A DNA stretch of 64,000 nt from Sneathiella chinensis (GTDB taxonomy: Bacteria; Pseudomonadota; Alphaproteobacteria; Sneathiellales; Sneathiellaceae), in the NCBI RefSeq assembly GCF_012720115.1, contig NZ_VNWN01000002.1, positions 124,001 through 188,000 of the forward strand, in the 5' to 3' direction. Shown piece by piece: positions 1 through 64,000 of this stretch. The notes beneath the pieces were generated by a model. That model did not search any database. It had not been told where the DNA came from and saw only the letters and a program-made list of their open reading frames with translations. Made by a program: the position numbers and the translations under genes. Numbering within the stretch: the first letter of the stretch is position 1; every line of letters starts with the position of its first letter.

Positions 1-71
1 CCAGCAAACCTTTGTGGCCACTCATCGTCGGCAAGGAAAATGTGGCCATCCTGATGAAAGCGGCCCTGTAA
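1..71 (+). CDS. 3' end of an unidentified gene (partial)
   Basis: Only the last 22 codons are visible, in the frame starting at base 3 and ending with TAA at 69-71; the tail reads ...GKENVAILMKAAL. This is too short to assign a family. It lies 25 bases before the TRAP small-permease gene on the same strand, so it is probably part of the same operon. It could be a TRAP component (large permease or binding protein) or another enzyme of the pathway, but nothing in the tail decides this. Confidence 0.55.
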   Translation, partial: SKPLWPLIVGKENVAILMKAAL

Positions 72-96
72 GGCCGAAAGCGGAGAAGGGACACCC

Positions 97-627
97 ATGT
101 CAAGAATGGCCAATCTTGTTGTCACGGCAAGTGACCGGCTCGACCGGATGCTGAGTTCGATCGCAATCGCCTGTCTGGGGTTGATGGTCCTCTTTGTCCT
201 GATCCAGGTGGTGGCGCGATATATTTTCGCGTCGCCGCCCCCCTGGACAGAAGAGGCTGCGCGCTATGCCATGATCTGGCTTGGACTGCTTGGGGCCACC
301 ATCTCTTTCAAAACGAAACTGGATCCGGCGCTTGTCAGTTTTTCCTCTGAAAAGCTGTCGGTCCTGAACGCGGTTGCGGGCCTTTTACGATCCCTGAGTG
401 TCGTAATCTTCCTTCTGCCCATCTTCTGGCATTCATTTGTCGGATTGAACCTGAACCTGCAAAGAGGCTTCCTGTTCCGGCATTGGCATCTGGAGGCCCA
501 TACCTTCGACATGTCAACATTCTGGATTGCCCTTGCCGTTCCCATCTTTGCACTGGCCGTCATCCTGCACGGAATTTCCCGTCTTGTTCTTGCCAGTCGC
601 CATGTGAAAACGGAGAGTCACCAATGA
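97..627 (+). CDS. TRAP transporter small permease subunit (DctQ family)
   Basis: A 176-residue inner-membrane protein with about four hydrophobic segments (roughly residues 22-44, 53-70, 88-110 and 141-162). The stretch from W50 (TEEAARYAMIWLGLLGA) matches the W-x-EE-x2-R-Y-x-WLGxxGA signature of DctQ small subunits. In TRAP systems this subunit works with a large DctM permease and a periplasmic binding protein to take up organic acids with sodium. The large subunit does not follow: the next gene is an amidohydrolase, overlapping by ATGA. DctM must therefore lie upstream of the window or elsewhere. The neighbours suggest an organic-acid or N-acylated acid substrate, which is inference. Confidence 0.88.
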   Translation: MSRMANLVVTASDRLDRMLSSIAIACLGLMVLFVLIQVVARYIFASPPPWTEEAARYAMIWLGLLGATISFKTKLDPALVSFSSEKLSVLNAVAGLLRSLSVVIFLLPIFWHSFVGLNLNLQRGFLFRHWHLEAHTFDMSTFWIALAVPIFALAVILHGISRLVLASRHVKTESHQ

Positions 628-1814
628 GTATCAAGTCTGTCCCGGATGATATCGGTTCAGAGGAATTTGCCAACTGGCTGCAATCCCTGCGCCGGGACAT
701 CCACCGTCATCCTGAAACAGCCTTCAAGGAGGAAAGAACCAGTAATCTGGTGGCCAACCTTTTGGAAAGCTGGGGACTGGTCCTGCATCGGGGGCTTGCC
801 AAAACCGGTATTGTCGCAACGCTGCACGGAAAACGCGGCCCCGGACGAACCATCGGGTTGCGGGCTGATATGGACGCCTTGTTCATTGATGAGAAAAACA
901 ACTTCAAACACAAATCCTGCCAGCAGGGCGTCATGCATGCCTGTGGCCATGACGGCCATACGGCCATGCTGTTGGGGGCCGCCCGCCTACTGGCCAAAAA
1001 CCCGGATTTCAAGGGAACCGTTCAGTTCATCTTCCAACCTGCGGAAGAAAGCGAGGGGGGTGGCCGCGTCATGATCGAAGAAGGATTATTCGATATGTTC
1101 CCCTGTGACGCCGTTTATGCGGTTCATAATGCACCGGGATTGCCAACCGGGGATTTTGCAATCCGGTCCGGTCCCATGCTGGCCGCTGGCGACACCTGGG
1201 AGGTTGAGTTTTCAGGATCGGGCGGACATGGCGCCATGCCCCATACCGCAACGGATCCTATCACCGCTGCCGGTGCCTTTATCAACACCGTTTCCACCAT
1301 TGTCGCCCGAAATGTTCCCTCAAGTGAGGCGGCCGTCCTCAGTATCGGCCATATCCATGCAGGCGATTACAATTCCCCGAATATCATTCCGGGCAATGTT
1401 CTCATTCGGGGGACAGCCAGAAGTTTCACTGCCGAAACACGGGACCTGCTGGAAGACCGACTTCACTGCCTTGCAGATCATAACGCCCGCGCCTTCCAGT
1501 GCGAGGCCGCCTTCAGGTTCATTCGGCGTTATCCGCCGCTCGTCAATCGGCAGGATCAGGTGGACATCGCGGCCCAGGCGGCCCGGCATGTGGCCGGAGA
1601 TGACCGCGTCACCACGGATATAGACCCCATCGGCGGTTCCGAGGACTTCGCCTTCATGCTGGAGGAGGTCCCCGGCGCCTATATGCTGATTGGCAACGGC
1701 CCCGGCCCCTTTGTCCATTCCGATACCTATGACTTCAACGACGACATCCTGTTGACCGGGGTGCGTTACTGGATGGCCCTTGTGAGCATGGAACTTGACG
1801 GACAGACATCATGA
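624..1814 (+). CDS. M20 family (M20D) metallo-amidohydrolase
   Basis: Start chosen at ATG 624, which overlaps the DctQ stop (ATGA) and gives 396 residues, the usual length for M20D enzymes; an upstream in-frame ATG at 483 would lie deep inside dctQ. The metal-site landmarks of hippurate hydrolase/IAA-amino-acid hydrolase relatives are present: RADMDAL (80-86), HACGHDGH (105-112), QPAEE (138-142), H168, and SEDFAF plus a conserved VHS motif near the C-terminus. Family members hydrolyse N-acyl amino acids or related amides in the cytoplasm with two divalent metals. Its overlap with the TRAP subunit upstream and the MmgE/PrpD gene downstream implies one transcript and one pathway. The substrate is unknown. 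Confidence 0.9.
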   Translation: MSIKSVPDDIGSEEFANWLQSLRRDIHRHPETAFKEERTSNLVANLLESWGLVLHRGLAKTGIVATLHGKRGPGRTIGLRADMDALFIDEKNNFKHKSCQQGVMHACGHDGHTAMLLGAARLLAKNPDFKGTVQFIFQPAEESEGGGRVMIEEGLFDMFPCDAVYAVHNAPGLPTGDFAIRSGPMLAAGDTWEVEFSGSGGHGAMPHTATDPITAAGAFINTVSTIVARNVPSSEAAVLSIGHIHAGDYNSPNIIPGNVLIRGTARSFTAETRDLLEDRLHCLADHNARAFQCEAAFRFIRRYPPLVNRQDQVDIAAQAARHVAGDDRVTTDIDPIGGSEDFAFMLEEVPGAYMLIGNGPGPFVHSDTYDFNDDILLTGVRYWMALVSMELDGQTS

Positions 1815-3163
1815 CCAAAACTTGCTCCATGGCAGTAACACTGGGCGACTGGGTTGCTTCAAACTCCCGCCCCCAGTCCGATAGTGCTCGGAAACGAGCC
1901 CTTGCCGCCCTTGCTGACGGGATTGCCTGTATCTTTGCCGGGTCCCGGGATTCGGCGACCGAAACAGTCCTGCAATCCACCCTGCGAAGCCATGGCCGGG
2001 GGGACTGCCTTGTGCTTGGCCACAAGGAAACACTACCTCCGGCAGGAGCTGCTCTGGTCAATGGAACTGCGGCCCATGCCCTTGATTTCGACGACAACTT
2101 CCTGCCCGGGCTGACCCACGCCACGGCGGTGCTGGTCCCTGCCCTGCTGGCGGCCGGACAGGCAACCGACAGCAGTGGCCTGCAAATTCTGGAGGCCTAT
2201 ATGGTCGGCCTTGAACTGCATGCCCGGATCGGGGCACTGGTCAATCCAAACCATTACGAAGCCGGATGGCATGCCACGGCCACAACGGGAACCATTGGCA
2301 CCGCCGGGGCCGTCGCCTCCCTGATAGGGCTGTCAGCCGGGCAAATTACGACCGCCATGAGCATCGCCTTCAGCCTCGCCAGCGGCTCCAAAATCCAGTT
2401 CGGGACGACAACCAAGCCAACCCATGCCGGATTTGCTGCCCATAACGCGGTACAGGCGGCTTTCCTTGCCCGCCACGGCCTTGAAGCCCAGACGAACTTC
2501 CTCACCGGTCAGTGGGGTTTTAGGGACCTGTTCGGAGCGGGGGCCTCAACGCCACCGGAAGAGGCCTTGGCCGGCCTTGGCGCCACATGGGCCATCGAGA
2601 GCCACGGGCTGATGGCCAAAAGGTTCCCCTGTTGCGGTTCTGCCCACAAGGCGCTTGACGCCGTCGAGATGTTGAAACAGGAACACGGTATCAGCCTCGA
2701 CAATATTGAAAAGGTTACCGCCTATCTGCCAACACCGCTTCATCACAATCTGCGCTTTGATACCCCAAAAACGGCAAGCGAGGCCCGGTTCAGTTTTTCC
2801 TATCCCGCCGTCCGGTTGCTCGCCCATGGATATCTGTCACTGGGTCATTTCACGGACGAGGCCGTTCAGGAAGAGGCAATCCGGCAGCATCTTGGCAAAT
2901 TCGTGCGCGAGGACTGTCAGTTTACACCAAAAACTGCGGATTACCCCGTCCGGGCAACCGCAATATTGAAAAACGGCGCAGAGGTAACCACGGAAATCCG
3001 GCATGTTCGTGGCAGCATCGACAGTCCGCTTTCCGACGCTGAAACCCATAAGAAATTTACAGATTGTCTGGCCTGGTCCGGAACATCGGGAAATGAAACC
3101 CTTTATGAAAGGATACAGTCTTTCGACCGCCACACGAATGTAAGCTCCCTGTTCAATCCGTAA
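1811..3163 (+). CDS. MmgE/PrpD family protein
   Basis: 450 residues, the usual MmgE/PrpD size. The N-terminal half is the all-helical PrpD domain, with the family landmarks VNGTAAHALDFDD and AGFAAHNAVQAA visible. The C-terminal half begins after KRFPCCGSAHKALDA. Characterised relatives are 2-methylcitrate dehydratase, cis-aconitate decarboxylase and iminodisuccinate epimerase, so the fold handles di- and tricarboxylates. No prpB/prpC genes are nearby, so a methylcitrate role is not supported. The start overlaps the M20 stop by ATGA and ends a translationally coupled dctQ-M20-PrpD set. The likely role is a dehydratase, decarboxylase or epimerase acting after the amidohydrolase; this is inference. 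Confidence 0.85.
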   Translation: MTKTCSMAVTLGDWVASNSRPQSDSARKRALAALADGIACIFAGSRDSATETVLQSTLRSHGRGDCLVLGHKETLPPAGAALVNGTAAHALDFDDNFLPGLTHATAVLVPALLAAGQATDSSGLQILEAYMVGLELHARIGALVNPNHYEAGWHATATTGTIGTAGAVASLIGLSAGQITTAMSIAFSLASGSKIQFGTTTKPTHAGFAAHNAVQAAFLARHGLEAQTNFLTGQWGFRDLFGAGASTPPEEALAGLGATWAIESHGLMAKRFPCCGSAHKALDAVEMLKQEHGISLDNIEKVTAYLPTPLHHNLRFDTPKTASEARFSFSYPAVRLLAHGYLSLGHFTDEAVQEEAIRQHLGKFVREDCQFTPKTADYPVRATAILKNGAEVTTEIRHVRGSIDSPLSDAETHKKFTDCLAWSGTSGNETLYERIQSFDRHTNVSSLFNP

Positions 3164-3202
3164 CAGGCGCGCAAACCTCCCCTTCAATTTCACACTCTGA
3201 AT

Positions 3203-3232
3203 CAGGCAAATGAAATCTGGTGCATTTGCCTG
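3203..3232 (+). repeat. Perfect 10-bp inverted repeat (stem-loop)
   Basis: CAGGCAAATG at 3203-3212 and its exact reverse complement at 3223-3232 enclose a 10-base loop, 40 bases after the MmgE/PrpD stop. No T-run follows, so it is not a classic intrinsic terminator; it could stabilise the 3' end of the operon mRNA or mark a processing site before the structured RNA downstream. Confidence 0.6.
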
Positions 3233-3315
3233 GTCTGCTGCCGGAAGACCTGATCGGACAAGTGGCGGAAAAAGACACGCACACGCTTGATCCCCCATTT
3301 TACGATCAGGAGTTT

Positions 3316-3488
3316 CAGGAGACAGAAAACCGGTATGACCCGGCCCGAGCCTATAGGGCTGCCGGGTTGGATCTCATGCCACAGTCTCCTGTCTCGGACC
3401 CGCCTGGGAGGAGCGACGTCCCTGAAAGCAGCAACTACCGGGCGTGGTGTTCCAATCGTCGGTCAAGGACACCGCGCCCGTTTTTTTT
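3316..3488 (+). ncRNA. Candidate structured RNA ending in an intrinsic terminator
   Basis: The 338-base gap between the MmgE/PrpD gene and dut has no convincing reading frame, but it folds into a long nested hairpin on the plus strand. CAGGAGAC (3316-3323) pairs with 3384-3391, GGTATG (3332-3337) with 3375-3380, ACCCGGC (3338-3344) with 3361-3367, and AGCC (3348-3351) with 3357-3360. A single-stranded-looking purine-rich segment follows, with a small GGGA/TCCC hairpin, then a terminator. The rod, open region and terminator faintly recall 6S RNA, but I cannot match family motifs. No clear promoter is visible, so it may be a 3'-UTR-derived RNA of the upstream operon. The 5' end is uncertain. 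Confidence 0.45.
3439..3488 (+). terminator. Rho-independent terminator
   Basis: Arm CGGGCGTGGTGTTCC at 3439-3453 pairs with GGACACCGCGCCCG at 3467-3480 (one G-U pair and one bulged base), and eight T residues follow at 3481-3488. It is oriented for plus-strand transcription coming from the TRAP/M20/PrpD operon or the candidate RNA, just before the convergent dut gene ends. Confidence 0.85.
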
Positions 3489-3501
3489 ACCTGCTTACGG
3501 C

Positions 3502-3951
3502 TTATTTGACGCCGGTGGAGCCAAAGCCCCCCGCGCCCCGGTCCGTATCAGACAGTTCCTCAACCTCAACCACGGGAAGATGTCTGTATTCCGCGAATAC
3601 CGCTTGGGCAATCCGTTCGCCATGATTGATCGTGAAAGGGTCTTTCCCAAGATAATAGAGGCCGACCATCACAATGCCCCGATAATCGCAATCGACCGTG
3701 CCGGGACTGTTCGGGATGATGAACTTGTGCTTGAGGGCCATTCCTGAACGGGGCCGGACCTGCATTTCGGTTCCCATGGGGATTTCCACATGAAACCCTG
3801 TTGAAACCAGTTCCAGTTGGCCATGTTCAAAGGTCAGCGGCCCGTCTGGCAGAAAGGCCCGCAGGTCCATTCCGGCGGCCCCGGCCGTGGCATAGGCCGG
3901 CAAGGGAAGATCGCTGTTGCCTTCGGCGCGCTTGAACTTGATTTCAGTCAT
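3502..3951 (-). CDS. dut: Deoxyuridine 5'-triphosphate nucleotidohydrolase (dUTPase)
   Basis: Hydrolyses dUTP to dUMP and pyrophosphate, keeping uracil out of DNA and supplying dUMP for thymidylate. All five trimeric-dUTPase motifs are present: AGMDLRA (26-32), RPRSGMALKH (67-76), NSPGTVDCDYRG (81-92, with the catalytic Asp), GERIAQAVF (111-119) and RGAGGFGSTG (138-147). The ATG at 3951 is preceded by GGGGA at a suitable distance and gives 149 residues, the normal length; a TTG seven codons upstream is less likely. It is last in the minus-strand series ubiE-ubiB-coaBC-dut, about 115 bases after coaBC, an order common in alphaproteobacteria. Confidence 0.97.
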   Translation of the reverse strand: MTEIKFKRAEGNSDLPLPAYATAGAAGMDLRAFLPDGPLTFEHGQLELVSTGFHVEIPMGTEMQVRPRSGMALKHKFIIPNSPGTVDCDYRGIVMVGLYYLGKDPFTINHGERIAQAVFAEYRHLPVVEVEELSDTDRGAGGFGSTGVK

Positions 3952-4067
3952 TCTATTTTTCCCCGTGATCAAGGGTTTACATGGAACGGCGCCGCCTGTC
4001 GGATCGCCCGAAGGCGTCCCGGCCCGGTCTTGGCAAGACCGGCGGAAGGTCGGACACCGTGAATACT

Positions 4068-5276
4068 TTATTTACCGTGAAAGAACTCGGCAATTCGGGC
4101 GGCCAGTGCGGTGGCCACATCCTCTTTCGACATCAGCGGCAGGGTCTGGTTGCCCTCACCGTTCAGGATATGCACCCGGTTGTCATCGCCCCCGAAGGTG
4201 CCCGTTTCCGGGCTGACATCATTGGCGATGATCCAGTCACATTTCTTGCGGCCCAGTTTCAGGCGGGCATTCTCCAGCACATTCTGGGTTTCCGCGGCAA
4301 ACCCGACCACAAGGTTCGGGCGTCCTTCAGACAACTGACTGATGGTTGCCAGAATATCGGGATTTTCCGCCAGCTTCAGGTCCGGCAGGTCGCCGTCCTG
4401 TTTCTTGATCTTCTGGTCCGCAGCAGACGCCACGCGCCAGTCTGCCACCGCCGCGGCAAAGATGGCCGCATCCGCGGGCAAGGCCGCCTCGGTCGCGGCC
4501 AGCATGTCCTTGGCGGATTCCACCTGAACAGAGGTCACGCCCTCCGGTTCGGGCAGGCGGGTCGGCCCTGATACCAGTGTCACCGCCGCCCCCAGCTTGG
4601 CCAAGGCCCGCGCAATGGCGTAGCCCTGCTTGCCGGAGGAACGGTTGGCGATATAGCGAACCGGATCGATGGGTTCATGGGTGGGGCCTGCCGTAACGAT
4701 CATTTTCCGTCCGGCCAGCGGCTTGTTTTCTGCGCCGTCGAAAAACGCCCGGATGGCCGCACAAATGGCTTCCGGTTCCGCCAACCGGCCGGGACCAAAT
4801 TCACCGCAGGCCATATCGCCGTCATCGGGCCCAACCACCAGAACCCCGTCTTTTTTGAGGGTTTCAAGATTTCGCTGGGTGGCCGGATGATCCCACATGC
4901 GCACATTCATGGCCGGGGCAATCATCACCGGGGCATCCGTGGCAAGAAGGGCGGTTGTGGCAAGGTCCGACGCCTGCCCCGTGGCCATTTTCGCCATCAG
5001 GTCCGCGGTTGCCGGGGCCACCACCACCAGATCACTGCTGCGGGACAACTGGATATGCCCCATTTCGGCTTCATCGGTCAGGGAAAAAAGGTCCGTATAA
5101 ACCTTCTCGCCGGTCAGGGCGGATACGGACAGCGGGGTGACAAACTGCTCTCCGCCGCGGGTCAGGATGGCGCGGGTGCGAATACCGCTTTTGCCAAGCA
5201 GACGGATCAATTCCAGACATTTATAGGCGGCAATGCCGCCCCCGATCACCAAAAGAACCGATTTTTGATCTGCCAC
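4068..5276 (-). CDS. coaBC: Bifunctional phosphopantothenoylcysteine decarboxylase / phosphopantothenate-cysteine ligase
   Basis: Carries out two consecutive steps of coenzyme A synthesis. The N-terminal CoaC flavoprotein half shows the catalytic His in EMGHIQLS (H74), PAMN (121-124), and the redox Cys in GDMACGEFGPGRLAE (C157). The C-terminal CoaB half starts around residue 188 with IVTAGPTHEPIDPVRYI and NRSSGKQG, the nucleotide-binding region. At 402 residues it is full length. A 121-base gap separates its start from the ubiB stop, so it may have its own promoter in addition to readthrough; dut follows on the same strand. Confidence 0.97.
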   Translation of the reverse strand: MADQKSVLLVIGGGIAAYKCLELIRLLGKSGIRTRAILTRGGEQFVTPLSVSALTGEKVYTDLFSLTDEAEMGHIQLSRSSDLVVVAPATADLMAKMATGQASDLATTALLATDAPVMIAPAMNVRMWDHPATQRNLETLKKDGVLVVGPDDGDMACGEFGPGRLAEPEAICAAIRAFFDGAENKPLAGRKMIVTAGPTHEPIDPVRYIANRSSGKQGYAIARALAKLGAAVTLVSGPTRLPEPEGVTSVQVESAKDMLAATEAALPADAAIFAAAVADWRVASAADQKIKKQDGDLPDLKLAENPDILATISQLSEGRPNLVVGFAAETQNVLENARLKLGRKKCDWIIANDVSPETGTFGGDDNRVHILNGEGNQTLPLMSKEDVATALAARIAEFFHGK

Positions 5277-5397
5277 TGATCTACCCGCCTGTTTTACTGA
5301 ACTTTTATGGCAACAAAACTAGTAACCCAAACCTTCATCCGCAAGCGAAATATGGCACGGCTTCCCAAGGGAAACCCATGCCTTCATACGGTGCCTG

Positions 5398-7008
5398 TTA
5401 CAGGGTGGTAACCAGAAAATAGGTCAGGACAACCCCGAAAATGACACCAAAGGCAAAAACCGCCCCGCTTGCCGTCGCCGAATTCAGGACCTTTTTCTCG
5501 TTTCCGTCCCGCCCGGACGGGTGCATGTCTTCTTCCAGCCGCGCCAGCAACCGGTCTGACCGGGATACGATATCGGGCATTTTTTTCAGGAAGGTCAGGC
5601 CATCCTGAACGAATTGCGCGGCCTTGGCCTCGGGCCCCATATATTCCCGCATCCAGCCTTCCACCGTGGGATAGGCCACTTCCCAGAAATTGATCCGGGG
5701 GTTCATGCTTTGCGCCACACCTTCGGCTGTCACCATGGTTTTCTGCAACAGAAGAAGCTGGGGCTGGGTTTCCATTTCAAAGGTCTCGGTGATCTGGAAC
5801 AGCTGGACCAGCAGGCGGGCCAGTGAAATCTCGCTGACCGGTTTGCCAAGGATCGGCTCGCCAATGGACCGGCAGGCCTGCGTGAAGGCGTCCAGCGACT
5901 TGTGCGGCGGTACATACCCCGCCTCGAAATGCACCTCGGCGGCGCGCTTGTAATCCCCGGTCAGGAAGGAATACAGCATTTCCGCCATGAACAGACGGGT
6001 TTGCAAATCCATGCGCCCCATGATCCCGAAATCAACGGCGACCAGCTTGCCTTCCTCGGTGACGAACAGGTTCCCGTGATGCATGTCGGCATGAAAGAAC
6101 CCATCCCGCAGCACCTGATTGAGGAACACCCGGATCACAATGGCGGACAGGGCTTCCAGATCATATCCGGCGGCATCCAGCGCCTCGCGGTTGGACAGGG
6201 CGATCCCCTCCACCCGGCTTTGCGTCATGACACGTCGGGCGGTCCGCTGCCAGTCGATGACAGGCACCTCGAACTCAGGATCGCCGGCGAAACTCTCCGC
6301 CATTTCCGAGGCCGCCGCCGCTTCCATGCGCAGATCCATTTCCAACTCGACGGTTTCCGCCAGAATCTCCACCACCTTGATCAGGCGCAGACGGCGGAAC
6401 GCGGGCTGGAACCGGTCGGCCAGCCGGGCGATCCAGAAGAACAGTTCCAGATCCTTTTCAAAGGCCTGTTCAATGCCGGGACGCAAAATCTTGACCGCCA
6501 CCCGGACATCCTCGGTGGTGGTGGCGTCCGGGTCCTCGTCGGTCGGGGCCGGGACGGTGCGCTCAAGGGTGGCGAAATGCACCTGCGCAATAGAGGCCGC
6601 CGCCACCGGTGTCTCGTCAAATGTCTTGAACAATTCCGACAGGGGTTTTTCCAGCTCCTGCTCGACGGTGGCCTTGGCCTCCTCAAACGGGAAAGCGGGC
6701 AACCGGTCGCGAAGATTGGCAAGGTCCTGCACGATTTCCTCGCCCAGCAGGTCCGCCCGGACCGACAGGGCCTGCCCCAGCTTGATGAAACTTGGCCCCA
6801 GTTCCTGCAGCGCCCGGGCCAGTCGTTCACCGCGCCGAAGATGCTTGTAGGACGGAGACCCAATGGCAAAGAGCGGTAGGATTCTGAGGCCGAATTTCAC
6901 ATGGAACGGTGCCGCTTCCATCCCGTCCAGCAGGAACAGCGCGTCATAGCGGGCCAGTGTCCGAACAACAGAAAAAAGCCTGAAAAAGTTGTAAATCCCC
7001 TTGATCAC
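5398..7008 (-). CDS. ubiB: UbiB, ABC1/ADCK-type kinase-like protein of ubiquinone synthesis
   Basis: A 536-residue membrane-anchored atypical kinase/ATPase needed for ubiquinone synthesis. The family KxGQ motif is in FIKLGQALSVRADL (K76-Q79). The kinase-like core includes the ATP-lysine region VAVKILRPG, the HADMHHGNLFV loop and VAVDFGIMGRM. Hydrophobic segments at the extreme C-terminus (about 515-536) match the usual membrane anchor. The start lies nine bases after the ubiE stop, so the two are almost certainly cotranscribed. Its length and order fit alphaproteobacterial UbiB rather than an unrelated AarF homologue. Confidence 0.95.
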   Translation of the reverse strand: MIKGIYNFFRLFSVVRTLARYDALFLLDGMEAAPFHVKFGLRILPLFAIGSPSYKHLRRGERLARALQELGPSFIKLGQALSVRADLLGEEIVQDLANLRDRLPAFPFEEAKATVEQELEKPLSELFKTFDETPVAAASIAQVHFATLERTVPAPTDEDPDATTTEDVRVAVKILRPGIEQAFEKDLELFFWIARLADRFQPAFRRLRLIKVVEILAETVELEMDLRMEAAAASEMAESFAGDPEFEVPVIDWQRTARRVMTQSRVEGIALSNREALDAAGYDLEALSAIVIRVFLNQVLRDGFFHADMHHGNLFVTEEGKLVAVDFGIMGRMDLQTRLFMAEMLYSFLTGDYKRAAEVHFEAGYVPPHKSLDAFTQACRSIGEPILGKPVSEISLARLLVQLFQITETFEMETQPQLLLLQKTMVTAEGVAQSMNPRINFWEVAYPTVEGWMREYMGPEAKAAQFVQDGLTFLKKMPDIVSRSDRLLARLEEDMHPSGRDGNEKKVLNSATASGAVFAFGVIFGVVLTYFLVTTL

Positions 7009-7017
7009 GGTTTTCCC

Positions 7018-7809
7018 CTAGATACGCCAGCCAGAATGAATGGCGGCAATACCCCCGGACAGAAGACGGTATTTGACCTGACCGAACCCGGCTTCCTCGA
7101 TCATGCGCTTGAAGGTCTCCGCGTTCGGGAACTTGCGAATGCTTTCCACAAGATACTGATAGCTTTCCCGGTCTCCCGCCACGGCCTGCCCGATATTGGG
7201 GAGGATTCGAAACGAATAGAAATCATAGAAATCCTTCAGGATCGGCGCCTCGACCGTGCTGAATTCCAGACACATGAAGCGGCCGCCCGGCTTCAACACC
7301 CTTCGTGCTTCGCGCAAGGCCTGCGGAATATCGGTTACGTTGCGAATACCAAAGGCAATGGTATAGGCATCAACGGATTTATCCTCCAGCGGCAGGGCCA
7401 TGGCATCGCCGTTGACCCATTGCAGGCCGTGGATGCGGCCCTGATCAAGCGCCCGGTCCTGCCCGACACTGAGCATGGCATGGTTGATATCCAGAACCGT
7501 GACCTGTCCGTCGCCGCCGATGCGATCCAGAAACCGGAAGGCAATATCGCCGGTGCCGCCAGCCACATCCAGAAGATGCTGTCCCGGACGGGGCATCAGC
7601 CAGTCGATCATGGCGGTTTTCCAAAGCCGGTGCACACCGCCGCTCATGAGGTCGTTCATCAGGTCGTAATTTTCCGCGACGCTGTCAAAGACACCCCGGA
7701 CCAGCCCCGCCTTTTCCGATACCGGAACATCCCGGAACCCGAAATGGGTGCTTTCTTTGTTGCTATCCTCAGGCGTGTCGGATGAGGTCATGACGATCCC
7801 CGTATTCAT
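7018..7809 (-). CDS. ubiE: Demethylmenaquinone/2-methoxy-6-polyprenyl-benzoquinol methyltransferase UbiE
   Basis: SAM-dependent C-methyltransferase of ubiquinone (and menaquinone) synthesis. The UbiE signature [17 protein letters not shown] is at 49-65, SAM motif I ([13 protein letters not shown]) at 79-91, and the second signature [15 protein letters not shown] is present. The start is either ATG 7809 (263 residues) or ATG 7791 (MTSSDTPED); the extra six residues carry no conserved sequence. It heads the minus-strand group with ubiB and diverges from mutM across a 77-base gap that must hold both promoters. Confidence 0.96.
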
Positions 7810-7886
7810 GAGTTGGAAGTCGATTGCTCTGTTTTGCGCAAATAAGACGATAGCGCAAGGAACAATTTAGGACTAATCTTCGCGCC

Positions 7887-8717
7887 ATGCCAGAATTACC
7901 CGAAGTCGAAACGGTGGTCCGCGGCCTGGAACAGGCCCTGATAGGAGACCGCTTTACCAAAATCACCCTGCGCCGAAAGGACCTGCGCTTTCCTTTCGCA
8001 CCGGATTTCGCCGCCCGCCTGACGGACAAGAAAATTGTCCATCTGGGCCGCCGGGCGAAATATCTGCAAATGACCCTTGAGGATGGCACCGTCATGATCG
8101 GCCATCTGGGCATGTCGGGCAGCTTCCGTATTGATACAGGCCCCGCCCCCGAACCGGACAAGCATGACCACATCATTTTCGAGACCGGGCGCGGCACCAC
8201 GGTTCGCTATCACGATCCCCGCCGGTTCGGCTTCATGCTGCTGACCACCGAGGCGGAACTGGCAACCCATCCCCGGCTTGTCGGGATCGGGCCCGAACCC
8301 CTTGGCAACCAGTTCAACGGGCCCCTACTGGCCGCCAACCTGAAAGGCCGGAAAAGCCCGATCAAGGTGGCCATTCTGGATCAGAAAGTGGTGGCCGGCG
8401 TTGGCAATATCTATGCCTGCGAGGCGCTGTTCCGCTCGGGTATTTCCCCAAGGCGCAGCGCCCATACCATTGCCGGCAAGCGGGCCGAGCGCCTTGCCGC
8501 CGCCATTCAGGATGTGCTGTCAGCGGCCATCCGTTCCGGCGGATCGACCTTGCGGGATTATTCACAGGCCAATGGGGAACTGGGATATTTCCAGCATCAT
8601 TTCCAGGTCTATGATAAAGAAGGAACCCCCTGTCCCACACCGGACTGCCCCGAGACCATCCAGCGGATTGTGCAGGCGGGCCGCAGCACTTTTTTCTGCC
8701 CGAAATGTCAACGCTAG
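7887..8717 (+). CDS. mutM: Formamidopyrimidine-DNA glycosylase (Fpg)
   Basis: Base-excision repair enzyme that removes 8-oxoguanine and formamidopyrimidines and nicks the abasic site. The mature N-terminus PELPEV, with the catalytic Pro and Glu immediately after Met, fixes the start. K58 in GRRAKYLQM, the HLGMSGSF and PRRFG regions, and a C-terminal zinc finger C249-x4-C-x16-C-x2-C274 are all intact. At 276 residues it is standard size. It diverges from ubiE, an arrangement seen in many alphaproteobacteria near dnaA. Confidence 0.98.
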   Translation: MPELPEVETVVRGLEQALIGDRFTKITLRRKDLRFPFAPDFAARLTDKKIVHLGRRAKYLQMTLEDGTVMIGHLGMSGSFRIDTGPAPEPDKHDHIIFETGRGTTVRYHDPRRFGFMLLTTEAELATHPRLVGIGPEPLGNQFNGPLLAANLKGRKSPIKVAILDQKVVAGVGNIYACEALFRSGISPRRSAHTIAGKRAERLAAAIQDVLSAAIRSGGSTLRDYSQANGELGYFQHHFQVYDKEGTPCPTPDCPETIQRIVQAGRSTFFCPKCQR

Positions 8718-8870
8718 GTCTGTTTTCCCCCTGATCACACGCCCGGACGGAGGGCTTAAATTTCTGGACATCGGGAAACAAGCCTAGATAATGACCGCAG
8801 AATTTGTAACCGGTCCCGCATCCGCGCAGGAGGAGCGCGCGGGACTGCCTACAGGAAACAGGAGCGAAAC

Positions 8871-9647
8871 ATGGCCTATAACAACATTATCGTCGAGACA
8901 CAGGGAGCCGTCGGCCTCATTCGTCTCAACCGTCCGAAGGCGCTAAACGCCCTTTGTCAGGAACTGACCGAGGAAATGACCGTTGCCCTTGATGCGTTCG
9001 AGGCCAATGACGACATTGGCGCCATCGTGATCACCGGTTCCGACAAGGCCTTCGCCGCCGGCGCCGATATCAAGGAAATGCAGTCCAAGACCTATATGGA
9101 CGTGTATAAGAACGACTTCATCACCGCCACCTGGGAACGGGTCGCCCGCTGCCGCAAGCCGGTGATTGCCGCCGTTGCCGGATACGCCCTTGGCGGGGGC
9201 TGCGAGTTGGCCATGATGTGCGACTTCATTCTGGCCGCGGACAACGCCCAGTTCGGCCAGCCGGAAATCAAGCTGGGAACCATTCCCGGCGCCGGTGGCA
9301 CCCAGCGCCTGACCCGCTTTGTCGGAAAATCCAAGGCCATGGAAATGTGCCTGACCGGCCGCATGATGGACGCCGAGGAAGCCGAACGGTCCGGGCTGGT
9401 CAGCCGCATTGTCCCGCTGGACGATCTTGAGGACGAGGCCCTGAAGGTGGCGGCCAAGATCGCCGACCTGTCCCGCCCCGTGGTCATGATGTGCAAGGAG
9501 TCTGTGAACAAGGCCTACGAAACCACCCTGAAAGAGGGAATCATGTTCGAACGCCGGGTCTTCCACTCCACCTTTGCCACCGAAGACCAGAAGGAAGGCA
9601 TGGCCGCTTTTGCCGAAAAACGGTCCGCGGCCTTTAAACACCAGTAA
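8871..9647 (+). CDS. Enoyl-CoA hydratase (crotonase family)
   Basis: 258 residues, typical of a stand-alone crotonase that hydrates 2-enoyl-CoA in beta-oxidation. Both catalytic glutamates of mitochondrial-type hydratases are present: E112 in [12 protein letters not shown] and E132 in [17 protein letters not shown]. The oxyanion-hole/CoA segment [12 protein letters not shown] is at 59-70. A good ribosome-binding site (ACAGGAG) precedes ATG 8871. It sits between mutM and rpsT, as in many alphaproteobacteria, where it is annotated as a short-chain enoyl-CoA hydratase. Exact substrate range cannot be read from the sequence. Confidence 0.94.
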
Positions 9648-9738
9648 AATTTCACCCATCAACCCTTTGAAAACATGAGTTTTCGGACAAGAGTATGACA
9701 TTTTTGCCACTTTCCGCCGCTTTCCGGGGATTCTCTGG

Positions 9739-9767
9739 TTGACGGCGGGGGGCTGGCTGGTTATAAC
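9739..9767 (+). promoter_or_regulatory. Predicted sigma70-type promoter for rpsT
   Basis: TTGACG at 9739-9744, a 17-base spacer and TATAAC at 9762-9767 form a near-consensus housekeeping promoter 40 bases before the rpsT start. No competing promoter is evident in the 159-base gap. Confidence 0.75.
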
Positions 9768-9806
9768 CCGGCTTCCGAAATTCAATGCTAACGGACAGGT
9801 ATTGTC

Positions 9807-10073
9807 ATGGCGCACCATAAATCTGCGATCAAGCGCATCCGGCAGACAGAAACTCGTACAGAGCGTAACCGCGCTCGGCGTAGTCGCATCCGTACTTTCG
9901 TCAAGAAAGTGGAACTGGCCATCACTTCCGGTGATCAGGCTCAGGCAAACGAAGCACTGCGTGTAGCCCAGTCCGAACTCAGCCGTGGAGTTGCGAAAGG
10001 CGTGTTGAAAGCAAACACCGTCTCTCGTAAGATTTCCCGTCTGAATTCACGGGTTAAGGCTCTGTCTGCATAA
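9807..10073 (+). CDS. rpsT: 30S ribosomal protein S20
   Basis: 88-residue, highly basic primary 16S-rRNA-binding protein. The N-terminus [13 protein letters not shown] and the C-terminal [21 protein letters not shown] are diagnostic of bS20. It has its own near-consensus promoter upstream and an intrinsic terminator directly downstream, so it is a single-gene unit, as usual for S20. Its position just before dnaA is common in alphaproteobacteria. Confidence 0.98.
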
Positions 10074-10097
10074 GGCTGCCAAATACAAGAGAATCAA

Positions 10098-10130
10098 GCC
10101 GTAGCCGGTATCGGCCTGCGGCTTTTTTTT
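10098..10130 (+). terminator. Rho-independent terminator after rpsT
   Basis: A GC-rich stem (GCCGTAGCCG with CGGCCTGCGGC, tight GTAT loop) at 10098-10122 is followed by eight T residues at 10123-10130, starting 25 bases after the rpsT stop. Confidence 0.9.
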
Positions 10131-10558
10131 CGCCCAATTGCAACATTTCCCGCACATCATCAGTGTATTAAAATTTCAATATATTTTAATCATCCTTAGG
10201 ATTTCCGGGCTTTGCCCCCACATATAGTAGGTCAATATTTTGTTTGATCTATTTATTAAATAATTTTCATAAATCCTATTCAGCCTCTATTGCATGATGA
10301 AATAAGTTGGGATTAAATGCTGCGCTGTTGGGAGCATAAACACACATTGACAGCGCGTGATTTGCAGTCGGGGGAATGCAGGTTGCCTTGGTTTTTGGCA
10401 GGAAGCCGTTTTTCCGGTGCCGTTCGCCAGACCAAAGTTTCGGCTGTCATCTCAGATTTTTGAGTTCTGACAAACTTACTGCTTTTGCAGTGAGAGGGTT
10501 TCTTTATTATTGCTGCGTCCTGAAGTATGACGTCGATTTTTGAGGAAGGCACAGATCA
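10131..10558. other. AT-rich non-coding gap before the rhodanese-dnaA unit
   Basis: 428 bases with no supported gene; the left half (10140-10310) is markedly AT-rich. The visible structure is an inverted repeat at about 10475-10494 (CTTACTGC-TTTT-GCAGTGAG, one G-U pair) and a short one at 10452-10470 (TCAGA/TCTGA). TTGACA occurs at 10347 but has no good -10 at the right distance. No TTATCCACA-type DnaA box is seen, so it is more likely the regulatory region for rhodanese-dnaA than an origin. Confidence 0.5.
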
Positions 10559-11005
10559 ATGACCACCGTGGGAACACTGGTTGACCAGATTGGATATGCT
10601 GGTGATATTTCAGTCGAGGAAGCCTGGAATATGTTGAAGGAAGACCCGAAATCCACTCTGGTAGATGTGCGGACCAACGCCGAATGGAACTTTGTCGGCC
10701 TGCCTGACCTGTCCGCCCTGGACAAGTCTGTACAAACCATTTCCTGGGCCCTGTTCCCGACCATGACCCCCAATCCGGATTTTGCAGAAGCCCTGAAGGC
10801 CTGTCATCCTGACATGGATGCGCCCATCCTGTTCCTGTGCCGGACCGGCGTCCGTTCCATCGCCGCCGCCAAGACCGCCACGGCCATGGGATACAAGCAC
10901 TGCTACAATATTCTCGACGGGTTCGAGGGCAGCCCGGACCAGAACCGCCATCGCGGCACGACAAACGGTTGGAAAGCAAAGAAACTGGATTGGGTGCAGA
11001 ACTGA
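10559..11005 (+). CDS. Single-domain rhodanese-like sulfurtransferase
   Basis: 148-residue cytoplasmic protein with one rhodanese domain. The CH2A-like VDVRTNAEW lies near 35-43, and the active-site loop CRTGVRS (C94 to S100) has the catalytic Cys followed by a conserved Arg-Ser. Rhodaneses move sulfane sulfur through a Cys persulfide; the physiological acceptor is not evident. GAGGAAGG lies upstream of ATG 10559. The stop is two bases before the dnaA ATG, so dnaA is probably cotranscribed and translationally coupled to it. Confidence 0.88.
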   Translation: MTTVGTLVDQIGYAGDISVEEAWNMLKEDPKSTLVDVRTNAEWNFVGLPDLSALDKSVQTISWALFPTMTPNPDFAEALKACHPDMDAPILFLCRTGVRSIAAAKTATAMGYKHCYNILDGFEGSPDQNRHRGTTNGWKAKKLDWVQN

Positions 11006-11006
11006 T

Positions 11007-12410
11007 ATGGCAAGTCAGGATCCGCTCAGCATGACCGAGCCTCATTTTGAAACCTGGACCCGCGTCCGGGACCGCCTGCGCAAGGAATATGGCGAGGCAA
11101 CCTTCAATTCATGGCTCAAGAATATCGAACTGGAAGGGGTCAGCAACGGTCATGTGATCATGACATTGCCGACCAAATTCCTGCGTGACTGGGTGATCAA
11201 CAATTACGCCAACCGCATCCGCCAGATCTGGATCGGCGAGAACGGCTCGGTCCAGTCCATCGACATTCATGTCAAGGAGGCAAGCGCCGCCCCGGCGGCT
11301 GGCAATGCCCCGGACACAGCGGATAGCACGGCCAGCAACGTCCAGCCCATTTCAGCGGCGGAAAGTTTCGATGCCAACGAGAAAATCTCGGCTCAGCTTG
11401 ACCCGCGCTTCACCTTTGAGAATTTTGTCGTCGGTAAGTCCAACGAACTGGCCCATGCGGCCGCCCGCCGCGTTGCCGAGGCAACCGACGGTGTCCCGTT
11501 CAACCCACTTTATCTTTATGGTGGCGTCGGGCTTGGTAAAACCCACCTGATGCATGCCATCGGGCATGCCATCCGGGCCAATTCCCCGGAAAAGAAGGTG
11601 CTCTACCTGTCGGCTGAAAAGTTCATGTACCGGTTTATCCGGGCGCTGCGCTACAAGGATACCATGAATTTCAAGGACCAGTTCCGGTCCGTGGATGTCC
11701 TGATGATTGACGACGTGCAGTTCATCGCCGGCAAGGAATCCACCCAGGAAGAGTTTTTCCACACCTTCAACGCCCTTGTGGACCAGAACCACCAGATCAT
11801 CATTTCCGGGGACCGCTCCCCGACCGATCTTGAGGGCATGGAGGAAAGAATGCGGTCCCGGCTTGGCTGGGGACTGGTCGCGGACATTCACCCGACCGAT
11901 TACGAACTGCGTCTTGGCATCCTGCAATCCAAGGTGGAGCAGGCGAATATCGATATCGAGCCGCGCATCCTTGAATTTCTCGCCCACCGGATCACCTCCA
12001 ACGTGCGGGAGCTGGAAGGCGCCCTGAACCGGGTTCTGGCCTATTCCGACCTGGTGGGCCGGGCGGTGACCCTCGAAAGCACCCAAGAGGTCCTGCGGGA
12101 CCTTCTGCGGGCCAATGATCGCCGGATCACCATCGAGGAAATCCAGAAACGGGTGGCCGAGCATTTCAACATCCGCATGTCCGACATGCATTCCGCCCGC
12201 CGGGCCCGCGCCGTGGCCCGCCCGCGGCAGGTGGCCATGTATCTGGCCAAGCAACTGACCAGTCGGTCGCTGCCGGAAATCGGCCGGAAATTCGGCGGCC
12301 GTGACCACACCACGGTCATGCATGCCGTCCGCAAGATCGACGAGCTGCGCGAGCAGGATGTCTCCCTGTCGGAGGATATCGACCTGCTGCGCCGTATGCT
12401 GGAAGGCTGA
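11007..12410 (+). CDS. dnaA: Chromosomal replication initiator protein DnaA
   Basis: AAA+ initiator that binds DnaA boxes at oriC and opens the DNA. Domain I (about 1-90, HFETWTRVRDRLRKEYG) is followed by an Ala/Ser-rich linker (90-125). The AAA+ module has Walker A GGVGLGKTH (172-180), Walker B LMIDDVQF and the sensor/arginine region NVRELEGALNRVLAYSD. The C-terminal DNA-binding domain carries GRDHTTVMH (431-439). ATG 11007 gives 467 residues; ATG 11031 (MTEPHFETW) is an alternative, and an upstream in-frame extension would overlap the rhodanese gene. dnaA lies about 35 kb from the predicted origin, not next to it. Confidence 0.98.
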   Translation: MASQDPLSMTEPHFETWTRVRDRLRKEYGEATFNSWLKNIELEGVSNGHVIMTLPTKFLRDWVINNYANRIRQIWIGENGSVQSIDIHVKEASAAPAAGNAPDTADSTASNVQPISAAESFDANEKISAQLDPRFTFENFVVGKSNELAHAAARRVAEATDGVPFNPLYLYGGVGLGKTHLMHAIGHAIRANSPEKKVLYLSAEKFMYRFIRALRYKDTMNFKDQFRSVDVLMIDDVQFIAGKESTQEEFFHTFNALVDQNHQIIISGDRSPTDLEGMEERMRSRLGWGLVADIHPTDYELRLGILQSKVEQANIDIEPRILEFLAHRITSNVRELEGALNRVLAYSDLVGRAVTLESTQEVLRDLLRANDRRITIEEIQKRVAEHFNIRMSDMHSARRARAVARPRQVAMYLAKQLTSRSLPEIGRKFGGRDHTTVMHAVRKIDELREQDVSLSEDIDLLRRMLEG

Positions 12411-12413
12411 CCC

Positions 12414-12471
12414 GGAGCGGTGCCGCCCGGCACCGTTCCACAATAAAAAGCCCGGCGCTCGCGACCGGGCG
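12414..12471. other. Two stem-loops just after dnaA
   Basis: GGAGCGGTGCC/GGCACCGTTCC (12414-12439, one G-U pair, 4-base loop) is followed by GCCCGG/CCGGGC (12451-12471), preceded by an A-run. On the plus strand neither has a U-tract, so at best they are weak ends for dnaA mRNA. On the minus strand the second hairpin is followed by TTTTTATT and would terminate any antisense transcription heading into dnaA. Confidence 0.5.
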
Positions 12472-12623
12472 CCCCCTTCCGACCGACCGCCTGTTCCCCT
12501 GCCTTTTCAGCGATTTTCAACGGATTACCAACGGATTTTCCGGGGAATTTCTGTAGATTTTCCGGCAATTTTTCGCGGCACCCCGCAAGGCGAGAATATC
12601 GACGGCCAAACCCATCAAAACAG

Positions 12624-12652
12624 TTGGGATGCGGGGTATGTTCTGGTATAGT
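12624..12652 (+). promoter_or_regulatory. Predicted promoter for dnaN-recF-gyrB
   Basis: TTGGGA at 12624-12629, a 17-base spacer and TATAGT at 12647-12652, with TGG just before the -10 (extended -10 form). It lies about 180 bases upstream of dnaN and would place the two stem-loops at 12681-12718 in the mRNA leader. Confidence 0.5.
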
Positions 12653-12680
12653 CTTTGACTGGATTGATATTCCAACGGGG

Positions 12681-12718
12681 AGGTTTGGGGAAACCTTGAT
12701 TCAGGATGCTGAATCAAG
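12681..12718 (+). promoter_or_regulatory. Tandem perfect stem-loops with paired GANTC sites in the dnaN leader
   Basis: AGGTTT-GGGG-AAACCT (12681-12696) is immediately followed, overlapping by two bases, by CTTGATTCAG-GATG-CTGAATCAAG (12695-12718), a perfect 10-bp palindrome. Its arms contain GATTC (12698-12702) and GAATC (12711-12715), both matching GANTC, the CcrM methylation site of alphaproteobacteria. A degenerate DnaA-box-like TTATCAACC follows at 12722-12730. No U-run follows, so these are not terminators; an operator, a methylation-sensitive switch or an mRNA leader element would fit. Confidence 0.55.
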
Positions 12719-12831
12719 CCGTTATCAACCATCCTGACCGGACTGTCGATATAAAGAGTTGAAGTGGAACACCATTGTCAGGCAAGATGCTGTTTCACAC
12801 TTAAGTTATGTCTGAAAGCTTAGTTGAGCCA

Positions 12832-13950
12832 ATGAAACTGACAATCGAACGCACCGCATTGCTTTCCTCCCTGAACCACGTTCAAAGCGTGGTCGAGCGC
12901 AGGAACACAATCCCGATCCTGTCCAACATCCTCATGATTGCGGATGGCGACACACTTGGCTTGACTGCAACTGACCTGGACCTGGCCATCAATGAAAAAG
13001 TGGCGGCGGATGTCCAGACACCGGGCGCCATCACGGCACCGGCCCATCTTCTTTACGATATCGTCCGCAAGCTGCCGGAAGGCTCGCAGGTCGAACTCGA
13101 CTACCAGAGCAGCGACGGACGCCTTTCCGTCCGCGCCGGTCGGTCCCAGTTTGCCCTGTCCTGCCTGCCGAAAGACGACTTCCCGATCATGGAAACCGGC
13201 GAGCTGCCCCACAATTTCGTTTTGACAGCAGCCGAATTGAAGCGCCTGATCGACAAGACACGCTTTGCCATTTCCACCGAGGAAACCCGGTTCTACCTGA
13301 ACGGGATCTACCTACACGCTGTTGAGGCCGATGGCATTCCGGTCCTGCGCGCCGTAGCAACAGACGGTCACCGTCTTGCCCGCGTTGAAACACCGGTTCC
13401 GGCCAATGCCGAAAACATGCCCGGCGTCATCATTCCGCGAAAAGCCGTCAACGAGGTGCGCAAGCTGATCGACGACACGGCGGACGACATTTCCATTTCC
13501 CTGTCCGAGAACAAGGTCTGTTTCTCGTTTGACGGGACCCTGCTGACCTCCAAGCTGATCGACGGTAACTTCCCCGATTACGAACGGGTCATTCCGGCCG
13601 GCAACGACAAGATCCTGGAACTGGATGGCAAGACATTCGCGCAGGCCGTTGACCGTGTTTCCACGGTTTCCACGGAAAAATCCCGCGCCATCAAGCTGAG
13701 CCTGTCCGAAGACACGGTAACCCTGTCCGCCACCGGCGCCGAAAGTGGCAGCGCCACCGAGGAACTGGCGGCTCACTACACATCCGACGCCATGGAAATC
13801 GGCTTCAACTCCAAATATCTTCTGGATATTACCGGTCAGATCGAAGGCGAAAACGCCCATTTCGTTCTTGCCGACGCCCAGTCCCCGACAATCGTCAAGG
13901 ACGGAACCGACAGCGGCGCCCTTTACGTGCTGATGCCCATGCGGGTCTGA
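12832..13950 (+). CDS. dnaN: DNA polymerase III sliding clamp (beta subunit)
   Basis: Ring-shaped processivity clamp loaded on DNA for replication and repair. The N-terminal stretch MKLTIERTALLSSLNHVQSV and ERRNTIPILSN are characteristic, and the protein ends YVLMPMRV as clamps do. ATG 12832 gives the usual 372 residues. ATG 12808 would add eight residues (MSESLVEP) and cannot be excluded, as neither start has a strong ribosome-binding site. The gene begins about 400 bases after dnaA, with its own predicted promoter and structured leader, then runs into recF and gyrB. Confidence 0.97.
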   Translation: MKLTIERTALLSSLNHVQSVVERRNTIPILSNILMIADGDTLGLTATDLDLAINEKVAADVQTPGAITAPAHLLYDIVRKLPEGSQVELDYQSSDGRLSVRAGRSQFALSCLPKDDFPIMETGELPHNFVLTAAELKRLIDKTRFAISTEETRFYLNGIYLHAVEADGIPVLRAVATDGHRLARVETPVPANAENMPGVIIPRKAVNEVRKLIDDTADDISISLSENKVCFSFDGTLLTSKLIDGNFPDYERVIPAGNDKILELDGKTFAQAVDRVSTVSTEKSRAIKLSLSEDTVTLSATGAESGSATEELAAHYTSDAMEIGFNSKYLLDITGQIEGENAHFVLADAQSPTIVKDGTDSGALYVLMPMRV

Positions 13951-14002
13951 TGCCCGCGGGGAAGCCAGCTTCCCCGCACCGATACCCTTATAGGAGCCTT
14001 TC

Positions 14003-17625
<3,623 letters not shown>

Positions 17626-17651
17626 TCGACCCTTTTGAAAAAATGACATTT

Positions 17652-17686
17652 AAAAACAGCAGGCCCCGGTGCCTGCTGTTTTTGTT
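17652..17686 (+). terminator. Rho-independent terminator after gyrB
   Basis: A perfect 13-bp stem (AAAAACAGCAGGC at 17652-17664 with 17671-17683) and a 6-base loop, ending in TTTTT with a second T-rich stretch. The A-rich 5' arm means it could also work on the minus strand. Confidence 0.93.
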
Positions 17687-17878
17687 TCCTGCCATAAAAA
17701 CTGCACAATTTCTTCTTTAAACCCTGATAACTTCTGTTTAACCTTATCTTTATAAAATATTCCCATTGAGCGGCGGGAAAGGTTCGCAATCCCGGCGGTC
17801 AGGTTAAAACAGATTTTTATCGAGTGGTTTAGGTTTACAACCCGACTGGTTGTGTATTTTGTTACAGGAATTCTCAGA

Positions 17879-18259
17879 ATGAAGAGATTTGCACCCCTTG
17901 GACTGGCTATCGCATCTGCCCTTGTCTCCACCTCCGTTCTGGCGGCAAGCTCCGCCTCCCTTGAACTTCGTGAAGACGCCGAATACATGATGCGGAAACT
18001 GGCAGAAGACATCCATGCCCAGCGCCTGACCACCCGGGTCATCGATGAAACCCGTGACAAAAGCATCAAGGTCGAAGGCTATGCCCTTGAATTCAAGCCG
18101 GCCGCCGTGAACAGCCAGACCGGGGAAAACCTGTCCTGCGCGGTGGTCACCATGCAGTCCGTCATTCGCCCCAAGGGGGAACGCCCGGAAAAGCTGAAAC
18201 GGACAGCGGAAATCTGCTCTGATGTGAAAAGCGGGCAGATCACACATTACGTGGATTGA
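17879..18259 (+). CDS. Predicted secreted protein of unknown function
   Basis: I do not recognise the family. ATG 17879 follows AGGAA and starts a clean Sec signal peptide (basic MKR, hydrophobic LGLAIASALVSTSVLA, predicted cut after AA near residue 21); an in-frame ATG 27 bases upstream would spoil it. The mature part is about 105 residues with two cysteines (in LSCAVV and AEICSDV) that could form a disulfide in the periplasm. It lies between the gyrB terminator and a penicillin-binding protein gene, with no sign of sharing an operon. A cell-envelope role is only a guess. Confidence 0.7.
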   Translation: MKRFAPLGLAIASALVSTSVLAASSASLELREDAEYMMRKLAEDIHAQRLTTRVIDETRDKSIKVEGYALEFKPAAVNSQTGENLSCAVVTMQSVIRPKGERPEKLKRTAEICSDVKSGQITHYVD

Positions 18260-18357
18260 CTTTCCCCTGAACCTTTCCAAATTTCTGCCTTAAAATCGCA
18301 CCAGTTTCGGGTACACTCGAAGCTGGTATTTTTTAGGTAGCAGGCTTCCAGTTTTAT

Positions 18358-20484
18358 ATGAAAAACCCGTCGGACAAAGGTAAACGCAGCAGTTCCCCGT
18401 CAGGAAAGAACTCCCGTTACAAGCAGCGCCCCCCGGCAAAACGGCCTGCCAGTAAAAAAGCCGCTGCCAAACCCACTTCGCCCAAGCGTCCGGCCCGCTC
18501 TGCGGCGGCACCCCGTCGCCGGAAGACGGCCCACAGCGGAGCAGGAACCCCTTCACGGGGATGGTTGCGGCCGCTGATCAACTGGGGCGGCACCCTTGTT
18601 CTCTGGGGGGTGCTGATCTCTGGGGTGATCCTTGGATATTTCGCCTATACCCTGCCGGATATTTCCGGCATCAATGTGATTGAAAAGCGGCCATCGCTGG
18701 TCTTCCAGACGGAAAAAGGCGTTCGCTTTGCCACTTATGGCGACCTTTATGGCAACATGCTCCGGCCCGATGAAATCCCGGAAAACATGAAAAACGCGGT
18801 CATGGCCGTGGAAGACAGCCATTTTTACGACCATTTCGGGGTCAATCCGTTCAGCCTTGTCCGCGCCATGTGGCGAAATTATCAGGCGGGCAGGGTAGTT
18901 GAAGGGGGCAGCACCATCACCCAGCAGCTGGCCAAGAACCTGTTCCTCAACCCGGACCGGACCCTGCAACGGAAAATCCGCGAGGTTCTGCTCGCCTTCT
19001 GGCTGGAAGCCAACTATTCCAAGGATGAAATTCTCGCCCTCTATCTGAACCGGATGTATTTCGGCTCCGGGACCTACGGGATTGATGCCGCTGCCCGGAA
19101 GTATTTCTCGAAACCCGCCCGCGACCTGACCATCGCCGAGGCAGCCATGCTGGCCGGCCTGTTGAAGGCGCCGACCTATTACGCCCCCACCGCCAATCTG
19201 GATCGGGCCCAGCAACGCTCAACCGTTGTCATCCGCCGCATGGAAGCAGAGGAATTCATCACCCCGGCAACGGCCAACGCCCTGGTCAAGGCCCCGGCCA
19301 CCCTTCGCAATGCGGGCAGCAACTTCCGCAATGTGCGGTATTTTTCAGACTGGGTGGTCAGCGAGGTTCGCTCCTATATCGGGCGGACGGAAGAAGACCT
19401 GATTGTCCGCACCACCCTTGATCTGGACCTGCAGACAAATGCGGAACAGTCGCTGGAAAGCCAACTGAAAACCAACAGCAAGAAATATAACGTCTCGCAG
19501 GCGGCCCTGATCACCATGACCCCCACAGGGGCGGTCAAGGCCATGGTGGGCGGCAGGAACTATGCCCGTTCGTCGTTCAACCGGGCTGTCTCCGCCCAGC
19601 GGCAACCGGGTTCCGTCTTCAAGACAGTTGTCTATACGGCTGGCTTTGAAAAGGGCCGCGCCCCCGATGATGTCTATATGGACGGACCTGTGAATATTGG
19701 TGGCTGGAAGCCCCATAACTACAGCCGCCGCTATGACGGGGCCATGAGTCTGCGCGAGGCCTATTCCCGGTCCATCAACACCATCGCCGTCAAACTGACC
19801 GAGGATATCGGGCGGGGCGCCGTTGCCAGTACGGCCCGGAAAATGGGCCTGACCGGCAAGATCCCGACCCACCCGTCCATTTCCCTTGGCACCAACGAGG
19901 TTTCCCTTGTGGAAATGACCTCGGCCTATGCGGTGATTGCCAATGGCGGGTATGGCGTTCTGCCCTACGGCGTTCTGGAAATCAAAACCGCCTCCGGGAA
20001 GGTGCTGTACCAGCGGCATGGCTCCGGTCTTGGCCGTCAGCTTAGCGCCCGGACCGTCAACCACATGCGCAGCATCATGACCACCGCCATCCAGAGCGGG
20101 ACCGGCCGCAACGCCAATCCGGGCTTCCCGGCGGCTGGCAAGACCGGCACCACACAGGACTACCGCGATGCGTGGTTTATCGGCTTTACCCCGTCACTGG
20201 TGACCGGTGTCTGGTTCGGCAATGACGACGGGTCGGCCACCAAGAAGGTCACCGGCAGCAACCTGCCGGCACTGGCATGGCGGGATTTCATGAAAGCCTC
20301 TACCGGGGCAAGCGACCGGATTGCCTTTGCCCGCGAGAAAGAACCCCTTTCCGACAGCAGCATCTGGCAGAAGATCATCCAGACCTTCGGCAGCAGCAGC
20401 ACCCCCGCCCGGTCAGGAAGCGGGACGAGCAACCCCGTCCCCGGTGTTCCTGAATACCCGACCGGGGCCACCGACCGGCCCTAA
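18358..20484 (+). CDS. Class A penicillin-binding protein (PBP1 family)
   Basis: Bifunctional peptidoglycan synthase of the periplasmic face: it polymerises glycan strands and cross-links peptides. A Lys/Arg/Pro-rich cytoplasmic tail (1-68) precedes one membrane helix (about 75-97). The GT51 glycosyltransferase follows, with catalytic E152 in EDSHFYDHFG and EGGSTITQQLAKN (182-194). The transpeptidase has S419-V-F-K422, S-I-N (472-474) and K-T-G (595-597), so all active-site motifs are intact. It ends in a Ser/Gly/Pro-rich tail. At 708 residues it is shorter than E. coli PBP1a and lacks an obvious OB insertion. A basic, disordered N-terminus is common in this family. Confidence 0.95.
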   Translation: MKNPSDKGKRSSSPSGKNSRYKQRPPAKRPASKKAAAKPTSPKRPARSAAAPRRRKTAHSGAGTPSRGWLRPLINWGGTLVLWGVLISGVILGYFAYTLPDISGINVIEKRPSLVFQTEKGVRFATYGDLYGNMLRPDEIPENMKNAVMAVEDSHFYDHFGVNPFSLVRAMWRNYQAGRVVEGGSTITQQLAKNLFLNPDRTLQRKIREVLLAFWLEANYSKDEILALYLNRMYFGSGTYGIDAAARKYFSKPARDLTIAEAAMLAGLLKAPTYYAPTANLDRAQQRSTVVIRRMEAEEFITPATANALVKAPATLRNAGSNFRNVRYFSDWVVSEVRSYIGRTEEDLIVRTTLDLDLQTNAEQSLESQLKTNSKKYNVSQAALITMTPTGAVKAMVGGRNYARSSFNRAVSAQRQPGSVFKTVVYTAGFEKGRAPDDVYMDGPVNIGGWKPHNYSRRYDGAMSLREAYSRSINTIAVKLTEDIGRGAVASTARKMGLTGKIPTHPSISLGTNEVSLVEMTSAYAVIANGGYGVLPYGVLEIKTASGKVLYQRHGSGLGRQLSARTVNHMRSIMTTAIQSGTGRNANPGFPAAGKTGTTQDYRDAWFIGFTPSLVTGVWFGNDDGSATKKVTGSNLPALAWRDFMKASTGASDRIAFAREKEPLSDSSIWQKIIQTFGSSSTPARSGSGTSNPVPGVPEYPTGATDRP

Positions 20485-20489
20485 ACCCG

Positions 20490-22172
20490 TCAGCTTGTGA
20501 AAAGACTGCCGGCGGCGCGCTCCAGGATAAAGTCCACAGGCGCCCCGTCGGGCAGGGTCCCGTACGCCAGACCGCCATGGGGCCCCAACCGGGTGGCAGC
20601 AAAGGTGTCCGACACCTCATTCGGGGCATGGCGGATCAGGATATTGGCCTGCAACAGCTTGGCCATCTGTTCGGTGAACCAGCGGGCCCGGCTTTCGGAA
20701 ACGGCGCCCGTGGCGAGGCTGTCGCGAACTTCCTTGAACGCCGCATCATAATGGGGGTTGGCGCCTGACGCCTCTTTCAGTTCCGCGACCAGCGCCTCAA
20801 CGCTTTCCGGCTCCCGCCCCATGGCCCTCAGCACGTCAAGGCACATCACGTTGCCCGATCCCTCCCAGATGGAGTTCACCGGGCTTTCCCGGTACATGCG
20901 TCCCAGAATATTTTCCTCCACATATCCGGACCCGCCGTGACATTCCATCGCCTCATACACAAAATTGGGGGTGCGCTTGCAGACCCAATATTTGCCAATG
21001 GCTGTCCCGATCCGTTTATACCCCTGTTCAAGCGGGCTTTTTTCCGCCCGATCAAAGGCCCCGGCGACGCGCATCATCAACTGGCTGGCCGCCTCGCTTT
21101 CCAGCGCCATGTCGGCAAGAAGGGTCCGCATCAGCGGCTGGTCGATCAGCCGTTTCTGGAAAACCCGGCGATTGTTGGCATGATACAAAGCCTGCACCAA
21201 CCCGGTCCGCATCAGCGCCGCCGATCCCATGATACAGAACAGGCGGGTATGCTGGACCATTTCAATAATTGTCGGCACGCCGCGCCCTTCCGGCCCCACC
21301 ATAACCGCATAGGTATCAATGAATTCCATCTCGCTGGATGCGTTGGAACGGTTCCCCACCTTGTCTTTCAGACGCTGGATAAACAGGTTGTTGCGGCTGC
21401 CATCCGGCTTCCAGCGGGGCAGGAAGAAACAGGTCAGGCCGTTCTCCGTATAGGCAAGGGTCAGGAACGCATCGGACATGGGGGCAGAGCAGAACCACTT
21501 GTGACCGTTTAGCAGGTAAGCCTTGCCCGGACCGGTTTCCGCCCCGACAGGTGTGGCCTTTGTACTGTTGGCGCGAACGTCCGATCCCCCCTGTTTCTCG
21601 GTCATGAACATGCCCATGGTCATGCCGGTTTTCTCACTCCACGGGATCGACCGGCGATCATACTCATCAGACAGCAGTGCATCCTTCAGGGACGCAAAAA
21701 TATCCGCCTGCGCCGTCAGGGCCGGATAAACCGCATAGGTCATGGCCATGGGGCAACTGACGCCGCCTTCGGTCTGGTTAAACAGATAGGCCAGCACCAT
21801 CTGGGCCGCATGGGCACCGTCCTTGCCGTCATGGGCCCACGCAAAATTATGTACCCGTCCCTTCATGGCAATGCCCATCAGGTCATGATAGGCGGGGTGG
21901 AATTCCACCTCGTTGATGCGGCGGCCATAGGGGTCAAACGGGCGGATTTCTGGGCTGTGCTTATCCGCCTGCCGGGCCAGATCGCGGCTTTCCGCCCGGC
22001 CCATGACGGCCCCGAAACCGGTCATTTCCGGCTCCGCCCAGGTGGCATTTTCCCGCTGAACGGCCTCCTGCAACGCCACATCAATGGCATACAGGTTGAT
22101 ATCGCCCATGGCAGCGGGCTGGTTTTCCACCTCGTGGGTGGGAAGATGGGACATGGGGGCACGAATGGACAT
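20490..22172 (-). CDS. AidB-like acyl-CoA dehydrogenase
   Basis: 560-residue flavoprotein of the acyl-CoA dehydrogenase superfamily, closest in layout to E. coli AidB (adaptive response to alkylation) rather than to the ~380-residue beta-oxidation enzymes. Landmarks include the FAD-contact region FMTEKQGGSDVRANST, NGHKWFCSAPMSD, GNRSNASSEMEFI and ECHGGSGYVEENILGRMYRE. The start at ATG 22172 is chosen because GAGGAAA precedes it; a longer frame adds 19 unlikely residues. E. coli AidB binds DNA and is induced by alkylating stress, but whether this one does is unknown; the alkylation-repair gene ogt in this window is 30 kb away. It ends six bases from the convergent PBP gene. Confidence 0.88.
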   Translation of the reverse strand: MSIRAPMSHLPTHEVENQPAAMGDINLYAIDVALQEAVQRENATWAEPEMTGFGAVMGRAESRDLARQADKHSPEIRPFDPYGRRINEVEFHPAYHDLMGIAMKGRVHNFAWAHDGKDGAHAAQMVLAYLFNQTEGGVSCPMAMTYAVYPALTAQADIFASLKDALLSDEYDRRSIPWSEKTGMTMGMFMTEKQGGSDVRANSTKATPVGAETGPGKAYLLNGHKWFCSAPMSDAFLTLAYTENGLTCFFLPRWKPDGSRNNLFIQRLKDKVGNRSNASSEMEFIDTYAVMVGPEGRGVPTIIEMVQHTRLFCIMGSAALMRTGLVQALYHANNRRVFQKRLIDQPLMRTLLADMALESEAASQLMMRVAGAFDRAEKSPLEQGYKRIGTAIGKYWVCKRTPNFVYEAMECHGGSGYVEENILGRMYRESPVNSIWEGSGNVMCLDVLRAMGREPESVEALVAELKEASGANPHYDAAFKEVRDSLATGAVSESRARWFTEQMAKLLQANILIRHAPNEVSDTFAATRLGPHGGLAYGTLPDGAPVDFILERAAGSLFTS

Positions 22173-22299
22173 GACTTTCCTCACGCTGATACATATCTGT
22201 TTTTTCTTGTTAAACAGATGGTGCCCCATTCCAGACAGGCAAACAAGATTGACGCAGCGTCAAGGAGATCGCTTTTTCAGGCTATCCTGAAATGCCGTC

Positions 22300-23493
22300 T
22301 CAAGGGTCGCGGCGGAAAACCGTCAGATGGAAAAACACGATGGTTGCCCCGCCCACCAGGAAGATGATCCAGGCCATGGGCATCTGGGTGCCATTGAACA
22401 GCAAGGCAAGCAGCATCCCGACCAGTCCGGAAAATCCCAGACTGAGAAATCCGGCAAGGGCTGCCGCCGATCCGGCCATCTTGGGAAAGGGAGACATGGC
22501 GCCGGCCTGGGACTGGGGCATGACAATGCCAACCCCCATATTATAGAGAAGCATCGGCAGCGCCGCCGCCAACGCATGACGGATATCGGCAAAGGCCAGC
22601 AGCAGAAGCAGTGCCCCGCCCAGAAAACAGAAGGAAACGCCCACCTGCAAGGATCGTTTTAACCCTGCCTGCCGGGTCAGGATCGGGCCAAGAACGGTCC
22701 CTGTAATGAACCCAAGCACCACCAGACCGAAATAATAGCCGAATTGCTCCGCTGGCAGGCCAAACACATCAATCAGCACAAAGGACGAGTTGGAGATATA
22801 GGCAAAGAAGCCGGAAAAGCACAGGGCCACCACCCCGGCATAGGCCTGAAACTCGGGATGGCGGATCAGGAAGCCGTAATTCTGGAAAACCCGCCCCAGC
22901 CCCAAAGGCTGACGGTTTTCCCGCGGGCTGGTTTCCTCTACCCCGAAGACAACCACCACTGTCAGAATAACCCCGTACAGGGCCAAAACCATGAAAATAC
23001 CGGGCCATTTCCAGAAAACCGCGATATACCCGCCAATAACCGGGGCAATGGCCGGGGCCAACCCCATGATGGTCCCCATGCGGGACAATTCCCGGGCGGC
23101 GTCCTGACGTTCAAACAGGTCCCGGACCATGGCCCGCGGGATCACCACCCCCGTACAAACACCGACCGACTGCAGGAACCGCCAGACAACAAGCTGCTCG
23201 ATCGAGGTGGCAACCGTACAGGCCAGACTGGACAGGATAAAGATCAGCAGGCCCGCAATCAGGACCGGCTTGCGGCCAAACCGATCGGTGAGGGGGCCGA
23301 CAACAAGCTGGAATGTGGCCAAACCCGCAATAAACACACTGAGGGTTAGTTGAACTTCAAAAACACTGGCCGAAAAATCTTTTTCAAGGGTCGGCAGGGA
23401 GGGAAGATACATATCCGTTGCCAACGGCCCCAGAGCCACGGCGGCAGCCAGAAACATGGTAAAAGAAACTGTACCGGGTACCAGTAATTTCAT
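22300..23493 (-). CDS. Bcr/CflA-type multidrug efflux MFS transporter
   Basis: 397-residue inner-membrane proton antiporter with about 12 hydrophobic helices. The drug-antiporter N-terminus (LGPLATDMYLPSLPTLEKDF), MFS motif A (GPLTDRFGRKPVLIAG) and the motif-C-like stretch (GLAPAIAPVIGGYI) match Bcr/CflA proteins, which export bicyclomycin, chloramphenicol or other small molecules. It lies 51 bases downstream of the YgjP-like gene on the same strand and about 130 bases before the AidB-like start. The natural substrate cannot be read from the sequence. Confidence 0.92.
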   Translation of the reverse strand: MKLLVPGTVSFTMFLAAAVALGPLATDMYLPSLPTLEKDFSASVFEVQLTLSVFIAGLATFQLVVGPLTDRFGRKPVLIAGLLIFILSSLACTVATSIEQLVVWRFLQSVGVCTGVVIPRAMVRDLFERQDAARELSRMGTIMGLAPAIAPVIGGYIAVFWKWPGIFMVLALYGVILTVVVVFGVEETSPRENRQPLGLGRVFQNYGFLIRHPEFQAYAGVVALCFSGFFAYISNSSFVLIDVFGLPAEQFGYYFGLVVLGFITGTVLGPILTRQAGLKRSLQVGVSFCFLGGALLLLLAFADIRHALAAALPMLLYNMGVGIVMPQSQAGAMSPFPKMAGSAAALAGFLSLGFSGLVGMLLALLFNGTQMPMAWIIFLVGGATIVFFHLTVFRRDP

Positions 23494-23544
23494 AGGCTTT
23501 CAGATAGTGTCCCTGCTTTCTGTCCCTGTCATGACGGAAGCCGG

Positions 23545-24279
23545 TTACCCACCATAGCGGTGCACACCCGCCCCGTTCTCCCGTAGCCACCGGCGTTCCT
23601 GCCGGCTGTCCCCAAACAGCAAGGTAACCGTATCCCAGAATTCCTGCGAATGGTTCATATGCCGAAGATGGGCAACTTCATGAGCTATAACATAATGACA
23701 GACATTTTCCGGCATGAATATCAACCGCCACGAAAAATTAAGCCGTCTGGCAGACGAACAACTTCCCCATCGGGACGTCTGGTCCCGAACCGAAATCCCG
23801 GCAATCCGCACCTCCAAGCGATCTGCATAACGCTGCGCCTGGTCTGTGATATGGTTCCGAATTTCCTTTTTCATCCAATCGGTTACCCGGCGCGGCAGAT
23901 GGGAACTCTCCCCCGCTACATAAAGACATCCCGCCTCGCGCCAGACAAAGCCGCGCTGTTCCGGCACATGCCGGATCACGTGGTCCACGCCAAAAAGGGG
24001 AACAAGGGCACCGTCGGCAAAAACAACCGGAGTGGGCAGGGCGGCGGCTGTCTCGGCGATCCAATCCCGCTGTTCCTGAAGGAAGGCATATCCGGTCTTC
24101 AGGGGAACCGACCGGGGCAAAACCAGAACAATGCCCTGTGCGGCCCCGACCTTGATCTTCATTTTCCGGGCGCGGCTGGATCGCTGTACCGTCACAGGCA
24201 CTTCCCGTCCCGCCACCCGGATCATGGGGACTGTCTCCGGCGGGGCCGGGCGCAGCGGCTTACCGATCCGCCTTTTCAA
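23545..24279 (-). CDS. YgjP-like metal-dependent hydrolase (DUF45, M48-related)
   Basis: 244 residues. A zinc-peptidase-like active site is visible, HEVAHLRHMNH (H200, E201, H204, third ligand H210), preceded by the family RWGSC motif (170-174). These are landmarks of the YgjP/DUF45 group. E. coli YgjP has been reported as a UTP pyrophosphatase; other members are only called SprT-like or M48-like proteases. The start codon is 23 bases after the YcgN-family stop. The cytoplasmic location is inferred from the absence of a signal peptide. Confidence 0.85.
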   Translation of the reverse strand: MKRRIGKPLRPAPPETVPMIRVAGREVPVTVQRSSRARKMKIKVGAAQGIVLVLPRSVPLKTGYAFLQEQRDWIAETAAALPTPVVFADGALVPLFGVDHVIRHVPEQRGFVWREAGCLYVAGESSHLPRRVTDWMKKEIRNHITDQAQRYADRLEVRIAGISVRDQTSRWGSCSSARRLNFSWRLIFMPENVCHYVIAHEVAHLRHMNHSQEFWDTVTLLFGDSRQERRWLRENGAGVHRYGG

Positions 24280-24302
24280 CAGGTTTGAAAGCGGATTTCC
24301 GG

Positions 24303-24773
24303 TCAGGGAATATCCTCCTCCGGCCAGTCGGTGATATGATCTTCCAGATCGCCGGCCACCCGTTCCGATATGGACCGCCCGCGAACGGACATCCCGGCGG
24401 TGTGAACTGTTTCCGGATCACCGGATATCAGGGGATGCCACCAGGCCAGCGTTTTCCCCTCTGCCAACCGGCGATAGGCGCAGGTTTTCGGCATCCAGCC
24501 AAATTCGGTAATATTGGCGGCGGTCATGGTGACGCAATCGGGCACCAACAGGGACCGCTTGGCATAGTTTTTACACTGGCAGGTTCCAAGATCAAGCTGG
24601 CGGCACGCTACATTGGTATAGGCCAGTTCCAGCGTATCCTCATCTTCCAGCTTGAGAAGGCAGCATTTACCGCAACCATCGCACAGGGATTCCCACTGTT
24701 CCGCCGTCATGTCGGCAAGGGAAGTGGTCTCCCAGAAAGGCTTATCCGTCACATCAATTTCCGTAGCAGTCAA
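24303..24773 (-). CDS. YcgN/YkgJ-family cysteine-cluster protein (UPF0260)
   Basis: 156-residue soluble protein with a metal-binding-type cluster CDGCGKCC (C31, C34, C37, C38) and further conserved cysteines at 57, 65, 67 and 80, plus the late motif GMSVRGRSISE. It matches the UPF0260/YcgN family, whose function is unsettled; the cysteines suggest a zinc or iron-sulfur site. It starts two bases after the phaZ stop, so it is almost certainly translated from the same mRNA, and the YgjP-like gene follows closely. Confidence 0.88.
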   Translation of the reverse strand: MTATEIDVTDKPFWETTSLADMTAEQWESLCDGCGKCCLLKLEDEDTLELAYTNVACRQLDLGTCQCKNYAKRSLLVPDCVTMTAANITEFGWMPKTCAYRRLAEGKTLAWWHPLISGDPETVHTAGMSVRGRSISERVAGDLEDHITDWPEEDIP

Positions 24774-24775
24774 AG

Positions 24776-26011
24776 TCAGGCTGAGGCCATCTTATCATGC
24801 TTGCGAATGAATTTGGCAATACGCGGCGCGATCTCGCGGGTGAATTTCGATCCGTTGAAGACGCCGTAATGACCAACGCCCTTTTGTTCGTAATGTTCGC
24901 GCTTGGCCTTTGGCAGGTTGGTGCAGATATCATGGGCGGCGACGGTCTGGCCAATCCCGGAAATGTCATCCAACTCGCCCTCGATGGTCATCAGCGCCGT
25001 GTTGCGAATGGCAGTGGTATCCACCAGCCGGTCGCCGCGATACATCATTTCACCCTTGGCAAGGCTTTGTTTCTGGAACACGGTTTCAATGGTCTGCAGG
25101 TAATATTCGGCGCTCAGATCCATAACCGCATTATATTCCGCATAAAACTTCCGGTGTTTATCGGCGCTGTCGCCATCGCCTTCCACCAGATGTTCGAACT
25201 GTTTCAGGTGGGCTTCCATATGGCGGTCCAAATTCATGGACACAAAGCCCCCCAATTGCAGAAAGCCGGGGTACACCCGCCGAAATACACCGGGATATCC
25301 CATCGGCACATGATGAATGACGGTTCTTTCAAACCAGTCGAGGGAATGATCCATGGCCAGCTTGCAGGGCACGGTCGGATGACGGCGGGTATCAATGGGG
25401 CTGCCCATCAGGGTGACGGTCAGGGGGGTATCGGGATCGTTATCCTCTGCCATCAGGGCCAGCGCCGCAAGAACCGGTACACCGGGCTGACAAACCGCCA
25501 TCACATGGGTGTCCGGGCCCAGAACCCGCAGGAATTCGCGCACATAATCGATATAGTCATCCAGATCGAAGGCCCCTTCATAAAGGGGCACCGCTGACGC
25601 GTCCCGCCAGTCCGTGATATAAACATCATGGTCCGGCAGCATGGTTTCCACCGTTCCCCGCAGCAAGGTGGCAAAATGACCGGACATGGGGGCGACCATC
25701 AGGACTTTCGGATCGTTGCGGTCCGTTTCCCGGCGGAAATGCTTCAACTGGCCGAATGGTAGCCGGTGGATAATCTGCTCGGCGACCGGGACAGATTTAC
25801 CGTCCACCACAGTCTCGTGAATGCCGAAGGCCGGTTTTCCGTGATACTGGGTGCTTTCCGAAAACAGCTCATACGCCGCGGCCAATGTGCGGGCCTGCGG
25901 GGTTTTGGACAGGGGATTAAAGGGACTGCGCAGGGCTTGTGACTGAAGCTGCGCGGCCATGCGAACCGGGGACAGGGCGAGCTTCTGAAGCTCATTGAAC
26001 TGGTAAAGCAT
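24776..26011 (-). CDS. phaZ: Intracellular polyhydroxybutyrate depolymerase
   Basis: Degrades stored PHB granules to hydroxybutyrate units in the cytoplasm. It has an alpha/beta-hydrolase fold with a cysteine nucleophile in a lipase-box-like AVCQPGVP (C174), as in the Ralstonia PhaZ1 family, where Cys replaces Ser. Other matches are MVAPMSGHFATLLRGT, YITDWRDA and the C-terminal GVGHYGVFNGSKF with the catalytic His. The start at ATG 26011 (MLYQFNEL) fits the family; an upstream frame adds 12 Arg-rich residues with no support. It heads the phaZ-ycgN-ygjP series. No pha synthase or phasin gene is in the window. Confidence 0.93.
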   Translation of the reverse strand: MLYQFNELQKLALSPVRMAAQLQSQALRSPFNPLSKTPQARTLAAAYELFSESTQYHGKPAFGIHETVVDGKSVPVAEQIIHRLPFGQLKHFRRETDRNDPKVLMVAPMSGHFATLLRGTVETMLPDHDVYITDWRDASAVPLYEGAFDLDDYIDYVREFLRVLGPDTHVMAVCQPGVPVLAALALMAEDNDPDTPLTVTLMGSPIDTRRHPTVPCKLAMDHSLDWFERTVIHHVPMGYPGVFRRVYPGFLQLGGFVSMNLDRHMEAHLKQFEHLVEGDGDSADKHRKFYAEYNAVMDLSAEYYLQTIETVFQKQSLAKGEMMYRGDRLVDTTAIRNTALMTIEGELDDISGIGQTVAAHDICTNLPKAKREHYEQKGVGHYGVFNGSKFTREIAPRIAKFIRKHDKMASA

Positions 26012-26131
26012 GGATCTGGTACTCCTGATACATCGGAAGCGCCGCACGGGATATCAGAGGGTTTCCGGGCACTTCAAGATTTCGCTGCATCGCAGCATAA
26101 CACAGATTTTGGTAAATTTATCTAGCATTAT

Positions 26132-26161
26132 TTGCCTACAAATATTAACACCTGTTAGAAT
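26132..26161 (+). promoter_or_regulatory. Predicted promoter for the ankyrin-repeat gene
   Basis: TTGCCT at 26132-26137, an 18-base spacer and TAGAAT at 26156-26161 with TGT before it (extended -10). It sits 33 bases before ATG 26194, in the divergent gap with phaZ. Confidence 0.5.
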
Positions 26162-26193
26162 CCTCACTACCATAACGAGATAAGGATCAGGAA

Positions 26194-26745
26194 ATGGGAC
26201 TTAACCCACGGATATTATGTGTGTTTTTTCTGATGCTTTTGCCGCATACAGCAACAGCCAACTCCCTGTTTGGAGAGCATGAACTTTTCGCCGCCGCGAC
26301 CAGAGGCGACGTCAGCACCATCGAACAGGCGCTGTTGAACGGTGAAAATGTCAATATCAGGAACAACAAGCGTGTCCCGCTGATCAATCACGCCGCCACG
26401 GTCGGCTCGTTGGCGGCGGTCGAAGCGTTGCTGAAATTCGGGGCCAAGGTGGATTTGGCAGACCGATACGGCAATACCGCCCTGATCCAGGCAGCTGCCC
26501 TTGGCAATCTGGATATCGTCAAACGCCTTATCGAGGCGGATGCCGATGTGAATGCGGAAACATCCCAAGGGGAAACCGCCCTCATGAAATCAGCCAGAAA
26601 CGGTCATCTGGACGTGGTCAAGATCCTGCTCCAGAACAATGCCGATGTGATGCTGACGGACTTTACCGGCCGCTCGGCCCTTGATCGGGCAAGCGAGAAC
26701 CGGCATCACAAAATCGTCCGATTGCTGGAAACCCAGCAGCGATAG
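26194..26745 (+). CDS. Secreted ankyrin-repeat protein
   Basis: 183 residues with a Sec signal peptide (MGLNPRILCVFFLMLLPHTATA, cut predicted after about residue 22). About four to five ankyrin repeats follow from residue 27 to the end; consensus pieces such as GNTALIQAAALGNLDIVKRL, GETALMKSARNGHLDVVKIL and GRSALDRASENRHHKIVRLL are clear. It is probably a periplasmic protein-binding scaffold. Bacterial periplasmic ankyrin proteins of this size (AnkB-like) have been linked to peroxide tolerance, but nothing here shows that. It is converged upon by the SYLF gene. Confidence 0.9.
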   Translation: MGLNPRILCVFFLMLLPHTATANSLFGEHELFAAATRGDVSTIEQALLNGENVNIRNNKRVPLINHAATVGSLAAVEALLKFGAKVDLADRYGNTALIQAAALGNLDIVKRLIEADADVNAETSQGETALMKSARNGHLDVVKILLQNNADVMLTDFTGRSALDRASENRHHKIVRLLETQQR

Positions 26746-26779
26746 GATCGCGATAAGCGATAAACGCTCCCTTGATGGG

Positions 26780-27484
26780 TCAGGGGGCCTCTGCCGCCTT
26801 GAGGGAGGCTTTCAGCGGACCGGCCTGCGCCTTGTCCACTTTGCGCTCGATCACCACGTCATGGGCGGTTACAGGCTGTCCGTAATAGGCGTTTAGCCAG
26901 TCTTCCTTCGCATCAAGGACCGACCCTTCCACAGACGCGCCGATAAACAGGCCCGCAGTCTTGGCGAAGGAAAATACATCCACATCCATGTTGGTGGTTG
27001 AGGATGCGCCCACATTCTTGCCCATTGGCCCGACAGCGGCACTGAGATCCCCGCCCAGCTTGACCTGGTTCTTGATGATGGCCTCAAGCCCCTTGTCGGT
27101 CATGATAACCAGCACAAGTTCCTTGGCCTCGGCCCCGATCTGCAGGCCCAGACTGGCCTGTCCCATGGTGTAGAAGGCCGGGGCGCTCCAGTTTCCGGCG
27201 CCATCCCGGCCAAGAAGAACCCCCGTGCCGCCCGCGCCGCCAATGATGAACCCGGCTTTCAGGACCTGCGGAAACACCACAATCCCCTTCGAGACAGCCA
27301 ACAGTTTCCGGAATTGCGCCATATCCGACTGGGCAGCAAGGGCATCCACCGTCATCTTGGCCTTTTCGACCAGTTGTTCCTGCTCGCTGGCGGCGGCGGA
27401 AAGCCCCGGTGACATCAGCAGCAAAGCGCCTGCCAGAACGGATGTCATCATGGAACGGCGTGTATACGAGATTTTCTTGAACAT
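26780..27484 (-). CDS. Exported SYLF-domain (Ysc84-like) lipid-binding protein
   Basis: 234 residues. The signal peptide (about 1-33, TSVLAGALLLMSPGLSAAA) is followed by a SYLF/Ysc84 domain: the N-terminal helix VVFPQVLKAGFIIGGAGGTGVLL, then SAPAFYTMGQASLGLQIGAEAKELVLVIM and a C-terminal FSFAKTAGLFIGASVEGSVL. Eukaryotic relatives bind phosphoinositides; bacterial ones are poorly known exported lipid-binding proteins. The gene ends 35 bases from the convergent ankyrin gene, and no operon partner is evident. Confidence 0.9.
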   Translation of the reverse strand: MFKKISYTRRSMMTSVLAGALLLMSPGLSAAASEQEQLVEKAKMTVDALAAQSDMAQFRKLLAVSKGIVVFPQVLKAGFIIGGAGGTGVLLGRDGAGNWSAPAFYTMGQASLGLQIGAEAKELVLVIMTDKGLEAIIKNQVKLGGDLSAAVGPMGKNVGASSTTNMDVDVFSFAKTAGLFIGASVEGSVLDAKEDWLNAYYGQPVTAHDVVIERKVDKAQAGPLKASLKAAEAP

Positions 27485-27723
27485 GCATCCCCCGATCGGA
27501 CTGGAAGGGCCGGGTTGACCCAGTTATTCAGTTTATCTTAATGAAACGGGATTGCCTAGTATCCGCAAGAGGCCTTGACAGTCTGCAATACAATTTTTCC
27601 CGCCCCGGAAAATCATGATTTCCCGCATGATTTCCGGTTGGATTATTTAAAAGACCGCATAAATGTGACATTAGTAAGTTCATGATATCCTTGGACTCCG
27701 CACAAGACCAACGGGAGGCCCGT

Positions 27724-28749
27724 GTGAACAGTTTCGACAAGATCCAGAAAAACCCTGCAACCGAGGACCGGGGCACCCCCCACCATGCGGGGAAACGGTT
27801 CCGAAACCTGCCGAACGGGACATTAAGAAAACCCCGGCGCCGAACCTATATGTCCTTCATCCTGAGAATGATGCGATACGGCCGGGAAAAGGTGACCATT
27901 CCCGACGGGCATGTGATCCCGCAGGCCGACGCCGCCCGCCAGATGCAGTCCCTGCTGTCTACAGATACGGATTTCATGACCTGGCTGGGACAGGCCTGTT
28001 TCCTGATCCGCATTGACGGAAAGATCATCCTGACCGACCCGTATCTGTCCAGCCATGCCTCGCCGACCCGCATGGCCGGGCCGAAACGCTTTGTCGAACC
28101 GGGCCTGCATCTGAATGACCTGCCCGAGATTGACTATATGGTCCTGTCCCATAATCACTATGACCATCTGGACACCCGCACGGTCCGGCAATTGCGCGAC
28201 CGTCACAGCGACATGACCATTGTGGTGCCCTTGCGTCTTGGCCGGTTCTTTCACCGACGCGGTTTTTCAAACGTGATCGAGATGGACTGGTGGGACAGCC
28301 ACGATACCGGCCCCTTCCGGATTCATGCCCTGCCCTCCCAGCATTGGTCGAAACGCACCCCGTTTGACCGCAATCGCAGCCTGTGGGCCTCCTTTTCCTT
28401 TGAAGGACAGCGCAACAAGATCTTTTTCAGCGGCGATACGGGATACGCCCCCCTGTTCAAGGATATTGGCCGGGACTATGGCCCGTTCGATTACAGCCTT
28501 GTGGGCATCGGGGCCTATGAACCCCGGGAAATCATGAAGGCCCACCATACCAACCCGGAAGAAGCCGTGCTGATCGGCAATGATGTGCAAAGCCGCAATA
28601 TCGTGGCCATGCACTGGGGAACGGTGCGGCTGACCGATGAGCCTTTGTTCGAACCGCCCGGCCGCTTCTTGCAGGCCAGCCGTGAAGCAGGATATGATGA
28701 TCACCAATCCTGGGTAATGAGTATCGGGGAAAGCCGCGCACTGGACTGA
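27724..28749 (+). CDS. Metallo-beta-lactamase-fold hydrolase (NAPE-PLD/UlaG-like)
   Basis: The metal-binding motif SHNHYDHLD, an upstream TWLGQACFLIRIDGKIILTDPYL, and later histidines in PSQHWSKR, FSGDTGY and AMHWGT define an MBL-fold enzyme like NAPE-hydrolysing phospholipase D or UlaG. I chose GTG 27724 because GGGAGG sits five bases upstream; ATG 27682 would add 14 residues without a ribosome-binding site. This gives 341 residues. There is no signal peptide. Bacterial members act on phospholipid-like or sugar-lactone substrates; which one applies here is open. It ends 50 bases before regB, so readthrough into regB is possible. Confidence 0.88.
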   Translation: MNSFDKIQKNPATEDRGTPHHAGKRFRNLPNGTLRKPRRRTYMSFILRMMRYGREKVTIPDGHVIPQADAARQMQSLLSTDTDFMTWLGQACFLIRIDGKIILTDPYLSSHASPTRMAGPKRFVEPGLHLNDLPEIDYMVLSHNHYDHLDTRTVRQLRDRHSDMTIVVPLRLGRFFHRRGFSNVIEMDWWDSHDTGPFRIHALPSQHWSKRTPFDRNRSLWASFSFEGQRNKIFFSGDTGYAPLFKDIGRDYGPFDYSLVGIGAYEPREIMKAHHTNPEEAVLIGNDVQSRNIVAMHWGTVRLTDEPLFEPPGRFLQASREAGYDDHQSWVMSIGESRALD

Positions 28750-28799
28750 TCCGCGCCCGTCTTTCCGTCCGGGCATGACAAACGAGGTCCGAGCGCGAC

Positions 28800-30125
28800 A
28801 TGACCACTGCTGATCTTTCCGCCAAGAAACCAGACACCGAACTGCTAACCGCCTCGCAAGGGGTGCGTATCCAGTCGCTTGTCTTTATCCGCTGGCTGGC
28901 GGTTCTGGGACAGGCCTTCGCCATCTTTCTGGTGCAGTGGGGCATGCATTACGACATCCCCCTGATCCCCGCCTTCCTTCTGGTCGGGGCCAGTGCCGTG
29001 GTCAATATTCTGGTCACCCTCAGTTACAAGAGCACCGCCCGCTTGTCGGACGGCGGGGCCATTCTCTATCTGGTGTATGATGCCCTGCAACTGTCCGGTC
29101 TTCTGTATCTGACCGGCGGGCTGACCAACCCGTTCGCCATTCTGTTTCTGGTGCCGGTCACCATTTCGGCCACCAACCTGTCGCTTCGGGGCACCATCTT
29201 TCTTGGGGTGACCACGCTGGTCTGCATCAGTTTTCTGGCAGTTTATCACGAGCCCCTGCCGCTGCAGGGAACAGAGCTCAAGCTGACCAACACCTATATT
29301 CTGGCCACGTGGTCGGCACTGGTTCTTGGCACCATCTTCCTGTCCGGGTATGCGTGGCGCATCTCGTCCGATGGCCGGGCCATGAACGACGCCCTGACCG
29401 CCGCCCGGCTGGCGCTGGCGCGGGAGCAGCAACTTTCGGCCGTGGGCGGGATCGCCGCCGCCGCCGCCCATGAGCTTGGCACCCCCCTCAACACCATTTT
29501 GCTGGTTTCCAAGGAATTGTCCCGCGAATTGCCGGAAGGCAGCGAATTTGCCGAGGACGCTCACCTGCTGCACAATCAGGCGAAAAAATGCGCCGAGGTG
29601 CTGGAGCAGCTTTCCAAGGGGCCGTCCTCAAACCGGTTCCTGCAGCGGGATGCCCATCACAACTATCTGCCCTTTCAAAGCCTGATGTCGCTTGTTGTGG
29701 ATAAAAACACCGATATGGACACCGGCATCGAGGTCGTCATCGAGACAAACGGCGATCTGGACAACCAGCCGAAACTCTATGCCACGCCGGAAATTCTCTA
29801 CAGCCTTGGGAACCTTGTCAGCAATGCCGCCGAATTTGCCCGCAAGAAAGTAACCCTGTCCCTGTATTGGGACCTCAAGGCCGTTCGGGCCACCATTCAG
29901 GACGATGGTCCCGGCTTCAGCGAGGAAATCCTCGCCCGGTTGGGGGAGCCTTATACCTCCAGCCGGGCAGGGCGGGGCGGCATGGGTCTCGGGGTTTTCA
30001 TCTCCGAGATGCTGATCCGCCATTCCGGCGGTAATATCCGCTTTGGCAATGCAAAGGAAGGGGGCGCCCGGGTCACGATCGAATGGTCTCGCGGGCGACT
30101 TGAAAAAGAAAATCCCTATGGATAA
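28800..30125 (+). CDS. regB: Redox-sensing histidine kinase RegB/PrrB/ActS
   Basis: Membrane sensor that phosphorylates RegA when the respiratory chain is reduced, controlling respiration, carbon and nitrogen fixation and related genes. Six hydrophobic segments span about residues 28-190. The quinone-site heptapeptide GGLTNPF (106-112) is exact. The H-box AHELGTPLN has the phosphorylated His at 224, and Cys 264 in AKKCAEVLEQL matches the redox-active Cys265 of Rhodobacter RegB. The ATPase boxes follow (N region GNLVSNAAEFA; G regions DDGPGFSEE and GGMGLGVFI). At 441 residues it is normal. It is followed by regA after 79 bases, without an intervening senC. Confidence 0.95.
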   Translation: MTTADLSAKKPDTELLTASQGVRIQSLVFIRWLAVLGQAFAIFLVQWGMHYDIPLIPAFLLVGASAVVNILVTLSYKSTARLSDGGAILYLVYDALQLSGLLYLTGGLTNPFAILFLVPVTISATNLSLRGTIFLGVTTLVCISFLAVYHEPLPLQGTELKLTNTYILATWSALVLGTIFLSGYAWRISSDGRAMNDALTAARLALAREQQLSAVGGIAAAAAHELGTPLNTILLVSKELSRELPEGSEFAEDAHLLHNQAKKCAEVLEQLSKGPSSNRFLQRDAHHNYLPFQSLMSLVVDKNTDMDTGIEVVIETNGDLDNQPKLYATPEILYSLGNLVSNAAEFARKKVTLSLYWDLKAVRATIQDDGPGFSEEILARLGEPYTSSRAGRGGMGLGVFISEMLIRHSGGNIRFGNAKEGGARVTIEWSRGRLEKENPYG

Positions 30126-30204
30126 CCTTCTTGCCGCTGCCATCTTGTGCTAGTCTGTCTGCTGATGGGACACACATCAGAAGTTGAAAGGAACCCGGTT
30201 CAGT

Positions 30205-30732
30205 ATGGAAGATAAACGACTTCTAATTGTTGATGATGATGAAATTTTCCTGAACCGTCTTGGCCGGTCCATGGAACGCAAGGGTTTCCTGACAACGCTG
30301 GCCGGCAGTGTCCGGGAAGGCATCGAGAAAGCCCAGTCCGCCAATGCGGATTATGCGGTGGTGGACCTGCGTCTTGAAGATGGCAGCGGCCTTGATGTGG
30401 TCGAGGCGGTGCGCAAATATTCCCCCGACGCCCGGATTGTCATGCTGACCGGATACGGCAATATCGCCTCCGCCGTGGCGGCGGTGAAGGCCGGTGCCGT
30501 TGACTATCTGGCCAAGCCCGCCGATGTGGATGACATCATCAATGCCCTCAATGCCACCGGCAACGAGAAACCCGCGCCGCCTGAAAATCCCATGTCCGCC
30601 GACCGGGTCCGCTGGGAACATATCCAGCGTGTTTATGAGCTTTGCAATCACAATATGTCCGAAACCGCCCGCCGCCTGAACATGCACCGCCGGACGCTGC
30701 AACGGATCATGGCAAAACGGTCGCCGCAATAA
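30205..30732 (+). CDS. regA: Response regulator RegA/PrrA/ActR
   Basis: Partner of RegB. The receiver domain has acidic pocket DDD (10-12), phospho-acceptor D54 (AVVDLRLEDG), the conserved Thr in MLTGYG and Lys in YLAKPAD. A Pro-rich linker leads to a Fis-type helix-turn-helix, NMSETARRLNMHRRTLQRIM, which is nearly invariant in this family. ATG 30205 (MEDKRLLIVDDD) gives 175 residues; a TTG start seven codons upstream is possible. It regulates redox-responsive genes and probably its own operon. A methyltransferase gene starts three bases after its stop. Confidence 0.96.
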   Translation: MEDKRLLIVDDDEIFLNRLGRSMERKGFLTTLAGSVREGIEKAQSANADYAVVDLRLEDGSGLDVVEAVRKYSPDARIVMLTGYGNIASAVAAVKAGAVDYLAKPADVDDIINALNATGNEKPAPPENPMSADRVRWEHIQRVYELCNHNMSETARRLNMHRRTLQRIMAKRSPQ

Positions 30733-30735
30733 TCC

Positions 30736-31542
30736 ATGATGAACACCACCCACATATGCCGGGTCGGCGATGCCGTCGCCGAATTGTCCCGGTTGCCGGA
30801 AAACAGCGTTGACCTGATTGTTGCCGACCCGCCCTATAACCTTGGGAAAAACTATGGCAACAATATCGACCTGAAAGACCGTCAGGAATATCAGGAATTT
30901 TCTCGCAACTGGCTGCAACAGGCCCACCGGGCCCTGAAACCCGGCGGGTCCCTTTATTGTTTCATGGGGGTCAAGTTCATTGCCCGGCTGTATATCCTGC
31001 TGGAAGAGGAACTGGCCATGACCCCGCAAGGCTGGATCACCTGGCATTACACCCAGGGCATGGGCCGAAAACGCGGATTTTCGCCCCGTCATGAGGATAT
31101 CCTGTGGTTTTCAAAAGGCCCTGACGCCACCTTCAATCTGGATGATGTCCGGGTGCCACAAAAATACTTCCGGAAGCGGAACAATATGGCCGGGGCCAAT
31201 CCGGGGGATGTCTGGCAATTCAGCCATGTGCATTATTGTGCCGCCGAACGCCAGCCCCACCCGACCCAGAAGCCCGAGGCCCTGATCGAACGGATCATCG
31301 CCGCCTCGTCCGATCCCGGTGATCTGGTGGTTGATCCCTTTGTCGGCAGCGGCACCACGGCCCGGGTCGCCCGTATTCTGGGGCGTAACTCGACCAGCTT
31401 TGACATCAACCCCGATTATGTGGCCATGACGGAACAACGGCTGGCCGCGCCGTTTGACGGCTTTGACAGCATCGATCCCCGCAAGGAAAGGGCGCCGAAG
31501 GACCTTCCCGCATCGGAGCGGGTTCCCGATCCGGCGGAATAA
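30736..31542 (+). CDS. Orphan site-specific DNA methyltransferase (beta class, N6-A or N4-C)
   Basis: 268 residues. The catalytic DPPYNL (31-36) precedes the SAM motif DPFVGSGTT (200-208) and HPTQKPEAL (175-183), the motif order of beta-class amino-methyltransferases. It is not CcrM: the motif-flanking sequence differs (WITWHYTQGMGRKRGFS) and the extra C-terminal CcrM domain is absent. No restriction gene is adjacent, so it is a solitary methylase that may act in regulation rather than defence. The start may be ATG 30736 or 30739. It begins three bases after regA, implying cotranscription with the redox two-component system. The target sequence cannot be predicted. Confidence 0.88.
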   Translation: MMNTTHICRVGDAVAELSRLPENSVDLIVADPPYNLGKNYGNNIDLKDRQEYQEFSRNWLQQAHRALKPGGSLYCFMGVKFIARLYILLEEELAMTPQGWITWHYTQGMGRKRGFSPRHEDILWFSKGPDATFNLDDVRVPQKYFRKRNNMAGANPGDVWQFSHVHYCAAERQPHPTQKPEALIERIIAASSDPGDLVVDPFVGSGTTARVARILGRNSTSFDINPDYVAMTEQRLAAPFDGFDSIDPRKERAPKDLPASERVPDPAE

Positions 31543-31638
31543 CAGGCGGACGGAAAAGTTTGGGTTGATTTGCATGTAAGTAAATACTCATAATCCGAAC
31601 ACACACTCTGTTCGACTGGGGGGAGGTCAGGAGAGACA

Positions 31639-32877
31639 ATGCGGGTTCTGTTTCTGCACAACAATTTTCCGGCACAATACCGGCATGTGGCCCGCAAACT
31701 GGGTGAAGAGAAGGAAAATCAGGTCATATTCGCGTCCCACCGGGCGGCCGAGAAAATCCCCGGTGTGGTCAATGTGCTGTACAAGCCCCACCGGGAAGGG
31801 TCCGAGAAAACCCATCACTATCTTCGCAGTACGGAAAGCGCCGTTATCAACGGCCAATCCCTGTTCAAGCTGTGTATTGACCTCAAGAAAAAGGGGTTTT
31901 CCCCGGATATCATCTGCGCCCATTCGGGATGGGGGCCGGCCCTCTATGTGAAAGAGGTCTTTCCCCATGCCCGGCTGCTCTGTTATTTCGAATGGTATTA
32001 CCACGCCTTTGGATCGGATGCGGATTTCCTGCAGGATTCCAACATCGGCTATGATGACGCGGGGCGCATCCGAACCAAGAACATGCCCCTGTTGATGGAT
32101 CTGGCCCATTGCGACTGGGGGCAGGTGCCCACACAGTTTCAGGCCGCGCAAATCCCGAAGGTTTTTCATTCCAAGCTGTCGGTCCTGCATGACGGGGTGG
32201 ACACGGATTTCTTCAAACCGGACCCGGACGCCCCGAAAAAGTTCGGCGCCCTTGATCTTAGCCATGCGGATGAAATCCTGACCTATGCCACCCGCGGCAT
32301 GGAGCCCTATCGCGGGTTTCCCGAATTCATGCGGGCGGCGGCACTGCTGCTGAAGGAACGGCCCAACCTGCATGTGGTGGTGGTTGGGCAGGACCGGGTG
32401 GCCTATGGCAAGAAGCGCCCGGATGGCAAGGGCTGGGGCGAGGCCATGGTCGAAGAACTGAAGCCGGACAGGGACCGCCTTCATTTTACCGGGCTGCTGC
32501 CCTATGCCGATTATGTGAAGGTGCTTCAGGCCTCCACCGTGCAGGCCTACCTGACCGTGCCGTTTGTCCTGTCATGGTCGCTGATTGAAAGCCTGTCCTC
32601 AGGGGCGCTTGTGGTGGCATCGGATACGGCCCCTGTGCGCGAGGTCATTCGCGATGGGGAAAACGGCTTCCTCAGCGACTTTTTCGATCACGAGGCACTG
32701 GCCCGCCGCATTGCCTTTGTGCTGGACAATCACAAGGACCTCCAATCCGTTCGCGAGGCGGCGCGAAACACGGTTCTGGAAACCTATTCCCACCAGAAAC
32801 TGTTGCCGCGTCAACTTCAGCTTATCCGGGATGTGGCTGCCGGAACCCTTCCCCCGACCGAGGGCAGCATGGAATAA
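31639..32877 (+). CDS. GT4-family glycosyltransferase
   Basis: 412-residue GT-B-fold sugar transferase, cytoplasmic or membrane-associated. The N-terminal acceptor domain starts MRVLFLHNNFPAQYRH. The C-terminal donor domain has LTYATRGMEPYRGFPEFMRA, VVVGQDRVAYG, HFTGLLPYADYVKVL and the EX7E-like SLIESLSSGALVVASDTAPVRE, typical of GT4. AGGAG lies just before ATG 31639. It stands 83 bases ahead of gmhA-hldE-hldD on the same strand, so adding a sugar to the LPS core or another surface glycan is the likeliest role. Donor and acceptor are unknown. Confidence 0.88.
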   Translation: MRVLFLHNNFPAQYRHVARKLGEEKENQVIFASHRAAEKIPGVVNVLYKPHREGSEKTHHYLRSTESAVINGQSLFKLCIDLKKKGFSPDIICAHSGWGPALYVKEVFPHARLLCYFEWYYHAFGSDADFLQDSNIGYDDAGRIRTKNMPLLMDLAHCDWGQVPTQFQAAQIPKVFHSKLSVLHDGVDTDFFKPDPDAPKKFGALDLSHADEILTYATRGMEPYRGFPEFMRAAALLLKERPNLHVVVVGQDRVAYGKKRPDGKGWGEAMVEELKPDRDRLHFTGLLPYADYVKVLQASTVQAYLTVPFVLSWSLIESLSSGALVVASDTAPVREVIRDGENGFLSDFFDHEALARRIAFVLDNHKDLQSVREAARNTVLETYSHQKLLPRQLQLIRDVAAGTLPPTEGSME

Positions 32878-32959
32878 TTCGGGCAGGCCCAGAATAAAGT
32901 CGGCATTTACAGACGGTTCCGGTCTATACTATTACCCATTGGAACAACCTTAATCATCA

Positions 32960-33550
32960 GTGGACCGTTTGGTGGAACCTTTAACCTATTTTCAGGAAGA
33001 ACTGGAAGATCACGCGCGGGTTTTGGCCGCAACACAAGCCGCCCTTGCCGCCCCGTTTGAAGCCCTGCTGGATGCTTGGGTCACATCGGTCCGACAAGGC
33101 GGGAAAATCCTGTTTTTCGGAAACGGGGGCAGCGCCGCCGATGCCCAGCATCTTGCCGCCGAACTGGTTGTCCGCTTTATCAAGGATCGCGCCCCCATTG
33201 CCGCCCTTGCCCTGAATACGGATACATCGGCCCTGACCGCCGGGGCCAACGACCTTGGATATGACGCTGTTTTTGCCCGCCAGATCGAGGCGCTGGGGCG
33301 TCCCGGCGACGTGGCCGTGGGGATTTCCACCTCCGGGACCAGTCCCAATGTGGTCGCCGGCCTGAAAATGGCCCGTGAAAAAGGACTGGTAACAGCCGCC
33401 CTGACCGGACGGGACGGGGGCATCATGCCGGATCTGGCCGATCATGTTCTGACCATCCCCTCAGACAGTACCCGCCGGATACAGGAAATGCATATCACCC
33501 TTGGTCATATGCTGTGCGGCGCCCTTGAAATAAAACTGAAACTGGTGTGA
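32960..33550 (+). CDS. gmhA: Sedoheptulose-7-phosphate isomerase
   Basis: First step of ADP-heptose synthesis for the LPS inner core: sedoheptulose 7-phosphate to D-glycero-D-manno-heptose 7-phosphate. It is a SIS-domain protein of 196 residues with FFGNGGSAADAQHLAAELV, TSALTAGANDLGYDAVFARQ (active-site region) and GISTSGTSPNV. The start is uncertain: GTG 32960, TTG 32969 and GTG 32972 are all in frame before the conserved region, and none has a strong ribosome-binding site. hldE follows four bases after its stop. Confidence 0.95.
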   Translation: MDRLVEPLTYFQEELEDHARVLAATQAALAAPFEALLDAWVTSVRQGGKILFFGNGGSAADAQHLAAELVVRFIKDRAPIAALALNTDTSALTAGANDLGYDAVFARQIEALGRPGDVAVGISTSGTSPNVVAGLKMAREKGLVTAALTGRDGGIMPDLADHVLTIPSDSTRRIQEMHITLGHMLCGALEIKLKLV

Positions 33551-33554
33551 CCTG

Positions 33555-35039
33555 ATGGAATTGGCCGGTACCCTCGTTCCCCTGATTGATCGCTTCAAAT
33601 CCATTCATGTGCTGTGTCTTGGCGATGTGATGCTGGACCGTTTCACCTATGGCAGTGCCGCCCGCATTTCGCCGGAAGCCCCCATCCCGGTGCTGGGGAT
33701 CAGCCACCGGCAATCCATGCTGGGCGGGGCCGGAAACGTGGTCCGAAATGTTCTTTCGCTGGGCGGAACAGCCACCCTTGTGGGCGTGGTCGGGGATGAT
33801 GCGGAAGGCCGCGAGGTTCAGTATCTTCTGGAAAAGGAACAGGGCCTGACCCCGGCGCTTGTCTCATCGGGCCGCCGTCCCACAACCGTCAAGACCCGCT
33901 ATATCGCTGATGGGCAGCAACTGCTTCGCGCCGATGCCGAAGCGACCCACCCGCTGGCCGGGGATACGGGCGACCGGGTTGTGGCCGCCTTTGAAACCGC
34001 CCTCACGGCGGCCGATGTGGTCATTTTATCCGATTATGCCAAGGGGGTTCTGTCCGACGATATCCTGACACGGGTTATTGCCGCCGCCAAAAAGGCCGGA
34101 AAACCGATTGTGGCGGACCCGAAATCCACCGATTTCAGGCGCTATGCCGGGGTCACCCTCCTGACCCCCAACCGCAAGGAAATGATCGCGGCGGCGAACC
34201 TGCCCTGTGGCACCGACAGCGAAGTGGAGAAAGCCGCTCGCCTGACGCTTGAGCGGGACGGGATCGACACGCTTCTTGTCACCCGCTCCGAAGCGGGCAT
34301 GAGCCTGATCACCCGCGAGGAAAGCCACCATGTCCCGGCTGAGGCCCGCGAGGTTTTCGATGTGTCCGGCGCCGGGGACAGCGTTATTGCCTGCCTGTCC
34401 CTTGCCATCGGGGCCGGGGCCAGCCGCGTTTCCGCCGTTCGTCTTGCCAATATGGCGGGCGGTATCGTTGTCGCCAAGTCCGGAACCGCCGCCGTCACCC
34501 AGGACGAACTTCTGGCCGCGCTTCACAATGCGGATATACACACCGCAGATGAAAAAATCACCAGCCTGTCGCAGGCGAAAGACATTGTTGACGGATGGCG
34601 GGCACGAGGCCTGAAAGTCGGCTTTACAAACGGATGCTTCGATCTGATCCATCCCGGACATATTTCCCTGATCAACCAGTCCAAGGCGGAATGCGACCGG
34701 TTGATCGTGGGCCTGAATACGGATGACAGTATCCGCCGCCTGAAAGGCCCGGACCGCCCGGCCACCAACGAGGTTTCCCGTGCCATTGTGCTGGCCAGCC
34801 TTGAGGCAGTCAATCTTGTGGTGCCCTTCGCCGAGGATACCCCCATGCGGCTGATTGAGGCCCTGTTGCCGGATGTTCTGGTGAAGGGGGCCGATTATAC
34901 CATTGAAACCGTTGTCGGTTCCGATCTGGTCCAGTCTTATGGCGGGCGGGTGCATCTTGCCGAACTGAAAGAAGGCTACAGCACCACCAGAACCATCCAG
35001 CGGTTGCTGGAAATGGACAAGGACAGCGGCCAGAATTGA
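33555..35039 (+). CDS. hldE: Bifunctional heptose-7-phosphate kinase / heptose-1-phosphate adenylyltransferase
   Basis: Provides two steps of ADP-heptose synthesis. Residues 1 to about 330 form the PfkB/ribokinase-like kinase, with CLGDVMLDRFTYG near the N-terminus and the catalytic DVSGAGDSV. Residues from about 355 form the nucleotidyltransferase with FTNGCFDLIHPGHI and the GLNTDDSIRRLKGPDRP loop. At 494 residues it is the full fused form. It sits between gmhA and hldD with very short gaps. The heptose-1,7-bisphosphate phosphatase (GmhB) needed between the two HldE steps is not in this cluster. Confidence 0.97.
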   Translation: MELAGTLVPLIDRFKSIHVLCLGDVMLDRFTYGSAARISPEAPIPVLGISHRQSMLGGAGNVVRNVLSLGGTATLVGVVGDDAEGREVQYLLEKEQGLTPALVSSGRRPTTVKTRYIADGQQLLRADAEATHPLAGDTGDRVVAAFETALTAADVVILSDYAKGVLSDDILTRVIAAAKKAGKPIVADPKSTDFRRYAGVTLLTPNRKEMIAAANLPCGTDSEVEKAARLTLERDGIDTLLVTRSEAGMSLITREESHHVPAEAREVFDVSGAGDSVIACLSLAIGAGASRVSAVRLANMAGGIVVAKSGTAAVTQDELLAALHNADIHTADEKITSLSQAKDIVDGWRARGLKVGFTNGCFDLIHPGHISLINQSKAECDRLIVGLNTDDSIRRLKGPDRPATNEVSRAIVLASLEAVNLVVPFAEDTPMRLIEALLPDVLVKGADYTIETVVGSDLVQSYGGRVHLAELKEGYSTTRTIQRLLEMDKDSGQN

Positions 35040-35055
35040 AAGAAAGCTCCCTGAC

Positions 35056-36048
35056 ATGACGAAATATATTCTTGTGACCGGTGGGGCCGGCTTTATCGGC
35101 TCCAACATCGTTGCCGCCCTTTCGGACAAGGGATACACCGTGGCCGTCTGTGACTGGCTGGAACAGGGGGACAAATGGAAGAACCTGGCCAAGCATGTGG
35201 TCACGGATTTCATTGATCCCGACAGTCTGATGGACTGGCTGGCCGTTCAGGGCGCGGACCTGGATGCCATCATTCACATGGGGGCCATTTCCGCGACCAC
35301 GGAAACAGACGGGGACATGATCCTGAACCGCAATTTCCGACCGACGCGGGCGCTGTGGGACTGGTGCACCGCCACCAGAACCCCGTTCCTGTATGCTTCC
35401 AGCGCGGCCACCTATGGGGATGGCAGCGCCGGGTTCGATGATGACCAGTCCGAAGACAGGCTGGCAACCCTGCATCCGCTCAACCTCTATGGGTGGAGCA
35501 AACACGCCTTTGACAAGGTCGTGGCCCGGATCGAGAAACAGGGCGGCCCCACGCCGCCGCAATGGGCGGGGCTGAAATTCTTCAATGTTTACGGGCCAAA
35601 TGAATACCACAAGGAAGGCATGAAAAGCGTCATCGCCCAATCCTATCCCAAGGTCGCAGGCGGTGAGCCCGTCACCCTGTTCCGGTCCCATCATCCCGAT
35701 TATGAGGATGGCGGCCAGCTTCGGGACTTTGTCTATGTGAAGGATTGCGTGAAGGTCATCCTGTGGCTGCTGGACAATCCCCATGTTTCAGGGCTGTTCA
35801 ACCTTGGAACCGGCAAGGCCCGCAGTTTCCGCGATCTGGCCCTTGCCACCTTCAAGGCCGCCGGGGTGGAGCCCAACATCACCTATATCGACACGCCCGA
35901 AGCCATTCGGGACAAATACCAGTATTTCACCGAAGCCAATATGACCAAGCTGCGTCAGGCCGGTTATGGCGGTAATTTCTACAGTCTCGAAGACGGGATT
36001 GAAGATTATGTGAAAGACTATCTGGGCAAGGACGATCCCTATCTCTGA
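35056..36048 (+). CDS. hldD: ADP-L-glycero-D-manno-heptose 6-epimerase
   Basis: Final step of ADP-heptose synthesis, converting the D,D form to the L,D form. The Rossmann NADP site TGGAGFIGSNIV is at residues 8-19. The active site has YASSAATYGDG and the Y-x3-K pair in LYGWSKHAFDKV, and KFFNVYGPNEYHKEGM is diagnostic for HldD. At 330 residues it is normal. It is the last gene of the GT-gmhA-hldE-hldD run, converging on mmcB across about 20 bases. Confidence 0.97.
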   Translation: MTKYILVTGGAGFIGSNIVAALSDKGYTVAVCDWLEQGDKWKNLAKHVVTDFIDPDSLMDWLAVQGADLDAIIHMGAISATTETDGDMILNRNFRPTRALWDWCTATRTPFLYASSAATYGDGSAGFDDDQSEDRLATLHPLNLYGWSKHAFDKVVARIEKQGGPTPPQWAGLKFFNVYGPNEYHKEGMKSVIAQSYPKVAGGEPVTLFRSHHPDYEDGGQLRDFVYVKDCVKVILWLLDNPHVSGLFNLGTGKARSFRDLALATFKAAGVEPNITYIDTPEAIRDKYQYFTEANMTKLRQAGYGGNFYSLEDGIEDYVKDYLGKDDPYL

Positions 36049-36057
36049 TCAGAAACA

Positions 36058-36078
36058 GGGGTCCGCGATCAGGACCCC
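36058..36078. other. Stem-loop at the hldD/mmcB convergence
   Basis: GGGGTCC (36058-36064) and GGACCCC (36072-36078) form a perfect 7-bp stem with a 7-base loop that overlaps the mmcB stop. No proper T-run follows on either strand, so it is at best a weak bidirectional 3'-end structure. Confidence 0.45.
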
Positions 36079-36497
36079 CCGTCCAGCATCCTGAGCCGCT
36101 GGGCCGCCTGACGGGCAAAGCGCAGGGTCATGTTTTTGCGCCGGGCCGCGTTCAGTGTCAGGGGGGCAGAAGGGCGGATAATCCCGGCCATAAAGCCGTC
36201 GGACAGGATCAGCCCCTGATCCTCCGGCAACAAGGGAACGGGAAACTGTTCATCCACTGCAAAGAAGAATTCATCGCAAAAATCCAGATATTCCGGCCAT
36301 TTGCTGTCCGCCCTGAAATCTGCGGGGCCGCTTTTGACCTCGGCGATCAGGATGCGGCCCTTATCGTTGATCCCCATCACATCGACCCTGCGACGAGACC
36401 GTAGTTTGACCTCGGTCATGCTGGCATAGCCCATGCTGTCAAACAGGACCTGCACCCCCCGGGCCAGACGCCGGGCCGGTTCGAACCGATCGCTCAT
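36069..36497 (-). CDS. mmcB: MmcB-family DNA repair protein
   Basis: 142 residues with a PD-(D/E)XK-like nuclease core: RRRVDVMGINDKGRILIAEVKSGPADF holds the Asp and E-x-K pattern, followed by YLDFCDEFFFAVDEQFP. The family is restricted largely to alphaproteobacteria; in Caulobacter mmcB is an SOS-associated gene linked to DNA-damage tolerance and mutagenesis. The ATG overlaps the stop of the upstream HTH gene by four bases. No LexA box was identified by eye. Confidence is good for the family, less so for the function. Confidence 0.85.
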   Translation of the reverse strand: MSDRFEPARRLARGVQVLFDSMGYASMTEVKLRSRRRVDVMGINDKGRILIAEVKSGPADFRADSKWPEYLDFCDEFFFAVDEQFPVPLLPEDQGLILSDGFMAGIIRPSAPLTLNAARRKNMTLRFARQAAQRLRMLDGGS

Positions 36498-36865
36498 CCC
36501 GGCCGTTTCGGGGTTGATTGTTTCAGGTAGGCCAGCATTTCCTGCAACCGGGCCTCGGGCAGGGTGCGGATTTCCCGCGACAGGATATTGGCATATTCCG
36601 TCGCCGTCGGGCTAAGGCCACTGGTATCCACGGTCACCTTGGGATGGGAGATGGCCGCCAGCCGGTGTAATTCCTCTGCCTCGTCCCAGATGATATTGAA
36701 ATAGGAACAGATCTGCTCCACCAGTGACCAGGACGGCAATCCCCGTTTGCCATGCTCCAGTGCCGACAGATAGGCCGAACTGATGGCCAGATCCTCTGCC
36801 ATTTTTTTCAGGCTGATCCCTCGTTGATCCCGCAAGGCCCGGACCTTGATACCAAAAGGTGTCAC
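36494..36865 (-). CDS. XRE-type helix-turn-helix transcriptional regulator
   Basis: 123 residues from GTG 36865, which is preceded by GGAGGGAGAAGGAAC, a strong ribosome-binding region; a longer frame back to 36988 would overlap smr and lacks conserved sequence. The Cro/CI-type HTH is near the N-terminus (LRDQRGISLKKMAEDLAISS then YLSALEHGKRG), followed by a helical tail ending in a Lys-rich stretch. Its targets are unknown. It is conserved beside smr and mmcB in related alphaproteobacteria, which suggests a housekeeping rather than a phage role. It starts 14 bases after the smr stop. Confidence 0.88.
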   Translation of the reverse strand: MTPFGIKVRALRDQRGISLKKMAEDLAISSAYLSALEHGKRGLPSWSLVEQICSYFNIIWDEAEELHRLAAISHPKVTVDTSGLSPTATEYANILSREIRTLPEARLQEMLAYLKQSTPKRPG

Positions 36866-36879
36866 GTTCCTTCTCCCTC

Positions 36880-37527
36880 CTATCGGGTGCGTTTCAACAG
36901 AATATAGAGGGCGCCCGCGCCCCCGTGCTTTGCCTGTGCCGCCCGATAATCCAGTATAAGAGGCCGCAAATCCGGTTGTGCCAGCCATTTCGGCACCTCT
37001 TCGCGGAGCACACCCCGTCGGCCCGCCCCCATGAAAAAGGCATCATCGGTTTTCTCTTCGGAACTTCCCTTGCCCGTAATCACCAAAACGCACCGCTTGC
37101 CCGACCGGTGGGCGTTTTTCAGGAAAGACCGAAGCCGCACATGGGCTTCTTTCCGCGTCAGGCCGTGCAGATCGACGCGGGCCTCGATGATCATGCGGCC
37201 CCGGCGCAACCGTTCCGATGTGTTGCGGTCCAGTCCCGGAACATTTTCCCGCCGCGACGGGGTCACGGTTTCACGAAATTCCATGTTGGACGCGGTGATG
37301 GATTGCCCCACGGTGAACGGGGCCAGCGAAACAGACGTGTCTTTCAATCCACGCTTGACCGCCCCCTTCGACGATTGCCTTGCTGGCGGGGTCTGGTTCA
37401 ACAGCTCCTCGAACCCGGTGACCCGGTTACTGTGCAACGGTTTTACGGTTTCCGCCACCCGCGACCACAGGGATCGGTCCTCACCGGTCAGGTCCTGCGT
37501 CTTTGATTTTCCGGTCTTACGTGCCAT
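36880..37527 (-). CDS. Smr-domain protein
   Basis: 215 residues from ATG 37527 (MARKTGKSK). The C-terminal Smr (MutS2-type) domain starts with the signature DLHGLTRKEAHVRL, then VLVITGKGSS and a final HGGAGALYILL. Smr domains nick or bind nucleic acid; stand-alone bacterial Smr proteins are candidate endonucleases with recent links to ribosome or mRNA rescue. The N-terminal 100 residues look disordered. The start overlaps the lutC stop by 11 bases, which is unusual given that lutC is not its usual neighbour. Confidence 0.9.
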   Translation of the reverse strand: MARKTGKSKTQDLTGEDRSLWSRVAETVKPLHSNRVTGFEELLNQTPPARQSSKGAVKRGLKDTSVSLAPFTVGQSITASNMEFRETVTPSRRENVPGLDRNTSERLRRGRMIIEARVDLHGLTRKEAHVRLRSFLKNAHRSGKRCVLVITGKGSSEEKTDDAFFMGAGRRGVLREEVPKWLAQPDLRPLILDYRAAQAKHGGAGALYILLKRTR

Positions 37528-38194
37528 CTTCAACCAGAATAACGTGCAATGTCTTCGGCCCGTGTGCCCCCATGATCAGGGTCTGTTCGATATCCGCTGT
37601 CCGGGACGGGCCGGAAATCAGGTTGACGGTCCGCGGCAGGGCTTCCCCGTGCGCGGCGCGAAGGGCATCCCATGCCTCCTCAAAGGCCCCGACCATATCC
37701 GAGACCTTCAACACGGCAATATGATTTTCCGGCAGGAAATTGACCGTGGACGGGGTTTCAGGGCCTGACAGCATCATCAGGGTCCCAGTCTCGGCGATCC
37801 CGGCAAAGGCCGGGGACAGGCCCACCATATCCTCTTCTGTACCGGCGCCCACAACAACCTCGATCATGGGAACCGTATCCCAGCCAAGACCGGTCAGGAT
37901 TTCCGACGGGGAGACCTTGATGCGGGTTGGCAGATTTTTCTGGCTCAGGTAATCCCGAATGCGTGCCGGAATATCGGCGGCGCTCGCAACCCGCTCGGTG
38001 GTGGCGCCCAGTCCTTCCATTTTTGTCTGGAACAGGTCAACCTGCCCCGCCTTTGGCAATCGGGAGCGTTCCGGCACAATATTGCGGGCATGATCGGCAA
38101 TCCGCTGTTTCAGAAGGTCTGCATCCGCCCCGGCAAGGGGACCACGCTTTTTCTGTGCCCGGATACGGCCCAGTATTTTCTCACGGGCAGTCAT
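37517..38194 (-). CDS. lutC: LutC/YkgG, LUD-domain lactate utilisation protein C
   Basis: 225 residues starting MTAREKILGRIRAQ at ATG 38194, which overlaps the lutB stop by ATGA; a longer in-frame reading would overlap lutB. The LUD domain includes GLSPAFAGIAETGTLMML, PSTVNFLPENHIAVL and NLISGPSRTADIEQT with a final VHGPK-like MGAHGPKTLHVIL. LutABC oxidises L-lactate to pyruvate, as in Bacillus subtilis. It is the third gene of the lutABC operon and overlaps smr downstream. Confidence 0.93.
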   Translation of the reverse strand: MTAREKILGRIRAQKKRGPLAGADADLLKQRIADHARNIVPERSRLPKAGQVDLFQTKMEGLGATTERVASAADIPARIRDYLSQKNLPTRIKVSPSEILTGLGWDTVPMIEVVVGAGTEEDMVGLSPAFAGIAETGTLMMLSGPETPSTVNFLPENHIAVLKVSDMVGAFEEAWDALRAAHGEALPRTVNLISGPSRTADIEQTLIMGAHGPKTLHVILVEDGT

Positions 38195-39618
38195 CAGCGT
38201 CCCTCCCGGTTGTGTTTTTTCCACTGTTCCATGAAGGTTTTCCCCTCTGGTGCTGGCAGATCCCGCACCGAGGTCCAGCCCTTGGCGAAGGGCAGGGACC
38301 GGATGCGCCCCTTGTCCCCGGCAATCATCGACAGGACCCGCGCCGCCAACCGGGTGGTCTGGCGATACAGCCACGGTCGCTTGGCAAAAAAGCCCCACCA
38401 TTCAATGGCCCAGCGATCCGGCTGCGGCCCGATCTGCTGTTCAAACGTCTTTTCCCGCCAGTATCGCAGGATTTTCGGCAAGGGAATGCGAACCGGGCAA
38501 ACCTCTTCACAGCGGCCGCAAAAGCTGGACGCGTTGGGCAAATGCCGCGCTTCTTCAATCCCCACCATCTGCGGGTTAAGCGCCGCCCCGATCGGCCCCG
38601 GATAAACCCAGCCATAACTGTGGCCGCCCACGGCGTGATAGACCGGGCAATGGTTCATACAGGCCCCGCAGCGGATACAGCGCAGCAGCTCCTGCAGCTC
38701 GGTTCCCAGCATTTCCGTGCGCCCGCCATCCAGCAGGACCACATGGAAATTCTCCGGCCCGTCGATATCGTCTTTCCGCTTCGGGCCTGTGGAAAAGGTG
38801 GTGTAGACGGACATTTCCTGCCCGGTGGCAGAGCGGGCCAGAACCCGCATCAGGGTGCTGGCATCCTCAAGGGTGGGGACAATTTTCTCCAGACTGGCCA
38901 CAACGATATGGGTCTTGGGCAGGGACTGGGTCAGGTCGCCATTGCCCTCGTTGGTGACAATCACCGTTGATCCCGTTTCCGCAATCAGGAAATTGGCCCC
39001 GGTTATCCCCACATCGGCGGTGACATATTTGTGGCGCAGCACCGTGCGCGCCTCTCCCACCAGCTTTTCCGGGTCTTCTTCCCGGTCCTGATAGCCATAT
39101 TGCTGGTGATGTTCGTGAAACAGGTCAGTAACCTGTTCCCGGGTCTTGTGCACGGCAGGGCCGATAATATGGCTGGGCGGCTCGTCCGCCAGTTGGATGA
39201 TATATTCGCCAAGATCGGTCTCGATGGGTTCAATCCCCTCGGAGGCGAGAAACTTGTTCAGGGCGATTTCCTCGGTGATCATGGATTTGCCCTTGGTCAC
39301 CGTCCGGGCATTGGCATCACGGCAGATTTTCAAAACCGCCTGCCGGGCTTCCTCGGCAGTGGAGCACCAGTGAACATGGCCCCCTTCGGCAACGACCTTC
39401 TGCTCGAAATATTCCAGATAGTAATCCAGATTATCCAGCACATGATCCTTGATCTCAGCCGCCTGATCCCGAAGGCTTTCGAACTCCGGCAACTCCGCCG
39501 CCGCATCGGCGCGGGCCGTGGTGAACGCCGTCCTGATCCGGTTCATCGCCGCCCGAAGATCCTCGTCCGCCATGGCCTCATGGGCGCTTTCCTTGAATTT
39601 CCGGCTTGTTACCTGCAT
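38194..39618 (-). CDS. lutB: LutB, iron-sulfur and LUD-domain lactate oxidase subunit
   Basis: 474 residues. The N-terminal LUD region includes TKGKSMITEEIALNKFL, DEPPSHIIGPAVHKTR and ETGSTVIVTNEGNGDL. Two 4Fe-4S-type clusters follow: CIRCGACMNHCP and CGRCEEVCPVRIPLP, each C-x2-C-x2/3-C-x3-C-like with a distal Cys-Pro. It is likely the electron-transfer core of the LutABC lactate dehydrogenase on the cytoplasmic side. The ATG shares one base with the lutA stop (TGATG), so the three lut genes are tightly coupled. Confidence 0.95.
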   Translation of the reverse strand: MQVTSRKFKESAHEAMADEDLRAAMNRIRTAFTTARADAAAELPEFESLRDQAAEIKDHVLDNLDYYLEYFEQKVVAEGGHVHWCSTAEEARQAVLKICRDANARTVTKGKSMITEEIALNKFLASEGIEPIETDLGEYIIQLADEPPSHIIGPAVHKTREQVTDLFHEHHQQYGYQDREEDPEKLVGEARTVLRHKYVTADVGITGANFLIAETGSTVIVTNEGNGDLTQSLPKTHIVVASLEKIVPTLEDASTLMRVLARSATGQEMSVYTTFSTGPKRKDDIDGPENFHVVLLDGGRTEMLGTELQELLRCIRCGACMNHCPVYHAVGGHSYGWVYPGPIGAALNPQMVGIEEARHLPNASSFCGRCEEVCPVRIPLPKILRYWREKTFEQQIGPQPDRWAIEWWGFFAKRPWLYRQTTRLAARVLSMIAGDKGRIRSLPFAKGWTSVRDLPAPEGKTFMEQWKKHNREGR

Positions 39619-40382
39619 CAGTCGTCTCCCTCACCAATGCCCCGCTCCTTGCCCATCCCGGCAAGGATTTCCGTAACATGCAGCACCTTCATCTTCTCGC
39701 CGCGACGATGCAGACGACCGGCAATATTCATCAGGCAGCCAAGATCACCGGCCGTGACCATGTCCGCCTTTGTGGCCAGCAGGTTATCGATCTTGCGATC
39801 CACCATTTCCTCGGAAATCTCGGGATACTTGATACAGAAGGTGCCGCCAAATCCGCAGCAGGCCTCCCGGTCCTCGGCCTCCACCAGTTCAAGGTCATCG
39901 ACCTCGTCCAGCAGTTTTCGGGGCTGGTTCACCACCTTCATTTCCCGCAGGCTGGAACAACTGTCGTGATAGGTGACTTTTCGGTCCAGTTTCACATCAT
40001 CCGGCTCGAAATCCATCACATCGGCCAGAAAGGACACCAGTTCATGGGTACGGGCGGCCAGATCCTCGGCGGCCAGCAACATGTCCGGGTCATCCTTGAA
40101 CAAGGCGGGATAATGTTTCTTGATCATCCCCGCGCAGGAACCGGACGGGGCCACCACATACCGATATCCCCGAAAGGCCTCGATCACGGCCGCGGCAATA
40201 TCACGGGTGGTTTTCCGATCCCCGGAATTATAGGCAGGCTGTCCGCAACAGGTCTGTGCGTCCGGTACCGAAACCCGGCACCCTGCCTGTTCCAGCAGTT
40301 TGACAGCCGCAAACCCGACCGATGGACGGTTCAGGTCCACCAGACAGGTGACAAACAGGGCAACTTCAATTTTTCCGCTCAT
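39618..40382 (-). CDS. lutA: LutA, cysteine-rich CCG-domain lactate oxidase subunit
   Basis: 254 residues from ATG 40382 (MSGKIEVALFVTCLVD); ATG 40391 adds three residues. Two CCG domains, CCGQPAYNSGD and CCGFGGTFCIKYPEIS, with matching upstream cysteines (TCLVD; SCSSLREM), are those of LutA/GlpC-like Fe-S subunits. It heads lutABC. A lactate permease is not visible nearby, nor is a LutR-type regulator, so control may be through the mltA operon or from a promoter in the 73-base gap before it. Confidence 0.95.
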   Translation of the reverse strand: MSGKIEVALFVTCLVDLNRPSVGFAAVKLLEQAGCRVSVPDAQTCCGQPAYNSGDRKTTRDIAAAVIEAFRGYRYVVAPSGSCAGMIKKHYPALFKDDPDMLLAAEDLAARTHELVSFLADVMDFEPDDVKLDRKVTYHDSCSSLREMKVVNQPRKLLDEVDDLELVEAEDREACCGFGGTFCIKYPEISEEMVDRKIDNLLATKADMVTAGDLGCLMNIAGRLHRRGEKMKVLHVTEILAGMGKERGIGEGDD

Positions 40383-40455
40383 GGGGGACACGCTTATCCT
40401 TCTGCTCCAGCCAGGCTGGAACTATACTGTGACAGCGTGTTTTTCGCCATATGGC

Positions 40456-41676
40456 TTAGCTGATTTTTTGGGCCTTGTGACGCTCTGCCACGGAATTGGG
40501 CAACAGGATCCAGTAGCGGCCGCCGGATTTCATGGCCCCCGCCCGATCATAGGCCATCTGGCCATGTCCCCAGAACACATCGCCGCGCACCGGACCGCGG
40601 ATGGCACCGCCCGTATCCTGCGCCATCATCAGGCGCCGAAACGGGGTCACTATGTCCGTATCGGGATTTTCCTGCAGTTCCGTTTCCAGCCAGATCGGTA
40701 CGCCAAGCGGCATCCATTTCCGGTCAACGGCCAAACTGCGTTCCGGTGTCAGTTCAACCCCTTGCGCCCCAATGGGACCACCAGTGTCCAGTTCCCGGAA
40801 AAACACATAGGACCGGTTCAGGCGCATCAGTTCATCGGCCTTGTCCGGGTTGGTTTCCAGCCAGTCGCGAATGGCCTGCATGGACATTTTTTCCTTTGTC
40901 ACATGCCCCTGCTCGATCAACGTCCGGCCAATGGCGTAATAGGGATGGCCGTTCTGTCCGGCATACCCGACCCGAAGGTCATTGCCGTCTTCCATATCGA
41001 CCCAGCCCGACCCCTGAATATGCAGGAAAAAGGCGTCGACCGCACTATCCACATAGACAATTTCAAGGTCCCGGTCATCTAGGGCCCCGGTCTCGATCTC
41101 GGTCCGGTCGAAATAGGGTTTCAACTGTCCATCCCGAACAAACCCGGCAATCCGCTGACCCCGCAAACTGTCCCGAAACGCCCCCAGATTGACCATCACC
41201 AGATCATCAGGGCGCTTCAAAAGGGGGGTGTTATAGGTTTCCGACTTTACGCGGCTGCCTTTCAGGCTGGCCTCGTAATACCCGGTGAACAGCCCGTCCG
41301 GCTGATCATTATTCCTGACGGAGAAGGGGGTGAAACGGGTTTCCACAAAACTGCGGATATCCGCCGCCTCACCGGACAGGGCCATGCCTTGCTCACAGAC
41401 GTCCTTCCAGTCACCGGCGGTTCCGGCAATATTCTGTCCGCCCATGGAGCGGCTGTCCGGCAGGGTCTGGATTTTTTCACAGGATTTTCCGAACGCGTCC
41501 AGAAACCCGGTAAAGCTGTCCTCACTCCAGCCATCAAGACGGGAAAAGTCGGACGCCTCCAGAACAAGCTGATCAGCGATTTCCTCTTCGGGTTGCAAGT
41601 AAGACCACAAAAGATAGCCGCCTGCGCCGACAACCGCGATGATACAAACCGCAAGGAACCAGTTTCTTGAACTCAT
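40456..41676 (-). CDS. mltA: MltA-type membrane-bound lytic transglycosylase
   Basis: Cleaves peptidoglycan glycan strands to 1,6-anhydro ends. 406 residues with an N-terminal membrane helix (about 5-26, FLAVCIIAVVGAGGYLLWSYL). No lipobox is convincing, so unlike E. coli MltA it may be helix-anchored. The MltA domain shows FTGYYEASLKGSRV, IQGSGWVDM, VFFRELDTGGPIGAQG and the catalytic-Asp region AQDTGGAIRGPVRGDVFWG (3D fold). It starts 28 bases after the Tim44-like stop, a conserved alphaproteobacterial pairing. Confidence 0.94.
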   Translation of the reverse strand: MSSRNWFLAVCIIAVVGAGGYLLWSYLQPEEEIADQLVLEASDFSRLDGWSEDSFTGFLDAFGKSCEKIQTLPDSRSMGGQNIAGTAGDWKDVCEQGMALSGEAADIRSFVETRFTPFSVRNNDQPDGLFTGYYEASLKGSRVKSETYNTPLLKRPDDLVMVNLGAFRDSLRGQRIAGFVRDGQLKPYFDRTEIETGALDDRDLEIVYVDSAVDAFFLHIQGSGWVDMEDGNDLRVGYAGQNGHPYYAIGRTLIEQGHVTKEKMSMQAIRDWLETNPDKADELMRLNRSYVFFRELDTGGPIGAQGVELTPERSLAVDRKWMPLGVPIWLETELQENPDTDIVTPFRRLMMAQDTGGAIRGPVRGDVFWGHGQMAYDRAGAMKSGGRYWILLPNSVAERHKAQKIS

Positions 41677-41704
41677 GCCCAGACCAAATATTACCGGAAA
41701 ACGA

Positions 41705-42397
41705 TCAGGATGCGCTGCGGGTGGTGATCAGCAACCAGTTCGGGTTGCGTGATTTCAGGTCGCGGGCAAATGTCCACAATTCGCGAACCTTGTGGGGGTG
41801 GGGATCGCCTGTCACAACCACGCCATCCTCGTCCCGCGTCATGGAAATCAGTTCCACTTCGAAACGGATGGTGATTTCGGCTTCCCGGCCTTCCAGCTGG
41901 GCATCCTCGATATCGGCGGAATTAATGAACAGGATATCCGTGCTCATCACATGGCCAGCCTGTTCGCGGTCGCTGATGGACTGTTCAAAACTGTTGTAAA
42001 CCTCTTCGGCCAGAAGGTCCTTCAGCATGGCGCGATCACCACTGGCAAAGGACCCGACAATGGCTTCATAGGCAGCCTGCGCGTTCTGAACGAAGATTTC
42101 AGGATTGAAATTGCGGTCCATAGCCTGAATCCGGGCCAGTGTCTGTCCTTTCGGACTGTCATCCACCGGCAGGGTCGGCTGGGCATATTCAACCCGGTCA
42201 TTCATGGGAATGACGTTATCCGTGTTGTCCTCGGCGCCTTTCTTGGCGCTTTTATCGAATTTGTCACGGGACAGTTCTTCGCGGGGGGACTGTTCGTGTC
42301 CCATGCGTTTCCCAAGGACACTCCGAAGTCTCAGGAAGATAAACGCAGCAATCATTGCCAGCAGAATGATGTCCAGGAACTGAAAACCTTCACCCAT
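41705..42397 (-). CDS. Tim44-like domain protein
   Basis: 230 residues. The N-terminal hydrophobic segment (FLDIILLAMIAAFIFLRL, 7-24) anchors the protein in the inner membrane. It is followed by a charged linker and a C-terminal Tim44-like domain (NPEIFVQNAQAAYEAIVGSF through HKVRELWTFARDLKSRNPNW). Mitochondrial Tim44 links the import channel to Hsp70; the bacterial homologues (TimA/YidB-like in the literature) are less well understood. It diverges from fxsA and secB, which handle membrane and export functions, so a role at the membrane is plausible. Confidence 0.9.
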   Translation of the reverse strand: MGEGFQFLDIILLAMIAAFIFLRLRSVLGKRMGHEQSPREELSRDKFDKSAKKGAEDNTDNVIPMNDRVEYAQPTLPVDDSPKGQTLARIQAMDRNFNPEIFVQNAQAAYEAIVGSFASGDRAMLKDLLAEEVYNSFEQSISDREQAGHVMSTDILFINSADIEDAQLEGREAEITIRFEVELISMTRDEDGVVVTGDPHPHKVRELWTFARDLKSRNPNWLLITTRSAS

Positions 42398-42570
42398 AAT
42401 ATTGTCTTTACACCAGTATCGAAAAAAGGAGCTGCCTTCCTATATACAAGTCTAGCAGTGTGGTAACTGTAGCGACTTCACGTTTTAAGGTCCAGCCACA
42501 TGGCATGCAGGAATTTAAAAACATTGCGCCTCTACCAAATAGATAGAAACCCAAGGAAGGATAAACAAGT

Positions 42571-43125
42571 TTGCCCCTGTTGTTTTTAGCAGCCCTGGTG
42601 GCCATTCCCGTTACCGAGATTTATCTTTTTATCGAGATCGGGGACGAAATCGGTGCCCTCAACACCATTATCCTGACCATTCTGACAGCGGTTGCCGGGA
42701 TGGCGCTGTTGCGTATTCAGGGACTGAGTGTCCTGATGAAGGCGCAGGAAAATCTTGAAAACGGGCAGTCCCCCATCAAGGAGGTTTTCAGCGGTATCCT
42801 GCTGGCCATTGCCGGGCTGTTCCTGCTGATCCCCGGTTTCTTCACGGACAGTATCGGATTTCTGTTATTCCTGCCGCCGCTGCGGGCCGCCCTTGCTGGC
42901 TGGCTTTCCCGCACCGTAACCCCATCGGGACGGGGTGGTTTTCACCAGACCCATTTCCACAGCCGCCGCTGGAACGGCAACGAGGAAACCATCATTGACG
43001 GGGAATATAATATCGTTGAGGAGGACGAGAAGACCGATCCTGCGGGCCGGTCCAACAGCGATCCCCGGCGTCTGGACAGGCCCGAGGGCGGACCCGATGA
43101 TAGTCCGTGGTCAAAAAACGGTTGA
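42571..43125 (+). CDS. fxsA: FxsA-family inner-membrane protein
   Basis: 184 residues starting at TTG 42571, about ten bases after GGAAGG; no ATG fits before the conserved N-terminus LFLAALVAIPVTEIYLFIEIG. It has three to four helices (about 3-22, 28-46, 75-98 and 99-112) with the FxsA hallmarks GALNTIILTILTAVAGMALLR and LLAIAGLFLLIPGFFTDSIG. The C-terminal tail is hydrophilic. E. coli FxsA overproduction counters F-plasmid exclusion of phage T7; its normal role is unknown. It diverges from the Tim44-like gene and lies 99 bases before secB. Confidence 0.92.
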   Translation: MPLLFLAALVAIPVTEIYLFIEIGDEIGALNTIILTILTAVAGMALLRIQGLSVLMKAQENLENGQSPIKEVFSGILLAIAGLFLLIPGFFTDSIGFLLFLPPLRAALAGWLSRTVTPSGRGGFHQTHFHSRRWNGNEETIIDGEYNIVEEDEKTDPAGRSNSDPRRLDRPEGGPDDSPWSKNG

Positions 43126-43224
43126 TTGACCCGCGTCGCGGGTTGTTCAGCGATCTGTAACATGCTAGCCAAGAGCAGACTTTAACGCCGGATAGGCACA
43201 AGTAAATTCTGGAGATAAATTGTT

Positions 43225-43713
43225 ATGTCAGAAAACGAAGCGGGTGCGGGCACACCTAACGCAGCCGAAGCCAATGAAGGACCGATGCTGTCCATCATTA
43301 CCCAATATATCAAAGACCTGTCCGTTGAAAATCCCAACGCCCCGAAAAGCCTGAACCCGGAACTGCCGGCACCAACGGTTGAACTCGGCGTCAATGTTCA
43401 GGCCAAGGCCCTGACACCTGAAAATTTCGAAGTTGAACTTCGCATTCAGGCAAAAGCCAAACATGGCGAGGAAACCGCCTTTATCGTGGAACTGGTCTAT
43501 GGTGGCCTGTTCCTGCTGAAAAATTTCCCGCAGGACGCCATGGAAATGATGTGCATGATCGAATGCCCGCGCATTCTGTTCCCGTTTGCCCGTCGCGTTA
43601 TTTCGGATTCCACCCGCGATGCCGGTTTCTCACCGCTGCAACTGGACCCGATCGATTTTGCCGGCCTGTTTGCCAACCACAAGGCCACACAGGGACAGGC
43701 TGGTAACGCCTGA
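43225..43713 (+). CDS. secB: Protein-export chaperone SecB
   Basis: 162-residue tetrameric chaperone that keeps precursors unfolded and hands them to SecA. The family core is clear: ITQYIKDLSVENPNAP near the N-terminus, VELVYGGLFLL, and ECPRILFPFARRVISDSTRDAGF, followed by PLQLDPIDFAGLF. A strong terminator follows, shared with the convergent dnaQ. The placement of secB beside dnaQ and fxsA is common in alphaproteobacteria. Confidence 0.98.
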   Translation: MSENEAGAGTPNAAEANEGPMLSIITQYIKDLSVENPNAPKSLNPELPAPTVELGVNVQAKALTPENFEVELRIQAKAKHGEETAFIVELVYGGLFLLKNFPQDAMEMMCMIECPRILFPFARRVISDSTRDAGFSPLQLDPIDFAGLFANHKATQGQAGNA

Positions 43714-43750
43714 TCTTCCGTGCATCAACGGTAAGCCGGATTTATCCATT

Positions 43751-43780
43751 AAAAAACGGGGCCAGCGCCCCGTTTTTTTT
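43751..43780. terminator. Bidirectional terminator between secB and dnaQ
   Basis: AAAAAACGGGGC (43751-43762) pairs perfectly with GCCCCGTTTTTT (43767-43778) around a CAGC loop. There is a T8 run on the plus strand and, read on the minus strand, a T6 run, so it can end both secB and dnaQ transcripts. Confidence 0.93.
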
Positions 43781-43806
43781 ATTCTGTATCCGAAACAATC
43801 AAATCC

Positions 43807-44475
43807 TTACTGCTTCCAGATCGGGTCCTTGATGGTTTCCAGAAAAGCCGTGTGGGCGGCCAGTTCGTCGTCCGTTGGTGCATGAACGCGGGGCGGACGG
43901 GCCCGGCTTTTTGCCGATGTCACCCGGCGCCCCTCGGCCTCTTCAGACAGGGAAAAGCCGCGCTGACGGCCGCCGCGCAGTTCCAGATAAACCTCGGCCA
44001 GCAATTCGGCGTCCAGAAGCGCGCCGTGCTTGGTCCGGGCAGAGTTGTCGATCTTGAACCGGCGACACAGGGCATCCAGGTTTGCCTGCGCGCCCGGGAA
44101 CATTTTCCGCGCCATGGCCACCGTATCAATGGCCCGGTCCATGGGAAGCGGCATCCGTTTGTGACGGATCAGTTCCGCATTGATGAATTTCATATCAAAT
44201 TCGGCGTTGTGGATAACCAGTTTGGCATCGCCGATAAAATCAAGAAACGCATCGATTTCCTGCGCCATTACCTTGTGTTTCTTCAGAAACTCCTCGGACA
44301 GGCCATGCACCTTGAAAGCCTCGGCAGGCATGTCCCGCTCCGGGTTGATATAGCGATGGAAAACCCGGCCCGTGGCCATGTAGTTATCCAGCTCCACACA
44401 GCCGATTTCCACAATCCGGTCCCCGGTGCTCGGATCAAATCCGGTGGTTTCCGTATCAAGGGCAATCTCACGCAT
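43807..44475 (-). CDS. dnaQ: DNA polymerase III epsilon subunit (3'-5' proofreading exonuclease)
   Basis: 222 residues. The DEDDh exonuclease motifs are intact: Exo I LDTETTGFD (D7, E9), Exo II VIHNAEFDMKF, and Exo III KHGALLDAELLAEVYLEL with the catalytic His before the Asp. The C-terminal tail beyond the exonuclease would contact the polymerase alpha subunit. The start overlaps the coaE stop by eight bases. It is the last gene of the minus-strand series ppsR-maf-aroE-coaE-dnaQ leading away from the predicted origin. Confidence 0.97.
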   Translation of the reverse strand: MREIALDTETTGFDPSTGDRIVEIGCVELDNYMATGRVFHRYINPERDMPAEAFKVHGLSEEFLKKHKVMAQEIDAFLDFIGDAKLVIHNAEFDMKFINAELIRHKRMPLPMDRAIDTVAMARKMFPGAQANLDALCRRFKIDNSARTKHGALLDAELLAEVYLELRGGRQRGFSLSEEAEGRRVTSAKSRARPPRVHAPTDDELAAHTAFLETIKDPIWKQ

Positions 44476-45064
44476 TTTTCAGCTCTTCCACCAGTTTTTT
44501 CACCTGTTCAAAGGTTTCTTCCTCGGAACAGTCCGTATTGATCACATGATGGGCGCGATCCCGCTTTTCCGCGTCGGGAAGCTGGCGGGCCAGAATGGCC
44601 TCGAATTTTTCCGCGCTCATGTCGTCACGGGCCAGAACCCGTTCTCGCTGAACCGGAGCAGAGGCACTGACCACAATAATGGTGTGGAAATTCTTTTCGC
44701 CGCCGGTCTCGAAAATCAGCGGTACATCAATCACCACCATGGAATGGCCGCTTTCCTCGGCATCGCGAATAAATTCGGCCCGGTCCTGTCCCACCAGCGG
44801 GTGAACAATCCGTTCCAGCCGTTTGATGGCGTCCTCGTTCCCGACCACAAGTTTGCTTAACGTCGGCCGGTCGACCCGGCCGTCAATGACAGCCTCGGGA
44901 AATTCCTGCTGGATCGGGGCCACCGCAATACCGCCGCGATCATAAAGTTTGTGAATTTCAGCATCCACATTATAGACCGGAATTCCCAGTGACTGGAACA
45001 TCTTGCCAACGGTGGATTTTCCCATCCCGATAGAGCCGGTCAGGCCGAGCAGTTTTATTGTCAT
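44468..45064 (-). CDS. coaE: Dephospho-CoA kinase
   Basis: Last step of coenzyme A synthesis. 198 residues with the P-loop GLTGSIGMGKSTV at 7-19, the adenylate-kinase-like DVPLIFETGGE, and VVVSASAPVQRERVLARD. It overlaps aroE by four bases upstream and dnaQ by eight bases downstream, so translation of all three is coupled. coaBC, catalysing earlier CoA steps, is in a separate operon at 4-5 kb. Confidence 0.97.
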   Translation of the reverse strand: MTIKLLGLTGSIGMGKSTVGKMFQSLGIPVYNVDAEIHKLYDRGGIAVAPIQQEFPEAVIDGRVDRPTLSKLVVGNEDAIKRLERIVHPLVGQDRAEFIRDAEESGHSMVVIDVPLIFETGGEKNFHTIIVVSASAPVQRERVLARDDMSAEKFEAILARQLPDAEKRDRAHHVINTDCSEEETFEQVKKLVEELKNA

Positions 45065-45915
45065 TTTTTCCCCAGTCCTTCCAAAACAAACTGTCTGAGA
45101 TCGTCATCCACATCGGGTTTCACCCCGAACCACGCCTCGAACCCCGCTTTTGCCTGATGCAGCAGCATGCCAAGACCATCAACGGTCTTATACCCCTTCA
45201 ACCGGGCCTGCTTCAACAGGGCGGTTTCCAGCGGCACATAGACAATATCCGTCACCACCGCGCCTGCCTTCAGGCCGTCCAGCGGCATGTCCAGTTCCGG
45301 TTGCCCGGTCATGCCAAGACTGGTGGTATTGACCAGCAAATCCACCGTCTCAAGGGCAGAGGCCCGCGCCTCCCACGGCAAGGGGACAACCGCACCGTCA
45401 TATTCCGCCGCGATTTCCTCGGCCCGCTGTAAGGTCCGGTTGCTCAGAAAAAGTCTGCTGATCCCCATTTCAAGACAGGCATGGATAATCGCCCGGGAAG
45501 CCCCGCCGGCGCCCAGGACAAGGGCCGTGCCCCCCTGAAACCGGTCAATATCCACATGATCGGCAAGTGAGTCCCGAAACCCGATCCCGTCCGTATTGCG
45601 GCCGATCAGGCGGCCTTCCTCGTCCAGAACCACCGTGTTGACGGCGCCGATGGCCTTGGCCGCCGGGTCCAGAATATCAACAATATCAAGGGCCGTTTCC
45701 TTGAGCGGGATGGTCAGGTTGGTTCCCCGAAACAGGATATCTTCCCGCGCATACTCCCCTTTCAGGGAGCGCAGGGTCTGTTCCAGAACCTCCGGTGTTA
45801 CCTCGCGGGCCACATAATCGGCGTCCAGACCATATTTCCGGATCCAGTATCCATGCAGGCGCGGCGACAGGGAATGGGAAATGGGCGATCCCATCACATT
45901 GGCTATTTTTTTCAT
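45061..45915 (-). CDS. aroE: Shikimate 5-dehydrogenase
   Basis: NADPH-dependent reduction of 3-dehydroshikimate in aromatic amino acid synthesis. 284 residues: substrate-binding region MGSPISHSLSPRLHGYW, catalytic Lys/Asp region LTIPLKETALDIVD and NTDGIGF, NADP-binding ALVLGAGGASRAIIHA with the NRT motif SNRTLQRA. The start overlaps the maf stop by four bases and the stop overlaps coaE by four. Confidence 0.97.
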   Translation of the reverse strand: MKKIANVMGSPISHSLSPRLHGYWIRKYGLDADYVAREVTPEVLEQTLRSLKGEYAREDILFRGTNLTIPLKETALDIVDILDPAAKAIGAVNTVVLDEEGRLIGRNTDGIGFRDSLADHVDIDRFQGGTALVLGAGGASRAIIHACLEMGISRLFLSNRTLQRAEEIAAEYDGAVVPLPWEARASALETVDLLVNTTSLGMTGQPELDMPLDGLKAGAVVTDIVYVPLETALLKQARLKGYKTVDGLGMLLHQAKAGFEAWFGVKPDVDDDLRQFVLEGLGKK

Positions 45916-46520
45916 GCAAGAAAGACCTTGTGACCGCGAAGGAAATCAATCAGGGGCAGCAGCGGCAGACCAAGAATGGAAAAGAAATCCCCATCCACCC
46001 GGTTAAACAACTGGGCGCCGTGCCCTTCCAACTGGTACGCCCCGACGGAGTGCAGGATATCCTCTCCGCTGGTTTCAAGATAATGGTCCAGAAACTCGGC
46101 AGAGAAATTCCGCATGGTCATTTTGGCCTCGTTCACATGATGCCAGATCACCGCACTGGTCTTCACCACACAAACCGCGTTATGCAAACTGTGCGTGCGC
46201 CCGCGAAGGGCCGCCAGATGGGCCTTGGCATGGGCCATATCCACAGGCTTGTCAAACCACACCTGACCACATTCCAGCATCTGGTCCGCGCCGATCACAA
46301 GCGCATTGGGGAAATCCTTGGAAATCCGCATGGCTTTCAATTCCGCCAGCGACACCGCGGTTTCCGAGGCGCTGACCCCGGCGGCATGCAGGGAATGCTT
46401 CATTTCATCCTCGTCCACGCGGGCGGGAAGGATGTCGAATTCCAGCCCGGCCTTCCGAAGCAGGTCGGCGCGGGCCGGACTGGCAGAGGCCAGAATGACA
46501 GGATCGTGGGATGGGGTCAT
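45912..46520 (-). CDS. maf: Maf-family nucleotide pyrophosphatase
   Basis: 202-residue house-cleaning NTP pyrophosphatase. The N-terminal signature ILASASPARADLLRKAG is at 9-25, GADQMLECG is central, and the late SGEDILHSVGAYQLEGHGA lies in the active-site region. Family members hydrolyse dTTP, UTP and modified pyrimidine nucleotides; the subfamily cannot be fixed by eye. It lies 15 bases after the ppsR stop and overlaps aroE by four. Confidence 0.94.
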   Translation of the reverse strand: MTPSHDPVILASASPARADLLRKAGLEFDILPARVDEDEMKHSLHAAGVSASETAVSLAELKAMRISKDFPNALVIGADQMLECGQVWFDKPVDMAHAKAHLAALRGRTHSLHNAVCVVKTSAVIWHHVNEAKMTMRNFSAEFLDHYLETSGEDILHSVGAYQLEGHGAQLFNRVDGDFFSILGLPLLPLIDFLRGHKVFLA

Positions 46521-46535
46521 GACTTCAAACCATGG

Positions 46536-47363
46536 TTACAGGCTAACGGACCGCCCGGTCTGGCGGCGATTGAACAGGGTGATGATCTGGGCGGCGGTTT
46601 CCTCGACGGACCGGCGGGTTACATCGATGACGGGCCAGCCATTTTTAGTACACATTTTTCGCGCCGCAATCACTTCCTCCTTGATCCGTTCCATATTCAC
46701 ATAATCGGTTTCCTGCGTTTCCTTCAGGGTCAGCAACCGGTTCTTGCGGATCTGGGACAGCCGTTCAGGACTGGTGGTCAGGCCAATCACCAGCGGCCGG
46801 GTCAGGTGAAACAGCGTATCGGGCAGGGGACAATCGGGGACAATGGGAACGTTTGCCGTCTTGATCCCGCGATGGGCCAGATAAAAGGAGGTCGGCGTCT
46901 TGGAGGTGCGCGACACCCCGACCAGAACCACATCCGCCTCGTTCAATTCATGGGTCAGTTGGCCGTCATCATGGGCCATGGTGTAGTTCAGGGCCTCAAT
47001 CCGCTCGAAATATTCCTGATTGAGAGTGTGCTGCCGGCCGGGCAGGCCCCGACTTTCCTGTCCCAGATAGCGGGAAAAGGCCGCCATCACCGGGTCCAGA
47101 ATGGAAACACAGGGAACTTTCAGCTTGCGGCACCCTTTTTCCAGCGTGCGGCGCATCTCTTTATTGACCAGCGTAAACAGAACAAGACCCGGATTTTGTT
47201 CAATGGAATCAAGGATATCATCTATCTGCCGAAGATTTCTTGTCATCGACCAGACATGTTCGACCGGGGCGGCTTTCTCAAACTGGACCAGGGCAGCCTT
47301 GGCCATGGCCTGCAAGGTTTCGCCGGTGGAGTCCGAAACGAGATGAAGATGAAATTCCTGCAT
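46536..47363 (-). CDS. ppsR: Pyruvate, phosphate dikinase / PEP synthase regulatory kinase-phosphorylase
   Basis: 275-residue DUF299 protein that uses ADP to phosphorylate and Pi to dephosphorylate PEP synthase or pyruvate phosphate dikinase. The P-loop-like GVSRTSKTPTSFYLAHRG and N-terminal HLHLVSDSTGETLQAMAKA are typical, and PLVIGLTTSPERLSQIRKNRL follows. It is the homologue of Rickettsia RP001, which flanks oriC opposite hemE in Caulobacter and Rickettsia. Here it diverges from hemE across a 400-base gap that I read as oriC. Confidence 0.93.
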   Translation of the reverse strand: MQEFHLHLVSDSTGETLQAMAKAALVQFEKAAPVEHVWSMTRNLRQIDDILDSIEQNPGLVLFTLVNKEMRRTLEKGCRKLKVPCVSILDPVMAAFSRYLGQESRGLPGRQHTLNQEYFERIEALNYTMAHDDGQLTHELNEADVVLVGVSRTSKTPTSFYLAHRGIKTANVPIVPDCPLPDTLFHLTRPLVIGLTTSPERLSQIRKNRLLTLKETQETDYVNMERIKEEVIAARKMCTKNGWPVIDVTRRSVEETAAQIITLFNRRQTGRSVSL

Positions 47364-47384
47364 GATTTTTTCTGTCCACCCTAG

Positions 47385-47745
47385 TGCTGTGGATTACGGG
47401 GATAACAGGGATAACACGGCTTTATTGGCCAACTCAAAATTTTTCTCCCCGTTTACGTCTGATTCCTCCCGCCTGTTCTCAAGCCGTGAATAACTCGGAA
47501 CAGAAGATGTGGATTATGGGGAAAAGGACAATTTCAGGTGCATTTTAAAAAGTTATCCCCATAATCCCCATAATTCAACGTCAGGGGCCAAGGGGATTTT
47601 CACAGCATTATCCAAATTTAATTGAAAAACTGGATTTTATCCCCGGATTTCCTGTAAAGAGTGTGCATGAAAACTGATCCCCGTTATCCACAGGGATAAA
47701 CAACAACTACTACCTATTTTTAAATATATTATTTGTAGGGATAAC
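47385..47745. other. oriC: Predicted chromosomal replication origin (oriC)
   Basis: The 400-base gap between ppsR and hemE has no gene. It holds one perfect DnaA box, TTATCCACA (47684-47692), and several one-mismatch boxes: TGTGGATTA at 47388-47396 and 47508-47516, TTATCCCCA at 47553-47561 and TTATCCAAA at 47608-47616. There are further GGGATAAC repeats around 47399-47415 and 47738. An AT-rich tract at about 47700-47735 next to the perfect box could be the unwinding element. One GANTC site is at 47461-47465. Gene context matches hemE-oriC-RP001 of Caulobacter and Rickettsia. The exact limits are inferred. Confidence 0.83.
47684..47692 (+). promoter_or_regulatory. Perfect DnaA box
   Basis: TTATCCACA, identical to the strong DnaA consensus, inside an imperfect palindrome TTATCC-ACA-GGGATAA (47684-47699). 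It is the closest box to the AT-rich tract before hemE. Confidence 0.85.
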
Positions 47746-47763
47746 TTTCAGGAAGGTTATGTC

Positions 47764-48807
47764 GTGTCTAAAGTCCTTTCCAAACGTATGTTACAGGCTG
47801 TAAACGGTGAAAAAACAGACCGTCCGCCGTTCTGGCTAATGCGTCAGGCTGGACGCTACCTCCCGGAATACCGCGCTACACGGGCAGAAGCCGGCTCCTT
47901 TCTCGACCTTTGCTATTCCCCGAAACTGGCGGAAGAAGTGACATTGCAGCCGCTACGCCGCTATGACATGGATGCGGCGATCCTGTTTGCGGACATCCTC
48001 CTCATCCCGGATGCGCTTGGACAGCCCCTTGCATACAAGGAGGGAGAAGGCCCGGTTCTGGACCCGATCCGATCCGAAAGTGACCTGAAAAGTCTGTCGC
48101 TGGACAATCTGCACACCCGACTGGCGCCGGTTTACGAGACCGTTGACCGCCTGTCCGGGTCCATCCCGGACCACTGTACCCTGATCGGCTTTGCCGGTGC
48201 GCCGTGGACCGTGGCCACCTACATGGTCGAGGGGCGGGGATCGAAGGATTACGTCAATATCAAGAAATGGATGTACAGCGATCCGGCCGGCTTTTCCAAA
48301 CTGATTGATATCCTTGTTGAAACCACGGTTGAATATCTGACCAAACAGGTTGAGGCCGGCGCTGAAATCATTCAGATATTCGATACATGGGCAGGCGTTC
48401 TGCCCGACAATGAATTCAACACATGGGTGATCCAGCCAACAAAACGCATCGTAGACAGTCTCCGTCAGCGTTTTCCGGGACTTCCCATTATCGGCTTTCC
48501 AAAAGGGGTCGGCGGAAATCTTGATGCCTTTGTGAAGGGAACAGGGGTTTCCGCGGTCAGTCTGGATACGGGCGTTTCCCTTGACTGGGCAGCCGCTACC
48601 ATTCAGCCGCAGGTGACCGTTCAGGGCAATCTGGACCCCATCCTGCTTGTTACCGGGGGACAGGCCATGGTGGACCGGATCCATCACATTCACCAGACTC
48701 TGAAAAACGGACCGTTTATTTTCAATCTGGGTCATGGCATCATCCCGCAAACGCCGCCGGAAAATGTGGCCCTTCTGGCAGAAACCGTCAAAGGGCTGAA
48801 AAACTAG
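47764..48807 (+). CDS. hemE: Uroporphyrinogen decarboxylase
   Basis: Converts uroporphyrinogen III to coproporphyrinogen III in heme synthesis. 347 residues: [17 protein letters not shown] near the N-terminus, [32 protein letters not shown] and [10 protein letters not shown], and the C-terminal [15 protein letters not shown]. The start is GTG 47764, ten bases after AGGAAGG; a nearby ATG is out of frame. Its promoter must lie in or beside the predicted oriC, as in Caulobacter. It is the first gene of hemE-hemH-hemJ. Confidence 0.98.
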
Positions 48808-48822
48808 TCAGGAGAGAGTTTC

Positions 48823-49869
48823 GTGGCGCGCAAGGCTGTTGTTCTTTTTAATCTCGGGGGACCGGATAATCTCAACGCGGTTGAACCGTTTCTGTTTAAT
48901 CTGTTCAATGATCCGGCGATTATTCGGCTGCCAAAGCCGGTTCGTTTCCTGATTGCAAAGCTGATTTCCAAGCGCCGGGCGCCCATAGCGCAGGAAATTT
49001 ACCGGAAAATGGGCGGGGCCTCGCCGCTGCTGGACGAAACGGATCGTCAGGCCAAGGCCCTGTCAGAACAACTGGCCACCAATCTGGACGGGGATCAGTA
49101 TCAGGTTTTTGTCGCCATGCGATACTGGCATCCCCGCGCCGACGCGGTTGCCCGGGAGGTGAAGGCCTATGATCCCGATGAAGTGATCCTGTTGCCGCTC
49201 TATCCGCAATTTTCAACCACCACGTCGGATTCTTCCCTGAAGGAATGGGCGAGGGAGGCGGACAGGGCCGGCATTTCCGCCGCCACCACCACCCTGTGCT
49301 GCTATCCCACCGAAACGGGCTTCATCAGCGCCTATACGGACCTGATCCGGCAATCCTTACAGAAGATGGAAGGGGAAGATGCCCCCAGGCTTCTGTTTTC
49401 GGCCCATGGGCTGCCTAAAAAGATTGTTGATGGGGGGGACCCCTACCAATGGCAGGTAGAGCAGACTGTGGCCGCTATTGCGGCGGAACTGGCTGTGGCC
49501 GATCTGGACTACCGGATCTGTTATCAAAGCCGGGTCGGACCCGTTGAATGGATCGGTCCGGCGACCGAGGATGAAATTGGCCGCGCCGGGGAAGACGGAA
49601 AATCGCTTCTTGTGGTGCCGGTTGCCTTCGTGTCCGAACATTCGGAAACTCTTGTTGAGCTGGATGTGGAATATGCGGAACTGGCTGCGGAAAAAGGCGT
49701 TCCCGCCTATCACCGGGTCCCGACGGTGACCTGTCATCCGGCCTTCATCAAGGGGCTGGCAGGGATTGTCCTGAATCGGAAGAGGGGCTGCCACACCAGT
49801 CATTGCCATGATCGGCTTTGCCCGAAATCCTTTGTGGGCTGTAAAACACAACCGAAAGAACAGGAATAA
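48823..49869 (+). CDS. hemH: Ferrochelatase
   Basis: Inserts Fe(II) into protoporphyrin IX. 348 residues from GTG 48823. The N-terminal VVLFNLGGPDNLNAVEPF, the metal-site FSAHGLPKK (catalytic His) and FVSEHSETLVELD are present. The C-terminus has four cysteines, C323-x4-C-x4-C-x6-C340, resembling the cluster ligands of [2Fe-2S]-containing bacterial ferrochelatases such as that of Caulobacter. It lies 15 bases after hemE and five before hemJ. Confidence 0.97.
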   Translation: MARKAVVLFNLGGPDNLNAVEPFLFNLFNDPAIIRLPKPVRFLIAKLISKRRAPIAQEIYRKMGGASPLLDETDRQAKALSEQLATNLDGDQYQVFVAMRYWHPRADAVAREVKAYDPDEVILLPLYPQFSTTTSDSSLKEWAREADRAGISAATTTLCCYPTETGFISAYTDLIRQSLQKMEGEDAPRLLFSAHGLPKKIVDGGDPYQWQVEQTVAAIAAELAVADLDYRICYQSRVGPVEWIGPATEDEIGRAGEDGKSLLVVPVAFVSEHSETLVELDVEYAELAAEKGVPAYHRVPTVTCHPAFIKGLAGIVLNRKRGCHTSHCHDRLCPKSFVGCKTQPKEQE

Positions 49870-49874
49870 AAAAT

Positions 49875-50324
49875 ATGTCCGGTTTTCTTGCAGACATGTA
49901 TCCCTGGATCAAGGCGTTTCATATCATGTCCGTCATCGCATGGATGGCGGGAATGTTTTATTTACCAAGGCTTTACGTTTATCATGCAGAGGCAAAACCG
50001 GGGTCCGAGCAATCCGAAACCTTCAAGGTGATGGAGCGGCGCCTGCTGCGCGGGATTATCAATCCTGCCATGATCATGACCTTCCTGTTCGGGGTTCTGC
50101 TGCTGTCCACACCGGGGATTGTTGACTGGTCCGCTGGCTGGATTTGGATCAAGATTACCATGCTGGTGATCATGGGGGCGTTTCATGGCTCCCTGTCCCG
50201 CTGGCGCCGGGATTTCGACCAAGACAAGAATACAAAATCATCAAAATTCTATCGGTACGCGAATGAAGTTCCCACGCTTTTAATGGTTGTGATCGTTATT
50301 ATGGCTGTTGTTAAGCCGTTTTAG
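49875..50324 (+). CDS. hemJ: HemJ-type protoporphyrinogen IX oxidase
   Basis: 149-residue inner-membrane protein with about four helices. The conserved His-rich first helix region (AFHIMSVIAWMAGMFYLPRLYVYHAE), the central ERRLLRGIINPAMI and the late FHGSLSRWRRDF fit HemJ (UPF0093), which oxidises protoporphyrinogen IX in bacteria that lack HemG/HemY. It directly follows ferrochelatase, the next enzyme in the pathway. Position between hemH and rho is widespread in alphaproteobacteria. Confidence 0.95.
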   Translation: MSGFLADMYPWIKAFHIMSVIAWMAGMFYLPRLYVYHAEAKPGSEQSETFKVMERRLLRGIINPAMIMTFLFGVLLLSTPGIVDWSAGWIWIKITMLVIMGAFHGSLSRWRRDFDQDKNTKSSKFYRYANEVPTLLMVVIVIMAVVKPF

Positions 50325-50388
50325 TCTGTATATACTTCAATTACACAGTTGACTTGGGGGGAAGAAGCTGTCATTCATGGGAGATGGT

Positions 50389-50491
50389 CGGGCGCTGGAT
50401 CTACAGCCCGGGACTTGTGACCTGAACTTTCCGTTTCACATTAGCCGAAAGAGAAACGTACGCTCCAGACAGCGGCTTATTCCCCAATAAG
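50389..50491 (+). promoter_or_regulatory. Hairpin-rich leader before rho
   Basis: The 225-base gap before rho holds three stem-loops: CGGGC/GCCCG at about 50389-50411, CGTTTC/GAAACG at 50432-50458, and CTTATT-CCCC-AATAAG at 50476-50491. None ends in a T-run. TTGACT at 50349-50354 is a possible -35 without a clear -10. Rho leaders are commonly attenuated by Rho itself, so an autoregulatory role is plausible. Confidence 0.45.
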
Positions 50492-50549
50492 TAAAGACAT
50501 ATCACACTCTTATCATCCTGGTATTAAATATTAATCTTTAGAGATTTAC

Positions 50550-51806
50550 ATGAATCTTCAAGAACTGAAAAAGAAGTCTCCTCCGGAATTGCTCGCTGCT
50601 GCGGAATCTCTGGAAATCGAGAATGCCTCGACCATGCGCAAACAGGAACTTCTGTTTGCCATATTGAAGCATGAAGCGGAAAAAGGTGAAGAAATCACCG
50701 GTGGGGGCGTCCTGGAAATCCTGCAGGACGGTTTCGGCTTTCTTCGCTCTCCGGATGCCAACTATCTGGCCGGTCCCGATGATATTTATGTCAGCCCAAG
50801 CCAGATCCGACGATTTTCCCTCCGCACCGGCGACACGGTGGAAGGGGAGATCCGAAGCCCCAAGGATGGAGAGCGTTATTTCGCTCTGCTGAAGATCCAG
50901 AAAATCAATTTTGAAGATCCAGACAAAGCCCGCCACAAGATCAATTTCGACAACCTCACACCGCTTTACCCAGAAGAGCGGATCAAACTTGAAACCCCCG
51001 ATCCCACAACCGCCGTCAGTTCCGCCCGTGTGATCGATCTGGTTTCCCCGCAAGGCAAGGGACAGCGCGCCCTGATCGTGGCGCCGCCCCGGACCGGTAA
51101 GACGGTTCTGCTTCAGAATATCGCCAATTCCATCACCACCAACAACCCGGAAGTCTATCTGATCGTTCTGCTGATCGATGAGCGTCCGGAAGAAGTGACC
51201 GACATGAAGCGGTCCGTGAACGGTGAAGTGATTTCATCCACCTTTGACGAACCGGCTTCCCGTCACGTACAGGTTGCAGAGATGGTCATTGAGAAGGCCA
51301 AGCGGCTGGTGGAACACAAGCGGGACGTTGTGATCCTGCTGGACAGTATCACCCGTCTGGCCCGTGCCTATAACACCGTGGTGCCCAGCAGTGGTAAAGT
51401 CTTGACCGGTGGTGTGGATGCCAACGCCCTGCAACGCCCGAAACGCTTCTTTGGTGCGGCCCGTAATATCGAGGAAGGCGGATCGCTGACCATCGTTGCC
51501 ACCGCCCTGATTGATACCGGCTCCCGCATGGACGAGGTCATTTTCGAGGAATTCAAGGGAACCGGCAACTCCGAGATCATTCTGGACCGCAAGTTGTCCG
51601 ACAAGCGCGTCTTCCCGGCCATCGACATTACCCGTTCTGGTACCCGCAAGGAAGAATTGCTGGTCGACAAGGGCACGCTTTCCAAGATGTGGGTCCTTCG
51701 CCGGATCCTCAACCCGATGGGGACGGTGGATGCCATGGAATTCCTGCTCGACAAGCTCAGGACCAGCAAGACAAACGACGATTTCTTCGATTCCATGAAT
51801 ACCTGA
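50550..51806 (+). CDS. rho: Transcription termination factor Rho
   Basis: Hexameric RNA helicase that ends transcription. 418 residues: N-terminal helical domain (1-45), RNA-binding cold-shock-like domain with [16 protein letters not shown], ATPase core with Walker [12 protein letters not shown] (178-188), Walker [16 protein letters not shown] and [14 protein letters not shown], and the secondary RNA-binding Q/R-loop regions. It is full length with no large insertion. A terminator follows its stop. Confidence 0.99.
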
Positions 51807-51830
51807 CGGAAATCGACTTAAGATTTAAAG

Positions 51831-51861
51831 AAAAAGGCGCCCCGGATGAGGCGCCTTTTTT
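51831..51861 (+). terminator. Rho-independent terminator after rho
   Basis: AAAAAGGCGCC (51831-51841) pairs with GGCGCCTTTTT (51850-51860) around an 8-base loop, with six T residues at the end. It sits 25 bases after the rho stop, in front of the convergent quinone oxidoreductase gene. Confidence 0.93.
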
Positions 51862-51907
51862 GTGTCAGGAACGCGCTCGCGCCCCCAATCGTTTCGATAG
51901 CGGAATA

Positions 51908-52882
51908 TTACAGCGTGAAGATGCTGGAGCCCGTGGTTTTCCGGCCTTCCAGATCCTGATGGGCCTTCACCGCCTCGGACAGGTGATAGCGTTGCTGGAT
52001 ATTGATTTTCAGCACGCCCTGTTCCACCAGTGTGATCAGATCCTGCGCGGATTGTTCAAGGTCGGCCCGCTTGCTGTTATATTCCATCAGGGTCGGACGG
52101 GTGACATAAAGCGACCCCTTGGCCGCGAGGATGCCCAGATTGACCCCCTCAACCGGCCCTGAGGAGTTTCCATAGGACACCATAAGCCCCCGCGGCGACA
52201 GGCAGTCCAGGGACTGTTCAAACGTTTCCTTGCCGATGCTGTCATAAACCACGGGAACACCCTTGCCGTTCGTAATTTCGCGAACGCGGTCCACAAAATT
52301 TTCGGTGCGATAGTTGATGGTATGGTCACAGCCGTTCTGGCGGGCCAGTTCGGCCTTTTCCTCGGACCCGACGGTGCCGATGATGGTGGCGCCGATATGC
52401 TTCGCCCACTGACAGGCCAGCAGGCCAACCCCGCCCGCCGCCGCATGGAACAGGATGGTATCCCCGGCCTTGACCTTGAAGGTCCGTTGCAGAAGATATT
52501 CTGCGGTCATGCCCTGCAACATCATGGCAGCGGCGGTTTCGTCATCAATGCTGTCCGGCAGTTTGATCAGGATATCGGCCGGCATGACCCGCGCCTCGGC
52601 ATAGGCGCCGATGGGGCGGCCCGCATAGGCAACCCGGTCGCCAACGGACAATCCGCTTACGCCGTCGCCCAGTTCCTCGATAACGCCCGCCGCTTCCATG
52701 CCGATAGAGGTGGGGAAGGTGGACGGGTAAAGGCCGGTTCTGAAATAGACATCGATAAAGTTGAGGCCAACGGCATTATGCCGGACCCGAACCTCCCCGG
52801 GGCCCGGTTTGCCAACCTCCACATCTTGCCATTTCATGACTTCCGGTCCGCCCGGCTCCTGAAGAACGATTGCTTTTGTCAT
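51908..52882 (-). CDS. Zinc-independent quinone oxidoreductase (QorA-like, MDR family)
   Basis: 324 residues, full length for NADPH:quinone oxidoreductases of the medium-chain dehydrogenase/reductase superfamily. The N-terminal GroES-like part has VRVRHNAVGLNFIDVYFRTGLYP and SIGMEAAGVIEELG. The nucleotide fold has LFHAAAGGVGLLACQWAK. The zinc ligands of alcohol dehydrogenases are absent, as expected for QOR. It reduces quinones or related carbonyls, perhaps in electrophile stress. It stands alone with a 63-base gap to ogt, within which a 17-bp tandem duplication lies. Confidence 0.92.
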   Translation of the reverse strand: MTKAIVLQEPGGPEVMKWQDVEVGKPGPGEVRVRHNAVGLNFIDVYFRTGLYPSTFPTSIGMEAAGVIEELGDGVSGLSVGDRVAYAGRPIGAYAEARVMPADILIKLPDSIDDETAAAMMLQGMTAEYLLQRTFKVKAGDTILFHAAAGGVGLLACQWAKHIGATIIGTVGSEEKAELARQNGCDHTINYRTENFVDRVREITNGKGVPVVYDSIGKETFEQSLDCLSPRGLMVSYGNSSGPVEGVNLGILAAKGSLYVTRPTLMEYNSKRADLEQSAQDLITLVEQGVLKINIQQRYHLSEAVKAHQDLEGRKTTGSSIFTL

Positions 52883-52903
52883 TTACTGATCCTTTTTTTA
52901 TGC

Positions 52904-52937
52904 GCCCGCAGAAGTGAAAAGCCCGCAGAAGTGAAAA
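52904..52937 (+). repeat. 17-bp perfect tandem duplication
   Basis: GCCCGCAGAAGTGAAAA occurs twice in direct succession (52904-52920 and 52921-52937) between ogt and the quinone oxidoreductase gene, 21 bases from the qor start. It looks like a recent slippage event. Confidence 0.9.
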
Positions 52938-52945
52938 GAGAGTGT

Positions 52946-53425
52946 TTAGATATCCAGTTCCTGCTGTTGCGAGGGCAGGGCATTTTCCAGCCGCAGCAGG
53001 GCTTTCTTGGTGTCCAGTCCGCCGTCCCCGGAATAGCCGCCAAGGTCTTTTCCAGCCGCCAGAACCCGGTGACAGGGAATGATGATCGGGATCGGGTTCA
53101 GGCCGCAGGCATTGCCTACGGCCTGGGCGGAACTGTCCAGATCCCTGGCGATGTCCCCATAGGACCGCGTCTGACCGCCGGGAATGGCGTTCATGGCGGC
53201 ACAGACCTGTTTCTGGAAATCCGAACCCGGCGGATTGAGGGGAAGGTCGAAATCCAGTCTTTCCCCGTCGAAATAGTCATTCAGTTGCTGGATTGCCTGT
53301 TCCAGAAGCGGTGTTTTTTCCTGCCATTCAGAAGGAACCCATCCCCAGTCAAGGGAAACGATCGCCCCGTCTTCCTCGGTAAGGGTCAGATCGCCAACCG
53401 GGCTGTGCATACAAAGCTGGGGCAT
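52946..53425 (-). CDS. ogt: Methylated-DNA-protein-cysteine S-methyltransferase
   Basis: Direct repair of O6-alkylguanine by suicide transfer to a cysteine. 159 residues with the acceptor site IPCHRVL (C118), the DNA-binding HTH region TRSYGDIARDL and AVGNACGLNPI. This is the small Ogt form, without an Ada regulatory domain. The start abuts the stop of the upstream YyaL-like gene with no gap, implying cotranscription. Confidence 0.94.
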   Translation of the reverse strand: MPQLCMHSPVGDLTLTEEDGAIVSLDWGWVPSEWQEKTPLLEQAIQQLNDYFDGERLDFDLPLNPPGSDFQKQVCAAMNAIPGGQTRSYGDIARDLDSSAQAVGNACGLNPIPIIIPCHRVLAAGKDLGGYSGDGGLDTKKALLRLENALPSQQQELDI

Positions 53426-55450
53426 TCAGGATTTCTCCTCAAGAAGGCTGCGAAGATCGTGGGAATTGTTGGCCGGATTGGAACAGACAGGCCCCTTGCA
53501 AATATAGGCGGTGGCCTTGTCGTCTTTGCGGGTCTTGCCTTTTGCCGGATGATCAAAGGGCAGGTCGTCCGTTGCTTCCAGAATATTGACGATACGGGCC
53601 GGCAGGCTGAAATCATTGAGGGCGGCCAGAAGGTCCAGCGTTTCCGGCTCGTCCCGGCGACCGACAATAATGACCTGCGTTGCCTCGATCAGGGTTTCAA
53701 AATTGTTCAGGAAGGTGGCCAGCGGGAAGAAATTGCGCCCCAGCTCCGCCGAGAAGGTTCGAACAATGTCTGTTGCCTTTTCAAACGGCTCCCGCTCTCC
53801 GGTCAGGTAATGCAGCTTGGCCAGCACCTCAATCAGGGTGCCGTTGCCCGCAGGTACCGCGTTGTCAAAGGCGTTTCTGGTGCGGACAATCAGGGCCTCC
53901 GCATCATCAGCAGTGAGGAAATACCCGCCTTCGTCCGCCCAGAAATGGGTGTTCAGGATGGTGATCCAGTCCTGTACCCGCTGAAGATAGAAATTCTTGC
54001 CTGTGGCCTCGAACAGGACCAGACCGGCCCGCGCCATATTGGCGTAATCGTCCAGCATTCCGGTGTGCCGGGCCTGACCCTGACGGTAGCTGTGATACAG
54101 GCGGCCCTCGTCGGTCATGGACAGGGAGGTAATGGCCGTAAAGGCGCCTTCGGCTTTTTCAATCCAATCCGGTTCGCTGAAATACATGCCCGCCTTGGCG
54201 AGGGAGGCAATCATCAATCCGTTCCAGTCCGTGAGAACCTTGTCGTCCAGTCCGGGCCGGACCCGTTTTTCCCGTTCGGCAAAGAGCAGGCCAGACAGAT
54301 GGGCCAGCCGTTCCTCGGTTTCCGGGTCCAGCATGTTGGGGTAGGCGAGGCGGTGCAGGATGTTCACATCTTCCCAGTTGCCATCTTCCCGAACGCCATA
54401 GATTTCCGAATACTGGTGGCCTTCATCGCCCAGAATGTCGTTCACCTGCTGTTGGGTCCAGGTATAGAACTTGCCCTCGACCCCTTCGCTGTCTGCGTCC
54501 AGTGTGGCGGCAAAGGCCCCGGTGTCGGTGGTCATCTCGCGCAGCAGCCAGCCAATCGTCTGGTAAATACGGGCTTGCAGAAGGTCACTTTTGTTTTCTG
54601 CATGAACCAGCAGCATCAGGTCGAGGATCTGGGCGTTGTCATACAGCATTTTCTCGAAATGCGGGACCATCCACGCCGCATCGGTGGAATAGCGTGCATA
54701 ACCGCCCCCAAGATGGTCATAAATGCCCCCCTGCGACATGGCGATCAGGGCTTTTGTCACCACTTCGGCCAGTTGTTCGTTGCCGGTCCGGATATAGCTG
54801 CGCCAGATATTTTCCAGAACATAGGTCTGCGGGAATTTGGGCGCCGATCCGATGCCACCAAATTCCGGGTCCGCCTCCTGGGCGTAGCGGTCGGCAATCC
54901 GGTCCAGCACTTCAAGGGTCAGTTTCGGGCGATCCCCCTCAGGGGTGCTGTTCATTTTCTTCAGGGCCGCTTTCAGGGCATCCCGGTTCTTGGAAACCTT
55001 TTCGGGCTCATTCTTGAAAATGCCGGAAACGGCGGTCAGCACATCGGTAAAACCGGGACGACCATAGCCGGACTGTTTCGGGAAATAGGTGCCGCCCCAG
55101 AACGGCTCCCCCTTGGAATTCAGAAACATGGTCAGCGGCCATCCGCCCTGTTCCCCCAGAAGGGAGAGGGAGGTCTGGTAAATCTGGTCGATGTCGGGGC
55201 GCTCTTCCCGGTCCACCTTGATATTGATGAACAGGTCATTCATCAGGGCCGCTACCTCGTCATCCTCGAAACTTTCATGGGCCATGACGTGGCACCAGTG
55301 ACAGGCGGCATATCCCACACTCAACAGGATCGGTTTGCCTTCGCGTTTTGCAAGGTCCAGTGTTTCCTGGCTCCACGGTTGCCAGTGGACGGGGTTGTCC
55401 TTGTGCTGAAGCAGGTATGGACTTGTTTCCTTGTGCAGGACATTTTTCAT
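53426..55450 (-). CDS. YyaL-like thioredoxin-domain protein (DUF255)
   Basis: 674 residues. The N-terminal thioredoxin-fold DUF255 starts [21 protein letters not shown] and has the redox motif CHWC (C50, C53). It is followed by an (alpha/alpha)6 glycosidase-like region, e.g. [16 protein letters not shown] and [17 protein letters not shown]. The family is found from bacteria to mammals (SPATA20) and its reaction is not established. No signal peptide. Its stop touches the ogt start, so the pair forms a short operon. Confidence 0.92.
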
Positions 55451-55561
55451 GGTAACCCCGTAAAGCCAATCGTTTAACGTGCATTTCGTTGATCGAAAGC
55501 GTTATTTCACATACCCTTCTACAGGAAGATCATCCCCCGTTTCAATGAGGAGACCCCGGCA

Positions 55562-55816
55562 ATGAAGATTAAACTTGATATTGAGTGCACGCCACAGGAA
55601 GCAAGAATATTTTTCGGGCTGCCGGACGTGGAAAAGATGCAGGAAGCCATCATGAAAGAGCTGCAGGACCGAATGATCGAGAACATTTCCGGCCTCGACC
55701 CGGAAAAGATGATGAAAACATGGCTGCCTGCCAGTATGAAGGGGTTCGATCAGATGCAGAACATGTTCTGGTCCTCACTTTCCGGGGACAAGGGCGGTTC
55801 TGACAGCAAGGAATGA
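55562..55816 (+). CDS. Small conserved protein of unknown function (DUF6489-like)
   Basis: 84 residues, acidic and Met-rich, starting MKIKLDIECTPQEARIFFGLP. The middle PEKMMKTWLPASMKGFDQM is conserved in short alphaproteobacterial proteins I believe are annotated DUF6489, but I cannot verify this. The charged helix VEKMQEAIMKELQDRMIENI suggests an oligomeric helical protein, somewhat phasin-like in appearance. It is 18 bases before mnmE and may be cotranscribed with it. Confidence 0.7.
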   Translation: MKIKLDIECTPQEARIFFGLPDVEKMQEAIMKELQDRMIENISGLDPEKMMKTWLPASMKGFDQMQNMFWSSLSGDKGGSDSKE

Positions 55817-55834
55817 CAGGTCGGGAACGTCTTT

Positions 55835-57166
55835 ATGCATAATGATACCATCTTCGCGCTGGCCAGTGGCCGGGGCCGGGCAGGGGTGGCGGTTGTCCGT
55901 TTGAGCGGACCGGACGCCTTTGCCATTCTTGAGAAACTGACAGATCGGCCGCTACCGGCGGTTCGGCGTGCCGCCGTGCGCGATATCTACAGTCTGGATC
56001 GGTTCTTTGTCATCGATCAGGCCCTTGTTCTGTTGTTTGAGGGGCCGGGCAGTTTTACCGGCGAAGATGTGGTGGAAATTCATCTGCATGGTGGACCGGC
56101 CCTGATAACGGCCCTGTTCGACCAGTTGATCCAGTTGCCGGATACCCGGCCGGCCGATCCCGGCGAATATACCCGCCGGGCGTTTGAGCATGGCAAGCTG
56201 GACCTGACGGAAGCCGAGGGGCTGGGGGATCTGGTCAATGCGGAAACCCATGCCCAGCATCAACAGGCACTGCGCCAGATGCGGGGCGAGCTTGGCGAGA
56301 TTTATACCCGCTGGCGCGAGGAACTGATTTCCTATCTGGCCCATCTGGAGGCGGATATCGATTTTCCCGATGAAGACCTGCCCGACGGGGTGGCCGGATT
56401 GGTTCGGCCCAAGATCGCCGCTTTGAAATCGGAAATCCGTCAGCATCTGGCCGATGGCCATCGGGGTGAGAAAATCCGCGAGGGGCTGGATGTTGTCATT
56501 CTGGGCGCACCCAATGTGGGGAAATCCAGCCTTCTCAACAAGCTGGCCCGCCGGGAAGTGGCCATCGTCTCGGAGCAGGCGGGCACCACCCGCGATATTG
56601 TTGAGGTGCATCTGGATCTGGCCGGCTATCCGGTCACCATTGCCGATACGGCCGGTATCCGCGAAGCCACCGACCAGATCGAGCAGGAAGGGGTGCGGCG
56701 CGCCCGCGCCCGTGCCGAGAATGCCGATATTCGTATTTTCATGACCGAGCCCGGTGACCCGCCCTTGGCGGAAACCGAGTTCGGGGACATGGTGACCGAG
56801 GCAAGTTATCACCTGATCAACAAGCAGGACCTTCTGGATCAGGCAGACCGGACGCCGGGACATGACCGGCAGTTCCTGATTTCTGTCCGAACGGAGGAAG
56901 GGCTGAACCGGTTCCTGACCCGGCTGGAAGAAGACGTGGTTCGGTTGCTGGATGTGTCGGGGGCGCCGTCCCTCACACGGGTGCGCCATCGTCAGGCTCT
57001 GGAAGAATGCTGCGCCTCGCTGGAACGGTTTGAGCAGGCCCCCGAACAGGAACTGGCCGCAGAGGATGTCCGGCTGGCGGCCCGGGCGTTGGGTCGAATC
57101 ACCGGTCGGGTCGATGTAGAGGATATTCTGGATGTTGTTTTCGGCGATTTCTGTATCGGAAAATAG
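55835..57166 (+). CDS. mnmE: tRNA uridine-5-carboxymethylaminomethyl modification GTPase MnmE
   Basis: Works with MnmG to modify the wobble uridine of certain tRNAs. 443 residues: N-terminal tetrahydrofolate-binding domain (MHNDTIFALASGRGRAGVAV; YTRRAFEHGKLDLTEAEGL), helical domain and inserted G domain with P-loop GAPNVGKS (224-231), and C-terminal CIGK (440-443), the diagnostic motif. The weak ribosome-binding site is compensated by closeness to the upstream gene. A parS site lies between it and mnmG. Confidence 0.98.
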   Translation: MHNDTIFALASGRGRAGVAVVRLSGPDAFAILEKLTDRPLPAVRRAAVRDIYSLDRFFVIDQALVLLFEGPGSFTGEDVVEIHLHGGPALITALFDQLIQLPDTRPADPGEYTRRAFEHGKLDLTEAEGLGDLVNAETHAQHQQALRQMRGELGEIYTRWREELISYLAHLEADIDFPDEDLPDGVAGLVRPKIAALKSEIRQHLADGHRGEKIREGLDVVILGAPNVGKSSLLNKLARREVAIVSEQAGTTRDIVEVHLDLAGYPVTIADTAGIREATDQIEQEGVRRARARAENADIRIFMTEPGDPPLAETEFGDMVTEASYHLINKQDLLDQADRTPGHDRQFLISVRTEEGLNRFLTRLEEDVVRLLDVSGAPSLTRVRHRQALEECCASLERFEQAPEQELAAEDVRLAARALGRITGRVDVEDILDVVFGDFCIGK

Positions 57167-57202
57167 CCTTTTTTGCGTGGTTTCACAGGGTGCTATGTGA
57201 CA

Positions 57203-57218
57203 TGTTTCACGTGAAACA
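57203..57218. other. parS: parS centromere site 1
   Basis: TGTTTCACGTGAAACA, a perfect 16-bp palindrome identical to the bacterial parS consensus bound by ParB, in the 117-base gap between mnmE and mnmG. It is 9.5 kb from the predicted oriC and 2.6 kb before parA. Confidence 0.95.
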
Positions 57219-57283
57219 TTTCCCGGAAAGAAATGGCTCAACATTTGTTTTGACTTTTGGTTCAGCATTCATAAATTTGCCCC

Positions 57284-59146
57284 ATGATTTTATATGATGT
57301 AATTGTGATTGGTGGTGGACATGCTGGCTGCGAAGCGGCGGCAGCGTCTGCACGGGTTGGTGCCAAAACCCTGCTTCTCACGCACAAACTGGAAACCATC
57401 GGGGCCATGTCCTGCAACCCGGCCATTGGCGGTCTGGGGAAGGGGCATCTGGTCCGCGAGATTGATGCCTTTGACGGCGTGATGGGCCGGGCGGCGGATG
57501 CTGCCGGCATTCAATTCCGTTTGCTGAACCGCCGCAAGGGACCGGCCGTGCGCGGCCCGCGGGCCCAGTCCGATCGCAAACTCTATAAACAGGCCATGCA
57601 GCAACTGCTTGAGGATCAGGACAATCTTGAAATCCGGGCGGACGCGGTTGAGGATCTGGTGGTTGAGGACCAGACCGTCAAGGGTGTGATCACCGCAGAC
57701 GGGACCGTCATTCGCTGCGGCAAGGTGATCCTGACAACCGGGACTTTCCTGCGCGGCCTGATCCATATGGGCGAAACCAAAATCCCCGCTGGCCGGATTG
57801 GCGATGACCCATCCAATGGCCTGTCCCTGACGCTGGAGCGGGCAGGGTTTGAACTGGGGCGTCTTAAAACCGGGACACCGGCCCGGTTGGACGGGAAAAC
57901 CATCAACTGGTCTATTTTGGAAGAACAGCCCGGCGATGATACGCCTGTGCCGTTTTCCTTCCTGACCCGCGAGATCACCACGCCGCAGGTTCCCTGTCAT
58001 ATTACCTGGACCACCGAGGAAACCCATCAGGTGATCCGCGACAACCTGCATCGGGCGCCCATGTATTCGGGCCAGATCACCGGGACAGGGCCGCGCTATT
58101 GTCCGTCTATCGAGGACAAGGTCGTTCGCTTTGCCGAAAAATCCAGCCACCAGATCTTCCTGGAACCGGAAGGGTTGGATGTGGATACGATCTATCCTAA
58201 CGGGGTGTCTACCTCTTTGCCGGCGGATGTTCAGGTGGCATTTCTGCGGTCCATGCCGGGGCTGGAAAAGGTTGAATTTTATCAGCCCGGATACGCGATT
58301 GAGTATGATTTCGTCGATCCCCGGGAATTGAAGCCGACGCTGGAAACCCGGCGTATTAAAAACCTGTATTTTGCTGGCCAGATCAATGGCACCACCGGGT
58401 ATGAGGAAGCCGCCGCGCAGGGCTTGATGGCCGGATTGAACGCGGCCTTGTCTGCCGGGGGGCGGGACCCGCTGGTTCTGGACCGGGCCGACGCCTATAT
58501 CGGCGTGATGATCGATGATCTGGTGACCCGCGGTACTAACGAGCCGTATCGCATGTTCACCTCCCGCGCTGAATATCGCCTGATCCTGCGGGCCGATAAT
58601 GCGGATAGCCGACTGACCCCGTTGGCCATGGAAGTGGGCTGCGTCGGGGCGGAGCGGGAAGGGGCCTTCCGTCAGAAAATGACAGACCTGACCGCAGCCA
58701 GCGCGTTGTTCTCATCCCTGACCCTGACCCCCAACGAAGCCCGTCAGAAAGGCCTCAATGTCAATCAGGATGGGGTTCGTCGGTCTGCGTCCGATCTTCT
58801 GGCCTATCCTGATATTGATCTGGAAGCCATTGGCGGGATCTGGCCGGAAACGAAGGACTTCTCCGCTGAGGTGCTGGAACAGGTGGCCATTGATGCCCAG
58901 TATAAAGGGTATCTGGAACGGCAGAAGGCGGACATTCGGGATTTCCGAAAAGACGAATCCCTGATCATTCCGGAAGATCTGGATTATGACCGGATCGGGG
59001 GATTGTCCAACGAGGTGGCTCTCAAGTTGAAAACCGCACACCCGACCACATTGGGGCAGGCCGCCCGAATTTCCGGCGTGACCCCGGCGGCGCTTACGGC
59101 TCTTCTGTCCTATGTCAAACGGGGCGATCACCGCAAACGAGCCTGA
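57284..59146 (+). CDS. mnmG: tRNA uridine-5-carboxymethylaminomethyl modification enzyme MnmG (GidA)
   Basis: FAD-dependent partner of MnmE in wobble uridine modification. 620 residues: N-terminal FAD site [61 protein letters not shown] and [20 protein letters not shown] are all diagnostic. A C-terminal helical domain binds MnmE. rsmG starts 13 bases after its stop. Confidence 0.98.
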
Positions 59147-59159
59147 CGGGCGGAGTTTT

Positions 59160-59768
59160 ATGAATAAATCAGAGTTTCAGTCCAGAACCAATGTTTCACG
59201 TGAAACATTGGAGAAGCTGGAAATTTACGTCAATCTTCTGAATAAGTGGCAGAAGGCCATTAATCTGGTCAGTCGGTCCACATTGTCCGACGCATGGCTG
59301 CGGCATATTCTCGACAGCTATCAGGTTCTGGATCATGTGACAGCGAAAGAAGGGATATGGATTGATCTTGGCAGCGGGGCCGGTTTTCCGGCACTGGTGG
59401 TTGCCATTGTCAGTGATTTCGACGTTCATGTGGTCGAAAGTGATCAGAGAAAATGCCTTTTCATGCGCGAGGTTTCACGTGAAACATCGTCGCCGATCAC
59501 CGTTCACAATAGCCGAATTGAGGCTGTAAGCCCGTTTCCTGCTGATGTTATTTCAGCCCGCGCTTTGGCGTCACTGGATCGCCTGCTGGAATATTCCGTG
59601 CCCTTCGCGACAGAAAAAACCGAATTCCTGTTTTTGAAAGGACAGGATGTGGATGCGGAATTGACCAATGCGTCGAAATGTTGGAAGATGGATGCCATCA
59701 AATACCAAAGCGTTTCAAGCAGCGAAGGCAGCATTCTGAAACTGACGAATGTGCGTCATTCGGGGTAG
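59160..59768 (+). CDS. rsmG: 16S rRNA (guanine-527-N7) methyltransferase RsmG (GidB)
   Basis: 202 residues from ATG 59160; the longer frame from 59112 would overlap mnmG. The family motifs NLLNKWQKAINLVSRST and WLRHILDSYQVL precede the SAM motif DLGSGAGFPALVVAI. The coding sequence includes two parS sites, which both encode the peptide VSRET (residues 12-16 and again near 105-109). Its stop is 11 bases before parA. Confidence 0.97.
   Translation: MNKSEFQSRTNVSRETLEKLEIYVNLLNKWQKAINLVSRSTLSDAWLRHILDSYQVLDHVTAKEGIWIDLGSGAGFPALVVAIVSDFDVHVVESDQRKCLFMREVSRETSSPITVHNSRIEAVSPFPADVISARALASLDRLLEYSVPFATEKTEFLFLKGQDVDAELTNASKCWKMDAIKYQSVSSSEGSILKLTNVRHSG
59192..59207. other. parS: parS centromere site 2 (inside rsmG)
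   Basis: TGTTTCACGTGAAACA, identical to site 1. The palindrome extends four bases further on each side, making 24 bp from 59188 to 59211. It lies in codons 11-16 of rsmG (reading NVSRET), 572 bases before the parA start. Confidence 0.96.
59471..59486. other. parS: parS centromere site 3 (inside rsmG)
   Basis: GGTTTCACGTGAAACA, matching the parS consensus at 15 of 16 positions (outermost base differs). It lies in the rsmG coding region (reading EVSRET), about 280 bases after site 2 and 294 bases before parA. Confidence 0.9.
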
Positions 59769-59779
59769 GGGGCAAGGTC

Positions 59780-60583
59780 ATGGAAAAAATTGACGTTATT
59801 GGTGAATCTCGAATTCTTGCGATCGCAAACCAGAAGGGCGGCGTTGGGAAAACCACCACCGCCATCAATCTGGCAACGGCGCTGGCTGCTGTGGGGCAAA
59901 CGGTTCTGGTGATCGATATCGATCCCCAGGGCAACGCCAGCACGGGCCTTGGTGTTGAACGGGACGAACGCCAGAATAATGTTTACGATGTTTTGATGGG
60001 CGATAAACCCCTTCAGGAAGCCACCTTCAAAAGTGCCATTCCGGGGTTGGATATCGTTCCTTCCACCCCTGATCTGACCGGGGCGGAACTGGAATTGATC
60101 GAAATGGATCGTCGCAGTCATCGTCTTTATGATGCGCTGAAGACGGTTCAGGATAAATACGATTACGTTCTTATCGACTGTCCACCGTCCCTGAACCTGC
60201 TGACCTTGAACGCATTGGTTGCGGTTCAGGCGGTTATTGTTCCCCTGCAATGTGAATTTTTCGCCCTTGAAGGGCTCAGCCTGCTGATCAAGACCATTGA
60301 ACGGGTGAAAAACACCCTGAATCCGCGTCTTGAAATTCAGGGCGTTGTCCTGACCATGTTCGACAAAAGAAACAACCTGTCGGATCAGGTGGCGCAGGAT
60401 GTCCGCAATTACCTTGGGAAAAAGGTTTATGAAACGGTCATTCCAAGGAATGTGAAGGTTTCGGAAGCCCCAAGTCACGGAAAACCGGCCTTGTTATATG
60501 ATCATCGGTGCGCCGGCAGTCAGGCTTATATCAAGCTGGCGGGCGAGGTGATCCGCCGTGAAAAACAGCTGAGTGCAGCGTAA
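59780..60583 (+). CDS. parA: Chromosome-partitioning ATPase ParA (Soj)
   Basis: 267 residues from ATG 59780, preceded by GGCAAGG; the in-frame extension to 59678 overlaps rsmG. The deviant Walker A motif KGGVGKTTT is at 19-27, with VLVIDIDPQGNASTGLG and YDYVLIDCPPSLNLL. ParA forms a dynamic gradient on the nucleoid that moves ParB-parS complexes to the cell poles. parB follows 45 bases later. Confidence 0.98.
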   Translation: MEKIDVIGESRILAIANQKGGVGKTTTAINLATALAAVGQTVLVIDIDPQGNASTGLGVERDERQNNVYDVLMGDKPLQEATFKSAIPGLDIVPSTPDLTGAELELIEMDRRSHRLYDALKTVQDKYDYVLIDCPPSLNLLTLNALVAVQAVIVPLQCEFFALEGLSLLIKTIERVKNTLNPRLEIQGVVLTMFDKRNNLSDQVAQDVRNYLGKKVYETVIPRNVKVSEAPSHGKPALLYDHRCAGSQAYIKLAGEVIRREKQLSAA

Positions 60584-60628
60584 TTTTTCGATCCTGTCCT
60601 TACTATAGAAACGGAAAAAGCGGTCATA

Positions 60629-61576
60629 ATGTCGGACGAAGCAGGAAAAAGGAAACTGGGACGCGGATTGTCCGCCCTTTTGGGGGATGATGTCTCGGCG
60701 GATTATTCCGAACTGGATAAAATTCGGGCCTCCAAGGAGGTCCCGGTGGATCAATTGGAACCCAGCCCGTTTCAGCCTCGGCAGGATTGGGATCAGGAAG
60801 CCCTGGAAAGTCTGGCCAGTTCCATCGCCGAAAAAGGCATTCTTCAGCCCATTCTGGTACGGCGCAATCCTGATGATCGGGATATGTACCAGATCATTGC
60901 CGGTGAACGTCGCTGGCGGGCGGCCCAGATTGCCCAGCTTCATCAGGTCCCGGTTATTATCAAGGAACTGTCCGATGTGGACAGCCTTGAAATTGCGATC
61001 ATTGAAAATATCCAGCGGGAAGACCTGTCCGCCATTGAAGAGGCGGAAGGCTATCGCCGTCTGGCCGATGAATATAATTACACGCAGGAAACGCTGGCCA
61101 AGCAGCTTGGGAAAAGTCGCTCTCATGTGACAAATACCATGCGCCTTCTCAACCTGCCCAAGTCCGTCCAGTCCATGATCCGGTCCGGGGATTTGAGTCC
61201 GGGGGCAGCCCGAACCCTGATTACCGCCGATGATCCGGAAAAACTGGCCAAGAAAATCGTCAATGAGGGCCTTTCTGTGCGTGCAGCAGAGAAATTGGCT
61301 TATAAAAAACCGGCTCATAGAGCGAGCTCAGCGTCCCGGAGTACGAAAGATCAGGATACGCTCGCTCTAGAAGGGGATTTATCAGCGGCAATTGGGCTGA
61401 AAGTTGGCATAAATCACAAGGGAGACAGTGGCGGAAGCATCACGATTTCCTATGATCATCTGGATCAACTGGATGATATTTGCCGTCGCTTGACCCGTCA
61501 TTCCCTGATAACCGGGGGCGATGAAGATCCCTTTGAAGGGGATATTGCGGCCGCACTGGACGAAGATTTCCGATAG
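60629..61576 (+). CDS. parB: Chromosome-partitioning protein ParB (Spo0J)
   Basis: 315 residues. The N-terminal ParA-stimulating tail KRKLGRGLSALLGDD leads to the CTP-binding/clamp motif GERRWRAAQ (92-100) and ENIQREDLSAIEEAEGYRRL. The HTH (YTQETLAKQLGKSRSHVTNT) recognises parS, and the C-terminal dimer domain ends the protein. The three parS sites upstream are its expected binding sites. Confidence 0.98.
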   Translation: MSDEAGKRKLGRGLSALLGDDVSADYSELDKIRASKEVPVDQLEPSPFQPRQDWDQEALESLASSIAEKGILQPILVRRNPDDRDMYQIIAGERRWRAAQIAQLHQVPVIIKELSDVDSLEIAIIENIQREDLSAIEEAEGYRRLADEYNYTQETLAKQLGKSRSHVTNTMRLLNLPKSVQSMIRSGDLSPGAARTLITADDPEKLAKKIVNEGLSVRAAEKLAYKKPAHRASSASRSTKDQDTLALEGDLSAAIGLKVGINHKGDSGGSITISYDHLDQLDDICRRLTRHSLITGGDEDPFEGDIAAALDEDFR

Positions 61577-61634
61577 AGAAATATATTGTATTTCAATAGC
61601 TTGTGGTGATTTTTCCGATTTTTGATCGGGAAGA

Positions 61635-62657
61635 TCAGCGCCGGCGATTGGCCATGGCAATGCGCAAGAGCGCCCGGCGGCAGATGGTTTCCGCCGGATA
61701 GCCGGTGGTCTTGCAGGCCATTTCCGCCTCAAGCGTGATGGACAGGCTGGTTGCCATATGGGCCGCGTTTTTCCCTGACAATTGCATTGTCGCTTTTTGC
61801 TGGTTGAAAAAGGGAATTCCGGCTTTTTTGATGGCTTCTGACGAAGAAACGCCGCGATCCATGAACAGGGCAGCCTTGTGAAGCTGTTTCAACTGGTTCT
61901 GGATCATGCGAAGGAAGGCAATGGGGGATTCGCCCGAGAAGAAGGCCTTGTTCAGACTTTTTTCCAGAAGGGGAATATTGCCAAGCAGGGCCGCGTCAAT
62001 CACGTCAAAAACATTTTCGGCGGAACTGTCACCAATCATGGTTCTGACATCATCAAGGGTGATGGGGGTGGTATCATCCCCTTTATAGAGAACCAGTTTG
62101 TCCAGTTCCTGACGGGACAGCGCCCGGTCACCGCCGAGATTTTGCCGGAGATACTCAACCGCATCCGTATTGGCGGACAAACCGGCATTTCCAAGAACTT
62201 CGCGGATCAGGGCCGTAATATCCTGCGCCTTGTCCTTGTAGCAGGCGATTATTACCCCGAAAGAGGCACCGCTTACCAGCTTGACGAGAGAGGCCGTTTT
62301 CTTCAGATCCCCAGCCTCAATCACGATCAGGGTGTTGGAAAGATCCGCATCCAGTGCCGGTTTCAACAGGTTGGTATGGGTATTTCCGGCGCCCCGAATG
62401 CGCACCACCCGCTCACCGCCCATCATGGAAATGGCGGTGACCTCGTCCATCAGACGGGCCGGATCATCGGAGAGGTCGCCGGCAGCAATTTCGGAATAGC
62501 AGAAGGGGTCATCAAGGCTGTCTACTGCGGTCAAACACAGGGCTTTTGATCGTTCCCGGACCAGCCCCTCATCCTGACCATAGACCAGAAAAACCCGGAT
62601 TTTCTTATCCGGTTTCTTCAGGAAGTTTGACAGTTGTGCTGCCTTGAATTCCGCCAT
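61635..62657 (-). CDS. holA: DNA polymerase III delta subunit
   Basis: Clamp-loader subunit that opens the beta clamp. 340 residues, typical size; the N-terminal VFLVYGQDEGLVRERSKAL and the middle LVKLVSGASFGVIIACYKDKAQD, with YLRQNLGGDRALSRQELDKLVLY, fit alphaproteobacterial HolA. It abuts lptE with no gap (ATG immediately after the lptE stop) and converges on parB. Confidence 0.93.
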   Translation of the reverse strand: MAEFKAAQLSNFLKKPDKKIRVFLVYGQDEGLVRERSKALCLTAVDSLDDPFCYSEIAAGDLSDDPARLMDEVTAISMMGGERVVRIRGAGNTHTNLLKPALDADLSNTLIVIEAGDLKKTASLVKLVSGASFGVIIACYKDKAQDITALIREVLGNAGLSANTDAVEYLRQNLGGDRALSRQELDKLVLYKGDDTTPITLDDVRTMIGDSSAENVFDVIDAALLGNIPLLEKSLNKAFFSGESPIAFLRMIQNQLKQLHKAALFMDRGVSSSEAIKKAGIPFFNQQKATMQLSGKNAAHMATSLSITLEAEMACKTTGYPAETICRRALLRIAMANRRR

Positions 62658-63155
62658 TTATCGGCTCATGTAAACGGAAAGCTGACGGTGGATTTTCTCG
62701 GCCAGAACAAGGGCTGACCGCTTGCGGGCATTCTTTTCAGCGGCAAGGTTGGCAAAGTCCGAATCCACAATATTGAAGGATGCGATGGACTGGGCGCTGC
62801 CCTGATACAGGGTGTTCTTGCCGGTGGAATCAAGCAGCGTATAAAGCGCCGACAGGGTCAGGTTATAGCGCGTGGTCGAGTCGTCTTCCTTAATGGCAAG
62901 TCCTTGTTTTCGCTCGCTAATCTTGACCATAAGACGATATTTTGTGCCGTCCGGTGTCCCGGCAGGCGTTACCCGGTCGAGAAGCTCGTTGCGGACAATC
63001 TGGCCGGTTCGCCCCTCAATCGGCATGACATAGGTGGCGGCCAGCCTGTCACGCACGACCGAGCTGTCGTTCTGTTTTCCGTAAAGCGGCTGAAACCCGC
63101 AGGCCCCTGCAAGAAGGGCCAGCGAGATCGCGCATATCTGTTTAAATGACAACAT
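62658..63155 (-). CDS. lptE: LPS-assembly lipoprotein LptE
   Basis: 165 residues. The lipoprotein signal has a lipobox LAGAC with the acylated Cys at 19 (MLSFKQICAISLALLAGAC), then GFQPLYG, the hallmark N-terminus of LptE/RlpB. It plugs LptD in the outer membrane during LPS export. The order leuS-lptE-holA is conserved in proteobacteria. Its start overlaps the leuS stop by 14 bases. Confidence 0.93.
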   Translation of the reverse strand: MLSFKQICAISLALLAGACGFQPLYGKQNDSSVVRDRLAATYVMPIEGRTGQIVRNELLDRVTPAGTPDGTKYRLMVKISERKQGLAIKEDDSTTRYNLTLSALYTLLDSTGKNTLYQGSAQSIASFNIVDSDFANLAAEKNARKRSALVLAEKIHRQLSVYMSR

Positions 63156-64000
63156 TCACAATCCGGTTTGGGACAACAATGACCTTGCGAACAGGATTAT
63201 CCCCGATCGCCGTTTGAACATTCGGCTGGGCAAGGGCGATTTCCTCAACCTTGGCCGCATCCTCATCCTTGGCCACCTCGATCGTGGCGCGCAGCTTGCC
63301 TTTAACCTGAACCGCCATGGTAACCGTGTTATCCACGGTCAGGCTTTCGATGGCAACCGGCCACGGACTGTCGGCCAAAAGCACGTCATGACCCACGGTT
63401 TGCCACAGTTCTTCGGCCAGATGGGGCATCATGGGGCCGACGAGGCCGATCATGATTTCCATGGCTTCCCGAAGGGCGAAGGCATCGCCTTCATTACCCT
63501 CAGCGGGTTTGAAATCGGCAAGGGAACTCATGAACTTGTACAGGGCGGCGATGGCACTGTTGAAATGCAGTTTCTCGATATTGTCTGTGACCTGCACAAT
63601 GGTCTTGTGGGCCTCTTTCCGAAGGGACAGGGCCGCATCGGAGAAGGTATCCGGGGCAGGGGTGCCAGACGCCGCAGCCTTGTCCGCATTCTCGGTTACA
63701 AAGCGGTGCAGGCGATGCTTGAAGCGCCATGCGCCGGTGGCACCGGCATCGGTCCATTCCATATCCCGGTCGGGCGGGCTGTCGGACAGCACGAACCAGC
63801 GGGCCGCATCCGCGCCGAACTTGTCGATGATCTCGCCCGGATCGACAACGTTCTTCTTGGACTTGGACATTTTCTCGACGCCGCCAATGGTGACGGGCTC
63901 GCCTGTTTCCACATGGACCGGTTCGCCGGCATCATTGTGGACAACCTCGTGCGGGAACAGCCACGTGCCGTTCTTGCTGCGATAGGTTTCATGGGTGACC
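63142..64000 (-). CDS. leuS: Leucyl-tRNA synthetase, C-terminal part (partial)
   Basis: The gene runs off the right edge; about 285 C-terminal residues are visible. The class-I KMSKS motif is present (GGVEKMSKSKKNVVDP), preceded by TYRSKNGTWLFPHEVV. It is followed by the anticodon-binding helical domain and the final C-terminal domain ending VVPNRIVNVVI, as in LeuS. The start and catalytic HIGH motif lie outside the window. It is cotranscribed with lptE and holA. Confidence 0.96.
   Translation of the reverse strand, partial: VTHETYRSKNGTWLFPHEVVHNDAGEPVHVETGEPVTIGGVEKMSKSKKNVVDPGEIIDKFGADAARWFVLSDSPPDRDMEWTDAGATGAWRFKHRLHRFVTENADKAAASGTPAPDTFSDAALSLRKEAHKTIVQVTDNIEKLHFNSAIAALYKFMSSLADFKPAEGNEGDAFALREAMEIMIGLVGPMMPHLAEELWQTVGHDVLLADSPWPVAIESLTVDNTVTMAVQVKGKLRATIEVAKDEDAAKVEEIALAQPNVQTAIGDNPVRKVIVVPNRIVNVVI

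Follow-up and report, generated by a model that had tools for sequence, protein, structure and literature searches.

According to the available text of PMC1914354, the chromosome origin of Caulobacter crescentus, which was mapped experimentally, lies between hemE and a gene of the COG1806 family. For the opening of the strands the described system is the BUS of Bacillus subtilis, in which tandem DnaA boxes and a short spacer are followed by a period-3 array of DnaA-trios on one strand and then by AT-rich DNA, the constant base of each trinucleotide being a middle adenine (PMC8287927 and PMC10721633, in the parts available). That adenine is contacted by N187 of B. subtilis DnaA, and a guanine by R202 and E228; none of the pocket residues is universally conserved, cytosine can substitute for the middle adenine, and homologues possibly recognise other sequences (PMC10721633, same parts). 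In the available text of PMC8287927 the authors themselves suspected the existence of 'deviant DnaA-trio motifs' that lack the middle A.

The DNA considered here, which we call the window, is the whole stretch of 64,000 nucleotides that was analysed (C12:124001-188000), part of a draft genome of 3.55 Mb (3,547,739 bases) in 19 contigs; the ten closest relatives of its hemE are 72-80% identical and are named Sneathiella, Sneathiellales or unclassified Alphaproteobacteria. Our essential contention is that the gap between ppsR and hemE is, with high probability, the chromosomal oriC of this Sneathiella-like alphaproteobacterium, and that it belongs to the known hemE/COG1806 type of origin, because it combines a DnaA-box cluster, a turn in GC skew, nearby parS sites and conservation of the gap with the absence of a skew turn at dnaA. 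The original prediction, which had placed the chromosome origin here, is backed by these features and by conserved synteny, and its appeal to Caulobacter is borne out by the mapped origin lying in the same gene interval (PMC1914354, available text). The likeness to Caulobacter Cori and other hemE/COG1806 origins extends, on the same source, to a gap of about 400 bp, several DnaA boxes and an AT-rich tract; what adds interest is an array with a constant first base. A search for Sneathiella together with origin of replication found no paper in the literature that it covered, and our assignment would place the origin of a Sneathiella-type lineage.

The structure of the locus is as predicted, in that exactly 400 bp free of genes separate two divergent gene starts, and the flanking genes are directed away from it: dnaQ, coaE, aroE, maf and ppsR are read leftward, and hemE, hemH, hemJ and rho rightward. 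Its GC content of 0.403, compared with 0.51-0.61 in sampled stretches, means that it is richer in AT than the genome. The arrangement is widely shared, since ppsR is found divergently upstream of hemE in 77 of 80 hemE loci, the three misses being a locus with only 244 bp of upstream sequence (L032) and one locus each from Luminiphilus and a member of the Halieaceae, both presumably gammaproteobacteria. Within the genus, a complete gap of 393-421 bp with common box blocks is present in 23 of 24 genomes (G012 was left out since its contig ends too soon), and all counts of conservation given below refer to these 23 gaps. An RNA element was also considered as a reading of the gap, and was set aside when an Rfam search of 46-50 kb matched no family. 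Some distance to the right, an open frame of 1051 aa (52322-55477, + strand) has no Pfam match; on the opposite strand a 674-aa DUF255/thioredoxin-like gene (53426-55450) overlaps it, and the frame is probably not a gene.

Cumulative GC skew, which had been proposed as a check, was computed over C12:1-228000 less a 4-kb hole, and was sampled for the replicon as a whole. It has its minimum at window position 48,500, on a plateau of 46.0-49.5 kb. On C12, skew is negative in each of the eight stretches left of window position 47,500 and positive in each of the 19 right of it. The skew continues to fall through dnaA (10-12 kb), which had been named as the other place where a minimum might occur, and turns at the gap. 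Two genomes of the same genus, G011 and G022, are single contigs (3.94 and 4.07 Mb), and in the first 80 kb of each the minimum lies near the gap: at 38,250 in G011, 1.7 kb from the 5' end of ppsR (36,562), and at 44,000 in G022, 8 kb from it (35,949). Skew samples from both are positive from 40 kb to 1.95 Mb and negative from 2.2 Mb, with the sole exception of G011 at 60 kb (-0.006); in G022 the 20 kb at the contig start, which lie to the left of the putative origin, have a skew of +0.001. In addition, three putative parS sites are located 9-12 kb from the gap, and the only other match in the genome with at most two mismatches is at C12:1109360.

The gap contains one perfect DnaA box (TTATCCACA, 47684) and four with one mismatch, at 47388(-), 47508(-), 47553(+) and 47608(+), in agreement with the number claimed, and the several repeats of GGGATAAC that had been noted amount to four exact copies when both strands are counted. 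The window as a whole contains 24 boxes that deviate at no more than one base, where 8.9 would be expected, and none of 100 shuffles reached that number. When compared with 862,587 bases of its own genome (the window and 40 other stretches, 24% of the total), the gap is the densest cluster by every count: per 400 bp it holds five boxes with no more than one mismatch (next best 2), 12 with no more than two (next best 7), eight TTATCC cores (next best 3) and four copies of GGGATAAC (next best 1). Perfect boxes alone prove nothing, because there are 18 in the genome against 17 for the reversed pattern, and so no enrichment. The features are collected in Table 1.

Table 1. Features of the ppsR-hemE gap and its surroundings, in window coordinates; fractions are genus gaps
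Feature	Position	Strand	Remarks
dnaA	10818..12410	+	35 kb from putative origin; TIGR00362, E 5.6e-176
ppsR (COG1806), left flank, 275 aa	46536..47363	-	NCBIfam NF003742, E 2.4e-106
Putative oriC, whole gene-free gap ppsR/hemE	47364..47763	.	box cluster, skew turn, gap kept within genus
Left array, three abutting 9-base DnaA-box-like sites TAATCCACA, TTATCCCCG, TTATCCCTG	47388..47414	-	
Box-like site TTATTCACG	47485..47493	-	genus majority TTATCCACA; at most two mismatches 21/23, at most one only 4/23
Box-like pair TAATCCACA + TTTTCCCCA	47508..47525	-	second at most two from TTATCCCCA in 15/23
Central abutting pair TTATCCCCA, TAATCCCCA	47553..47570	+	at most one from TTATCCCCA: first 23/23, second 6/23
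One-mismatch box TTATCCAAA	47608..47616	+	at most one mismatch in only 2/23
Box-like site TTATCCCCG inside conserved block ACTGGATTTTATCCCC	47637..47645	+	to TTATCCACA: at most one 19/23, at most two 23/23
Abutting pair TGATCCCCG + perfect box TTATCCACA, proposed DnaA anchor	47675..47692	+	
Period-3 array, DnaA-trio-like, top strand CAACAACTACTACCT	47701..47715	-	read on bottom strand
AT-rich tract, proposed unwinding site	47716..47735	.	least stable 36 bp of gap start at 47714
Inverted box-like site TTATCCCTA, between AT tract and hemE	47736..47744	-	at most two from TTATCCCCA in 22/23
hemE, right flank, 347 aa, GTG start	47764..48807	+	TIGR01464, E 1.2e-122
parS site 1 (putative)	57203..57218	.	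exact match to consensus
parS site 2 (putative)	59192..59207	.	exact match to consensus
parS site 3 (putative)	59471..59486	.	one mismatch
parA-like ATPase gene	59678..60583	+	ParA/MinD-type families, none above cut-off; named from context
parB	60629..61576	+	TIGR00180 above cut-off

Conservation within the genus falls into blocks, which are the left three-box array, the central TTATCCCC, ACTGGATTTTATCCCC, the ATCCCC before the last box, ACAACAACTACTACCT, the AT tract and a GGGATAA ahead of hemE. The most conserved 20 bp of the gap (47397-47416) belong to the left array, whose first and second sites are within two mismatches of TTATCCACA in 21 and 22 of the gaps respectively, and whose third is within two of TTATCCCCA in all 23. 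ATCCCC (47677-47682) and CAC (47689-47691) are invariant. The box at 47684 has at most one mismatch in 12 of the gaps, perfect TTATCCACA is missing from 11 of the gaps, and the box at 47508 is poorly kept, with at most one mismatch in a single genome. These observations partly support the idea of a lineage-specific set of weak boxes: variant boxes are indeed kept, given the 11 gaps without perfect TTATCCACA, the constant nearness of 47553 to TTATCCCCA and the TTATCCCT-type sites at 47406 and 47736. Exact patterns understate the conserved block, since a pattern search for the box-array block matched 16 of 60 genomes and left 11 of the 24 same-genus genomes (own included) unmatched; in G013 a match with three mismatches lies about 1.8 kb from the start of ppsR, outside the gap. 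In its own genome the block of box and array is unique at up to three mismatches.

The AT-rich tract, originally given as 47700-47735, is real: of all 50-bp segments in the window, the one starting at 47695 ranks second in instability. It is ordinary on the scale of the genome, as 19 of 40 sampled stretches contain 50 bp less stable than it; we therefore discarded AT-richness as evidence of an origin in its own right. The most unstable 50 bp in the window lie within 10156-10280, some 0.5 kb before the dnaA open reading frame, and no box cluster accompanies them.

Between the last box pair and the AT-rich tract lies the period-3 array, and this succession has the order and polarity of the BUS. 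It differs from the BUS in that the constant base is the first (G on the bottom strand) and not the middle adenine (PMC8287927 and PMC10721633, in the parts available). The first base of each trinucleotide is kept in 22-23 of the 23 genus gaps and the middle base is variable; mean information at the three positions is 1.95, 1.22 and 1.82 bits, so that first and third bases are conserved, and conservation of the phase has a permutation p of 0.022 (phylogeny ignored). We re-implemented the published trio rule from the text of the paper, as a DnaA box, a spacer of at most 16 bp and at least three 3'-NAN-5' trios. The + strand of the window fails this rule and passes only with a spacer of 21. Among the genus gaps it is passed by 18 of 23 on the + strand and nine of 23 on the - strand, mostly away from the conserved array, and among 77 hemE loci by 55 and 28 respectively (shuffles 347/1540); the rule is loose, because 102 of 460 shuffles of the genus gaps pass it too. 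It was brought in, together with the run test below, as a replacement for our first trio score, a badly calibrated measure that gave p = 0.711 for the window and values below 0.05 for 15 of 78 gaps on the + strand and three of 78 on the - strand, and that is little informative because in AT-rich DNA a positive score is to be expected anyway.

The run test asks for at least five C at lag 3 within the last 170 bp before hemE. It was designed after inspection of the first gaps, so that only a later set of 73 gaps is new to it, the measure having been fixed before those sequences were fetched and scored. In the first set a C run is present in all 23 genus gaps (shuffles 3.2%), in 21 of 28 gaps of Rhodospirillales type (shuffles 19%), which are not independent because about a dozen come from Azospirillum or near it, and in 15 of 25 of Hellea type (shuffles 3.5%), and it is found in none of 14 gaps of Parvularcula/Hyphomonas/Henriciella type (shuffles 4.6%). 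For the new set, ppsR was found in 89 of 142 genomes of the class, leaving 86 loci after removal of our own, one of the same genus and one ppsR cut by a contig start, and then 73 gaps once 13 loci without hemE adjoining ppsR in the stretch were dropped; none of the 73 is similar by BLAST to the first gaps or to another of its own set. C runs occur in 41 of them compared with seven on the other strand (shuffles 14.4%), some of the GC-rich matches among the 41 probably being due to chance. Expressed as excess over a gap's own shuffles, C at lag 3 reaches +2.90 in the genus, +1.31 in 67 other loci and +1.43 in the new set. The corresponding values are -0.41, +0.10 and +0.41 for T at lag 3, which is what a constant middle A would produce, -0.45, +0.02 and -0.11 for C at lag 2, and -0.65, +0.53 and +0.21 for C at lag 4; some runs of A or T at lags 2 and 4 likewise exceed shuffles, by up to +1.07. 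The middle base of the new runs, on the top strand, is A in 82 cases, C in 77, T in 65 and G in 24. As a positive control we took sequence beside dnaA in other Proteobacteria, where the signal was weak: runs of at least five behind a box were seen in two of 27 loci (five of the 27 having no upstream sequence). A separate observation is that the Henriciella/Hyphomonas-type gaps without a C run (L040-L051) have TTAATAATGATA in common, about 30-60 bp upstream of hemE, which is perhaps an opening element of their own or part of a CtrA site.

The DnaA protein itself offers a possible reason for a different code. At the positions of B. subtilis N187, I190, I193, R202 and E228, the DnaA encoded in the window has Y, I, L, K and E, which is to say that it has Tyr271 in place of Asn187 and K286 in place of R202 and retains the glutamate as E312. 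Its match to B. subtilis DnaA extends through GGRDHTTV of domain IV, from which ordinary recognition of boxes would be expected. Tyrosine occupies position 187 in all 17 readable loci of Sneathiella/Rhodospirillales type, and serine or alanine in all eight of Hellea/Algimonas type, which also have C runs; one genome with the tyrosine (L034) has a perfect CTA array, the position varies among other Proteobacteria, and both control runs beside dnaA combine a middle T with asparagine at 187. A tie between this residue and the freedom of the middle base is not proven. We propose, at a likelihood falling just short of even, that in many alphaproteobacterial origins the DnaA filament reads the first G of the trinucleotide through the retained Glu and Lys while accepting T, A or G at the middle position, Asn187 having become tyrosine in the Sneathiella/Rhodospirillales group. 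For the present array it is plausible, if not proven, that the trio code resides in the first G, given the residues of the window DnaA and the suspicions voiced in PMC8287927 and PMC10721633 (parts available). If so, searches that require a middle A would overlook the opening element in these origins or put it in the wrong place, and the array would be a concrete, testable example of the deviant trios suspected in the available text of PMC8287927. Among the matches listed in our literature search, which had subscription papers outside its scope, there was no paper on alphaproteobacterial trios, and PMC8287927, in the text available, surveyed Proteobacteria.

By analogy with work on DnaA in B. 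subtilis and Caulobacter, initiation at this locus could proceed as follows. DnaA would bind the box arrays, in several of which the 9-mers directly adjoin one another and most of which are of TTATCCCC/TTATCCCT type; its anchor would be the conserved pair beside the array. From there a filament of ATP-DnaA may spread onto the bottom strand of the period-3 array, a step to which we give an even chance, and so open the adjoining AT-rich tract. Helicase would then be loaded and two forks set out, one through ppsR towards dnaQ and the other through hemE, rho and parAB.

Other readings of these observations have to be weighed, and two of them deny the gap its role as origin. Were replication to begin in the dnaA region (10-17 kb), the ppsR-hemE gap would be a mere DnaA-regulated promoter region, an idea invited by the grouping of dnaA, dnaN, recF and gyrB at 10.8-17.6 kb, by the position of the window's least stable DNA upstream of dnaA, and by the fact that the contigs of both complete relatives (G011:C1 and G022:C1) begin with dnaA, which is some 36 kb from the gap. 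The skew, however, makes no turn there and turns at the gap in our own contig and in both relatives, and between 9 and 15 kb there is a single box with at most one mismatch (11755); skew and box counts together led us to reject an origin at dnaA, which we hold to be very improbable. Records from the genus that start at dnaA would consequently begin some 36 kb away from the origin. The conserved blocks could also be explained as nothing but the divergent promoters of ppsR and hemE, the gap being shared by two divergent genes and containing two sigma-70-like matches. Yet such matches are at chance level (2 against 1.0 in shuffles, and for terminators 1 against 0.8), the conserved blocks are box arrays, and promoters leave the skew turn unexplained, so that this explanation was rejected as well and seems to us very improbable, although the roles of promoter and origin may exist side by side.

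A third reading accepts the gap as oriC and concerns the array alone, which would act as a spacer, bind some other protein or belong to the promoter of hemE, the strands being opened by the boxes and the AT tract without any trio-type element. The failure of the window under the published rule unless the spacer is widened speaks for this, as do the tendency of the rule to be passed elsewhere in the genus gaps, the lack of C runs in the Parvularcula/Hyphomonas/Henriciella group and, for what a badly calibrated measure is worth, the first trio score. Against it, the array is kept in every genus gap, in a strand-specific manner and between box pair and AT tract, and C runs recur on the expected strand of the new gaps. 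We would put an origin lacking such an element at somewhat below an even chance.

With oriC in the gap as our preferred reading, its differences from other origins of the same type can be considered. CtrA sites are described for many hemE/COG1806 origins and are absent from some. In the window gap, unlike in Caulobacter-type origins, neither an IHF consensus nor a CtrA site is found, even when one mismatch is allowed for the latter. Exact CtrA sites are found in none of the 23 genus gaps, compared with eight of 12 of Henriciella/Hyphomonas type and eight of 25 of Hellea type, and matches with one mismatch are below chance in the genus (0.09 per gap against 0.64 in shuffles). The IHF consensus is absent from all 23 genus gaps and present in just two of 65 others. 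GANTC, the CcrM methylation site, is also scarce, with 0.52 per genus gap against 1.41 in shuffles, and over the 862,587 bases sampled from the window's own genome it is about four times rarer than expected (761 against 3,207). This avoidance, taken with matches to the GcrA family and an open reading frame with a RAMA domain at C12:972104, which we assume from its domain layout to be CcrM-like, suggests that the genome has an active CcrM system. The Sneathiella gap lacks the crowding of GANTC seen in the 28 gaps of Rhodospirillales type (L011-L037, L045 and L053, many of them from Azospirillum), where 170 sites are present against 47 expected, and where the flanking genes are depleted in the same motif (365 against 573).
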